Below are positions 1-42,866 of a stretch of DNA of 42,866 nucleotides, piece after piece. Each line of letters opens with the position of its first letter. Within the stretch, counting starts at the first letter, position 1. Both the position numbers and the translations under genes were made by a program. This DNA is from Bdellovibrionales bacterium. GTDB taxonomy: Bacteria > Bdellovibrionota > Bdellovibrionia > Bdellovibrionales > JAGQZY01. The DNA lies in assembly GCA_020435205.1 (NCBI GenBank), contig JAGQZY010000015.1, forward strand, positions 1-42,866, read 5' to 3'. The notes under the pieces are model-generated. The model was not told the DNA's origin. It was given only the letters and a program-made list of their open reading frames with translations, and did no database searches.

Positions 1-967
1 CTCCGTGTCCTCGAGTGATATTGACAAACTTGCCAACCTAGAGCTTCGCCTCAAGTCTTTAATCTTTGGCCAAGACCCTGCCATCGAAGGCTTAGTGGCT
101 GCTATCAAAATGAATCGAGTGGGACTGGGCCGCGACCGAAAACCCGTGGGCTCCTTTTTATTTGCTGGCCCTACTGGTGTGGGTAAAACCGAAGTGGCCA
201 AACAACTTTCCGAACACCTTGGTAACAGGCTGATCCGCTTTGACATGAGTGAGTACATGGAAAAACATGCGGTGGCTCGTCTCATTGGAGCGCCTCCAGG
301 ATACGTGGGCTTTGAAGAGGGTGGCCTCTTGACCGAAGCCGTATCACAGTCCCCTTATTGCGTGCTTTTGCTCGATGAAATTGAAAAAGCTCACCCCGAT
401 CTACTCAATGTGCTTTTGCAAGTGATGGATAACGGAACCTTAACAGACCCCCATGGCAAGACGACTGACTTTTCCCATGCCACGATCATTATGACCACCA
501 ACGCTGGCGCTCGCGACGCCGCTAAAGGTTCGATCGGGATCAACCCTGGTGACCCAGCACTCATTTCCGATGAAGCTATTAAAAGACATTTTTCACCCGA
601 ATTCTTAAACCGTCTCGATCAAGTGGTTCACTTTTCACCACTCAACAATGTAATCTGTGAACGAGTTCTGGACAAATTCCTTTTAGAGCTTGGCGAGCAA
701 CTCAAACAAAAGAACGTACTGATCGAGGTGGGTGATGATGCCAAAGCCTGGCTGATGGAAAAGGGCTTTGATCCCATCTATGGCGCACGCCCCTTAGCTC
801 GAGTCATCAATGAGCATATTAAAAAGCCACTTTCTGAAGAAATTCTTTTTGGAAAAATCAAAGAGGGCGGCCAGGTTAAGGTGGAACGCAAAGGGGATGA
901 GCTTAAACTCAGTTATAAAAAACTGAAAGCTGATACCCAGAAAAAATTATTACCACAAAGATCCTAA
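1..967 (+). CDS. clpA: ATP-dependent Clp protease ATP-binding subunit ClpA (5'-truncated)
   Basis: This is the second AAA+ module and C-terminus of ClpA, the unfoldase that feeds substrates to the ClpP peptidase in the cytoplasm. Counting from the first in-frame GTG at position 5, Walker A GPTGVGKT lies at residues 55-62, Walker B in VLLLDEIEK near 120, TTNAG near 165, an SIGI tripeptide matching the ClpP-docking IGL/IGF loop near 175, and FLNRLD with the arginine finger near 203. The reading frame is open to the window edge and the residues before the GTG still match ClpA, so the true start and the N and D1 domains lie upstream; the GTG is not a start. ClpB is unlikely because of the IGI loop and the ClpA-like C-terminus. 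Confidence 0.95.
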   Translation, partial: SVSSSDIDKLANLELRLKSLIFGQDPAIEGLVAAIKMNRVGLGRDRKPVGSFLFAGPTGVGKTEVAKQLSEHLGNRLIRFDMSEYMEKHAVARLIGAPPGYVGFEEGGLLTEAVSQSPYCVLLLDEIEKAHPDLLNVLLQVMDNGTLTDPHGKTTDFSHATIIMTTNAGARDAAKGSIGINPGDPALISDEAIKRHFSPEFLNRLDQVVHFSPLNNVICERVLDKFLLELGEQLKQKNVLIEVGDDAKAWLMEKGFDPIYGARPLARVINEHIKKPLSEEILFGKIKEGGQVKVERKGDELKLSYKKLKADTQKKLLPQRS

Positions 968-979
968 AGCGCCCTTTAT

Positions 980-1216
980 TTACAAAGAGGCCGTGGTTTT
1001 TCTAGCCTTTTCTTTTTTCTGCGCCTTTGAATCCCTTGGCTTTCTCATAGGCTTTTCTTGGCGGTCCTTATTTCCGCCATTCCTTGATTTCAATTGATGG
1101 CAATGTTTGCGGCCAGTATCGGCACTGATATGGCAGCCTTGATGATCTTGAGGCCCAGGATGAGCCCAGGCCACTTGGATGCATATAAAAAAACCAATGG
1201 CGATCTTTATGATCAT
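980..1216 (-). CDS. Small secreted YHYH-type protein
   Basis: A 78-residue protein with a signal peptide (residues 1-18, cleavage after AWA) followed by HPGPQDHQGCH and TGRKHCH. This Gly-Cys-His ... Thr-Gly ... His-Cys-His pattern is the signature of the YHYH family of small exported proteins of unknown function; the Cys/His spacing looks like a metal site, which is inference. The C-terminal half is very basic (Lys/Arg-rich). It is convergent with clpA with only a 12-nt gap, so no separate terminator fits between them. The ATG is preceded by GGGAG and GGAG. Exported to the periplasm or outside. Confidence 0.7.
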   Translation of the reverse strand: MIIKIAIGFFICIQVAWAHPGPQDHQGCHISADTGRKHCHQLKSRNGGNKDRQEKPMRKPRDSKAQKKEKARKTTASL

Positions 1217-1394
1217 CGCTCCGACTCCCTTCGGATTGGATTTTTCCTCTCTGCAGAGGTGGCTCTAACTATACAGCCCCTCTAATTTGTGAAAAGACCA
1301 AAAATATTTTTTTTAACCCAATGGTAAAATTACACGGCCCATCCAGAGGAAAGTCTGACAGATAATTTTTTACGCAGACTTTGACACAGAAGTC

Positions 1395-2897
1395 TTAAGT
1401 GTAGATTTGTGCAAAGGTTTGACAAGACCCGTCCGGCTGCCTTTGATAAATGTCACTGCGCCCCACTTTTTCAGGACCTGTTTTCCCCATCGCAGAGAGC
1501 AAATCCTTGACCGCTTTCAGGGTCTCTTTGTGATAGTTGGCAATTCGTTCTGATTTTGTGGGCACGTGGAGACCGGCCACCAACTGCGGATTGTTTGTTG
1601 TGATTCCCACAGGGCAATGGTTGGAATGGCAACGCAAAGCTTGGATACACCCCAAAGCAAGCATCATACCGCGGGCGCTATTCACCGTATCCGCCCCGAG
1701 CGCGAACAAGCGGATCATATCAAATCCCGTTAAAGATTTACCGGAAGCAATGATACGAATGTCTTTTTTCAAATTTTCTTTTTCTAAGGTTTGACTCACA
1801 AAGGCCAGTCCATCCTTGATGGGCATCCCCACCGAATTCGCAAACTCTAAGGGGGCCGCCCCAGTCCCCCCCTCACTGCCGTCAACAGTGATGAAGTCTG
1901 GTTGAATTCCTGTTTGCTTCATAGCTTCAATGATATCAAAAAACTCCTGATGCTTTCCCACGCAGAGTTTAAAACCCACCGGCTTTCCACCACTCAATTC
2001 GCGCAGCTGCCCAATAAAATTCATCAAACCTTTCGCATCAGAAAACATGGGATGACCTGCCGGTGAAATCACATCTTTGCCAATCTCGACCCCACGAATT
2101 GTGGCAATCTCTTGAGTCACCTTAGCGCCGGGAAGCATGCCACCTTTACCTGGCTTAGCCCCTTGGGAAAGCTTGAGTTCAATCATTTTTATTTCTGGCC
2201 AATGGGACTTTTCTTTAAAGGTCTCAGGACAAAACATTCCATTGGCTTGTCTCGCTCCAAAATAACCTGTGCCTAATTGCCAAATAATATCACCACCGAG
2301 CCGATGAAACTCAGAGATCCCACCTTCCCCTGTATTTTGAGCAAACCCCCCAAGCCTTGCTCCAAGGTTTAAAGCGCTCACTGCATTTTTACTCAGAGAA
2401 CCATAGCTCATGGCCGAAATGTTCAAACGAGACGCCGAATAGGGCTGCTTGCAATGAGGCCCACCAAAAGTGACACGATCAAAATGGTCATCAACCTTCA
2501 CCGGATAAATGGAGTGACAGACCCAGTCTCTCCCCACCTCGTAAACATTCTGTTGAGTCCCAAAGGGCTGACTCTGCAACTCTTGCTTGGATCTTTGATA
2601 AACTAAAGATCTATCATTGCGGTTGATCGGAGCCCCATCGGTGTTGGACTCAACAAAGTATTGTTGAATCTCAGGCCGAATGGCTTCTAGGATGTAGCGA
2701 AAATGGCCAATGACAGGAAAATTTCTTTTCACAGCGTGACGAGTTTGCACCATATCAAACAGTCCTAAGACAAACAAAGGTATGAAAACTAAGGCCAAAT
2801 AGGGGGCGAGGGGATTTCCAAAATAAAAGAGGCTAACAATAACGACAAAGACGCAAAAACTGATGAAAAAAAACATTCGGCGCACAGGGCCCTCCAA
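1395..2897 (-). CDS. FMN-binding glutamate synthase family protein, membrane-anchored
   Basis: A 500-residue protein with two N-terminal hydrophobic segments (about residues 8-45), then the FMN-binding (alpha/beta)8 domain of the glutamate synthase large subunit. Visible landmarks are GEGGISEFH, KPGKGGMLPG, DGSEGGTGAAP and a Cys-x5-Cys-x4-Cys set (in LGCIQALRCHSNHC) with the spacing of the GltS [3Fe-4S] ligands, followed by PVGITT. It lacks the glutaminase and gate domains, so it is not a full GltB; such stand-alone proteins are common and their substrate is generally unknown. The first in-frame start is TTG with AGAGG upstream; an ATG seven codons later is an alternative. It is monocistronic by spacing, and divergent from htpX. 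Confidence 0.88.
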   Translation of the reverse strand: MEGPVRRMFFFISFCVFVVIVSLFYFGNPLAPYLALVFIPLFVLGLFDMVQTRHAVKRNFPVIGHFRYILEAIRPEIQQYFVESNTDGAPINRNDRSLVYQRSKQELQSQPFGTQQNVYEVGRDWVCHSIYPVKVDDHFDRVTFGGPHCKQPYSASRLNISAMSYGSLSKNAVSALNLGARLGGFAQNTGEGGISEFHRLGGDIIWQLGTGYFGARQANGMFCPETFKEKSHWPEIKMIELKLSQGAKPGKGGMLPGAKVTQEIATIRGVEIGKDVISPAGHPMFSDAKGLMNFIGQLRELSGGKPVGFKLCVGKHQEFFDIIEAMKQTGIQPDFITVDGSEGGTGAAPLEFANSVGMPIKDGLAFVSQTLEKENLKKDIRIIASGKSLTGFDMIRLFALGADTVNSARGMMLALGCIQALRCHSNHCPVGITTNNPQLVAGLHVPTKSERIANYHKETLKAVKDLLSAMGKTGPEKVGRSDIYQRQPDGSCQTFAQIYT

Positions 2898-3043
2898 GGA
2901 ATAGCCTCTATTTTTATCCAGGATGGCTTTCGGGGAATCTTGCGCCGTGCCAGACCCTTTTCTGACTGAATGGACCTGGACAAGATCAAAATAGACCTCA
3001 TAATGCCAACATCAAGAGGCTCTATCGAGCAGGAGATGGATTT

Positions 3044-3928
3044 ATGGCCATAGCAAAGCGAATTTTCTTTTTTGTGCTAGTGAACATTTTAGTGATGGTT
3101 TCGGTTTCCATCGTCACTTCCGCCGTGTGCATGTACTTGTATGGCACCCCCTACCCTCCATCGGGATCCCTAAGCCCTTACGCCATCTGGGCTGGAATTT
3201 GGGGTATGGGTGGGGCCTTTATTTCCCTGCTCCTTTCTAAAACCATGGCCAAACACATGATGGGTGTAAAAATCATCGATCCACAAACCCGTGGGCCAGA
3301 AAAAGAACTTGTGGAGCTGGTTCATGGCCTTGCAAGAAAAGCTCGTCTTAGAAAAATGCCTGAAGTCGGAATTTACCAAAGCCCAGAAATGAATGCTTTT
3401 GCCACGGGACCCTCCAAGTCCAATTCTTTAGTGGCGGTTTCTTCTGGACTCCTTAACCAAATGAATCGCTCTCAATTGGAAGGTGTACTCGGTCACGAAG
3501 TCGCCCACATAGCCAACGGGGATATGGTGACCTTGACCCTGATTCAAGGGGTGATTAATGCCTTTGTCCTCTTTTTCTCGCGAATTATTGCCAGCGTGAT
3601 TGCCTCACAATTTGAGCGCAATCGCTGGATGATTGAGTTTGCTCTTTATATCGTTCTACAAATTGCCTTTAGCCTGATGGGATCTATTGTTGTGGCCTAC
3701 TTCTCTCGCATCCGCGAATACCGGGCCGATAAAGGCGGAGCTCGCTATTCTAGCCGAGAAAATATGATCTCAGCCTTACAAGCTCTTGCCAATGGACCAC
3801 AATTTGAACCTCAAAAAGAGGATAACTTTGCAGCCTTTAAAATCTCTAGTGGCGCTAAGGTTATGGCTCTTTTCCGCACCCATCCGCCTTTGCAAGATCG
3901 TATTGCTCGTTTGCAAAAAGGCTATTAG
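3044..3928 (+). CDS. htpX: Protease HtpX (M48 family)
   Basis: A 294-residue inner-membrane zinc metalloprotease that degrades misfolded membrane proteins. The HEXXH motif is HEVAH at residues 151-155 and the third zinc ligand is the Glu in REYRAD near 225. Two N-terminal membrane segments (about 7-32 and 46-64) and two more between the zinc ligands (about 166-188 and 199-220) match the family. Length and order agree with E. coli HtpX (293 aa). The ATG has AGGAG eight bases upstream. The next gene starts only nine bases after the stop, so the two are probably co-transcribed. No regulatory site was recognised. Confidence 0.95.
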   Translation: MAIAKRIFFFVLVNILVMVSVSIVTSAVCMYLYGTPYPPSGSLSPYAIWAGIWGMGGAFISLLLSKTMAKHMMGVKIIDPQTRGPEKELVELVHGLARKARLRKMPEVGIYQSPEMNAFATGPSKSNSLVAVSSGLLNQMNRSQLEGVLGHEVAHIANGDMVTLTLIQGVINAFVLFFSRIIASVIASQFERNRWMIEFALYIVLQIAFSLMGSIVVAYFSRIREYRADKGGARYSSRENMISALQALANGPQFEPQKEDNFAAFKISSGAKVMALFRTHPPLQDRIARLQKGY

Positions 3929-3937
3929 TCTTTAAAG

Positions 3938-4879
3938 GTGTCTTTACAAAATATAACCCCAAGAACCAAAGGCCTGCTTGCGGCAGGCCTCACTGCTGGG
4001 TGCTGGTCGTTCTTAGCCATTTTACTAAAGCTTGCTTTGCAATATGGTGATTCCTACACCATTGTTTGGTACCGCATGATTGTAGCCACTTTGGTTTTAG
4101 GGGGCTGGATGCTATTCTCTGGCCGCAAACTCGAGTTCTCGGTTTTAAAAACTCCACCGGGCACTCTTTTGATTGCAGGCCTTTGCCTTTCGGCAAACTA
4201 CCTAGGTTTTATGCAAGGTGTGCACTACACTTCGCCAGCCAATGCACAGATCTTTATCCAATTAGGACCCCTGTTGCTTGCTATTTCTGGAGTTCTTATC
4301 TTCAAAGAGCAGATTTCAAAAATTCAGATATTTGGATTTTTATTTTGTGTTTTAGGCTTTGGACTTTTTTATCTTGATAAGTCCAGTTCCTTTGCCGGGG
4401 ATCCACAAAATTACTTTTGGGGTCAAAGCTGGATTTTATTTGCTGCGGTCACTTGGGCTGTGTTTGCAAGTCTACAAAAGCCACTTTTCCTAAAATGGAA
4501 ATCCTATCAGATCAACTTGTATATCTATTTGATTGCCTCAGTTGTTTTTCTCCCCACAGTGCAGTGGCAAAGTCTTTGGCAAGCCTCCCCATGGGTCCAC
4601 CTGCTGTTTTTCTTTTTAGGTTTAAATACACTTCTCGCCTATGGAAGCTTATCTGTCGCTTTAAAAAACCTGCCCGCAACTCAGGTGAGCCCAATCATTA
4701 CTATGAATCCCCTTCTGACCCTGGTCTTTCTATGGGTTCTTGAGCAAATGGCTTGGAATTTCATACCGCCGGACCCCATAAAATGGTCGGGTTATCTTGG
4801 CGCCCTCCTGGCCGTCCTTGGTGTGATTCTTGTCATTAGTCAAAAAAGGAAGCCACCCACGCCTAAGATGGCGCGGTAG
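3938..4879 (+). CDS. EamA/DMT-family transporter
   Basis: A 313-residue polytopic protein with about ten hydrophobic segments in two homologous halves, as in the drug/metabolite transporter superfamily (EamA, RhaT-like). Characteristic stretches are AGLTAGCWSFLAILLKLAL and WYRMIVATLVLGGW in the first half, and LNTLLAYGSLSVALKNLPAT with the conserved PLLTLVFLWV block near the end. The substrate cannot be told; relatives export amino acids or metabolites. The GTG start lies nine bases after the htpX stop with AAAGG directly against it, suggesting translational coupling. The C-terminal tail is short and basic. Confidence 0.85.
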   Translation: MSLQNITPRTKGLLAAGLTAGCWSFLAILLKLALQYGDSYTIVWYRMIVATLVLGGWMLFSGRKLEFSVLKTPPGTLLIAGLCLSANYLGFMQGVHYTSPANAQIFIQLGPLLLAISGVLIFKEQISKIQIFGFLFCVLGFGLFYLDKSSSFAGDPQNYFWGQSWILFAAVTWAVFASLQKPLFLKWKSYQINLYIYLIASVVFLPTVQWQSLWQASPWVHLLFFFLGLNTLLAYGSLSVALKNLPATQVSPIITMNPLLTLVFLWVLEQMAWNFIPPDPIKWSGYLGALLAVLGVILVISQKRKPPTPKMAR

Positions 4880-4918
4880 CCTTTGACCTAATCTATAAAC
4901 AAATCAAAAATTAAAAGT

Positions 4919-6967
4919 ATGTGGATTCGCCTGGCTTTCGTATTCAGCATCATCCTCCCCTCCCTCGCTGCGGTAGAACCTCCCTCGACGCGCAATTTTA
5001 ACCTCTGGCGATCCCATTACATGCTAGCTATGGAAAACCCAAGCAGCCCTAAAAACTGCGAACGCTGGCAGTCGCTCGCCAGTGAAAAAGATTTCCCCCT
5101 ACAGCGACTTGCTGAGGTTCGCTTTCTTGAGAATTGCTCAAAAAAGAAATTGGCTTGGGATAGCTTTTTAAAAACAGAAAAAAAATGGCTCCACCCCCTG
5201 TTAATCCAACTTCAATACGACCATCTCATTGATCAGGGTGAATTTTTATCTGCCTATCGCTGGTATAAAAAGCACCCTAAAGTGCTAGAGCTCGACAAAC
5301 GCAACCGTGAGGAACTATTACAAAAATCACTCAAACAAAAGATCGGGAAAAAAGAGCGGCGAAAAATGCAAAAAGAGCTCGAAGGCCTCGCCCCCCGTTT
5401 TATTAAAAACCCTAAAAAAAGTGAATTTTTAAAAGTTGCCAGAGATTTTCGCAAGGCTCGCCATTTTGAAAAGGCTCTTTCCTATTATCGCCGAGTGATC
5501 AACGACAAAGGTTTTAGTCTGCATCAAAAGTGGTTTGGTTATCAAGGAGCTCGCATAACCTATAAGTTAGAACGTTGGAAGCGGATGAAAAAGTATTTGT
5601 CGGCTTCAGAGCAATGGGCCCGTTTTTTAAATAACAAGTACAAGCAATCCAAAGAACTGACCCGCCTGCATCACAATGCCAATATTGAGTTTATTCGCAC
5701 CCTGTGGACAGAACGAGGTCAGAAAGAGGCTTACCCTCACTTGCTCAAGCTGGAAAAACAACTCAAGAAAAGGTTTTCTCTGCAGCTAGTGTACTGGCTG
5801 AAGGGTCGGATGGCCGAGGAAAAGCGGGATTATAAAATGGCTGTGCACTGGCTAGACAAAGCTTCAAAAGAGCGAGCCATCACTAGCGAAGATGAAGAAA
5901 GAGTTTTATGGTTTCTCGCATGGAACCAACGGCGGACCGGCTCCTATGCAGAGTCGCAAAAGAACTTGGAAAAACTTAAAAAACATCGCGATCTGACCTT
6001 TTTTGCAAAAACTAAATATTTGTATTGGCAGGCAGAAAACCTTTTATCCATGGGTAAAAAGGATGACGCCAATGGGGCCTTTGAGCGCTTAGCCAACCTT
6101 GATGCCTATGGCTACTATGGTCCCCTTGCCTTTCGCAAACTCAATAAACCTTTTCCTGCTCTTCCTGACAATGCCATTAATGAAACCGACGCCCTTAAAC
6201 TTTTTTCTAATCAAGACGACGAAGTCTTCCGTTGGCTGAGTGAAGTAGGAGAGCTTGACGTGGCCGAAAACTTTTTGTTTGAAAAAGTCTCCACGAAAAA
6301 AAGTTGGGGACTCTCAGAATGGGTCTCCTACCTACACCTCCTACAAATGGCAGGAGCCTATAAAACTTCATTTTATCGCTACCATAGCCTGTCACCCAAA
6401 TTGCAATTGCAGATCGCTGAAGAATACCCCGAGTTGCTCTTCCCAAGACCATATCGCCGAATTGTGACTCAAGCGGCCTCTGAATCCCTAGTTTCGACAG
6501 CATTGATCTATTCTATTATGAAGCAAGAATCGGGATTTGATGTCAAAGCCCGCAGCCACGCCGATGCCTTTGGCTTATTACAACTCATACCACAAGTGGC
6601 ACAAAGGTCAGCACAGCGACTGGGTGATGTCCTTTATAAAAAACCAGAAGACCTTTATACCCCCAAGGTGAATATTCCTTTGGGTGCCGAAACCCTGCGT
6701 TTTTACCTGTCTAAGTTTGAAAACCAATTTGTACTGGCAGTGGCTAGTTACAACGCCAATGAAAAGGCCGTGCGCGGTTGGATTGACAGCCGTTTTCATG
6801 GTGACCCCGTGACCTTTATTGAAGACATCCCTTATGAGGAAACCAAAGGTTATGTTAAGTTAGTGATGCGTAATTACATCGCATACAACCGTTTTGAGAC
6901 AGCGCGTGGAGAAAAGTTTCAATTTCCAGAGGTCTGTTTACAGGGTTTACAGGCATTCAAAAACTAA
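4919..6967 (+). CDS. slt: Soluble lytic murein transglycosylase, Slt70-like
   Basis: A 682-residue exported enzyme that cleaves the MurNAc-GlcNAc bond of peptidoglycan to form 1,6-anhydro ends. A signal peptide (residues 1-17) is followed by a long alpha-helical superhelical region (about 30-510), as in Slt70, and then the goose-lysozyme-like SLT domain. The catalytic Glu is E537 in MKQESGFD, followed by ARSHADAFGLLQLIP and later ASYNANEKAVRGW, all family-1 landmarks. Length is close to E. coli Slt (645 aa). No Shine-Dalgarno site is visible before the ATG, which is AT-rich upstream. It may follow the htpX-EamA pair in one transcript (40-nt gap). Confidence 0.92.
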   Translation: MWIRLAFVFSIILPSLAAVEPPSTRNFNLWRSHYMLAMENPSSPKNCERWQSLASEKDFPLQRLAEVRFLENCSKKKLAWDSFLKTEKKWLHPLLIQLQYDHLIDQGEFLSAYRWYKKHPKVLELDKRNREELLQKSLKQKIGKKERRKMQKELEGLAPRFIKNPKKSEFLKVARDFRKARHFEKALSYYRRVINDKGFSLHQKWFGYQGARITYKLERWKRMKKYLSASEQWARFLNNKYKQSKELTRLHHNANIEFIRTLWTERGQKEAYPHLLKLEKQLKKRFSLQLVYWLKGRMAEEKRDYKMAVHWLDKASKERAITSEDEERVLWFLAWNQRRTGSYAESQKNLEKLKKHRDLTFFAKTKYLYWQAENLLSMGKKDDANGAFERLANLDAYGYYGPLAFRKLNKPFPALPDNAINETDALKLFSNQDDEVFRWLSEVGELDVAENFLFEKVSTKKSWGLSEWVSYLHLLQMAGAYKTSFYRYHSLSPKLQLQIAEEYPELLFPRPYRRIVTQAASESLVSTALIYSIMKQESGFDVKARSHADAFGLLQLIPQVAQRSAQRLGDVLYKKPEDLYTPKVNIPLGAETLRFYLSKFENQFVLAVASYNANEKAVRGWIDSRFHGDPVTFIEDIPYEETKGYVKLVMRNYIAYNRFETARGEKFQFPEVCLQGLQAFKN

Positions 6968-7055
6968 GCATCGTCTTTAATTTGTTAGCATTTCTCATAT
7001 TGATACACTAGTAATCTTAGGTATTTAGCCCGTACATTTCAGGCATCTCTTTTGC

Positions 7056-7061
7056 TATACT
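7056..7061 (+). promoter_or_regulatory. Extended -10 promoter element of the S8 protease gene
   Basis: TATACT preceded by TG at the extended -10 position (TTTGCTATACT). No good -35 is seen, which fits an extended -10 promoter. Transcription would start near 7068, giving a leader of about 17 nt that contains the AGGGG ribosome site. This rules against the upstream in-frame TTG at 7052 as the start codon. The same GCTATACT string occurs upstream of the SH3b gene. Confidence 0.5.
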
Positions 7062-7084
7062 ATGAAGACAAGAGGGGATTCACT

Positions 7085-8407
7085 ATGATCATTCGAGTAT
7101 TTCTAGCAGTTGCAACATTCTTGTTATTTTTAGCAGTTCTTACGGACACTCCGATTTTGAATTTAAAAGGCGTGGCCTCAAAACCAAAACCCAAAGCCCC
7201 ACCTGTAACGCGTGAGATGGAGCTAGGAACCATCAACACCTCCGTTCAAGCTGAAGAAAAAAAAGAATCTATCATTATGAATGATCCAGCCATGCATAAA
7301 AAATGGGGCCTAGCGAAAACCGATGCCCTCGATGCTTGGCAGTTGACCACTGGTAGCCGCGAAATCATCGTTGCTGTAGTGGATACTGGAATCGATATCG
7401 AACACCCCGACTTAAAAAATAACCTTTGGGTGAATCCTGGCGAAAGTGGAAAAGATAAGCATGGCCGCAACAAGGCCACCAATGGTGTGGATGATGACGG
7501 TAACGGCTTTATTGATGACGTTCATGGCTGGAACTTTGTTCACTCCAACAATTATCTGAAAGACAACCATGGTCACGGTACCCATATTGCTGGCATTGTC
7601 GGCGCCGAAGGGGGCAATAATTATGGGGTGACGGGTGTGGCTCCAAAAGTCAGCTTGATGATCCTCAAATATTTTGACCCTCAATCTCCAGGAAACAACT
7701 TAGTGAATACTATTAAGGCCTTTGACTATGCGATCAAAATGAATGCTCACATCATCAATTACTCTGGTGGTGGTATGGAATTTTCTCAACCTGAGTTTAG
7801 AGCTGTGCAAAGAGCTGAGCAAAAAGGAATCCTTTTTGTGGCGGCTGCCGGTAACGAACGCTCCAATTCCGACTACAAAAAATATTATCCGGCTGATTAT
7901 GATCTCGACAATATTATCTCGGTCACCGCCATCAATCCTACTCTACGAGTTTTATCCTCAAGTAACTATGGAGTCAAAACCGTGGATATCGCAGCCCCCG
8001 GTGAAAACATCTATTCCACCCTACCTGGGGGAACCTTTGGAACGATGACAGGGACCTCTCAGGCCACGGCCTTTGTCAGTGGCGTGGCCGCACTTTTAAT
8101 GGCCCACAATAGGGACTTCGATGCTAAGGCCGTCAAAAAATATATTTTACGCACAGGTGACAATCTGGAGTGGCTAAAAAGTAAAACCAATACATCAAAA
8201 AAACTCAATATCTTTCGAAGTCTGACGATGCTCGATCAGGGCGTTGGCGCTTCAGGAGTTGTCGCCTCGAACACCAGTTCTGCCGAAAGCGACACCTTTA
8301 ATGCACCCACCAATCAAGAAAACACCGGAGCGACTAGCCTGCATAGTTTTGGTCAGGCCTTAAAAAAGTTTGTGCACAAAGAAGATGAGAGCACCGACAA
8401 GGAATAA
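7085..8407 (+). CDS. Secreted subtilisin-like serine protease (S8)
   Basis: A 440-residue subtilase with the full triad: D100 in VVDTGIDIEHPDL, H164 in GHGTHIAG and S325 in GTSQATA, plus the oxyanion Asn in AAAGNE. An N-terminal hydrophobic segment (residues 1-20) acts as signal peptide or anchor; a short 50-residue pro-region follows, and after the catalytic domain comes a Ser/Thr/Asn-rich tail ending in a charged stretch. I chose the ATG because AGGGG lies seven bases upstream and the promoter lies between it and the earlier TTG. It probably digests external or envelope protein. It ends in a strong hairpin shared with the convergent neighbour. Confidence 0.92.
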   Translation: MIIRVFLAVATFLLFLAVLTDTPILNLKGVASKPKPKAPPVTREMELGTINTSVQAEEKKESIIMNDPAMHKKWGLAKTDALDAWQLTTGSREIIVAVVDTGIDIEHPDLKNNLWVNPGESGKDKHGRNKATNGVDDDGNGFIDDVHGWNFVHSNNYLKDNHGHGTHIAGIVGAEGGNNYGVTGVAPKVSLMILKYFDPQSPGNNLVNTIKAFDYAIKMNAHIINYSGGGMEFSQPEFRAVQRAEQKGILFVAAAGNERSNSDYKKYYPADYDLDNIISVTAINPTLRVLSSSNYGVKTVDIAAPGENIYSTLPGGTFGTMTGTSQATAFVSGVAALLMAHNRDFDAKAVKKYILRTGDNLEWLKSKTNTSKKLNIFRSLTMLDQGVGASGVVASNTSSAESDTFNAPTNQENTGATSLHSFGQALKKFVHKEDESTDKE

Positions 8408-8412
8408 GATCG

Positions 8413-8441
8413 AAATCCCTCTTTAGAGCGAGGGATTTTTT
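8413..8441 (+). terminator. Rho-independent terminator of the S8 protease gene
   Basis: Perfect 9-bp inverted repeat AAATCCCTC / GAGGGATTT with an 8-nt loop, followed by further T residues. The T-run favours the plus strand. The loop contains the stop codon of the convergent gene on the minus strand, so the hairpin overlaps the end of that gene. Confidence 0.8.
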
Positions 8442-9040
8442 CTGCGAAAAATATAAAGAGCAATAAAAATCACGAGGAAACTTGCACCCAAGCCGATGAG
8501 ATTGCGCGCCTGAGGTATCATCATTCCAGATACCATACAAAATGAACTAAAAAAGATCCCGATCCAATTGACCCATTTTAAAAAAGGAAAGCGCGAGTCC
8601 ACGATAGACTTTTTCTCGGGTGTGGCAGTTCCTTCAATAGGTGCAGAAATCATAGTAAAGGCCCGTCGGCGCATCATTGAAGCAATGTCATCGTCGCCAT
8701 CAATGTCCATCATCCGCGAATAACAGTGCACGGCGTAGGGCAAGGCCTGTCTTTTGAAGCAGTATCCTAAAAATTCCTCATGGGCTTTTTGATCATGATA
8801 ATTCACCACTAATTTTTTCCACTGATGCTCGAGTTGCTTGATATGCTCCAGAGTCAGGTGGTCGATGCCTCCGACTTTTTCTTTGACTCCCCGCTCATGC
8901 TGGATGCTGTTAAAACGCTCAACAATAACGCCACAAGAGTAGCACTCCTTATGACCAATCAGCATTTCCTTGCCACAAGCAGGACAAGGAGCCGGGGTTT
9001 CCGGGCTATTCACTTCAAACTCGATTTGGTATTCATCCAT
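8423..9040 (-). CDS. Zinc-ribbon membrane protein of unknown function
   Basis: A 205-residue protein whose N-terminus carries a zinc-ribbon: CPACGKE and, 12 residues on, CYSCG (two CxxC pairs). A helical middle follows, rich in His, Gln and Lys. Two hydrophobic segments near the C-terminus (about 150-168 and 174-195) end in FRRKNPSL, so the ribbon is probably cytoplasmic and the protein anchored in the inner membrane. The start is placed at the ATG of MDEYQ because GGGGAG stands six bases upstream; an upstream GTG/ATG extension of 25 codons overlaps the divergent promoter region. It is divergent from lnt. No family is recognised. Confidence 0.75.
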   Translation of the reverse strand: MDEYQIEFEVNSPETPAPCPACGKEMLIGHKECYSCGVIVERFNSIQHERGVKEKVGGIDHLTLEHIKQLEHQWKKLVVNYHDQKAHEEFLGYCFKRQALPYAVHCYSRMMDIDGDDDIASMMRRRAFTMISAPIEGTATPEKKSIVDSRFPFLKWVNWIGIFFSSFCMVSGMMIPQARNLIGLGASFLVIFIALYIFRRKNPSL

Positions 9041-9068
9041 GAATTCTCCCCAATGAGCGAAAAATAAT

Positions 9069-9091
9069 CGAAATCTAATAGATCGATTTCG
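9069..9091. promoter_or_regulatory. Inverted repeat in the divergent region before lnt
   Basis: CGAAATC and GATTTCG form a perfect 7-bp inverted repeat with a 9-nt centre, in the 73-bp gap between two divergent genes. Its size and place fit a dimeric repressor operator. No regulator can be named. Confidence 0.35.
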
Positions 9092-9113
9092 CGGATTTCT
9101 GTAAACTACCACC

Positions 9114-10661
9114 ATGCGTTCATGGCTGAAATCCTATTCATTGCCCATTCTATCAGGAATCTTGATTGGCACAAGCTATATCCCCTTCCCGCCCTGGTCC
9201 CTTTTCTTTTGCTTGATCCCACTCTTGATCTTTTGGAGTCGGGAAACCTCTTGGAAAAAAATCCTCATTGGCGGGTGGCTGACCCAGTTTATTTTAAATG
9301 CCATTGGCTTTCATTGGATTGCATACACCACAGTAACATTCGGCCGTTTACCCTGGGCCGTCGGGCTTTTGGTGCTTTTGTTGTTTTGCTCATTGGCTCA
9401 TTTGTACTACCCTATTGCTGGCTTCATTTGGCACTACTTAACGAAAAAATTTAATCTTTCTCGACCGACTTCCTTGCTTGTTTTCCCCTTGATTTTTGTT
9501 TTTTGTGAGCGAATTTACCCTTACCTTTTTTATTGGCATTTTGGATATCCTTGGCTTTGGGCTAGGCTCCCTGGCTACCACTTGGCATCCTGGATAGGCT
9601 TTGTGGGACTAGATTTAATTACAATTTACATCAATATCCTTTTGTTTGCCTACTGGCAGGGGCGAGAGCCTAACTCCTGGCGAAAAAGTCCCGCTTTCAT
9701 TGGGGCTTTCGTTTTATTTATTGGCACAAATTTATTGGGCTTTATACAGTCCCAGTTCCCCACTCAAACCGATCAAAAATTAAAGGTCGTTGCCGTACAG
9801 GGTAATATTGGCAACCTGGAAAAGGCCTACGCCGAGCATGGAAATCGATATGTGGAAAGTATCGTCAACACATACATTGATCTCACCGAGAAAGCTCTTC
9901 TGGAAAACCCTGGCACCGATTTGGTGATTTGGCCTGAAACCGCCTTCCCCGAAATGATCTATCCCAATCGTTTAGGAAGGGAGCGACAACGACTGGCCCA
10001 ATTGACTGAAAAATATGACTTCCATCTTCTCACAGGGGCCTATCAGCGCAAATCCATTACCTACAAGGCTTTCAACGGGATAGTGCTGATGAAGGGAGAT
10101 AAGAATTTGGGTTCTTACCAAAAGACTCACCTGCTTGCCTATGGGGAGTACCTCCCTTTTGGTGAAACCTTTCCTCAACTCAAAAAAATGCTACCCATGG
10201 TTTCCGACTTTGGTCGAGGGGATGGCCCCGTAGTTATCGATTATGAAAAGGCAAAAATTGGGGCCCAAATCTGCTACGAAGGTCTTTTTGATGAGTTTTC
10301 CACAGAGCAACAACGCAATGGTGCACAAATTTATGTCAACATCACCAATGACTCTTGGTTTGGATGGCCCTTTGAGCCCTACCAGCACATGTTTATGACT
10401 CTTGCGAGAGCCGTGGAAAATCAGCGCCCTATGGTTCGCGTCACCAATACCGGCGTTACGACGGTGGCTCTCCCCACAGGGAAAACCTTGGAAATGTCTC
10501 CCCACGCCGTTCCCTGGTACGGAGTTTACGAAGTTCCCTTTGCCGCTACTCCCCCCTCCACTTTTTATGTTAGGCTAGCCATGAATTGGACCTGGATACT
10601 TTTTTTCCTGGTAGGACTGGCGATTTCAGGAGATCGGCTTGCAAGAACTGAAAAACATTGA
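9114..10661 (+). CDS. lnt: Apolipoprotein N-acyltransferase
   Basis: A 515-residue inner-membrane enzyme that adds the third acyl chain to the N-terminal Cys of lipoproteins. About six N-terminal membrane segments (to about residue 215) precede a nitrilase-fold domain with the Glu-Lys-Cys triad: E275 in WPETAFPE, K337 in YQKTHLLAYGEY and C387 in AQICYEG. Numbering almost equals E. coli Lnt (E267, K335, C387). A final membrane segment closes the protein. It fits the many lipoproteins in this window. No Shine-Dalgarno site precedes the ATG. Its last 23 bases overlap the start of mutS2, so the two are surely co-transcribed. Confidence 0.95.
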   Translation: MRSWLKSYSLPILSGILIGTSYIPFPPWSLFFCLIPLLIFWSRETSWKKILIGGWLTQFILNAIGFHWIAYTTVTFGRLPWAVGLLVLLLFCSLAHLYYPIAGFIWHYLTKKFNLSRPTSLLVFPLIFVFCERIYPYLFYWHFGYPWLWARLPGYHLASWIGFVGLDLITIYINILLFAYWQGREPNSWRKSPAFIGAFVLFIGTNLLGFIQSQFPTQTDQKLKVVAVQGNIGNLEKAYAEHGNRYVESIVNTYIDLTEKALLENPGTDLVIWPETAFPEMIYPNRLGRERQRLAQLTEKYDFHLLTGAYQRKSITYKAFNGIVLMKGDKNLGSYQKTHLLAYGEYLPFGETFPQLKKMLPMVSDFGRGDGPVVIDYEKAKIGAQICYEGLFDEFSTEQQRNGAQIYVNITNDSWFGWPFEPYQHMFMTLARAVENQRPMVRVTNTGVTTVALPTGKTLEMSPHAVPWYGVYEVPFAATPPSTFYVRLAMNWTWILFFLVGLAISGDRLARTEKH

Positions 10662-12969
10662 TTGGGAAGAAACACTCAACCATTTAATTTCTTTCACCAC
10701 GTCGTCGGAAGCTAAGGACAAATTAAAAAAGATCACACCTCTTATCAGCCAAGAGGAAGCGGAGGAGAGCTTCGCCACTATCGAAGAAGCTCAGAATATT
10801 TTAAAAACAGGCCAACGCCCCTATATGGAGTCTTTGGATGTTTACCATTCTTGGTTTTATCGCCTGGAAAAGAATGCCGTTTTAAAAACCATTGAGCTGA
10901 AAGATGTTCGCCTTTTTTTACTAGAGGTCGAAACCTTAGCTGTCATTTTAAAACCCTTAAAGGGCCCATGGATCTCTTCTGTGCGTGCCCAGCTGATGAA
11001 TCCCAAAGAAGCCCTCTCGGCCATTGATCAGCTGATGACTCCGCAAGGAGATATCCGCACGGATGCCTCGGAAACTTTGTATAAACTGCATCAAGAAAAA
11101 CGTCAGTTGGTGAACAAAGTACAAAACACCTTGGACCATCTGGTAAAAGGTCATGAGCACGAAACGGCCCTGCAAGACAAATATGTCACTAACCGGGAAG
11201 GCCGGTGGGTGATACCTATCAAAAGTGGAATGCGCCATGAGCTGGAGGGGATTATCCATGCCACCAGTTCGTCAAAGCAGACCGTTTTTATGGAACCGCA
11301 GGCGATCGTTCCCCTAAACAATCGGATCAAAGAACTTGAAGTCGACGTGGAAAAAGAGGTGGCAAGGCTTCTCAAAGAGGTTTCTGATTATTTATTTTTA
11401 AGTATAGATGACTTTGCTATCTCAAGGGACACCCTCCTTGAGGGCGATATATTTTTAGCAAAAGCTCAATTTGCCAACGTCACTTCGGCACACCCTGTGA
11501 CTTTTTCTAAAAACCAAATCTCTTTGAACGAACTCAAGCACCCTTTGATGGTTCTTAAGGGTGAGGTGGTGATCCCTAACAATTTGCAGCTCAACCCTGA
11601 CGAAAGGATTTTAATTCTTTCCGGACCGAACGCTGGCGGCAAAACTGTTTTATTGAAATCTTTTGGCTTGGCTGCCCATATGGCTCGTTGCGGATTACCC
11701 ATATGTGCAAAATCAGAATCCACTCTTCCTTTTTTTGAAGAGATCTTCATTGCGGTGGGTGATACCCAAAGTGTGGATCAAAGCTTAAGCACTTTTGCTG
11801 GCCATCTCAAAATTTTAGATCAAGCTTGCCATGCGAAAGGCTCTACATCCTTGGTACTCATCGATGAAATTTGCGGATCGACTGATCCCGATGAGGGTGC
11901 GGCGCTAGCGCGCGGTTTTGTTCATCATTATGCCTACCAGGGAGCTTTTGGCTTGATCACCTCCCACTTAGGCCCTTTGAAAATGGGCTGGGAAACTGGT
12001 TCCGGTATCGTCAATGGATCAATGAATTATGACACAGAATCCGGGCGCCCAACTTACGAATTCATTAGAGGAGTCCCTGGGAAATCTTTAGCTTTTGCCA
12101 CCGCAAAGAAAATTGGCATCCTTGATAGCGTTTACAACAATGCAAAGATATATTTGAGCCCTGCAGGACAGAAACGCTTACAAGCCATGGAAGAGGTAGA
12201 AAAGCTTAAAGAAGAAATTTCTTCCTTAAAGTCACAACTGCGCAAAGAGATTGAAGGCGTGCAAAAACGTGAACAGGAACTTGCCAAACAACAAAGGGAG
12301 TTTAGTCGTGATCGCGAGCAGCTCCTTAAAAAAGAAGTTGGTGAAGCTCTAGAAAAGGTTAAAGACGATATTAAAAAAGATCGAGTGAAGCGGGCCTTTG
12401 AAAGTAATGAAAGTCGACAAAAAATTTCAGCGGACTTCCCAGAAGTGGTTAAATACGGAGATAGTGAAACTACCTCGACAAAATTTGAAGATATCGAAAG
12501 TTTTATGAAGGCCTTTCCACCGGGAAGTTTGGTTTTTGTCACCACCCTTAATCAGGATGGTATTGTACAAGGGCACCCCAATGGCAAAGGGGAGATTCCG
12601 ATCCTTTCAGGATCGATGCGACTTTTTGTGGACTGGAATCATCTTAAACCACCAAAGAAAACTCAAAACCCACTCAAGAAGAAATCCGCTAGTGGCAATC
12701 ACCAGATCACTTATGATTTAAAAGCAGAAGATCTTGATCTGCGCGGACTGACTGTGAACGAGGCCATTGAAAAATTGGAAATGAACTTTGATAAAGCTGT
12801 GGCCAATAAAATGGAAAAGGTTAAAATTATTCATGGTCATGGATCGGACGCCTTAAAGAAAGCGGTGCGCTCCCACTGTTCACGCAGTGTTTACGTCAGC
12901 CGCTGGCAGGTGGCTTCAACCCACGATGGTGGTGATGGTGTGACCATCGCTTACCTTATGGGTGACTAA
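10639..12969 (+). CDS. mutS2: Endonuclease MutS2
   Basis: A 776-residue MutS-family ATPase with a C-terminal Smr nuclease domain; in various bacteria it limits homologous recombination or rescues stalled ribosomes. An N-terminal clamp/lever region leads to Walker A GPNAGGKT (329-336) and Walker B in LVLIDEICGSTDP. A charged coiled coil (about 515-600) follows, then the Smr domain (about 699-776) with LDLRGLTVNEA and IIHGHGSDALK. The mismatch-recognition domain of MutS is absent, as expected. The start is TTG, supported by AGGAG seven bases upstream, inside the end of lnt. Its stop codon is shared with the convergent gene (CTAA). Confidence 0.94.
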   Translation: MQELKNIDWEETLNHLISFTTSSEAKDKLKKITPLISQEEAEESFATIEEAQNILKTGQRPYMESLDVYHSWFYRLEKNAVLKTIELKDVRLFLLEVETLAVILKPLKGPWISSVRAQLMNPKEALSAIDQLMTPQGDIRTDASETLYKLHQEKRQLVNKVQNTLDHLVKGHEHETALQDKYVTNREGRWVIPIKSGMRHELEGIIHATSSSKQTVFMEPQAIVPLNNRIKELEVDVEKEVARLLKEVSDYLFLSIDDFAISRDTLLEGDIFLAKAQFANVTSAHPVTFSKNQISLNELKHPLMVLKGEVVIPNNLQLNPDERILILSGPNAGGKTVLLKSFGLAAHMARCGLPICAKSESTLPFFEEIFIAVGDTQSVDQSLSTFAGHLKILDQACHAKGSTSLVLIDEICGSTDPDEGAALARGFVHHYAYQGAFGLITSHLGPLKMGWETGSGIVNGSMNYDTESGRPTYEFIRGVPGKSLAFATAKKIGILDSVYNNAKIYLSPAGQKRLQAMEEVEKLKEEISSLKSQLRKEIEGVQKREQELAKQQREFSRDREQLLKKEVGEALEKVKDDIKKDRVKRAFESNESRQKISADFPEVVKYGDSETTSTKFEDIESFMKAFPPGSLVFVTTLNQDGIVQGHPNGKGEIPILSGSMRLFVDWNHLKPPKKTQNPLKKKSASGNHQITYDLKAEDLDLRGLTVNEAIEKLEMNFDKAVANKMEKVKIIHGHGSDALKKAVRSHCSRSVYVSRWQVASTHDGGDGVTIAYLMGD

Positions 12970-14171
12970 ACAGGGCCTTTATCAAACTGAAAGCCCATTT
13001 TAGGTACTATCACTGTGAGAACGCCATTTTCATAGGTTTTTGTGACATGCTCGTGGGCAGCAGGTTTTGCAAGATTGAACTCTTGGCGAATGGTTTGCGC
13101 CGAATTGCTCGAGATTGTTTCCGCTCCCTTCTTAAACTCCTGTTCATGGGCTCTGGTAGCAAAAATCGATAGCTTCCCTGGCTGCACATGAACTCTCACA
13201 TTTTTCATTTCATGTTCGGGAATTTTAGCTTTTAATTCATAAAAAGATGGACCTTCAAAGAAGTCCGCATTGAAGTCGACCAACTGATAAAAGGGGTCGT
13301 CTTTTCGGTCTTCGTAAAAATTAGCTTCACTCACAAAGTCTCGGCGAATTTTAAAAAGCTCTTCAGCATATCGATTCTTTTGGTTTTCTAAAGACCCTTT
13401 ATTTATCCGTTCATTTTCGTTGTAGCGCTTTGTATACTCTCTTCTCTGGTCCTGTATTTGATTCTGGAAAAACTGCTCTTCGGTATCTAGCTTTTTGTGA
13501 TACTGGTTTTCCTGGCGCTTTCTCATATTCTCTAGATGGGCTTGATTATCATGAAGCTCTTTTTGATGGGATTCCTTTTGTTGGCGCTCTTTTGTGGCAT
13601 AGGCGACCTTGCGGTCACGAAGCTGGGTTTGATTCAGCTGCTCCATACGATTCAATTCCTGACTATGACCTTTGCGCACAGAATCTTCGTGTTCTGCATA
13701 TTGAGCTCGTTTTTGGTTAATTTGAAAATTCCCCTCGTTCTCGAGTCGATGCAATTCTTTTTCAGTTTGCTCTTGCTTATGTTGCTTTTCTTGTACGTAA
13801 AACTGACGCTGTTCTTCAAGAGTTCGCTTTTCCATTTGAGCTTGCTGCCGCAGGCGTGCGTTTTCCTGCTGCTTCATCGCCGCTGCACGTAGGTAGTCCT
13901 TCTGCTGTTTGGTTTTCATCTCGGACATGTTCTTGGCATGGCGGTGGCGCTCCACGGCTTCGAGATTTTCATTTTGCAGTTGTTGACGATCTAACTGCTG
14001 TTTTTGATTGAGCTTTAGCTCACCTTTGACCTGCTCATGGTTGGCTCGCAATTTATGCAGCTCATCCTTTTGCCGCTGGTGCATTTGCTGCATCTGCTTG
14101 TCATGCTGAGCGTCGAGAGCCCGCATATTCTCACTATGAATGCTTTTTTTAATAGCATAATCCGAAGCCAA
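12966..14171 (-). CDS. Coiled-coil protein with C-terminal alpha-crystallin (Hsp20) domain
   Basis: A 401-residue cytoplasmic protein of rare layout. Residues about 10-275 are an uninterrupted, highly charged helix rich in Gln, Lys, Glu, Arg and His with almost no Pro or Gly, typical of a long coiled coil. A linker with DDPFYQLVDF (about 292-301) leads to an alpha-crystallin-type beta domain (about 310-393) with VRVHVQPGKLSIFATRA and the family end motif GVLTVIVPK. Small heat-shock proteins are usually about 150 aa, so the coiled coil replaces the short N-terminal arm. The TTG start has AGGAGG four bases upstream. It could be a chaperone with a rod-like oligomer or a structural scaffold; that is inference. 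It shares stop bases with mutS2. Confidence 0.75.
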   Translation of the reverse strand: MASDYAIKKSIHSENMRALDAQHDKQMQQMHQRQKDELHKLRANHEQVKGELKLNQKQQLDRQQLQNENLEAVERHRHAKNMSEMKTKQQKDYLRAAAMKQQENARLRQQAQMEKRTLEEQRQFYVQEKQHKQEQTEKELHRLENEGNFQINQKRAQYAEHEDSVRKGHSQELNRMEQLNQTQLRDRKVAYATKERQQKESHQKELHDNQAHLENMRKRQENQYHKKLDTEEQFFQNQIQDQRREYTKRYNENERINKGSLENQKNRYAEELFKIRRDFVSEANFYEDRKDDPFYQLVDFNADFFEGPSFYELKAKIPEHEMKNVRVHVQPGKLSIFATRAHEQEFKKGAETISSNSAQTIRQEFNLAKPAAHEHVTKTYENGVLTVIVPKMGFQFDKGPV

Positions 14172-14228
14172 GATTCCTCCTGAATCCTTACCTAGAGTGC
14201 ATCCTACACCTTTTTATTTTAGCATTAT

Positions 14229-14522
14229 TTATTCACTTTGCGGTTGCCTGAGCTCAGATTCCGACTTTAGTGAGTCGAGGGTCACAGGACGTTGGCAAAG
14301 GGGCTTCAGCCCGTCATTTCGCTTCCAACACATCCAGTGGTCCACCACTTCTATGCTCTCGTTTTCATTGAGGTGGTGATAATCTCGATACTGCAACCCG
14401 TCTAAAGTCGAGTGCACAATGCGCGACTTGCTCTCCTTGCTGTCGGTGATTTTGAGCTTAAAAACCCGGTACTCAGCAAAACCCATCACAGGACCAATGA
14501 CTAGAAAAAGTATCCACTTCAT
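14229..14522 (-). CDS. Small exported hypothetical protein
   Basis: A 97-residue protein with a signal peptide (residues 1-16, ending GFA) and a mature part containing EYRVFKLKITD, STLDGLQYRDYHHL and VVDHWMCWKRNDG, with a second Cys about 12 residues after the first, so one disulfide is possible. The ATG has AAGGA three bases upstream. The gene lies 46 nt downstream of the next minus-strand gene, so the two may form a transcript. I recognise no named family. The protein looks real because of its signal peptide, ribosome site and normal codon use. Confidence 0.6.
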   Translation of the reverse strand: MKWILFLVIGPVMGFAEYRVFKLKITDSKESKSRIVHSTLDGLQYRDYHHLNENESIEVVDHWMCWKRNDGLKPLCQRPVTLDSLKSESELRQPQSE

Positions 14523-14568
14523 CAGTCCTTTTTCGGAAAACTAAAAGCAGAGCTTTAACTCTTATTGG

Positions 14569-14883
14569 CTAATGGCGATGGGCGGATTGATTGAGCATGG
14601 AGTTCTCAACAATCTTGAAATAGGCTCGTATTAAAAGAGTATACTCATCCCGGCTCAGGGTTTTTAAAAAGTCTCTTTTCTCAGCAAACCGCTCCAGACT
14701 GATGAACTTATATAAAATCTCCTGGATTTTCTTAAGCTTTTCCAGGTTGTGCTCGTCCTCTTTACCCTGCTCTTGTAGGGCAAGGATAATATCTTGCTTC
14801 TCAAAAAGGACATGAACCCCTTTTGCTGACTGGAGAATGAGATCGTCCATTTTCTGCAGGCACTCGTACGTCAGATCGGTCAC
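14569..14883 (-). CDS. Small helical hypothetical protein
   Basis: A 104-residue, mostly alpha-helical, charged protein without signal peptide or membrane segment, so probably cytoplasmic. It resembles flagellar or secretion chaperones (FliT/FlgN class) in size and composition, but no diagnostic motif is visible and I do not assign it. The GTG start is well supported by AAGGAGG five bases upstream. It is followed closely by the small exported protein gene at 14229-14522. Confidence 0.6.
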   Translation of the reverse strand: MTDLTYECLQKMDDLILQSAKGVHVLFEKQDIILALQEQGKEDEHNLEKLKKIQEILYKFISLERFAEKRDFLKTLSRDEYTLLIRAYFKIVENSMLNQSAHRH

Positions 14884-15006
14884 CTTCGCCTCCTTGCGAT
14901 GGTCAAAAATCCATATTCAACTTTCCCTTGGGACACTTCTATTTTGACTAATTCCGATACGTCCTTGCAAGTCCATTTATATGATGGCATTTATTAAATA
15001 TGGGAT

Positions 15007-15033
15007 TTGACTGGAATCTCATTTTGATACAAT
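15007..15033 (+). promoter_or_regulatory. Candidate sigma-70 promoter of the acidic duplicated-domain gene
   Basis: TTGACT and TACAAT are close to the -35 and -10 consensus but are 15 bp apart, shorter than the usual 16-18. Transcription would begin near 15040 and give a leader of about 88 nt that contains a GGGAAAAG / CTTTTCCC hairpin (15084-15102). Confidence 0.4.
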
Positions 15034-15083
15034 CCGTCAAACTGATAGCCTCCAGCTGCCAAAAGTAGGTAAAATAAAAGGGC

Positions 15084-15102
15084 GGGAAAAGGGACTTTTC
15101 CC
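15084..15102 (+). promoter_or_regulatory. Leader hairpin before the acidic duplicated-domain gene
   Basis: Perfect 8-bp inverted repeat GGGAAAAG / CTTTTCCC with a 3-nt loop, 25 bases before the start codon and just upstream of the GGGAGG ribosome site. It could affect mRNA stability or translation. It is followed by C residues rather than T, so it is not a typical terminator. Confidence 0.4.
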
Positions 15103-15127
15103 CCACCCTAGCGGCATTGGGAGGACA

Positions 15128-15970
15128 ATGGGAAGCAAAAAACGGGTGACCGAACAAGAGCAAATCATCATCGACAAAGACAACGATCTCGTCTTCGCTA
15201 GCGAAGAGGATGTGCTCGAATATTTTGCAGAACCCATTTCCCATTTCGAAGCGGAATACCTCAATCAGCGAACCAATGAAGATTTTAGCGACGATGAAAG
15301 CTTCAACAAGGAAGAAGAGCTGGAAGAGCTTCTACAATCCCCTGATGAAGTTTGGGAAGACAGCGAATCTTTAAAAGACATCACCGTCTATAACTTTATC
15401 AAAGCTTTTCACAACGAAGAAAAGGACGAAGTTTTTTACTACATTGCCGTCGCCTATTTGGCTGAAGATGTGCCGACTTTTGTTTTCCTTCACTTCCCGA
15501 CTCGCTTTGATAGTGTTTGTGAACACTATCGCCGCGGAGACTTGGTTTTTGATCGCTCGCGCGAAGAGTCTGAAAGTGGCGGTATCGAAGGTGATGCTTT
15601 GAGCGAAGGCGATGAATTGGCTCTTGGACTTTACAAATCCATGCTCATAGTAAGAAGTCCTAATGATATCGAAGAAACTCTTTTTCAAAATTATGCGGAA
15701 CTGCGTGAAGACACCATCGAAGAAGCGGACGAAATTTGGCGCAACACCACACTTTCAGGTTACACTCTGGTCACTTTTATAAAAGATTTTTCAAGGGCCG
15801 AAGAAGGGGCTGAACACCTATACTATTTGGCTGTGACTCTTGAGGATGAGGGCACCAATAGCCATGCCCTCATGTTTTCCTTTCCCACCAATGACGAAAC
15901 TTTAGTGGACCGCTACCGCCACGGCGAGAATCTTCAAGCCGAGGAAGTCATACAGGAATCTAGTCACTGA
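15128..15970 (+). CDS. Acidic protein with two copies of one domain
   Basis: A 280-residue, strongly acidic cytoplasmic protein. Two segments align to each other: about 69-141 (SPDEVWEDS ... FYYIAVAYLAE ... FLHFPTRFDSVCEHYRRGD) and about 198-267 (EADEIWRNT ... LYYLAVTLED ... MFSFPTNDETLVDRYRHGE). The shared frame is [PA]DE-[VI]-W, an aromatic beta strand YY[IL]AV, FPT and a YR-x-G end. This resembles the barnase/EndoU/RelE-like fold families found in phage-type proteins (PBECR), but I hold that loosely. The ATG has GGGAGG upstream. Its stop overlaps the next convergent gene by 7 nt. Confidence 0.7.
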   Translation: MGSKKRVTEQEQIIIDKDNDLVFASEEDVLEYFAEPISHFEAEYLNQRTNEDFSDDESFNKEEELEELLQSPDEVWEDSESLKDITVYNFIKAFHNEEKDEVFYYIAVAYLAEDVPTFVFLHFPTRFDSVCEHYRRGDLVFDRSREESESGGIEGDALSEGDELALGLYKSMLIVRSPNDIEETLFQNYAELREDTIEEADEIWRNTTLSGYTLVTFIKDFSRAEEGAEHLYYLAVTLEDEGTNSHALMFSFPTNDETLVDRYRHGENLQAEEVIQESSH

Positions 15971-16866
15971 ACGGAAGAGCCAGCCTCTTCCTCACCGATC
16001 TCAGTTTGATTTAACTTTTTCCAATCGGGATTGTACATGATTCCTTTGATGCAACTTGGATACCTTTTCACAAAATCGTTAATGGGTCTTTCGGCCCCCT
16101 TAGTCCAAGTCATACGCGTCTCACTGCATTTCACAGTGACGTGGCCATGCTGTCTATTCACAGGACATTTGGTGGTTCCACTGTCGAGAACAAAGATGGA
16201 ACCATAGGGAATGGCTTGAGGGTTGGCTAAAAGCTTTGGATCTTTTTCGAGTAGGTTTTCAAAACCTTGTCTTTGCAAAGGACCCACTGCATTTTTAGCA
16301 CTGATTCCCAAATGACCAGATCCAATAGCCAAGCGCAAAGCCTTTAATGATTGTCCTTTATCCAATGAACTTTTAAATTTATTGCAAACTTGTTTAGGAT
16401 CGGATTTTTTCTTCTTCCATGCCTCTGGGTAAAGAACGGACTTTACACATTTAGGATGTCTTCTCACAAAATCACCAAGATGTTTTTCCGTGCCACCCCA
16501 ATCTAAACTATTTGCACCACATTTGATCACGACGTGGCCATGCCTTTTATTGGTCGGGCAATTCGGGTCTCCCGCTGGATCCAGCACCAACACTGAGCCA
16601 ATGGGGATATCTCCGGCATGTTCAAGAAGCCTTTCGTCCTCAGTAAGAAGGTTGGTAAATCCCTGTTTTTCAAAAAAGGGCGTGGAGTCTTTGGCACTTT
16701 TTCCTAAACTACTAAGGCCCGAAGCCATACGGAGATTTCGCAGAGACTTCCCCTCACTTCTCCCCATTCTTTTGTAGTTACTGCAAAAGTTATATGGGCT
16801 AGACACCAAACCTGCAAAACTCGGAGAGGAAAGGGCAATGATCATTAAAAATAAAATATTTTTCAC
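15964..16866 (-). CDS. Secreted protein with two degenerate peptidase-like domains
   Basis: A 300-residue exported protein (signal peptide 1-18, cleavage after SFA). Two homologous repeats (about 26-147 and 159-279) share a Cys near their start, LRMAS/LRLAI, GSVLVLDP/GSIFVLDS, HGHVVIKC/HGHVTVKC and DFV(R/K)R. The same pattern occurs in the C-terminal domain of the SH3b protein encoded just downstream (17412-18491), where the position before the conserved Arg-Leu helix is Cys (ACAKGVRLAL); here both repeats have Ser (S41, S173). The His of GH is kept. This suggests a cysteine-peptidase fold that may be inactive and used for binding peptidoglycan or peptides. The GTG start has AAGGAG six bases upstream. 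Confidence 0.7.
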   Translation of the reverse strand: MKNILFLMIIALSSPSFAGLVSSPYNFCSNYKRMGRSEGKSLRNLRMASGLSSLGKSAKDSTPFFEKQGFTNLLTEDERLLEHAGDIPIGSVLVLDPAGDPNCPTNKRHGHVVIKCGANSLDWGGTEKHLGDFVRRHPKCVKSVLYPEAWKKKKSDPKQVCNKFKSSLDKGQSLKALRLAIGSGHLGISAKNAVGPLQRQGFENLLEKDPKLLANPQAIPYGSIFVLDSGTTKCPVNRQHGHVTVKCSETRMTWTKGAERPINDFVKRYPSCIKGIMYNPDWKKLNQTEIGEEEAGSSVQ

Positions 16867-16869
16867 AAT

Positions 16870-16888
16870 AGACTCCTTGATAGAGTCT
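16870..16888 (-). promoter_or_regulatory. Hairpin overlapping the ribosome-binding site
   Basis: On the minus strand AGACTC and GAGTCT form a perfect 6-bp inverted repeat with a 7-nt loop. The 3' arm includes the GAG of the AAGGAG ribosome site for the duplicated-domain gene, so folding would partly mask it. The stem is short and its in vivo stability is uncertain. Confidence 0.35.
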
Positions 16889-16947
16889 TATCGGCTATCT
16901 ATATGTTAGAGCAAACGGGACCAAGGGCGAGAATCGAGACTCACCTC

Positions 16948-17397
16948 TTAGCCGTTACCTTGCCTTTTGATTTTCGCAGCTTGTTCCATGTCTTTGCGAA
17001 TCTTTTGCCGAATCTTCGCAGGCAGTTGACTGATCTCTTGATTCACAAGTTTGCGCACAGCCTTGCTGGGATAAGTTCGAGAAAAATCATCAAGAATTTC
17101 GATGGCTGTTCCAGTTTTATCATCCTGACTTAAAGAAACCAAAAGTTTTACCATGGCTTTGACCTCTTTCTTGCGAACATCTGCCTTAGAGCTAAACTTG
17201 AAATTGATCGCCGCGGCCAATGCTCTGTCGACAGAGTCTTCTAGAATTTCATCGTTAGCACCTTTGACCTTGGAATGACTGACTGTCAAAGAATTGAGCT
17301 TATCGCAAGATTGACAACTGTCCTTCGCCTGCAAAGTCGGAGTTAACAAGAGTAAGGAAGCCAACATCACTAAATATTTCATTTTGTTATTTCTCAT
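16948..17397 (-). CDS. Small exported hypothetical protein
   Basis: A protein of about 149 residues with a signal peptide ending LQA and a mature start KDSCQSC (CxxC), then a helical, Lys/Ala/Leu-rich region that looks like a few HEAT or TPR-like helices, ending in a basic tail. Two starts are possible: an ATG at 17412 that overlaps the stop of the upstream gene by one base (TAATG), and the ATG at 17397, which I prefer because GGAG lies nine bases upstream and it gives a shorter signal peptide. It is in operon with the SH3b protein gene. No family is recognised. Confidence 0.65.
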   Translation of the reverse strand: MRNNKMKYLVMLASLLLLTPTLQAKDSCQSCDKLNSLTVSHSKVKGANDEILEDSVDRALAAAINFKFSSKADVRKKEVKAMVKLLVSLSQDDKTGTAIEILDDFSRTYPSKAVRKLVNQEISQLPAKIRQKIRKDMEQAAKIKRQGNG

Positions 17398-17411
17398 GAT
17401 CACTTTCTCCA

Positions 17412-18491
17412 TTATCTCACATAACAGGCCACTAACTTGCGGCGCTTTCCTAAACTTTTCGACTTATTAATTGGCGTACTTGAAGAATAAAAGCTGTGGT
17501 ATTTTTTGTCAGTACCTAAAAACTCAATGTGGCCGTGGTAGTCACCCGCTGTCACTCGACGATAGCCACTGTTACAACGACCACCGCGCCTTTTACTGCA
17601 AACACCGTCATAAACACGAACGACACCAGGGGTATTACATTGGCTCATGTCATTGCGAAAGCCTCGCTTCTCAAGACAGCCTCTCCCGGCATAATCAATA
17701 GCACTACCGCCGCAGTGAATACCGCGCAGGGCGCTGATACCGGTCTTTCCAGCGGCACAGTGAAGGGCCAACCGCACGCCTTTTGCACAAGCATTTTTAC
17801 CGGAATTACGAATACCATAGCTAGCACAAGCTGTGAGAGCTTTCGCATAACTCAGCGGCCCAGAAGCGCGTGGAGTGCTGCGCTCTTCAGGCGCCGCAGG
17901 GGCCGTATTGTCGGCACGTCCTGTAAAGGTTTGTGCCGATGGCTCGTCCACAACCAGGGCATCTTTAGGAACAAATCCCGTGGCATCATTGAAACCCACT
18001 TCACAACGATCTCCCTCACAACCAAAAACATCCACTTTTGAACCTCGAGGAATCACGCCGAGGCTACGGGAGTGGGAGTTGGCTTGCTGGCGAAGGTGAT
18101 AATTGCCCACCATGAAACGACTATATATTGGTTTGCGCGCAGCGGGCGCGTCGGCTTTTTTGGGGGCTGGTTGAATTTCTTTTCCTTCTTCTACAATATC
18201 GTCAATATTGTCAGTGCCGATAAATTTACTGCGACTATCTTCTGCCATAGCAAGATGGACGGCATCCTTTTTAACCTTGGGCTTTTCGGCTTTAGGGACG
18301 GGCTTTTCAGCCGGCTTGTTAGTTTTTGGTAAAAATCGTGGTTTAGTTTCTAAACCATCAATATAAACAACGTCATAGTTGCCATCATTCTCGGTGGTTT
18401 CAGCGAAAAATCCATCCAGGTCTTCACCAAAAGTGGTCACAGAGAACAGCAGTCCAAATACGAACAACGGTAACAATCTTTTCTTCTTCAA
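17412..18491 (-). CDS. Secreted SH3b protein with papain-fold peptidase-like domain
   Basis: A 360-residue exported protein. After a signal peptide (LKKKRLLPLFVFG...) comes a low-complexity Lys/Pro-rich linker, a bacterial SH3 domain (about 124-179, with NYHLRQQANSHSRSLGVIP) and a C-terminal Cys-rich domain. In the last, C235 in ACAKGVRLAL and H321 in YHGHIEF are placed like the Cys-His pair of CHAP/NlpC-type amidases, so a peptidoglycan hydrolase is likely; this is inference from the pattern. Nine or more Cys suggest disulfides. The TTG start at 18491 has AAGGAGGG seven bases upstream; an in-frame GTG at 18563 would add a region that blocks the signal peptide. It is followed, with coupled start, by the CxxC protein gene. 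Confidence 0.72.
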   Translation of the reverse strand: MKKKRLLPLFVFGLLFSVTTFGEDLDGFFAETTENDGNYDVVYIDGLETKPRFLPKTNKPAEKPVPKAEKPKVKKDAVHLAMAEDSRSKFIGTDNIDDIVEEGKEIQPAPKKADAPAARKPIYSRFMVGNYHLRQQANSHSRSLGVIPRGSKVDVFGCEGDRCEVGFNDATGFVPKDALVVDEPSAQTFTGRADNTAPAAPEERSTPRASGPLSYAKALTACASYGIRNSGKNACAKGVRLALHCAAGKTGISALRGIHCGGSAIDYAGRGCLEKRGFRNDMSQCNTPGVVRVYDGVCSKRRGGRCNSGYRRVTAGDYHGHIEFLGTDKKYHSFYSSSTPINKSKSLGKRRKLVACYVR

Positions 18492-18602
18492 GATCTTACC
18501 CTCCTTGAGAGTTTCCACCGCAATCAATTGCGACATTCCTTCAAAGTGCAAGCCTAGGACCAAAATGAGACGATGAGCATAGAAGCACTGCGGAGAGGGT
18601 GT

Positions 18603-18632
18603 TCAAATTTCTTAGTGATTTCAGAAATTTGA
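18603..18632 (-). promoter_or_regulatory. Leader inverted repeat before the SH3b gene
   Basis: TCAAATTTCT and AGAAATTTGA form a perfect 10-bp inverted repeat with a 10-nt centre. It lies 10-40 nt after the predicted transcription start and over 110 nt before the start codon, so it may be a leader stem or an operator. It has no T-run after it on either strand. Confidence 0.45.
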
Positions 18633-18647
18633 GATGTTTTTTAAAAA

Positions 18648-18653
18648 AGTATA
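18648..18653 (-). promoter_or_regulatory. -10 element upstream of the SH3b gene
   Basis: On the minus strand the string GTGGCTATACT contains a perfect TATACT -10 hexamer, like that of the S8 protease gene. No matching -35 was found at 16-18 bp. It implies a leader of about 150 nt before the TTG start. Confidence 0.4.
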
Positions 18654-18734
18654 GCCACTGCACAGCTGTCTAATCTTGAGACACTCGCAAAAATGTCAGT
18701 GAGCCACTTATTTTTTTTGCAGCCCCAAAAAAAC

Positions 18735-18762
18735 AAAAAAGCCTTACGACGTAAGGCTTTTT
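18735..18762 (-). terminator. Rho-independent terminator
   Basis: Perfect stem GCCTTAC / GTAAGGC with a GAC loop, flanked by A- and T-runs on both sides, so it can act in both directions. It lies just downstream of the minus-strand gene 18790-19062 and is its natural terminator. Confidence 0.9.
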
Positions 18763-18789
18763 GTTATTACTGAAAATTTCTATGGACTC

Positions 18790-19062
18790 TTATTGGGTGA
18801 TCTTTGCCCCAATGATATTTTCGATTTCTTTGTTCATAAAACCAAGACGACTGTTCAGATCTTCTAGCATAGAGATGTTAGATTTCAGCCTTTCGATCAC
18901 ATCGAGTTCAAGGGTCTCATCCTCCTGAATTTGCGGAGTGTAGAGCTTCTCACTGGGGGCATAGACCATGGAGCCAGCGATTCTAGACTTATCGTTTTCT
19001 TTGATTTTCTTCTCTCTTAAACCCATTGTTTCCTCGTATTTCTTTAAGAGCATAGGCTCCAT
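18790..19062 (-). CDS. Small helical hypothetical protein
   Basis: A 90-residue charged protein with no signal peptide. The second half (LDVIERLKSNISMLEDLNSRL... ) has heptad-like spacing of hydrophobic residues and probably forms a short coiled coil. The first ATG is used; its ribosome site is weak, and a second ATG three codons on (MLLKKYEE) has GGAG three bases upstream. A strong terminator lies 28 bases after the stop, which supports a real transcription unit. No family is recognised; flagellar or polar scaffolding roles would be guesses. Confidence 0.6.
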   Translation of the reverse strand: MEPMLLKKYEETMGLREKKIKENDKSRIAGSMVYAPSEKLYTPQIQEDETLELDVIERLKSNISMLEDLNSRLGFMNKEIENIIGAKITQ

Positions 19063-19110
19063 CTAAAGGCCGGACAAATGAAATTCCCTTACAGGCGCCC
19101 AGCAGTAATC

Positions 19111-19764
19111 CTAATATTCACAAGCCAAAGAATCCAGCTCAGCTGCCGTTATATCGTGCCTCACCTCTCCATACCTTAATTTTGACTGCATCACTGGATT
19201 TCCTGGTCCCTCAATATGATCAAGCCCCAAAGCATGGCCCATTTCGTGGACCAGGAGGCTAATCAATTCCACCTTGCCAGAACTCGATGAAAGGGTCTGA
19301 TCTCCAATATAAAAGTTCTCAGAGGCGTCCAATAATATATCGGCTTCATAAATAAAATCGCTGCGAAAACTAAGGCTTGTCTTCCCTTGCTCATCACGGG
19401 CCAAACTATTGCTAAAGAGCTCGGGTTTCACCATATAAATTCCATTGTAACCGTCAGGAATCACTCTCCCTTGCCCATCCAACTCAGGCTCAGGAAGTTG
19501 ACCTGTCCGACCAATAATTTGAAAAACACTTCCATTAAAATGAGAGTTCCATATCTCCGTGGCCTTTAAAACGGCGTCGTACTGCTCGTTACTGAGACTA
19601 TCATCGACATAGAACTGGATGGGCATGCGATACCAGGACACTCTGCGGTTCAAACTGTTGGTGACAAAGTTACAGGATTCTTCAGGGGGAAGCTGTTGAC
19701 CACAACCTGTAGTGATCGCAAACATGAGGAATAAAATAGAACTGGCAATAAGCTTCCGAATCAT
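19111..19764 (-). CDS. Matrixin-like zinc metalloprotease lipoprotein
   Basis: A 217-residue lipoprotein: signal peptide MIRKLIASSILFLMF with lipobox ITTGC, so the Cys at residue 20 is lipidated. The C-terminal half holds the metzincin zinc site HEMGHALGLDH (H173, E174, H177, H183) and the Met-turn Met in NPVMQSKL about nine residues later, as in M10/M12-type matrixins. The DNA allows a longer frame upstream, but the ATG at 19764 has AAGGAGG just upstream and begins the lipoprotein signal, so I use it. It likely acts on the outer membrane or at the cell surface, where it would degrade proteins. It is monocistronic. Confidence 0.85.
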   Translation of the reverse strand: MIRKLIASSILFLMFAITTGCGQQLPPEESCNFVTNSLNRRVSWYRMPIQFYVDDSLSNEQYDAVLKATEIWNSHFNGSVFQIIGRTGQLPEPELDGQGRVIPDGYNGIYMVKPELFSNSLARDEQGKTSLSFRSDFIYEADILLDASENFYIGDQTLSSSSGKVELISLLVHEMGHALGLDHIEGPGNPVMQSKLRYGEVRHDITAAELDSLACEY

Positions 19765-20000
19765 ATCCTCCTTTATTTCAAGGGCCGTACCAGATCGAGA
19801 CGAGCCATCAACATACTGATAATACTTCAATTTTGCCCAATTCGCCGAATCACCGAGTGACGTTTTTGGGCCACTGAGGGAGGAGGACAAGGTAGTTCTT
19901 TCAGGGTCATAGACTAAGGACCTAGATTTCTTAAACTTTTTTACCGGACAATTTTTAATCACCCCTGGCAAAAAAAAGCACAGCCGGGAAAGCCTAGCTC

Positions 20001-20924
20001 CTAGTGGATTTGCGCGGAGCCTGAATCTTTATAAAGGATTGTGATCTCATTGGGTGAAAAGGAATAAACTCGACCACACATCTCGCAGTCCACATTGACC
20101 CACTCATTTTTTTGAATCATGTCACGCATATCCTCTCCACCTAGCATTTGGATAGAGACTCCTGCTTTTTCTTTGGTACAGCTACAGTGCCACTGCACCT
20201 GGCGTTCCTCGATCTCTTTGACCTCGATAGGTCCAATGGAATTTTCTAAAAGCTTGGCAAAATCGTACTTCTCCTCGATGAGATCTGAAAGCGGCAGAGC
20301 CGTCTTTTGCTTGCGCTCGATACTGGCTACCAACTCTTCGGTATGGCCAGGCATGAGTTCAACCAAGACTCCTCCAGCGGCCGTGACCATACCCTCATGG
20401 CCAATCTTCACGGCTAAGGAGAGGAGGCAGGGAATTTGTGATGACTGGCTCAGATAATGGGCCAAATCTTCACCGATCTCACCACTGACAATTTCTAACT
20501 GACTTTGCCGAGGCACCTTCACCCCCGGAACGAGCAAGGATACGCTCAACACCCCACCTCCCACTAAAGGAGCCAGTGAAAATTGATTATTTTTCACCGA
20601 CATAGGAGCTAAACGTTCACTAATATAGGCGCGGCACAACCCATCGTACTGAGCATGGGCAAAGATTTTTTTAATATCCCCTCGCCCACTCACCTGCACC
20701 GTCATCGCTTGCTCGTCTTTCAGTTGACTAGCCAGCAATAAAGCTCCCGCAAGTAAACGCCCCACCGCCACAGTCGATGTGGGCGAGGTCCCCTGCATGA
20801 TGCGGACGTCCTCAAGAAGCTCCGTCATTTTTAGGACAGAGGCTCTTAAAGTTTTGTCTTTGGAAAGATATTTCTTCAGGGTACCGGTGTTTGTCACTGA
20901 ACTCATGGTAAAAAAGGCTAACAC
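20001..20924 (-). CDS. hslO: Redox-regulated chaperone Hsp33
   Basis: A 307-residue cytoplasmic holdase that becomes active on oxidation. The N-terminal dimer domain contains the family stretch SPTSTVAVGRLLAGALLLASQ and later SGRGDIKKIFAHA; the C-terminal zinc-switch has CxC (C247, C249) and CxxC (C280, C283), the four zinc ligands. Length matches Hsp33 (about 290-300 aa). The first in-frame start is GTG; an ATG six codons later (MSSVTNTG) is an alternative, and neither has a good ribosome site. A G/C-rich hairpin lies 20-40 bases upstream. It is divergent from a histidine phosphatase gene. Confidence 0.93.
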   Translation of the reverse strand: MLAFFTMSSVTNTGTLKKYLSKDKTLRASVLKMTELLEDVRIMQGTSPTSTVAVGRLLAGALLLASQLKDEQAMTVQVSGRGDIKKIFAHAQYDGLCRAYISERLAPMSVKNNQFSLAPLVGGGVLSVSLLVPGVKVPRQSQLEIVSGEIGEDLAHYLSQSSQIPCLLSLAVKIGHEGMVTAAGGVLVELMPGHTEELVASIERKQKTALPLSDLIEEKYDFAKLLENSIGPIEVKEIEERQVQWHCSCTKEKAGVSIQMLGGEDMRDMIQKNEWVNVDCEMCGRVYSFSPNEITILYKDSGSAQIH

Positions 20925-20943
20925 CGTCTTTATCTAAAATCCA

Positions 20944-20963
20944 GGGCTAGTTGAAGCTAGCCC
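20944..20963. promoter_or_regulatory. Inverted repeat in the hslO divergent region
   Basis: GGGCTAG and CTAGCCC form a perfect 7-bp inverted repeat with a 6-nt loop between the two divergent genes. On the minus strand it would sit in the hslO leader about 20 bases before the GTG. It may be an operator or a leader hairpin. Confidence 0.4.
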
Positions 20964-20965
20964 CC

Positions 20966-20994
20966 TTGTCTTTTACTGATAGCAAATCTATTCT
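20966..20994 (+). promoter_or_regulatory. Promoter of the histidine phosphatase gene (leaderless?)
   Basis: TTGTCT and TATTCT with an exact 17-bp spacer form a good sigma-70 promoter. The -10 ends only six bases before the ATG at 21001, so transcription should begin at or next to the A of the start codon. No Shine-Dalgarno site is present. Confidence 0.5.
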
Positions 20995-21000
20995 TCTATT

Positions 21001-21462
21001 ATGCAACTCATCTTTTTACGGCACGGCACTCGAAGTTTTGGCATTGGAGACGCGCCCCTGAATAGCGAAGGCCTTGAAGAAGCTGAAGAACTGAGCCGTC
21101 ATTCTGCACTTCAAGAGGTCACCCAAATTATTGCCTCACCAAAAAAACGGGCTCAAATGACGGTAACCCCCCTTAGCACTAAGATTGGACTTAATATTCA
21201 AACGGAACCCCTCCTTGACCAAATGCACGACCGGGAAAGTGAGAAAGATTTTGTGTCCCGAGTTAAAACCTTTTTAGACCAGCTCTGTGACCAGGGAGGC
21301 CTCGAGGACAAGTATCTTCTCTGCTCTCATAGTGACTGGCTCTCGGCCGCCATGAAAGTCCTACCCACTGACGACAGCGATCTCAGTTATCATCTCTTCC
21401 ACTGTGCTGAATTTCTGGCCTTTGAAGAGAGCGAAGGCCTTTGGCGCCGCTTGAAAGTCTAA
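21001..21462 (+). CDS. Histidine phosphatase family protein (SixA-like)
   Basis: A 153-residue protein of the phosphoglycerate-mutase/histidine-phosphatase superfamily. The catalytic His is H8 in LRHGTRS, and a second active-site His lies in CSHSDWL (about 117-123). SPKKRAQMT (about 47-55) provides the conserved Arg that binds phosphate. Size is close to SixA (161 aa), which removes phosphate from His phosphotransfer domains, but the substrate here is unknown. The region upstream carries a promoter but no ribosome site. A second SixA-like gene lies at 27590. It stands alone between hslO and putA. Confidence 0.8.
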   Translation: MQLIFLRHGTRSFGIGDAPLNSEGLEEAEELSRHSALQEVTQIIASPKKRAQMTVTPLSTKIGLNIQTEPLLDQMHDRESEKDFVSRVKTFLDQLCDQGGLEDKYLLCSHSDWLSAAMKVLPTDDSDLSYHLFHCAEFLAFEESEGLWRRLKV

Positions 21463-21566
21463 ACTCTAAATCAAGACCTTAGCGCAAAGCATTATTGATT
21501 CCATTGGAAATGGCCCCCCATTACAACTCCTTTCTATATATGCCCTGAAGCTAAGTGAGGTCGCCT

Positions 21567-24515
21567 ATGGATCCAAACAATCACAAAATCATTAAAAAAG
21601 GAGAAGATATCTTCCAATCCTTGGGTGGCAGTGGAAAGTCCATCTTTAATAAAGATTGGTGGTACGGGAAAATCATGGATTGGTCCATGAAGAATGCTGA
21701 TTTTAAAACTCAGATGTTTCGTTTCGTCGACGTGCTCCCCACTCTTTCCAGTGGTAAAGAAGTTTCTAAACATCTCAAAGAATACTTCGCAGAAAAAGAT
21801 GGAAAGCTACCACCCATTTTTAACTTCGGCTTGGGCATGGGTGCTTTGGCTCCCAATCTGATGGCTGGCACGATTAAAAAAAATGTAACCGAAATGGCCA
21901 AACTATTTATCACTGGCGAAGATCCAAGAGAAGCGCTTAATAAACTCAAACAAGCCCGTAATAAAAACATGGCCTTCACCGTCGACATCCTTGGTGAAGC
22001 TTGCCTCAGCGATGCTGAAGCTGATGATTACAATAATCGCTATCTTGAGCTCATCGATTGGCTGGTTAAAGATTGTAAAGACTGGCAAGAAAACAATCTC
22101 ACCGATCGCGATCACCTCGGCGAAATTCCAAAAGTCAATGTATCGGTCAAACTCACTGCTCTTTACTCGCAAATCCATCCCGAGGCTTGGGAGCACAGCA
22201 AGAAAAAGGTCAAAGAAAAGCTTCGCGCGATTTTTGATAAAGCCATCGAGAACTTTGTTTTTATAAACATCGACATGGAAAAGTACGAAGTCAAAGACCT
22301 GACCATCGAAGTCTTTCAAGAGCTTCTCATGGAGGTCCCCTACAAAAGCTATCGCCACTTTGGCATTGTCATGCAAGCTTATCTGCGTGACTCCTATAAA
22401 GATTGCGAGCGCATGACAGAGTTCGCTAAAACTCGCGGCACCCCTTTTTCTATCCGTCTTGTCAAAGGGGCCTACTGGGACTACGAAACTATTGGTGCCT
22501 TACAAAAAGGATGGCCCATTCCAGTTTATTCCAATAAGCAGGAAAGTGATGCTAACTATGAGGCCTGCACTCGCCTTCTTTTAGAGAACCATCAACACAT
22601 CTCTTTAGCTGTAGCTTCCCATAACGTGCGCTCCATTGCCCACGCCATCGTCATCGCTAGCGACCTTGGTCTTCCTAAAAATGCTATTGAGATCCAAATG
22701 CTTTATGGCATGGCGGATGCGATTAAAAAATCTCTGATTGATGATGGCTATCGTCTGCGCGAGTACTGCCCGGTTGGTGATTTGATTCCAGGAATGTCCT
22801 ACCTCGTTCGAAGACTTCTGGAAAACACCTCCAACCAGTCCTTTTTAAAATCGAAATTTGCCGATGAATCAGAAAACTCCACACTTTTACAAGACCCCAA
22901 AGACAACTTGAAGCCGACACCTTCGGTCCCCAACAAAAGCGAAGAACTTTTTTATAATGAGCCCATCCAAAACTACTCCTTGGCGGAGCCTCGTAAAAAA
23001 CTCAGTGAGGCCATCGCACAATTTAAAAAAGAGGTCGCTGGCAACACTTTGAAATCCCATATCGATGGCAAAATGGTTTCCAGTGATCGCACTCTTGAAA
23101 ATATAAATCCCTCCACTGGCGAATCCTTAGGCCACACCGAAATGGGCAATGTCGATATGGCTGAAGCCTCTATGGAAGCCGCGAAAGTCGCCTTTGCTCA
23201 ATGGAAAGACGTCCCCGCTTTGCAACGCGCCGACCTTTTGGATAAGGTTGCAGACATCATGGCTCGCGATCGCTTTCAGATCATGGCTTGTGAAATCTTA
23301 GAGGCTGGCAAAACTTGGAAAGAAGCCGATGGCGATGTTTGCGAAGCCATCGACTTCTGTCGTTACTACGCGAAAGACATGCGCCGACTTGCCCCAGGCC
23401 GCCGAGTTGGCCACTCTCCCGGTGAGTTCAGTCACTATCACTACATCCCGCGTGGAGTGAATGTGGTGATTGCGCCGTGGAATTTTCCCTTAGCGATTCT
23501 CACTGGCATGGTCGCGGCCTCTGTAGTCACAGGTAACACCGTCGTGATGAAGCCCGCCGAACAGACACCACTGACAGCCAATTTTTTAATGAAAGCCTTT
23601 GTTGAAGCGGGGGCTCCTCAAGGTGTTTTAAATATGCTTTTTGGCTATGGTGAAGAAGTGGGGGCCTATTTAGTGAACCACAAAGACACAGCAATGATTT
23701 GTTTCACTGGCTCTAAAGCGGTTGGCCTCCATATCCTTGAACAGGCCGCAAAAGTTCAGCCTGGACAAACCCATATTAAAAAATGCATCACCGAACTTGG
23801 TGGTAAAAATGCTATCATTGTGGATTCTGATGCTGACTTGGATGAAGCTGTTGCTGGCGTGATTTACTCAGCCTTTGGCTTCCAAGGACAAAAGTGTTCC
23901 GCATGCAGCCGAGTGCTTGTCCATGAGGAGTGTTATGATCGTTTTGTGGACCGCCTGGTCGAGACCGCAAAGTCCCTGCATATCGGACCTGCTGAATCCC
24001 CGGATTCAACCATTGGACCGGTGATTGATAAAGAAGCCCAAGATAAAATTCTTTCCTATATTGAAATTGGCAAGCAAGAGGGCACTTTGGCTTATCAGGC
24101 GGAAACCCCTGATCAAGGTTATTATGTAGGCCCAACGATCTTTACTGGAATTGAAGCTCACCACCGCCTAGCGAACGAAGAAATTTTTGGCCCCGTCCTT
24201 GCTGTAATGAAAGTGAGCTCTTTTGAAGAAGCCTTGCGAGTGGCCAACGACACTGAATATGCACTCACTGGTGCTATTTATTCGCGAAGCCCTGCCCATA
24301 TCGATGAAGCTCGTAAAAATGTGATGGTGGGTAACTTTTATATCAACCGCGGAAGTACGGCGGCCCTTGTCGATCGCCATCCTTTTGGGGGATTTAAAAT
24401 GTCCGGTGCTGGCAGTAAAACAGGTGGCCCCGATTATTTGATACAATTTATGGATCCACGCGTGACCACGGAAAATACCTTGCGCCGGGGTTTTTCCCCA
24501 GATTTGCCGAACTAA
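21567..24515 (+). CDS. putA: Bifunctional proline dehydrogenase / P5C dehydrogenase
   Basis: A 982-residue bifunctional enzyme oxidising proline to glutamate, probably at the inner membrane. The FAD-dependent proline dehydrogenase domain (about 80-430) has VSVKLTALYSQIHPE, RLVKGAYWDYE and the YCPVGDLIPGMSYLVRRLLE stretch. The NAD-dependent aldehyde dehydrogenase domain (about 500-975) has APWNFPLAI, FTGSKAVG, ELGGKNA and catalytic C777 in GQKCSA. It lacks the N-terminal DNA-binding domain of E. coli PutA (1320 aa) and the C-terminal extra domain, so it does not repress itself. The ATG has GAGG six bases upstream. It is a likely route for using amino acids from digested protein. Its stop overlaps the rhomboid gene. 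Confidence 0.95.
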   Translation: MDPNNHKIIKKGEDIFQSLGGSGKSIFNKDWWYGKIMDWSMKNADFKTQMFRFVDVLPTLSSGKEVSKHLKEYFAEKDGKLPPIFNFGLGMGALAPNLMAGTIKKNVTEMAKLFITGEDPREALNKLKQARNKNMAFTVDILGEACLSDAEADDYNNRYLELIDWLVKDCKDWQENNLTDRDHLGEIPKVNVSVKLTALYSQIHPEAWEHSKKKVKEKLRAIFDKAIENFVFINIDMEKYEVKDLTIEVFQELLMEVPYKSYRHFGIVMQAYLRDSYKDCERMTEFAKTRGTPFSIRLVKGAYWDYETIGALQKGWPIPVYSNKQESDANYEACTRLLLENHQHISLAVASHNVRSIAHAIVIASDLGLPKNAIEIQMLYGMADAIKKSLIDDGYRLREYCPVGDLIPGMSYLVRRLLENTSNQSFLKSKFADESENSTLLQDPKDNLKPTPSVPNKSEELFYNEPIQNYSLAEPRKKLSEAIAQFKKEVAGNTLKSHIDGKMVSSDRTLENINPSTGESLGHTEMGNVDMAEASMEAAKVAFAQWKDVPALQRADLLDKVADIMARDRFQIMACEILEAGKTWKEADGDVCEAIDFCRYYAKDMRRLAPGRRVGHSPGEFSHYHYIPRGVNVVIAPWNFPLAILTGMVAASVVTGNTVVMKPAEQTPLTANFLMKAFVEAGAPQGVLNMLFGYGEEVGAYLVNHKDTAMICFTGSKAVGLHILEQAAKVQPGQTHIKKCITELGGKNAIIVDSDADLDEAVAGVIYSAFGFQGQKCSACSRVLVHEECYDRFVDRLVETAKSLHIGPAESPDSTIGPVIDKEAQDKILSYIEIGKQEGTLAYQAETPDQGYYVGPTIFTGIEAHHRLANEEIFGPVLAVMKVSSFEEALRVANDTEYALTGAIYSRSPAHIDEARKNVMVGNFYINRGSTAALVDRHPFGGFKMSGAGSKTGGPDYLIQFMDPRVTTENTLRRGFSPDLPN

Positions 24516-25426
24516 GTTTTTTGAAGACTCGCTATGCCTTTGCGCTTAGCGAGTTCTAGATAGATGTAGGCCAAAGCCATTCCCGCAATAAAACCAAACA
24601 GGTGAACAAGATGAGCCACGCCACTAGAAAGAGAGGCAGGCTTAGAGATCAGTCCCGAAAAATCTTCCATCATACACAACCACAAAACCCAGTAGGCCGT
24701 GGGCACAAAAACATAACCCATATACTTAGGGGATGGTAAAATGACATACATCAACCGGGTTTTTTCAAAAAAGGATACAACAAATAAAAAACCCAATAAG
24801 GCACACAAGGACCCACTAGCCCCGACGAGAGGTGCCGCGGTGGCCCCTTGCCAGTGTATGAACAAAAAGGCGGCTATCGCACCACCCAAAATATAAACTG
24901 TGAAGACGGTGAGGCCAGAAAACTTTCTTTCTAAGAATCCACCCACCAATAAAACCAGCAAAAGATTGCCAAACATATGTAAAAATTCTTCATGAAAAAA
25001 CTGATAGCTAACCATCGAGAGAATATCCTTGTTCTCGGCACTGACACCAAAATACATCGGAGGATAAAAACCTTTTATGGACTGAAATAGCTCTAAGTCC
25101 TCGCGCCAATCTTTGATAGCGACCTGGTCGCCGGAGAAATTCATATCCGGCGCCTTTAATAGAAAATCAAAATCACTAAATGCAAGAATGCCCAGAACAT
25201 CCACCCGCTTTACGTTGGCCACCTCTCGGCCCTTGGCAAACTGCCTATAGATTTGCCCCTGGGAGTACATAAAATCTTCGTCTTCGTACCACTGTTGAAA
25301 TTGATCTGTACACTGCTTAGACAACTGATAATTCTGTGAAAAAAAGAAAACATTGAGCAGAATGATCAGCCAGGTAATGGGCACTTTACTAAAACCCAAG
25401 AAACCATCAAGAAAGGGGATAATCAT
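24512..25426 (-). CDS. Rhomboid family intramembrane serine protease
   Basis: A 304-residue polytopic inner-membrane protease. The catalytic Ser is S204 in GASGSLCALLG and the His is H275 in HLFGFIAG (AHxxG-like), as in GlpG. A periplasmic loop of about 120 residues between the first and second membrane segments is longer than in most rhomboids. HEEFLHMFGNLLLVLLVGGFLE shows the conserved His/Asn region of the second segment. The ATG overlaps the stop of the RDD gene by 4 nt (ATGA), so the two are translated together. Its own stop overlaps putA on the other strand. Confidence 0.92.
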   Translation of the reverse strand: MIIPFLDGFLGFSKVPITWLIILLNVFFFSQNYQLSKQCTDQFQQWYEDEDFMYSQGQIYRQFAKGREVANVKRVDVLGILAFSDFDFLLKAPDMNFSGDQVAIKDWREDLELFQSIKGFYPPMYFGVSAENKDILSMVSYQFFHEEFLHMFGNLLLVLLVGGFLERKFSGLTVFTVYILGGAIAAFLFIHWQGATAAPLVGASGSLCALLGFLFVVSFFEKTRLMYVILPSPKYMGYVFVPTAYWVLWLCMMEDFSGLISKPASLSSGVAHLVHLFGFIAGMALAYIYLELAKRKGIASLQKT

Positions 25427-26748
25427 TGGATCTCCTGCAAAATTCGATAAAGGACCCGTATTTCCATAGGCACTTTGTCGGCAGAGGCAATGGACCGACC
25501 CGACAGGTTCTTAAGTCTTGGATAAAACTTTTCTAACAACGTCAGATGATTTTTTTGAGGGTGCTCAAAAGCCTTATCATAGCTCATTAGAAAATCCATA
25601 GGCTTAAGGTTGTGACTTTTAAAAACCCACAAGGCTGTTTTCTGAGAGTTGGTTGCCAATAAAGCTGTGAACAAGATTCTCGCTGTTATTAATCTCAGCT
25701 GAGAGTTAGGATGAAAGTCCCCAAGCAAAGTGAGCACCTTGCTCCATTGCTTTTGACTCGCCAAGGTGGACGCAAAATATATGGTGAGTGCTGGCGGAAG
25801 ATCCATATTCATTAACATTCCCTCGGACTCATCTGACGTCGCCTGACTTTTCAGGGGCGACGCTTCTACCCACCGGGAAAAGGCACAGGACATGCTTTCT
25901 TCGTCCTGCAGGCAAACTTGCTTAAGGTAATCATTGGATTTCTTATGATCTTTTGAATGGGAAAAAGCTAAGGCTAGATTCGCGAGGGCTGATTGATCAC
26001 CAAGCCACAGCGCATCTTTTGCTCGATTGCGTAGACATTCCTCTTTAATTTGACCCACAACAAAAAGTTCGAAGCTCGCTTCTAAATCATGGCCCACTTC
26101 CACCAATGCTTTATCACATTTTGATTTCTCAATGGCTGCAACATCCAATTGACTCAATGAAAGGATAAAATAAAGAGATCCAATAAACATAATCGCAATC
26201 AATGAGACAGCGGCCGTCACCCAGGCCTTGCGCTTCTCGCTGAGACTTGGATAACCGATAGGACTTTTAAGACTAATCACTAAGGTGTCCCCCACCCGAT
26301 CGTGGATGGGCCTACGCAACTCATGGGTAAAGATCGCCATGAAAGGAAGCCCTAGCAAAAGCATTTCGATGAAAATGGAAAGGCTTCGTAAAAAACTATC
26401 AACAAATCCTAAACGACCTCGATATGAGATCACCCGCACCGAAAAAAACTTTTTGCCAAGGGTTTGCCCCGACCACCACAGACAAAAAGTATTGTAAAAG
26501 ACAAAGATAGCCACAAACAAAAGTGAATTGGCCACACGCAAAGCGCTTTGGCTTGCTAATTCATTAAATAGCATGGACTCATAAATCCATCTTTTAATCG
26601 GTGATTGGAGCAATTGGACAATAGGAAGCAGTATCACGGCATCAACAATCAACGAGGCTAAGCGATCCGATGGGGAAGCTAAGCCAATAACACCGGATCC
26701 AAATTCCTGTGTGTTGCCCTGTGGAAAATACCGATTTTCTGCACCCAT
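25423..26748 (-). CDS. RDD family membrane protein with helical C-terminal domain
   Basis: A 441-residue protein. The first 165 residues form an RDD domain: SDRLASLIVDAVILL, a WWSGQTLGKKFFSVRV signature, and RRPIHDRVGDTLVIS with the final Arg/Asp. A further membrane segment near 180-200 leads to a soluble, helical, TPR-like region (about 210-441) with repeated short helices and several Cys. RDD proteins often form ion transporters or membrane anchors. It is the middle gene of a three-gene operon with the rhomboid gene (4-nt overlap) and the upstream membrane-anchored gene (40-nt gap). No clear ribosome site precedes the ATG. Confidence 0.82.
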   Translation of the reverse strand: MGAENRYFPQGNTQEFGSGVIGLASPSDRLASLIVDAVILLPIVQLLQSPIKRWIYESMLFNELASQSALRVANSLLFVAIFVFYNTFCLWWSGQTLGKKFFSVRVISYRGRLGFVDSFLRSLSIFIEMLLLGLPFMAIFTHELRRPIHDRVGDTLVISLKSPIGYPSLSEKRKAWVTAAVSLIAIMFIGSLYFILSLSQLDVAAIEKSKCDKALVEVGHDLEASFELFVVGQIKEECLRNRAKDALWLGDQSALANLALAFSHSKDHKKSNDYLKQVCLQDEESMSCAFSRWVEASPLKSQATSDESEGMLMNMDLPPALTIYFASTLASQKQWSKVLTLLGDFHPNSQLRLITARILFTALLATNSQKTALWVFKSHNLKPMDFLMSYDKAFEHPQKNHLTLLEKFYPRLKNLSGRSIASADKVPMEIRVLYRILQEIQ

Positions 26749-26788
26749 AGGGGCTCATCGGTAGAAAAGCGCCTCAATTTGAGCAATA

Positions 26789-27403
26789 TTACTGTACGGT
26801 CATCGATATTAATCGATTGGCGTCGTCTTTAATGAGCTGAATCAGACCTTGATCCTGACCGCTAGAATCCGTCAGACGAAAGCGTTCAATTTGTAGCTGG
26901 CCGTTCGTCTCTTCGTGCACTTTTTGAGCGCTCGCCACTTGCTTGCCAAATAAAGCAAGGTGACGTTTTACAAAACTCGCACTGTCTTTAATACGGGTTG
27001 GTTTATTTTCTGTAGAAGCCGAAAACTCAGCCTGGCGAACAAATCCTTCTTCCATGCGAAGGGTGTACTTTCCCTCAAGGGTTCCAAAAGCCAATTGATC
27101 ATAGAGACTGGGGTTTTGGCCAATACTAGCCAAATCTCGCTCATCACTTTGATCGAGAACCTCAAAAGCTCGGTTTTCCCAGGACACCTTAACAATGGGC
27201 TCAATACTCGCAATTCCGCGATCGTGGGTACGGGTCATTTTAGATTCCCCTCCCCGAGCTGATAATAAAGTTGAATTGATCCCCACCGACAAAACTAGCA
27301 TCAAAGCTAGAGTCCCAGAAATCATCCATTTGATTTCTTTGTCAGACATACTAATACTAGAATTACTTTTTTTCGGGAATAAAATCAAATTATCATTAGA
27401 CAT
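26789..27403 (-). CDS. Membrane-anchored hypothetical protein
   Basis: A 204-residue protein with a short cytoplasmic N-terminus (FPKKSN), one membrane segment (about 28-48, MISGTLALMLVLSVGIN) and a soluble domain (about 60-204) with alternating beta-like strands, e.g. GKYTLRMEEGFVRQAEF and ERFRLTDSSGQ. The domain is probably periplasmic. The ATG has GGGGGG four bases upstream. It is the first gene of an operon with the RDD protein and rhomboid protease genes, so it might assist or be cleaved by the rhomboid; its single membrane segment is a suitable substrate form. That is inference. Confidence 0.68.
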   Translation of the reverse strand: MSNDNLILFPKKSNSSISMSDKEIKWMISGTLALMLVLSVGINSTLLSARGGESKMTRTHDRGIASIEPIVKVSWENRAFEVLDQSDERDLASIGQNPSLYDQLAFGTLEGKYTLRMEEGFVRQAEFSASTENKPTRIKDSASFVKRHLALFGKQVASAQKVHEETNGQLQIERFRLTDSSGQDQGLIQLIKDDANRLISMTVQ

Positions 27404-27589
27404 ATGTCCCCCCTATGCTGCTCTTTTGAACTGCAATTTAGCGGCCAGGCGAGGGCTCATTTATCCACAGTAGGACGTTTAGATTTTGGACAAATGGACA
27501 AAATAGGCTAGACGTTTCAATATGATACAGTTAAATTCTGACCTAGACTTCCTTGTTTTTTTGACATTTAAGACAGCTGGGGGATCCAT

Positions 27590-28072
27590 TTGAAGCTCTA
27601 TATTATTCGCCATGCCCATGCAGAAGAAAGACACACCTTCGCCCTGACCGGAAAGCCCGATTCTAAGCGACCTCTCACCGATCGTGGCCGTGACCGCATG
27701 AAAAAGGTGATTACTTATTTTAAAAAGCAGGAACCCGATATCGATTTATTTTTACAAAGTGAACTGACTCGGTCGCAACAGACAGTGGATCTTTTTAAAG
27801 ATTTTTATAAAACAGCAAAAGTTGAAACCTCTGATTTTTTAAATCCTGGGCACTCGGCTCGCGCTCTTTTTGATAAAATTCAAAGTTATGACTTAGATTC
27901 TCTCGCGATTGTTGGCCATGAACCTGACCTTGGTCATTTTTTAAGTTGGGTTCTGTTTCGTCAAGCCACCGATCACTTTCCCCTTAAAAAAGGGGGCATC
28001 GCTAAAGTGGATCTTTATAAAGATGGAAGAGCCTATTTGAAATGGCTGCTTCGCCCCAAACTTATTTGTTAA
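27590..28072 (+). CDS. sixA: Phosphohistidine phosphatase SixA
   Basis: A 160-residue cytoplasmic phosphatase of the histidine-phosphatase superfamily. The catalytic His is H8 in YIIRHAHAEE; KRPLTDRGRDRM and SELTRSQQT match SixA, and a second active His is in VGHEPDLGHFL. The length equals SixA (161 aa), which removes phosphate from phosphohistidine in signalling or PTS proteins. The TTG start has GGGGGA upstream. It has its own terminator, shared with the convergent Fis-type gene. Regulators with His phosphotransfer domains are the likely partner, but none is in the window. Confidence 0.85.
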   Translation: MKLYIIRHAHAEERHTFALTGKPDSKRPLTDRGRDRMKKVITYFKKQEPDIDLFLQSELTRSQQTVDLFKDFYKTAKVETSDFLNPGHSARALFDKIQSYDLDSLAIVGHEPDLGHFLSWVLFRQATDHFPLKKGGIAKVDLYKDGRAYLKWLLRPKLIC

Positions 28073-28082
28073 AGACCAAAAA

Positions 28083-28109
28083 AAAAGCCAACCCTTGCGG
28101 TTGGCTTTT
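28083..28109. terminator. Bidirectional terminator between sixA and the Fis-type gene
   Basis: Perfect stem GCCAACC / GGTTGGC with a 5-nt loop, flanked by an A-run on the left and a T-run on the right. It serves both convergent genes. Confidence 0.9.
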
Positions 28110-28131
28110 GACTTTGCTTCTCTATCGAACC

Positions 28132-28521
28132 TTAAGCCGCTTTCTTTCTGCGTGCTGAGGAAGGATCAATATTATAGAGCTTCACTTTGCGGTAAAGTGT
28201 CGCACGACCAATGCCAAGAGCTTTCGCCGCTTCCGTTAAGTTTCCGCGGAAAGCATGAATCGCTTGCTCGATCGCTTGGGCTTCCAAATCATTCATCTTA
28301 GCCACTTTACTGTTGTGGGACTGTGAAGGAAAAGGAACAATATTATTAGAGTAACCAGCATTGGTGTCTAAAGGATTAGAACCAGAAGCTAGACTCGGGA
28401 AATGACTTTGCGAATTGGGGTTGCGAACCTCGCACTCCATCCCGCAGTTGGCAGCAAAGTCTCTTGCCTTTTGAATCAAGACAGGATCTTCACTCACTAC
28501 GATAAATTTAGACTGTGTCAT
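28132..28521 (-). CDS. Fis-type helix-turn-helix regulator with receiver-like N-terminus
   Basis: A 129-residue protein. The C-terminal 50 residues (about 75-122) form a Fis/NtrC-type helix-turn-helix: EAQAIEQAIHAFRGNLTEAAK, ALGIGRATLYRKVKLY. The N-terminus FIVVSEDPVLIQKARDF looks like the first strand and helix of a response-regulator receiver, but the rest of the receiver and the AAA+ sigma-54 domain are absent. A Ser/Asn-rich linker connects them. It may be a shortened sigma-54 activator acting only as a DNA-binding factor. GGGAGG lies eight bases before the ATG. It could bind its own upstream region, where a 12-bp direct repeat lies. Confidence 0.78.
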   Translation of the reverse strand: MTQSKFIVVSEDPVLIQKARDFAANCGMECEVRNPNSQSHFPSLASGSNPLDTNAGYSNNIVPFPSQSHNSKVAKMNDLEAQAIEQAIHAFRGNLTEAAKALGIGRATLYRKVKLYNIDPSSARRKKAA

Positions 28522-28846
28522 AATGGATACCTCCCAAACCCTTTTTTGTTTCGTTATGACTATGAAGTCTCAAATGTGTGACTTACAAAAACCCTATCGG
28601 CGGTTCATCTTGAGAAGATGAGGAAAAAAATTCCCCGTTTTTAGTCCAGATCGATAACTTCATGATTTTATTAAGGAACTTTCAATATAAAAAATTTTTA
28701 TATCCTTTTGGGGCGGCAAATTCTTCCGAACTTCTCAAAGTGAGACACTTTTTGAGACATTTTTCTTCCTTGATCGCTTCATTAATATCCATTACCAATT
28801 GAAACACTGATACGCCTTAAAACGGCGCATGGACGGGGGTTTCCGC
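28522..28846. other. Intergenic region between the Fis-type gene and msrA
   Basis: A 325-bp AT-rich divergent region with no credible gene. It contains a 12-bp tandem direct repeat (TGAGACACTTTT then TGAGACATTTTT, 28741-28764), a stretch of alternating A/T near 28685, and presumably the promoters of both genes. No clear -35/-10 pair could be assigned. Confidence 0.6.
28741..28764 (+). repeat. 12-bp tandem direct repeat, candidate operator
   Basis: Two adjacent copies of TGAGACAYTTTT that differ at one base, in the divergent region between the Fis-type gene and msrA. A 12-bp spacing would place two protein units about one helical turn apart. Its regulator is unknown. Confidence 0.5.
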
Positions 28847-29332
28847 ATGATCAAAACTTGTGTGCTCGCTGGTGGATGTTTTTGGGGAGTGGAAGAACTC
28901 TTTCGTAAACAAAAAGGTGTTGTTAAAACCCGGGTGGGTTACACTGGCGGCACTTTAGAAAACCCAACCTACGAAGACGTAAAAAAAGGTCATACTGGCC
29001 ACGCCGAAGCCATTGAAGTGAGCTTTGATGACAGCCAAACCAATTACAAAAATATCTTCCATTATTTTTTTAGTATTCACGACCCCACCACCCTCAATCA
29101 ACAGGGTAATGATATTGGGTCCCAGTATCGGTCGGCCATTTTTTATAACAGTGACGAAGAAAAGCGAGACGCTTTTGAAACCATTGAAGAGGTCAAGCAA
29201 GCTGGTTTTTGGCAAAAGCCTATCCAAACGGAAGTCATTCCCTTAAAGACTTTTTATAGCGCCGAAGAGTATCACCAGGATTATCTACAAAAAAATCCTG
29301 GTGGATACACTTGTCATTTTGAACGCTATTAG
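28847..29332 (+). CDS. msrA: Peptide methionine sulfoxide reductase MsrA
   Basis: A 161-residue cytoplasmic enzyme that reduces methionine-S-sulfoxide in proteins. The catalytic Cys is C11 in GGCFWGVEE; the family stretches RVGYTGG, GHAEAIEV, NQQGNDIGSQYRSAIFY and EYHQDYL are all present. I use the ATG at 28847, which has GGGGG seven bases upstream, not the ATG six codons earlier. The enzyme is short for MsrA and has no MsrB fusion. Its stop overlaps the convergent lipoprotein gene by 4 nt. It fits a set of oxidative-stress genes in the window with hslO. Confidence 0.95.
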   Translation: MIKTCVLAGGCFWGVEELFRKQKGVVKTRVGYTGGTLENPTYEDVKKGHTGHAEAIEVSFDDSQTNYKNIFHYFFSIHDPTTLNQQGNDIGSQYRSAIFYNSDEEKRDAFETIEEVKQAGFWQKPIQTEVIPLKTFYSAEEYHQDYLQKNPGGYTCHFERY

Positions 29333-29769
29333 TTGTGGCTCGGATTCCAGCTCTTGTTATTTCCATGGTTGCCACTTCCATGGCTCCAACCCTTGTCATC
29401 TTGGCTTCCAGATTGACCCTGGCCACGGTGATCATCCTTCCAAGGATTTTTACGGGATCTGCGATGGTTGTCACCAAAGGGGTTAAACCCGAATCGTCCG
29501 TTTTTATCCCTTCCGAAAGACTCACAGGTGACATTGAGGTTCAAACCCAAGCAGTCATTTTGAAATTTATCACAGCGGGCATCGCCAGCACAGTTATTAT
29601 TAAACGAATCGTCGGCAAGGGCCACACACATATCGGAAAGTGAAGAAAAGCTTTTGGCCCCGGTTGCACAGTTGTTCACTTTGAAATCATAGCTATATTG
29701 CTCATCACGGCTCTTCCCGCAGGAAACAAAAAACATGGCAACGACTATCAATAGAATTGTCACCTTCAT
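29329..29769 (-). CDS. Lipoprotein with His/Asn/Gly-rich tail
   Basis: A 146-residue lipoprotein: signal peptide MKVTILLIVVAMF and lipobox FVSC, so Cys17 is lipidated. The first half of the mature part has five Cys, compatible with two disulfides; the second half (about 90-146) is low-complexity and rich in Gly, Asn, His, Ser, Asp and Arg (NHRRSRKNPWKDDH, WSHGSGNHGNNK), possibly metal-binding or unstructured. GGGGAGG lies four bases before the ATG. It lies 14 nt downstream of the CPBP gene and may share its transcript. No family is recognised. Confidence 0.68.
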   Translation of the reverse strand: MKVTILLIVVAMFFVSCGKSRDEQYSYDFKVNNCATGAKSFSSLSDMCVALADDSFNNNCAGDARCDKFQNDCLGLNLNVTCESFGRDKNGRFGFNPFGDNHRRSRKNPWKDDHRGQGQSGSQDDKGWSHGSGNHGNNKSWNPSHN

Positions 29770-29783
29770 AAGGCCTCCCCTTA

Positions 29784-30746
29784 TTAAAATTGTGTTTGGT
29801 AAATCGGCACATAGATCGAAGCTTTTCGATCCCCCTGAGAAAAATTAGCTGCGAAGATGATGATGTCCCACCAGGTGTGTACAAAAATGGATTCGCTCAG
29901 GGTCCAATTGTTCTGTAGTGTTAACCATCCCAAATAATATCCTGCAACAAATTGCGCAACGGGATATGGATTTTCCGAGGAAATATGGGCCGCCGCAAAC
30001 AGCGTGGAAGTGGCTATATTGGACCAAAAGCTGTTTCCGAAGCTCTCACGAAAAAGGGGCATCATCCAGCCGCGAAACAGAGCCTCCTCACCCACTCCAG
30101 CATTGTAGGAGATCGCTCCAGTGAAAAGCACATCCTCACCATCCAGTGAACGAGTGTTGTAGTCATCGTTGGCTGAGACCCCAATCACTAGGCCAAGGCC
30201 AATCCCCAGCGGGATCAAGGTTGACCAACGAGTTAGAAAGGAAAACTGGAATGGGGCCAACATGAGCTCATCAACCCTCTCCCCTTCAGGGAGAAAGCTA
30301 TAATCTCCTCGGCCTTTGCGAAAGTTCACCGCTGTTCTAAAAGTATGGTACAGACTCAGGCTTCCTGCTAAGTCATAGGTTTTCATCCCCCACAGATAAG
30401 CTCTAACGTCAGAGTCTCTTTCTTCTAAATTAACTATATCCCTTGGGTTTTCTACCCGACCCTGAATGCGCTGGCTGGCCTGGGAGGCCGTCATCAAACC
30501 CGTCACCGCCAAGGCCGAATAAAGAGCCCCTGCTCTATTTTGATCGTTGATATATTGATTAATGCCCGGCAGGAGGTAAGAGGCGACGGGTGCCCAAAAA
30601 ATAGATTTTCGAGGATTATTTAGGTTTTTAGAGTCTAAATCAAAAATGGCCTTGCGCGACCAGGAGGAGGTCGTCTCTTCTGTCTGAGCAAAACCTGGCT
30701 GTGCACCGGCAACCAAACAAAGTAAAAGCAGAGCTTGAAAATTCAT
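29784..30746 (-). CDS. CPBP family intramembrane metalloprotease
   Basis: A 320-residue polytopic membrane protein of the CPBP/Abi/Rce1-like family. It has an N-terminal signal or membrane segment, a soluble loop, and then several membrane helices with the motifs GEEALFRG (E220, E221, R225), LFAAAH, and HTWWDII, which hold the expected Glu and His residues. Members cleave substrates within the membrane; targets here are unknown. The ATG at 30746 has GGAGG four bases upstream and I prefer it to the in-frame TTG four codons earlier. It is followed after 14 nt by the His-rich lipoprotein gene. Confidence 0.87.
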   Translation of the reverse strand: MNFQALLLLCLVAGAQPGFAQTEETTSSWSRKAIFDLDSKNLNNPRKSIFWAPVASYLLPGINQYINDQNRAGALYSALAVTGLMTASQASQRIQGRVENPRDIVNLEERDSDVRAYLWGMKTYDLAGSLSLYHTFRTAVNFRKGRGDYSFLPEGERVDELMLAPFQFSFLTRWSTLIPLGIGLGLVIGVSANDDYNTRSLDGEDVLFTGAISYNAGVGEEALFRGWMMPLFRESFGNSFWSNIATSTLFAAAHISSENPYPVAQFVAGYYLGWLTLQNNWTLSESIFVHTWWDIIIFAANFSQGDRKASIYVPIYQTQF

Positions 30747-30937
30747 GATTCCTCCCAAAAGAAACTATAAATAGGGGAATCCTTGACACTAGGAAACTGA
30801 TTTTGAAAATGACGCGTCCATTTTCGACCCCTTCGCTGTAAATTCTTCATCGACAAGGGCTTTTGCTTTCGCCCCTCAAGAAAATTGGCCATACTCCCCG
30901 CAAGCCATTGGGACTGAATATAAATCAAGGGGTCAAA

Positions 30938-32107
30938 ATGATTAAACGAATTCTTTTTGCAACAGTTGTTGCACTTTTTAGTTTTCCAGCTTTCGGGCAA
31001 AATTCTGATATTCAAGTGGAGCGCTTTCAATCCTCCATATCGATCCTGAAAAGTGTTTTCTTTAATAACCAAAACAGTAGTTTTTATGATCTTGACGACG
31101 TGGCTAGAAAAATGCCGAAAGGACCCAACCGAGTTGCTGCCTTCAAACTGCAAGCCCTCGGCAAGGTTTATACTGATTATGACGGTAAAGATGGAAAAGA
31201 GTTCTTCAAAGACTCCATCCGCTTTGAGTTTAAAGGACTTGAAGATGCCATCGGTGAAGTCGACAAATGGGATAGCATCATTGAGGATCTCAAGGATCGA
31301 AACCCCATTCCTGAAAAAAAATTAGAAACAGCTAAAATTCGTTATGAAGTGGCCAAAGCCATTTTGAAATTTTTCCTAACCCAAGAGGAAGGTTACATTG
31401 AGACCTCATTTGTTGAAGAAAATCTTAGCGAGCACAATGAGAAGTTTATTAAAAATATCAAGAAAGGTCTTAAAAAATCAAAATATGAGAACAACCCTTG
31501 GTTTCCTTTCACTAGTGATTCTAAACTGGCTCGTATTGAGCAAGATCTCAATCAGTATGACTGGAAACCCTATGACAAAGACAGAAAATATGTAGTGAAA
31601 CATCTTATCGATCATATGGAAAACCTTGAAAAAACCCGTTTTAACTTTTCGCTTTTAGAAGACACCGAGACGGAAAAAGGTCTACACGAATACCGGCGCG
31701 AAGTGCGCTGGTTTGCAATGAAGGCGGGAGTGATCAACGGAACCATTAGCTTCCTTGATGATTGGAACAACCCTAATGATGATGGTGACGATTGCCCAAA
31801 CTTGGCCCTAAAAGGCATTGTCAAAGACGAGGCCTTGAAAGAGTCTAAATACTCAAAACTCCCTCAATCTCCTTTTCCCGAAAGAGAGGCTGTCTGTGGT
31901 ATCTCGCGCTGCCTATTTTATAAAATTTCTGATATTGTTGCCAAAGTCGGTGATATCAAAGATGAAGTCGAGCGCGGAAACTTTGCTGGCGGCAATGGCA
32001 ACGTCACTCCCCCAGATGCGCAAAAAGCTGTGGAGGAAATTTATCGGGAAATGGTAAAACTTGAACTCCTCCCGCAAATTCGCTACCAGCTCAACAAATG
32101 CCTATAA
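30938..32107 (+). CDS. Exported hypothetical protein
   Basis: A protein of 389 residues with a signal peptide MIKRILFATVVALFSF and likely cleavage after AFG or AFGQ. The mature part is mainly helical and charged. GLHEYRREVRWFAM (about 250) resembles the His/Arg helix of CHAD domains (phosphate-binding), but the other CHAD features are not clear. Near the C-terminus are several Cys (DDCPN, VCGISRC) and a final NKCL. I chose the ATG at 30938 because AAGGGG lies five bases upstream; the 25-codon upstream extension would spoil the signal peptide. Its stop is one base from the convergent symporter gene. The function is not known. Confidence 0.65.
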   Translation: MIKRILFATVVALFSFPAFGQNSDIQVERFQSSISILKSVFFNNQNSSFYDLDDVARKMPKGPNRVAAFKLQALGKVYTDYDGKDGKEFFKDSIRFEFKGLEDAIGEVDKWDSIIEDLKDRNPIPEKKLETAKIRYEVAKAILKFFLTQEEGYIETSFVEENLSEHNEKFIKNIKKGLKKSKYENNPWFPFTSDSKLARIEQDLNQYDWKPYDKDRKYVVKHLIDHMENLEKTRFNFSLLEDTETEKGLHEYRREVRWFAMKAGVINGTISFLDDWNNPNDDGDDCPNLALKGIVKDEALKESKYSKLPQSPFPEREAVCGISRCLFYKISDIVAKVGDIKDEVERGNFAGGNGNVTPPDAQKAVEEIYREMVKLELLPQIRYQLNKCL

Positions 32108-32108
32108 A

Positions 32109-33413
32109 CTATTTGGAAGAGCCCTGCGGCGGATGAAGCTGACCTTCGGAAGCCGCAACCACTGTAGCCACCACAGCGTCACCAGTAACGTTGGTCACAG
32201 TTCTCATCATATCCAAAATACGATCCACCCCCAGAATTAAAGCAATCCCCGCGCTGGGCACACCAATGGACTCTAAAATCACAACCAGCATAATGATACC
32301 GGCACCAGGGACAGCCGCCGTTCCAATGGAGGCAAGCACCGCCGTTAAAATAATAGTCAGCTGATCGCCAAAGCTGAGGCCAATTCCCATAGCTTGAGAA
32401 ATAAAAATTGCCGCGACAGCCTGATAAAGGCCTGTGCCGTCCATATTGATCGTTGCCCCCAACGGAAGGACAAAAGAAGCGACCTCTTCTGAGATCCCCA
32501 GTTCTTCTTCACAGCGTTCCATTGTTAAAGGCAATGTGGCCCCACTGGAGCTGGTAGAAAATGCGAGCAATTGGGCTGGGGCCATCCCTCGCACAAAGGT
32601 CATAATGGGCAAGGGAGTGAAAAGTTTTAATATGGCTGGCAAGACCAGCAAGGAGTGAATGCCTAAGCCTAAAACCACAGCCACACAATAAAGGCCGAGG
32701 GCCCCTAGCAGTTCCAGAATTTGGTCCATGCCCTGGCCAGCAAAGGCCGTGACCGTTTTAGCCAGAAGTGCAAATACCCCTAAAGGCGCCATCAACATGA
32801 TCATGTCCACCATACGTATAATGACATCATTTGCACTATGAAAAAAATCGATGAGCGATTGAGCCTTCTTTTGCTCCACTTGGATCAGACCAATACCAAA
32901 GAGAATCGAGAAAAACACAATCTGCAACATAAGGCGATTGTCGGTTGCTGCTGCAAAAATATTGTCTGGAACCATGTCAACTAATGGCTGCAGAGGTCCT
33001 CTTTGCTTTGCTAACTCAGCATTGGTCGAACTTTGGGCGACATCATCCTTATAGACCTCCTGCAACTGCTCGCGCATATTATCTGGAACAGACAGCCCAG
33101 GATTAATAACATTCGCGACTAAAATGCCGATGACTAAAGCAATGGCCGTGGTGATCAAATAAAGTCCAATCGTCTTGCCGCCAATGCGCGATAACTTTTG
33201 CAAATCTGATAGCGAAGCCACCCCTGTGATTAAGGAAGCTAAAACAAGAGGAACAGCAATCAATTTTAAAAGTCGAACAAAAATGGTTCCAAAGGGATTG
33301 ATCCAATCCTGGGTGAATTGAACCCAACCCATTCGAACTGCCAAAATTCCGTAGAGAAGACCAAAAACAAGACCCAAGAGAATCTGAATGTGGAGGGGCA
33401 TTTTTTTTAGCAT
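32109..33413 (-). CDS. Dicarboxylate/amino acid:cation symporter (DAACS/SLC1)
   Basis: A 434-residue inner-membrane symporter for glutamate, aspartate or C4-dicarboxylates driven by Na+ or H+. Family signatures are FVRLLKLIAVPLVL, the Ser-rich hairpin SSSGATLPLT, ATINMDGTGLY (NMDGT) and ALILGVDRILDMMRTVTNVTGD with the substrate-binding Asp, Arg and Asn. Length matches GltP/DctA. A periplasmic loop (about 115-150) is longer than usual, with NMREQLQEVYKDDVAQSS. The ribosome site is AGGG at a somewhat long distance; a second ATG lies four codons later. It would feed amino-acid catabolism with PutA. Confidence 0.93.
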   Translation of the reverse strand: MLKKMPLHIQILLGLVFGLLYGILAVRMGWVQFTQDWINPFGTIFVRLLKLIAVPLVLASLITGVASLSDLQKLSRIGGKTIGLYLITTAIALVIGILVANVINPGLSVPDNMREQLQEVYKDDVAQSSTNAELAKQRGPLQPLVDMVPDNIFAAATDNRLMLQIVFFSILFGIGLIQVEQKKAQSLIDFFHSANDVIIRMVDMIMLMAPLGVFALLAKTVTAFAGQGMDQILELLGALGLYCVAVVLGLGIHSLLVLPAILKLFTPLPIMTFVRGMAPAQLLAFSTSSSGATLPLTMERCEEELGISEEVASFVLPLGATINMDGTGLYQAVAAIFISQAMGIGLSFGDQLTIILTAVLASIGTAAVPGAGIIMLVVILESIGVPSAGIALILGVDRILDMMRTVTNVTGDAVVATVVAASEGQLHPPQGSSK

Positions 33414-33472
33414 AGAGAATCACCCTAGCAAATTTTTTAGGAATGGGTGAGGATTTTCTCGGGGAATCTTAA

Positions 33473-34456
33473 CTAATTGGGCAAATTTTGCAGAATCTGA
33501 CGGTATTCAACAACAGTTTGAAAAAATATTTCACGGATGCTCAGCACTTCTTCAATATTCCCCACACCATGCCCCGCGCTAAAGGTATTTTTGTAGGAAA
33601 GCTTTTGCCCCTGTGGGCCAAAAAGGGCTCTCCCAGCACGCAGCATGGACACAGCCCTTTTCACTCGCTTGTTTTGCGAAAGCACATTGTCGACCAAATT
33701 GGGCTTGAGCATTTTCTCAAGGTTTTTTGTTTTAATAAAGTTACCGGGAAAACCATCCACTCGGTCCGTGTTCACGATATCTTCCGGTCCGGCATCAACG
33801 ATGGCCTTTTTATAGTCGTCAAGCACCTCAGCCTCCTTAGAGGCGATGATTCTTGTGCCCATATAAATGCCATCAGCGCCCAAAGCTAAGGCGGCCGCTA
33901 AACTCTTACCATCATTCATACACCCTGCAGCCACCAAGGGTAGGCTCACATGTTTTTTTAGATAGGGTATGAGTGCAAACAGGGATGTTTCCCCACCGTG
34001 GCCACCGGCCCCACTTCCAACGATGACCAAGCCATCCGCGCCTAAGTCTTCTACTTTTTTAGCATGGGTGAGTCCGACGACATCACAAAACACTTTGGTT
34101 TTCGTGCCTCTCGTTTTCTCGATCACAGACTTTGGGCTTCCAAGAGAAGTGATCAAAAGGGGAACTTCCTCCTCAATAGCAATCTCCAATTGCTTTTCTT
34201 GGCTAGGATTTGATTTTTGTACGATGATATTAATGCCAAAAGGGCCTTGAGTTTGGGATTTTATGTCTTGGATGACTTTGCGGTAATTTTCAATGGGACG
34301 AAAATTATGGGCTGGAAAAGTGCCCATACCACCGGCCTCACAGGAGGCGATGACCATGTCCTTATTGCTCACAAGGAACATGGGGGCTCCAATGATGGGG
34401 TAATCCATTTTAAACATTTCAGTGAGTCTGGTTTGAACTGGCTTTGGCTTTTCCAT
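33473..34456 (-). CDS. Nitronate monooxygenase-like flavoprotein
   Basis: A 327-residue FMN-dependent TIM-barrel enzyme of the nitronate monooxygenase (2-nitropropane dioxygenase) family. Landmarks are YPIIGAPMF at the N-terminus, GPFGINIIV, the phosphate-binding VIVGSGAGGHGG with the conserved His, VAAGCMNDG and ALGADGIYMGTRIIAS. The related FabK enoyl-ACP reductase has a similar fold, and sequence alone does not separate the two firmly; the AGGHGG stretch favours NMO. The ATG is preceded by GGGG and TGCC. It would oxidise toxic alkyl nitronates. It is divergent from the thioesterase-like gene and possibly followed by the symporter gene. Confidence 0.85.
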   Translation of the reverse strand: MEKPKPVQTRLTEMFKMDYPIIGAPMFLVSNKDMVIASCEAGGMGTFPAHNFRPIENYRKVIQDIKSQTQGPFGINIIVQKSNPSQEKQLEIAIEEEVPLLITSLGSPKSVIEKTRGTKTKVFCDVVGLTHAKKVEDLGADGLVIVGSGAGGHGGETSLFALIPYLKKHVSLPLVAAGCMNDGKSLAAALALGADGIYMGTRIIASKEAEVLDDYKKAIVDAGPEDIVNTDRVDGFPGNFIKTKNLEKMLKPNLVDNVLSQNKRVKRAVSMLRAGRALFGPQGQKLSYKNTFSAGHGVGNIEEVLSIREIFFQTVVEYRQILQNLPN

Positions 34457-34510
34457 GGCACCCCACGTTTCTCATTTGCAAAAAGGTCGACTTAGGGTAT
34501 CCCTAGAGAC

Positions 34511-34996
34511 ATGATCAAGCAACTGCAATCTTTCATTCCAAAAACTGCCCAAGCCAACCTGATGCTAAAGCTGGTTGGGCTCACTCGAATCCCTCTTCTT
34601 TTTGCAACGGGATGCAAAATTGAAAAACTCGATGACGATGTTTGCGTAGTAAAAATGCCTTTTCGCAAGCTCAATAAAAATCATTTGGGATCCATGTATT
34701 TTGGGGCCCTTTCTATAGGAGCGGATGCTTGCATTGGTATTTTTGCTCAAGCCAAAATCGTGAAAAGTGGCGAAAAACTCAGCCTTATTTTTAAAGACTT
34801 TAAAGTTGATTTTTTAAAACGAGCCGAGGGGCCGACTCGCTTTGTCTGTGACGAGGGAAAGCTCATTGATAAAACCATTGAGGAAGCCCTAGCGACAGGG
34901 GAGCGAGTCTCAAAGTCGATCCCCGGCTATGCTATGGTGGGTGATCAAGTGGTGGCAGAGTTTGTTCTCACCCTCTCTTTAAAAAAGAAATCCTAA
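34511..34996 (+). CDS. DUF4442 / hotdog-fold thioesterase-like protein
   Basis: A 161-residue cytoplasmic protein of the DUF4442 hotdog family, related to PaaI-type acyl-CoA thioesterases. The central helix of the fold is GSMYFGALSIGADACIGI, preceded by the conserved Asn-Lys-Asn/His turn NKNHLGS, and followed by strands LIFKDFKVDFLKRAEG. No experimentally known substrate is implied. Only a weak ribosome site (AGAG) precedes the ATG. It shares 4 nt of stop codon (CTAA) with the convergent secreted-protein gene. Confidence 0.75.
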   Translation: MIKQLQSFIPKTAQANLMLKLVGLTRIPLLFATGCKIEKLDDDVCVVKMPFRKLNKNHLGSMYFGALSIGADACIGIFAQAKIVKSGEKLSLIFKDFKVDFLKRAEGPTRFVCDEGKLIDKTIEEALATGERVSKSIPGYAMVGDQVVAEFVLTLSLKKKS

Positions 34997-35445
34997 TTCC
35001 TGCAGGAAACAGCACAACTGCTGATTTGTCGCACGAATCGCCCCTCAGGATCGTAAACTTCTATGGTGCCACGACGACACTTGAAGCTTTTTACGACTAA
35101 ACCATTACCCCTGCGTCCATTTTGTGGAAGCCAAGCCTCGGCGGTATCCACAGCGTCGCTCAGTGGTCCCCAAAAACAGGCCGCGTACCTGTCGTTAAAA
35201 AAAAGTTTTCCTGGGTCAAACCACTTTTCCAGAAAATTGCGTTGCTTAGAAGTTAAGATTTTTTTTGAATTGTTGGGATAAAAATCATCACTAGCATCGA
35301 TCACTTGTCGGGTCTTTGGGGTGAGCAGGATCTTGTAGGAATAGTCTGTCTCAGACCGATAATCGGCGTAAAAAGCAATGCTCTCATAATTGGCCACGGC
35401 GACAGAACTGCTAAAAGTGAGAACGAGAAGTAAGACCTTAGTCAT
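34993..35445 (-). CDS. Small exported hypothetical protein
   Basis: A protein of 150 residues with a signal peptide MTKVLLLVLTFSSSVAVA. The mature part has ADYRSETDYSYKILLTPKT, a Phe/Tyr-rich middle and four Cys (AACFWG, FKCRRG, SSCAVSC), possibly two disulfides. The ATG at 35445 has AAGGA six bases upstream and starts the signal peptide, so I prefer it to the start 19 codons upstream. No family is recognised. It is convergent with the DUF4442 gene. Confidence 0.65.
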   Translation of the reverse strand: MTKVLLLVLTFSSSVAVANYESIAFYADYRSETDYSYKILLTPKTRQVIDASDDFYPNNSKKILTSKQRNFLEKWFDPGKLFFNDRYAACFWGPLSDAVDTAEAWLPQNGRRGNGLVVKSFKCRRGTIEVYDPEGRFVRQISSCAVSCRN

Positions 35446-35630
35446 GGCCAATCCTTTCCAATAAACTGGACAAAATGGGGGCTTATTCCCCGGTTCAGGC
35501 AATTATGGACCCCGATCCTCCCTTTATGATCCATGTTGAGATGGGGGTCAAGATCTAGACCTCGCTATTCTAAAAAAAATTAAATCAATCCCCAAGTCAT
35601 TCCGAAGAGTTAGCTAGAATCGTACGAAAC

Positions 35631-36998
35631 ATGAAAAGCTTTTTATACTTAACCCTTTTTCTATTTATCGCCGCGTGTGGGATCGACAAAGAAAGCGCTC
35701 CACCTCTACCCTCTTCTGCGGGTTCTGGCGTTTTAGATTCTTCCTTTGCAGGCACTGGATATTTTGTTCACGATGGGGCTGCTGGCGGCAATCTTGCCGA
35801 CGAAGTTTACGGGATTGCTGTCGATAGTCAGGATCATGTCATTCTTGTTGGCTCTTCCATCAATAGTGTTGGCAACTTAGACATGACCATTTGGCGTCTC
35901 AAAGAAGATGGGACTTTAGATACCACATTCAATGGCAGTGGAATTTTTAGCCATGATGGGGCTGCCGGCGGAACCAATCAATCCGATGTTGGCTTGGCTG
36001 TTGTTGTTGATAGTTCTGATAATATTTTTGTGACTGGATATTCCACCAATGGTTCTTCTAATTTTGATATGGCGATTTGGAAAGTCACTAGTAGCGGATC
36101 CCTTGACACCAGCTTTAATGGAACTGGATATTTCACGCATGACAGTGCTGCTGGTGGAAACAATCATGACCAGGGAGCCGGTATCATTCTTGATGGTTCA
36201 GGAGACATTTTTGTCGCAGGCTACTCCGATCAAAGTGTCCTCAATAGAGATATGGCTCTTTGGAAAGTGACGAGCACAGGATCTTTGGATGCGAGTTTTA
36301 ATGGATCTGGTTTTGTCACTGACGACAATTCAAATGGTGGCACCCATGAGCAAGGAAATAACCTCACTATTGACGGCTCCGGAAATATTGTTGTCGTTGG
36401 GCGAGCCGACTCAGCCGCAGCTTCTAGCGATATGGCAATCTGGAGATACGATAATACCGGAAGCCTTGACACGACTTTTAATGGCATAGGCTACTTTTTT
36501 CACAACAGTGCTGCCGGAGGAAACTCTTTTGACTCCGCCACGGATCTCGTGCTGGATGTGACCGGCAACCTTTATGTCACCGGCTCATCGAGAAATGCCG
36601 CCAATAATAATGATATGGTCATATGGAAAGTTACAGACAGTGGCGCACTGGATACCTCTTTTGATGGCGACGGTTATTTTGTCTTTGATTACTCGGCCCA
36701 TGCGATTTCAGGCAACAGTAGCGACACCGGTGAAGCCATTACTTTTGATGGAAGTGGTCGCATTCTAGTCACTGGCGGCGGCAATGGCGATATGTTTTTA
36801 TGGCGCTTAGATACTGATGGTAATCTTGATACCGATTTTAGCGACGATGGCTATTTCAATCACGATTCCGCCGCGGGTGGCTTTGACTCAGATATCGGTG
36901 AGTCCATTGTCATTGACCATGAAGGCCGTATTAATATTGGTGGCTTCTCACGCAACGCCTCTGGCAATAATGATGCCGTCGGCTGGCGCTTCCAGTAA
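35631..36998 (+). CDS. Delta-60 repeat (seven-bladed propeller) lipoprotein
   Basis: A 455-residue lipoprotein: signal peptide MKSFLYLTLFLF with lipobox IAAC (Cys16). Almost the whole mature part is seven delta-60 repeats of about 55-60 residues, each starting with a form of G-x-LDTSFNGTGYF, then HDSAAGG, a strand around I.LDGSG.I.V.G, and DMA.WK. Seven repeats fit a closed seven-bladed beta-propeller on the cell surface. Blade 4 (SNGG) and blade 6 (YSAHAI) deviate. The repeats are also partly alike at DNA level. No ribosome site is visible before the ATG. Such propellers usually bind ligands or partners; enzymatic activity is not indicated. Confidence 0.87.
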   Translation: MKSFLYLTLFLFIAACGIDKESAPPLPSSAGSGVLDSSFAGTGYFVHDGAAGGNLADEVYGIAVDSQDHVILVGSSINSVGNLDMTIWRLKEDGTLDTTFNGSGIFSHDGAAGGTNQSDVGLAVVVDSSDNIFVTGYSTNGSSNFDMAIWKVTSSGSLDTSFNGTGYFTHDSAAGGNNHDQGAGIILDGSGDIFVAGYSDQSVLNRDMALWKVTSTGSLDASFNGSGFVTDDNSNGGTHEQGNNLTIDGSGNIVVVGRADSAAASSDMAIWRYDNTGSLDTTFNGIGYFFHNSAAGGNSFDSATDLVLDVTGNLYVTGSSRNAANNNDMVIWKVTDSGALDTSFDGDGYFVFDYSAHAISGNSSDTGEAITFDGSGRILVTGGGNGDMFLWRLDTDGNLDTDFSDDGYFNHDSAAGGFDSDIGESIVIDHEGRINIGGFSRNASGNNDAVGWRFQ

Positions 36999-37069
36999 TT
37001 TCTTGCCTCACTAGGCAGAATTGGGTAATCACTCAGACACTATCCATATATTATAGATAAGGAGCCAAA

Positions 37070-38842
37070 ATGAAAGCCCTCGCCCTTTGCTTGAGCCTAC
37101 TCTTAGTTATGACCGCCTGTAAACAAAAGCCAAGCCAAACCTCAAAGGAGTTTTTAGACAAAGCCAACAAAGAACTTAAAAAAGAGGGCCATATGGCGAG
37201 CATCGCCAGCTGGATACAAGCTAATTTTATTACTGACGATACCACCAGGCTTTCATCAGAGTACAATGCCCGTTACTCAGAAATGGCAACAGCCTATGCC
37301 GTGGATTCAAAAAACTATGTTGGAAAAACGGATGATGAAAAAAGAATGCTTCACCTGATGCTAGGTGTTCTTTCGGTCCCTTCTCCTAAAGACAAAAATA
37401 AAAACCAAGAATTAAGCCTTTTGAAATCAGAACTTGAAAGCGCTTATGGCAGTGGCAAATACTGCAAAGATAAAGATAACTGCAAAGGCCTTGAGGAGCT
37501 TGAGGACATTATCAAAGATTCCAAAAATCCTGACGAGCTTCTCGATGCCTGGAATGGCTGGAGAACCGTAGCCGCTCCACTCAAAGAAAAATACCAACGC
37601 ACAGTTGAGCTTGGTAATGAGGGTGCTCGCGAATTGGGTTTTAAGGATATGGCCGATTTGTGGCGTTCGAACTACGATATGCCTCCGGCTGAGTTTGAAA
37701 AGGAACTGGATCGTATTTGGTCTGAAGTGAAACCCTTTTATGAACAACTTCATTGCTTTGTGCGCGGGAAGCTCAATGAAAAGTATGGAGATTCGGTCGT
37801 CTCTAAAACCGGCCCCATTCCCGCCCACCTTTTAGGAAATATGTGGGCCCAATCTTGGGATAATCTTGTCGATCTGGTTGGGGTGGACCCCTCTCAGTCG
37901 GTGGATATTACTAAACTCTTAAAAGCCGCCAATTATGACTCTAAAAAAATGGTAAAAACTGCTGAAAACTTTTTTGTATCCTTGGGGATGCCAAAACTTC
38001 CTGAAACTTTTTATGAAAGATCTTTATTTGATAAACCTCGCGATCGCGAAGTGGTTTGTCATGCGAGCGCTTGGCATGTGGACATGGAGGAAGATGTTCG
38101 TATCAAGATGTGTATTAAGATCGATGAGGATAGTTTCCGCACCATTCACCACGAACTGGGTCACATTTACTACTATTTAGCTTACAAATCCTTGCCACCA
38201 CTTTATCAAGCCAGTGCCAACGACGGTTTTCATGAAGCCCTCGGTGACACTATTGAGCTTTCCATTACTGGGAAATATTTGAATGACATTAATCTATTGC
38301 AAAGTGGTAGCGTTCAACAGGACGAAATCAACACCCTTTTGCGCATGGCTTTAGGTAAAGTTGCCTTTTTGCCTTTTGGTTTGATGATCGACAAATGGCG
38401 CTGGCAGGTTTTTGATGGTCGCGTGCAACCCGCGCAATACAACCAAGCCTGGTGGGACTTGCGAACTCAATACCAAGGTGTAAAAGCTCCTAATGAACGT
38501 CCTGCCGACGCTTTTGATCCGGGTGCGAAATACCACATTCCTGCTTATACACCCTACTCACGCTACTTCCTTGCTCACATTTTGCAATTTCAGTTTCATC
38601 GTGCCTTGTGCAAAACGGCTGGTCACACCGGACCTCTTCATGAGTGCTCTATTTTTAACAATAAACCGGCTGGTGAAAAACTTTTTGCCATGATGAAGAT
38701 GGGAGCCTCTAAACCCTGGCCACAGGCTCTCGCCGCTGTTACCGGAAGCGAACAAATGGATGCCTCTGCATTACGCGAATATTTTGCACCTCTCGAAAAG
38801 TGGTTGGTTGAAAAAAACCAAGGGCAAAAGTGTGGTTGGTAG
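37070..38842 (+). CDS. M2 family peptidyl-dipeptidase (ACE-like) lipoprotein
   Basis: A 590-residue lipoprotein (signal MKALALCLSLLLV, lipobox MTAC, Cys17) of peptidase family M2, the family of angiotensin-converting enzyme. The zinc motif is HELGH (H361, E362, H365) and the third ligand E389 in FHEALGD stands 28 residues after the first His, exactly as in human ACE (H383, E411). The sequences HHELGHIYYYLAYKSLPP and GFHEALGD match ACE closely. Family members remove dipeptides from the C-terminus of peptides. The ATG has AAGGAG five bases upstream. It is probably in the outer membrane or periplasm, where it finishes protein digestion. A hairpin terminator follows. Confidence 0.95.
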   Translation: MKALALCLSLLLVMTACKQKPSQTSKEFLDKANKELKKEGHMASIASWIQANFITDDTTRLSSEYNARYSEMATAYAVDSKNYVGKTDDEKRMLHLMLGVLSVPSPKDKNKNQELSLLKSELESAYGSGKYCKDKDNCKGLEELEDIIKDSKNPDELLDAWNGWRTVAAPLKEKYQRTVELGNEGARELGFKDMADLWRSNYDMPPAEFEKELDRIWSEVKPFYEQLHCFVRGKLNEKYGDSVVSKTGPIPAHLLGNMWAQSWDNLVDLVGVDPSQSVDITKLLKAANYDSKKMVKTAENFFVSLGMPKLPETFYERSLFDKPRDREVVCHASAWHVDMEEDVRIKMCIKIDEDSFRTIHHELGHIYYYLAYKSLPPLYQASANDGFHEALGDTIELSITGKYLNDINLLQSGSVQQDEINTLLRMALGKVAFLPFGLMIDKWRWQVFDGRVQPAQYNQAWWDLRTQYQGVKAPNERPADAFDPGAKYHIPAYTPYSRYFLAHILQFQFHRALCKTAGHTGPLHECSIFNNKPAGEKLFAMMKMGASKPWPQALAAVTGSEQMDASALREYFAPLEKWLVEKNQGQKCGW

Positions 38843-38891
38843 TTAAGACTAGGCTTTTGTCCATTTCTTTTGAGCATTAAAAACTGAGACT

Positions 38892-38925
38892 GAGCGGGCT
38901 TGACGATTGCTGCCCGCTCCTTTGT
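38892..38925 (+). terminator. Hairpin terminator after the M2 peptidase gene
   Basis: Perfect 8-bp stem GAGCGGGC / GCCCGCTC with a 12-nt loop, followed by CTTTGT, a weak T-run. It lies between the M2 peptidase gene and the next lipoprotein gene. Confidence 0.55.
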
Positions 38926-38937
38926 ACTTAAATTTCA

Positions 38938-39516
38938 GTGCTTTATTATCCTCGCTTTCTTATTCGCGCCCTTTTTATTTTCAGTGGACTCCTGCTCTGT
39001 CATTGCACCACAACTCCTGATCCTGAAAAAGAAACCTTGAACCTTCCTAAAAGTCCCATAGGTCGCCGTTATGTAAAACGCCCTCGCACCTATAATAACA
39101 TCAATACCATGGAGCTTATGGATGAATTAGGGGTGAGTAAAAATTGGCGAAATCTTGGCTACTATGAAAAGCCCTTCAATGCCTGCCAAGTAAAAGCCAA
39201 CAAATCCCCAAATCCTAGTTGTGAAGATCTTTATCTAGGTGTGGTAAACTTTCACGTGATGTGTAGAGATTCCACAGGTACGGTGGAAAAAGTAAATCTG
39301 TTTCCGCTTCATTCCACCGATATCCGCTGGAAGCGGGGAACTCATAAGGGACGAACAGTCACTGATAAAGATGGCTTTGGCTCTGTCCAGTTTATAACGA
39401 GAAACTCCTCGCGAAATGCCTCGATGTACCTTTATCTCGGCCGCAAAGTCGCTCGTAAACAGTTCAAGGACTATTGGAAGCTCATTCTCCCTATGAGCTG
39501 GTGCAATCACCACTAA
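38938..39516 (+). CDS. Hypothetical lipoprotein
   Basis: A 192-residue lipoprotein: signal peptide with Arg (LIRALFIFSGLLL) and lipobox LCHC just before TTTPDPE; the lipidated residue is probably the second Cys of CHC. The mature part is basic (RRYVKRPRTYNN) with Cys in NACQVK, PSCEDL, VMCRD and SWCN, so up to two disulfides. No known domain is recognised. The GTG start has no ribosome site; the first ATG is much later and would lose the signal peptide. It abuts the convergent S8 gene (stop codons are adjacent). Confidence 0.65.
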   Translation: MLYYPRFLIRALFIFSGLLLCHCTTTPDPEKETLNLPKSPIGRRYVKRPRTYNNINTMELMDELGVSKNWRNLGYYEKPFNACQVKANKSPNPSCEDLYLGVVNFHVMCRDSTGTVEKVNLFPLHSTDIRWKRGTHKGRTVTDKDGFGSVQFITRNSSRNASMYLYLGRKVARKQFKDYWKLILPMSWCNHH

Positions 39517-40917
39517 TCATAAATTGAGTGTATCGATGATCTCGGGAAGGTTAGGAAAGCGACCCACGTTTTGCTTTCGATCGCCATCCTGACGAGGGCC
39601 AGTGGTCGCAAGAATCTCGCGCAGCTCTTCTGGGCGAAGGCTCTTTCCCCGTTGTTTAGCAAGACTTGAAGCTAAGGCCACCGCTCCGGCAACGATGGGA
39701 GTGGCACTGGACGTCCCAGCAAAACCATCTGTGTAAATTCGGGTTGGCCCTTGATCAAAAAGATCGCCATAACCTGCCGTCGCAACATCCTGTCCATAGG
39801 CAAAAGAGGTCACGCGTTTGCCATAGTTGGAATAACTCATCCTTTCAAAATAACGCCCCTTCAATGGCGATCCCACCGCTCCAACCAAAATCGCTCCCGA
39901 ATCGCGAACTTTAATATCAAAAGCTCCTTTATAGTCCTTGTGATCCAAATCAGAATGCCCATTGGCGGCAGCCGCAACCACGTGGATTCCCTTTGCCGTC
40001 GCCAATTGAATGGCATCGAACACGGCTGGCCAATACTCAACGGGCGCATGATTCGAGTTTTGTGGGCCAGGCGCCTGTTGCTCAATGATCATGACATCGC
40101 CGGCTTCTAGCTCTTGCGTGGCGCGATCGATGGCAGCCACTAAATTGGGAATATAGCCTTTGAAAGACCCTTCCCATAAAACTGAGGACACCCCCATTTG
40201 TGCATTGTGAGCAATGCCTGTCATGCCTTGGCCATCGTCACGAGCGGCAACAACACCCCATACAGCTGTTCCATGGCTAGAAACCTCATTTTGTAAAAAA
40301 CTAAAGAAGGGTGTGTTGAAATCCTCATGCTCCACTTGCCAACCAATCTCCACATCAATAATTTTAACGTTTTCCCCCCGCCCTCCGGGAAGAGCCCAGG
40401 AAGCCTGCGCCTCGATACCATAGGGCAGAGGTTCCAAATAAAATTGTTTAGCAATAAAGTCAGGAGTGCTAGCTGGAGCCGCAAAAGGAGTGGGGCCTCG
40501 CTTCCCAATCTGATTTTGTAATCCACCCGCATTGGAATATATCGGTTGAAAATAGAAAAACTCCACTTCTGGTATTTTTTCGAGGACAGACTGAACAATA
40601 AAAGCCTGCTTTACGGTGACGGGTTTATCAAAATGAAAAAACAGATAGTTTTGTAGTTTAGATTTTTGTTGATGACTATCAAGGAGGGACATCACACGAA
40701 AGCGAAAAGGGAGGTTTGGTAAAAACAGCTCCCCGTTCACAAAAATGTAAGGGTGCCCAAAGGAAAGTTGACGATCGTCTTTAATTTTGACGATAAGATT
40801 TTGTGAATGAGCCAAATTTTTTTCTAATAGTTGAACTGAGGTTTGAAAAAAATGGGCATTCGCCAAGGCACTTGAATGGAAAATAGAGAAGAGAATCAAA
40901 ATATAAAAAAATCTCAA
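39517..40917 (-). CDS. Secreted S8 family serine peptidase
   Basis: A 466-residue exported subtilase. A signal peptide (1-19, ending ALA) and a pro-like N-terminal region (about 20-165) precede the catalytic domain with D188 in KIIDVEIGWQVEHEDF, H215 in SSHGTAVWG and S403 in GTSSATP. The usual Asp-Thr/Ser-Gly is changed to Asp-Val-Glu, but the triad is complete. No C-terminal extra domain is seen. The TTG start has GGAGG four bases upstream, and a long hairpin lies just before. It is distantly similar to the first S8 protease in this window (7085-8407) and is not a close copy. Confidence 0.9.
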   Translation of the reverse strand: MRFFYILILFSIFHSSALANAHFFQTSVQLLEKNLAHSQNLIVKIKDDRQLSFGHPYIFVNGELFLPNLPFRFRVMSLLDSHQQKSKLQNYLFFHFDKPVTVKQAFIVQSVLEKIPEVEFFYFQPIYSNAGGLQNQIGKRGPTPFAAPASTPDFIAKQFYLEPLPYGIEAQASWALPGGRGENVKIIDVEIGWQVEHEDFNTPFFSFLQNEVSSHGTAVWGVVAARDDGQGMTGIAHNAQMGVSSVLWEGSFKGYIPNLVAAIDRATQELEAGDVMIIEQQAPGPQNSNHAPVEYWPAVFDAIQLATAKGIHVVAAAANGHSDLDHKDYKGAFDIKVRDSGAILVGAVGSPLKGRYFERMSYSNYGKRVTSFAYGQDVATAGYGDLFDQGPTRIYTDGFAGTSSATPIVAGAVALASSLAKQRGKSLRPEELREILATTGPRQDGDRKQNVGRFPNLPEIIDTLNL

Positions 40918-40930
40918 TCACCCTCCCTTC

Positions 40931-40976
40931 AAAGAGTTCATTTTCATGGATATGGGCCAATGAAAATGAACTCTTT
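40931..40976 (-). promoter_or_regulatory. Long perfect hairpin before the S8 peptidase gene
   Basis: AAAGAGTTCATTTTCAT and its perfect 17-bp inverse complement enclose a 12-nt loop. On the minus strand the 3' arm ends just before the GGGAGGG ribosome site, 14 bases ahead of the TTG start. There is no T-run after it on the minus strand, so it is not an ordinary terminator; it could end transcription of the upstream Cys-rich gene only weakly. Confidence 0.7.
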
Positions 40977-41052
40977 TATTAAACCTCCTTGTTTAAGAGG
41001 GGATCAAGATTTTTAAATGAGACTTAGGTCCAGGTCTCCATTATTCAAAGTA

Positions 41053-41499
41053 TTATTGGACAGTTGCCACCTCATCACCTTGCGCCACTGCACCAGTGTT
41101 GGCGTCGGCATTATCAGAATTGCCTTGAGTGTTATTGCGACGCTTGTGACCCTTTTTATTTTTCTTACCCGTAGGTCGAATATGGCAAAAGCGTTGCTTG
41201 CGATGAAGCAGATACTGAAAAGCTTGATCTTTAACACCATCACTACAAGTTTCTGGGCAGCCACGGTCGCAGGGCTTTAAGTCCCTCGTTTTATGGGGAC
41301 ATTCTGACATACATTTAATGCATTTTTTAATTTTTATTAAAGCCATTGGTTCTTGCGAACCCCAACGCTGAGTTTGATCTACAGAAGGTTCGGTGCGATT
41401 GATTTGAGTTTGGTCTTGGTTGGCTTCTGTGCCCTCCTCTTCGGCCCAGGCCCCAAAGGCCAAAGTGATAATAGATAAACTAATAATTATACGCTTCAT
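41053..41499 (-). CDS. Small exported Cys-rich protein
   Basis: A 148-residue protein with a signal peptide MKRIIISLSIITLAFGAWA and a mature part in three zones: an acidic, Gln/Thr-rich start, a Cys-rich centre (KKCIKCMSECPHKTRDLKPC, then CPETC and FCHIRP; eight Cys) and a basic Lys/Arg then Asn/Asp-rich tail. The CxxC pairs resemble metal or disulfide clusters, not a known ferredoxin pattern. AGGAGG lies eight bases before the ATG. It lies 135 nt upstream of the S8 gene, with the long hairpin between. No family is recognised. Confidence 0.65.
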   Translation of the reverse strand: MKRIIISLSIITLAFGAWAEEEGTEANQDQTQINRTEPSVDQTQRWGSQEPMALIKIKKCIKCMSECPHKTRDLKPCDRGCPETCSDGVKDQAFQYLLHRKQRFCHIRPTGKKNKKGHKRRNNTQGNSDNADANTGAVAQGDEVATVQ

Positions 41500-41691
41500 G
41501 GGATATTCCTCCTGAATGTTTTGGGGCCCACATCAATGGAGCCTACAAAAATAAATAGCATGACAATTTTAATTTTGAGAGTGATTTTATATAATTAGAA
41601 ATTTTTTTACGTCATAAATACGGGCGCCTGTCGAGGATATCGACAGACGGATTGAATGAGAACGGCGCTTTGAATTTATTATAAATTAAAA

Positions 41692-42312
41692 CTAGGCAAA
41701 TACTCTTTCACCTTTAAAAATTCTTCGATACCAAATTTTCGGAGTCTCGTAAGACTTGGCATTCATGATCACTCGGACTGTGGCTAGAGCATAGTAGAAG
41801 AGTTGATGGCCAAGTGAAAGTTGATCAAGCCAATCCCACACGAGCCAAATCACAAGAGGATCACAAAAGTCAGAAAAGGCCATGAGTCCACGAATACCAA
41901 TATGAAGTTTTTCTTTGCTAGGATATAAATCTTTACTCACTTTTAAAAGTCGCCGAAAAAATGCACCCAACAACATATAAACAAGAAAACCGGCGCGATA
42001 ACCCATAACAATTTCTGCGTAAATAAAGCCAAGAGAGGCCCAAAAAATGGTCACTCCATGGTGGAGAAGATAAAGTTTATTTTTCAAAATTTTTGGCTTT
42101 ACCAGGGCAAGATCAAGGACCATAGCAAGAATAATAGAGATGATTCCTGCCTTTATAAAATAGATGTCATCAAAAATGTAGCTCACTCCACCCATGATCA
42201 CAATCACCACCAGCATGGCCATGACCGCTAGCAGGCCGCCGTATGAGCGATAAATTCCTGCTGAAAATGTAGACATTCTATCCGCTTTCAAGATTGTTGA
42301 AGCGTTCATCAT
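41692..42312 (-). CDS. Polytopic membrane protein of unknown function
   Basis: A 206-residue protein with about five or six hydrophobic segments: GLLAVMAMLVVIVIMGG, YFIKAGIISIILAMVLDL, YLLHHGVTIFWASLGFIYAE, RAGFLVYMLLGAFF, DPLVIWLVWDWLDQ and others. The LLHHGVTIFW stretch recalls TLC-domain (lipid-sensing) proteins, but the evidence is too thin to assign it. GGGGGAG lies directly before two tandem ATG codons; the second may be used. It is monocistronic. Inner-membrane location is certain from composition only. Confidence 0.6.
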   Translation of the reverse strand: MMNASTILKADRMSTFSAGIYRSYGGLLAVMAMLVVIVIMGGVSYIFDDIYFIKAGIISIILAMVLDLALVKPKILKNKLYLLHHGVTIFWASLGFIYAEIVMGYRAGFLVYMLLGAFFRRLLKVSKDLYPSKEKLHIGIRGLMAFSDFCDPLVIWLVWDWLDQLSLGHQLFYYALATVRVIMNAKSYETPKIWYRRIFKGERVFA

Positions 42313-42616
42313 CTCCCCCGTCCGTGAATATGATAATTAAACTCAAACAATTTTCTCTTTCTTATAGCCACTTTAACAACGCCATTCAGTGGTGAAAAAT
42401 GACAGTTTGATCGAATTTATGTCAAAGAATGGTTAGACCTTTAGCGGGTTTACAAAGGTGCCTGGCCCCATTGGCGAATCTCAAAATGAGACGGTGATTG
42501 GGACTATTAACGTCACTCTTTTTAGGTATAGGCAGCCCAGATCCTAGTAAACGGCCTCTCAGCGGCCCCACCCTTGCATTTATAGAACTCAAGAGATTAG
42601 AAAATACGGGGGACCT
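42313..42616. other. Intergenic region before the final gene
   Basis: A 304-bp divergent region with no gene. It holds the presumed promoters of the membrane-protein gene and the final partial gene, a small TCTCA / TGAGA inverted repeat (near 42480), and a CGGCC / GGCC stem near 42552. No clear terminator or ORF with a ribosome site is seen. Confidence 0.55.
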
Positions 42617-42866
42617 ATGCTTCGATTCATTCTCACCATCGTCATGACTTTTTGTTTTGCCAGCCAAGGCTTTGCCTTTGATCCCAATCAGGAGGACAAG
42701 CAAAAGCATATGGCAGCTTCCACGGTGATTTCTATGCCGACCTACCTCACTATGAGGTCACAAAACTATAGTCGTTTTGAATCAGCATCCGTGGCCATAC
42801 TCCTAACCCTTCTTGTTGGTCATGCTAAAGAAACCAGCGACAAGCGCTACGATGCAAATGACATGT
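42617..42866 (+). CDS. Exported YfiM/DUF2279-like protein (3'-truncated)
   Basis: The frame from the ATG at 42617 is open to the window edge (83 residues visible). GGGGGA lies three bases upstream. A signal peptide MLRFILTIVMTFCFASQGFA is followed by DKQKHMAAS and VGHAKETSDKRYDANDM. The Asp-Lys-x-Lys-His start, a hydrophobic middle and the Gly-x-x-Lys-Glu...Asp pattern resemble YfiM/DUF2279 proteins, small lipoproteins or secreted proteins of unknown function. It lacks a lipobox in the visible signal peptide. The end lies outside the window. Confidence 0.6.
   Translation, partial: MLRFILTIVMTFCFASQGFAFDPNQEDKQKHMAASTVISMPTYLTMRSQNYSRFESASVAILLTLLVGHAKETSDKRYDANDM

Follow-up and report, generated by a model that had tools for sequence, protein, structure and literature searches.

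Small heat-shock proteins (sHsps) are regarded as short-armed, cage-forming holdases, in which a hydrophobic, flexible arm binds substrate. A gene in the window—the whole 42,866-nt stretch of Bdellovibrionales DNA analyzed here—raises the question of what an alpha-crystallin domain (ACD) does when it sits at the end of a long, charged rod. The gene, which we call rod-ACD (12966..14171, minus strand), encodes 401 amino acids and runs from a TTG start, placed 4 nt downstream of a Shine-Dalgarno AGGAGG (14176..14181, minus strand), to a TAG stop that overlaps the stop of a convergent MutS2-like gene (10639-12969, labeled by reading of its sequence rather than by family search). It is present in one copy in the window's genome; a plasmid copy was looked for, and none was found. 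The nearest homologues of the protein (L035/L006) match it at 49% over the full length, and no signal peptide is evident in the 401 residues.

A hendecad coiled-coil rod

AlphaFold2 models residues 6-289 (13305..14156, minus strand) as one unbroken helix, with a pLDDT of about 90 at residues 120-280. The first-pass annotation had described a coiled coil of about 265 residues joined to a C-terminal ACD, and this architecture is real: the helix is, if anything, longer than stated, the N-terminus forms a single helix rather than a globular fold, Foldseek and a Pfam HSP20 match at residues 306-392 identify the C-terminal domain, and the predicted coil is supported, with the addition that its repeat is a hendecad. 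Over 278 residues, the rod contains no prolines and consists of 37% Asp, Glu, Lys, and Arg and 35% Gln, Asn, His, Ser, and Thr.

The hydrophobic residues of the rod recur with a period of 3.66, a signal stronger than in each of 200 shuffles (z 8.4), and the spectrum of strong hydrophobics peaks at that same value (11/3) in 27 of 28 rod proteins and at 3.68 in the remaining one. A peak at 3.5 was looked for in the mean spectrum of these 28 proteins and was absent, ruling out a heptad coil; as a control, the heptad coil protein of an HD100-like genome gave 3.52 by the same method. In 20 further members, drawn from other families in the class and phylum, the peak lay between 3.655 and 3.68; one of them (L137) has a periodicity not above its shuffles. 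With 11/3 periodicity running over a long proline-free helix, the rod is by this measure a hendecad and not a heptad coil, and the shuffles together with conservation across the phylum rule out chance or a low-complexity artefact.

The hydrophobic stripe itself is narrow. About 20% of rod residues are strongly hydrophobic, mostly Leu or Ile at a single hendecad position; 72% of repeats have a hydrophobic residue there and 30% at two other positions, with Lys, Glu, and Gln mixed elsewhere. We also considered a single alpha-helix stabilized by salt bridges only, and prefer the coil because the hydrophobic periodicity is strong and i/i+4 salt bridges are just modestly enriched in the window rod (z 2.5). 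Several chains most likely associate through the rod, as its repeat pattern suggests; the AlphaFold2 model is of the monomer and has a pTM of 0.28.

A derived alpha-crystallin domain

The C-terminal domain (residues 300-392; 12996..13274, minus strand) matches Pfam HSP20 above the curated cut-off (E 1.4e-7), has PDB sequence matches to sHsps that include plant Hsp16.9, and is modeled by AlphaFold2 as a beta sandwich both within the whole chain and alone. The best 50 structural matches from Foldseek are all small heat-shock proteins, and 20 of 25 family members tested match Pfam HSP20. The ACD is nevertheless of a derived type, since the signature Ala and the beta-7 Arg are replaced and the IXI anchor is mostly missing. 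In the signature AxxxnGvL, Ala is kept in none of 64 members (Arg in 31, Lys in 21) versus 16 of 16 ordinary sHsps of related genomes; the window protein, with KTYENGVL, keeps the nGvL half. Loose matches to the IXI/V anchor occur in 7 of 63 members, at least one of them from a mis-set tail, versus 13 of 15 ordinary sHsps. The window protein ends in MGFQFDKGPV, without an IXI, and a third of members end five or fewer residues after the last strand. Finally, the column equivalent to R120 of alphaB holds Glu in 46, Gln in 12, and Lys in 6 of 64 members versus Arg in 14 of 16 ordinary sHsps, although this column match is alignment-dependent and a nearly invariant Arg lies one residue before it in rod-ACDs. 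The protein thus carries an ACD but, judged on its sequence, fails several hallmarks of classic sHsps.

A metazoan-type ACD, to which a long beta5/beta6+7 hairpin in the models might point, was set aside: the loop length is plant/bacterial-like and pLDDT is only 60-70 there. The beta5-to-beta7 spacing, 22 versus 23 residues in a by-eye count on the PDB alignment, is likewise close to the plant/bacterial type.

Ordinary sHsps coexist with rod-ACD in the window's own genome and in related genomes, and in a phylogenetic tree they form one branch with 100/100 support, with the rod-ACDs outside it. Because these ordinary proteins retain IXI and a branch of their own, general holdase work appears to be covered already. 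The window's genome also holds a short, very divergent ACD-only reading frame near a contig end (L004, G000:C136:13791-14063), which falls on a long branch among the rod-ACDs with unreliable placement.

Rod length, register, and rod loss

Orthologues of rod-ACD occur in a conserved gene block throughout the Bdellovibrionia, and relatives of the same architecture are found across the Bdellovibrionota, including B. bacteriovorus; all occurrence counts given here are within that phylum. The domain is present in 55 of 60 relatives searched, almost without exception in reading frames of 400-600 amino acids. Across 291 genomes of the phylum, 258 have profile matches; as the weaker of these are ordinary sHsps, the family itself can be in no more than that number. 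Most of the strong matches lie on frames of 380-600 amino acids, and most of the match-free genomes in the window's order are small (1.2-2.1 Mb). Named records place the gene in the Bdellovibrionia, for example in B. bacteriovorus kdesi, and a further copy lies at 1,201,510-1,202,793 (minus strand) in a genome that we take to be B. bacteriovorus HD100.

The rod can be measured between two motifs: NHI near the N-terminus in members of the class, and DPFY at the junction with the ACD (residues 292-295 in the window protein; 13287..13298, minus strand), with D, F, and Y invariant in the order-level alignment. The distance between them is exactly 352 residues, or 32 × 11, in 15 class members, of which 14 are non-redundant and share pairwise identities of 13-41% (mean 19%). 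Aligning the same members one hendecad out of register lowers the mean identity to 11.6%. Elsewhere the distance is 341 in one lineage and 308 in another—one and four whole hendecads fewer—and in the Bdellovibrio group it is 257, which additionally needs a phase change of 4 or 7 residues. Gln is conserved 28 and 50 residues before DPFY. Given an exact length in 14 divergent members and differences of whole hendecads in other lineages, selection seems to act on both the length and the register of the rod, as would be expected of a spacer. The exact-length result is limited to the Bdellovibrionia, and within them excludes the window's lineage, because the window protein has a shorter rod without the NHI motif, which is likewise absent from members outside the class.

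In one genus (g10, L159-L167), 9 of 10 genomes encode a shortened version of 215-262 amino acids, in which a short head and an apparently disordered linker are what is left of the rod and the NHI-motif region and the ACD are retained. No orthologue is present in the tenth, a complete genome (G011) that presumably belongs to the epibiotic predator Pseudobdellovibrio exovorus JSS. Since most of the rod is gone in this genus yet the ACD is kept, and since the rod in the window's lineage is shorter and without NHI, the rod is not always needed. The pattern hints that it may matter less where prey are not invaded, a lead from one lineage.

A conserved gene neighborhood

Directly upstream of rod-ACD lies B97 (14229..14522, minus strand), a small protein with a likely signal peptide, the sequence AEYRVF at its presumed mature N-terminus, and two invariant Cys; it is the immediate same-strand neighbor in 44 of 48 class-level loci. 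Next is C104 (14569..14883, minus strand), a conserved protein of about 105 amino acids that is of cytoplasmic type, ends in an invariant His, and often accompanies rod-ACD throughout the phylum, its stop overlapping the rod-ACD start by one base in some lineages without B97. Searches returned no Pfam match for B97 and no convincing Pfam or PDB match for C104. The block C104-(B97)-rod-ACD is conserved across the phylum, and a divergently oriented gene, D280 (15128..15970, plus strand), which encodes a PBECR2-like domain (Pfam PF18810, 1e-11), stands beside the operon in 40 loci and also across the phylum. Because B97 looks secreted, it is probably not a direct partner of rod-ACD, whereas C104, which looks cytoplasmic, is the best candidate.

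The gap from the end of B97 to the rod-ACD start contains a putative extended -10 promoter-like element, TGCTAAAAT (14216..14224, minus strand), suggested by conservation of the motif TGNTANNNT, which occurs anywhere in the upstream stretch of 37 of 68 relatives versus 6.3 expected from shuffles. At most Bdellovibrio-type loci (for example, L067 8511-9850), an extended -10 of the form TGATACACT precedes the ATG by exactly 15 nt, and there is no Shine-Dalgarno; the rod-ACD mRNA is therefore predicted to be leaderless in many Bdellovibrionia.

Two further observations concern the surroundings of the operon. D280 contains two PBECR2-like stretches, and genes for a matrixin-like M10 metalloprotease (19111-19971, minus strand) and Hsp33 (20001-20924, minus strand) lie a few kilobases away in the window; matrixin-like genes are often found near the rod-ACD operon in relatives.

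A proposed role and its alternatives

The explanation that we favor, with somewhat better than even confidence, is that rod-ACD assembles into an elongated oligomer, not a cage, in which the ACDs are terminal, and serves as a scaffold or stalked chaperone. Its helices would associate via a nearly straight hendecad (11-residue, 3+4+4) coiled coil to give a cytoplasmic, highly elongated homo-oligomer, with a coil of about 42 nm in the window protein and about 60 nm where the rod has its longer, common length. Each chain would terminate in its derived ACD, and at the end of this fixed-length spacer the ACDs would most likely dimerize or bind partners or substrates; as they lack the IXI anchor, the usual sHsp cage would not be built. 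Made together with the C104 protein, such a molecule could keep ACDs at a set distance, as a scaffold or a "stalked" holdase, or link two structures of the cell. We infer the oligomeric state, the parallel orientation, the non-cage assembly, and the scaffold role. Counting against this explanation are the weak core, in which one hendecad position is strongly hydrophobic and two reach 30%, the low pTM of the monomer, the absence of NHI in the window's lineage, and the loss of most of the rod in g10.

The first-pass annotation treated the fusion as a single case, whereas the family is old, spans the phylum, and has a conserved operon. Its view that this is not a normal ball-type sHsp agrees with the rod in place of a short arm, the mostly missing IXI, and the derived ACD; of its interpretation, the fusion and the departure from a cage-type sHsp are supported, but the proposed filament or cable is no more than possible, and two or three chains might just as well make up a discrete stalked particle of 40-60 nm. 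By analogy with lamins, a filament would have the rods polymerize end to end or laterally into fibers resembling intermediate filaments (IFs), with the Ig-like ACD as a tail. A long unbroken rod, its precisely conserved length, the two conserved Gln, the beta-sandwich tail, and the wide occurrence of the family in the phylum would all suit such fibers, but simple stalks also use hendecad rods, IF rods are mainly heptad-based while the period here is 3.66, and the one Bdellovibrio coil protein called IF-like in the literature searched, Ccrp, is probably another gene. We therefore think a cytoskeletal filament unlikely. A broader proposal is a phylum-specific cytoskeletal or ruler element, in which a measured hendecad rod carries an Ig-like ACD tail drawn from a chaperone fold, in parallel to lamins, with the rod lost in a lineage to which an epibiotic predator apparently belongs; this we regard as possible but improbable.

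Rod-ACD might instead be a true holdase for general stress protection that has merely acquired a long coiled-coil N-terminal arm, as its ACD fold and matches, and the survival of the ACD without the rod in g10, would allow. Set against this, canonical sHsps also occur in this and related genomes, the hallmark residues and IXI have been lost, and the rod is highly charged, unlike the hydrophobic, flexible sHsp arm; we rate this reading as decidedly unlikely. The 11-residue repeat could also belong to an amphipathic helix that binds lipids or surfaces and forms no coiled coil, given that 11/3 periodicity is common to the lipid-binding (perilipin) and LEA 11-mer repeats. Such a helix would not need exact conservation of length and register, and it fits poorly with a narrow stripe and mixed Lys, Glu, and Gln elsewhere, so that we give it very little credence.

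Comparison with known systems

We found no paper naming the rod-ACD protein in our literature search, for which many journals lay outside coverage. The nearest candidate for identity was Bdellovibrio Ccrp, but the presumed Ccrp site in the HD100-like genome (2,618,741-2,619,964, with the locus number assumed) is occupied by a different protein, a heptad coil of 407 aa, and the two are probably not the same gene. Rod-ACD resembles crescentin, FilP, and Ccrp in having a long coiled-coil rod and a probably cytoplasmic location, and differs in its hendecad rather than heptad repeat and in its folded ACD tail. Within the literature searched, no Bdellovibrio coil protein other than Ccrp is described as IF-like (cited in PMC8938487). 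Hendecad coiled-coil proteins share the 11-residue hydrophobic repeat over hundreds of residues; none ending in an ACD was found in the literature searched, which did not extend to a published survey of hendecad families. Lamins, too, combine a length-conserved rod with a beta-sandwich domain behind it, a likeness by analogy with no homology claimed, but their main coil periodicity is another one.

Keeping an ACD on a hendecad rod beside ordinary sHsps, with a length that is residue-exact across deep divergence in one class, departs from the usual picture of these chaperones. If the protein is a true scaffold, bacteria that change shape during predation would possess a structural protein of a new kind, and if it is a true stalked chaperone, it would represent a new way to position an ACD; the copy in tractable Bdellovibrio makes either directly testable. 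Compared with the sHsps themselves (Hsp20, Pfam PF00011; wheat Hsp16.9, 1GME), the ACD fold and strand order are alike, as are the GVLTVxVPK-type last strand of the window protein and the plant/bacterial-like beta5-to-beta7 spacing, whereas rod-ACD departs from them in bearing a hendecad rod of 280-400 residues rather than a short arm, in its replaced signature Ala and beta-7 Arg and mostly absent IXI, and in occupying a separate branch.
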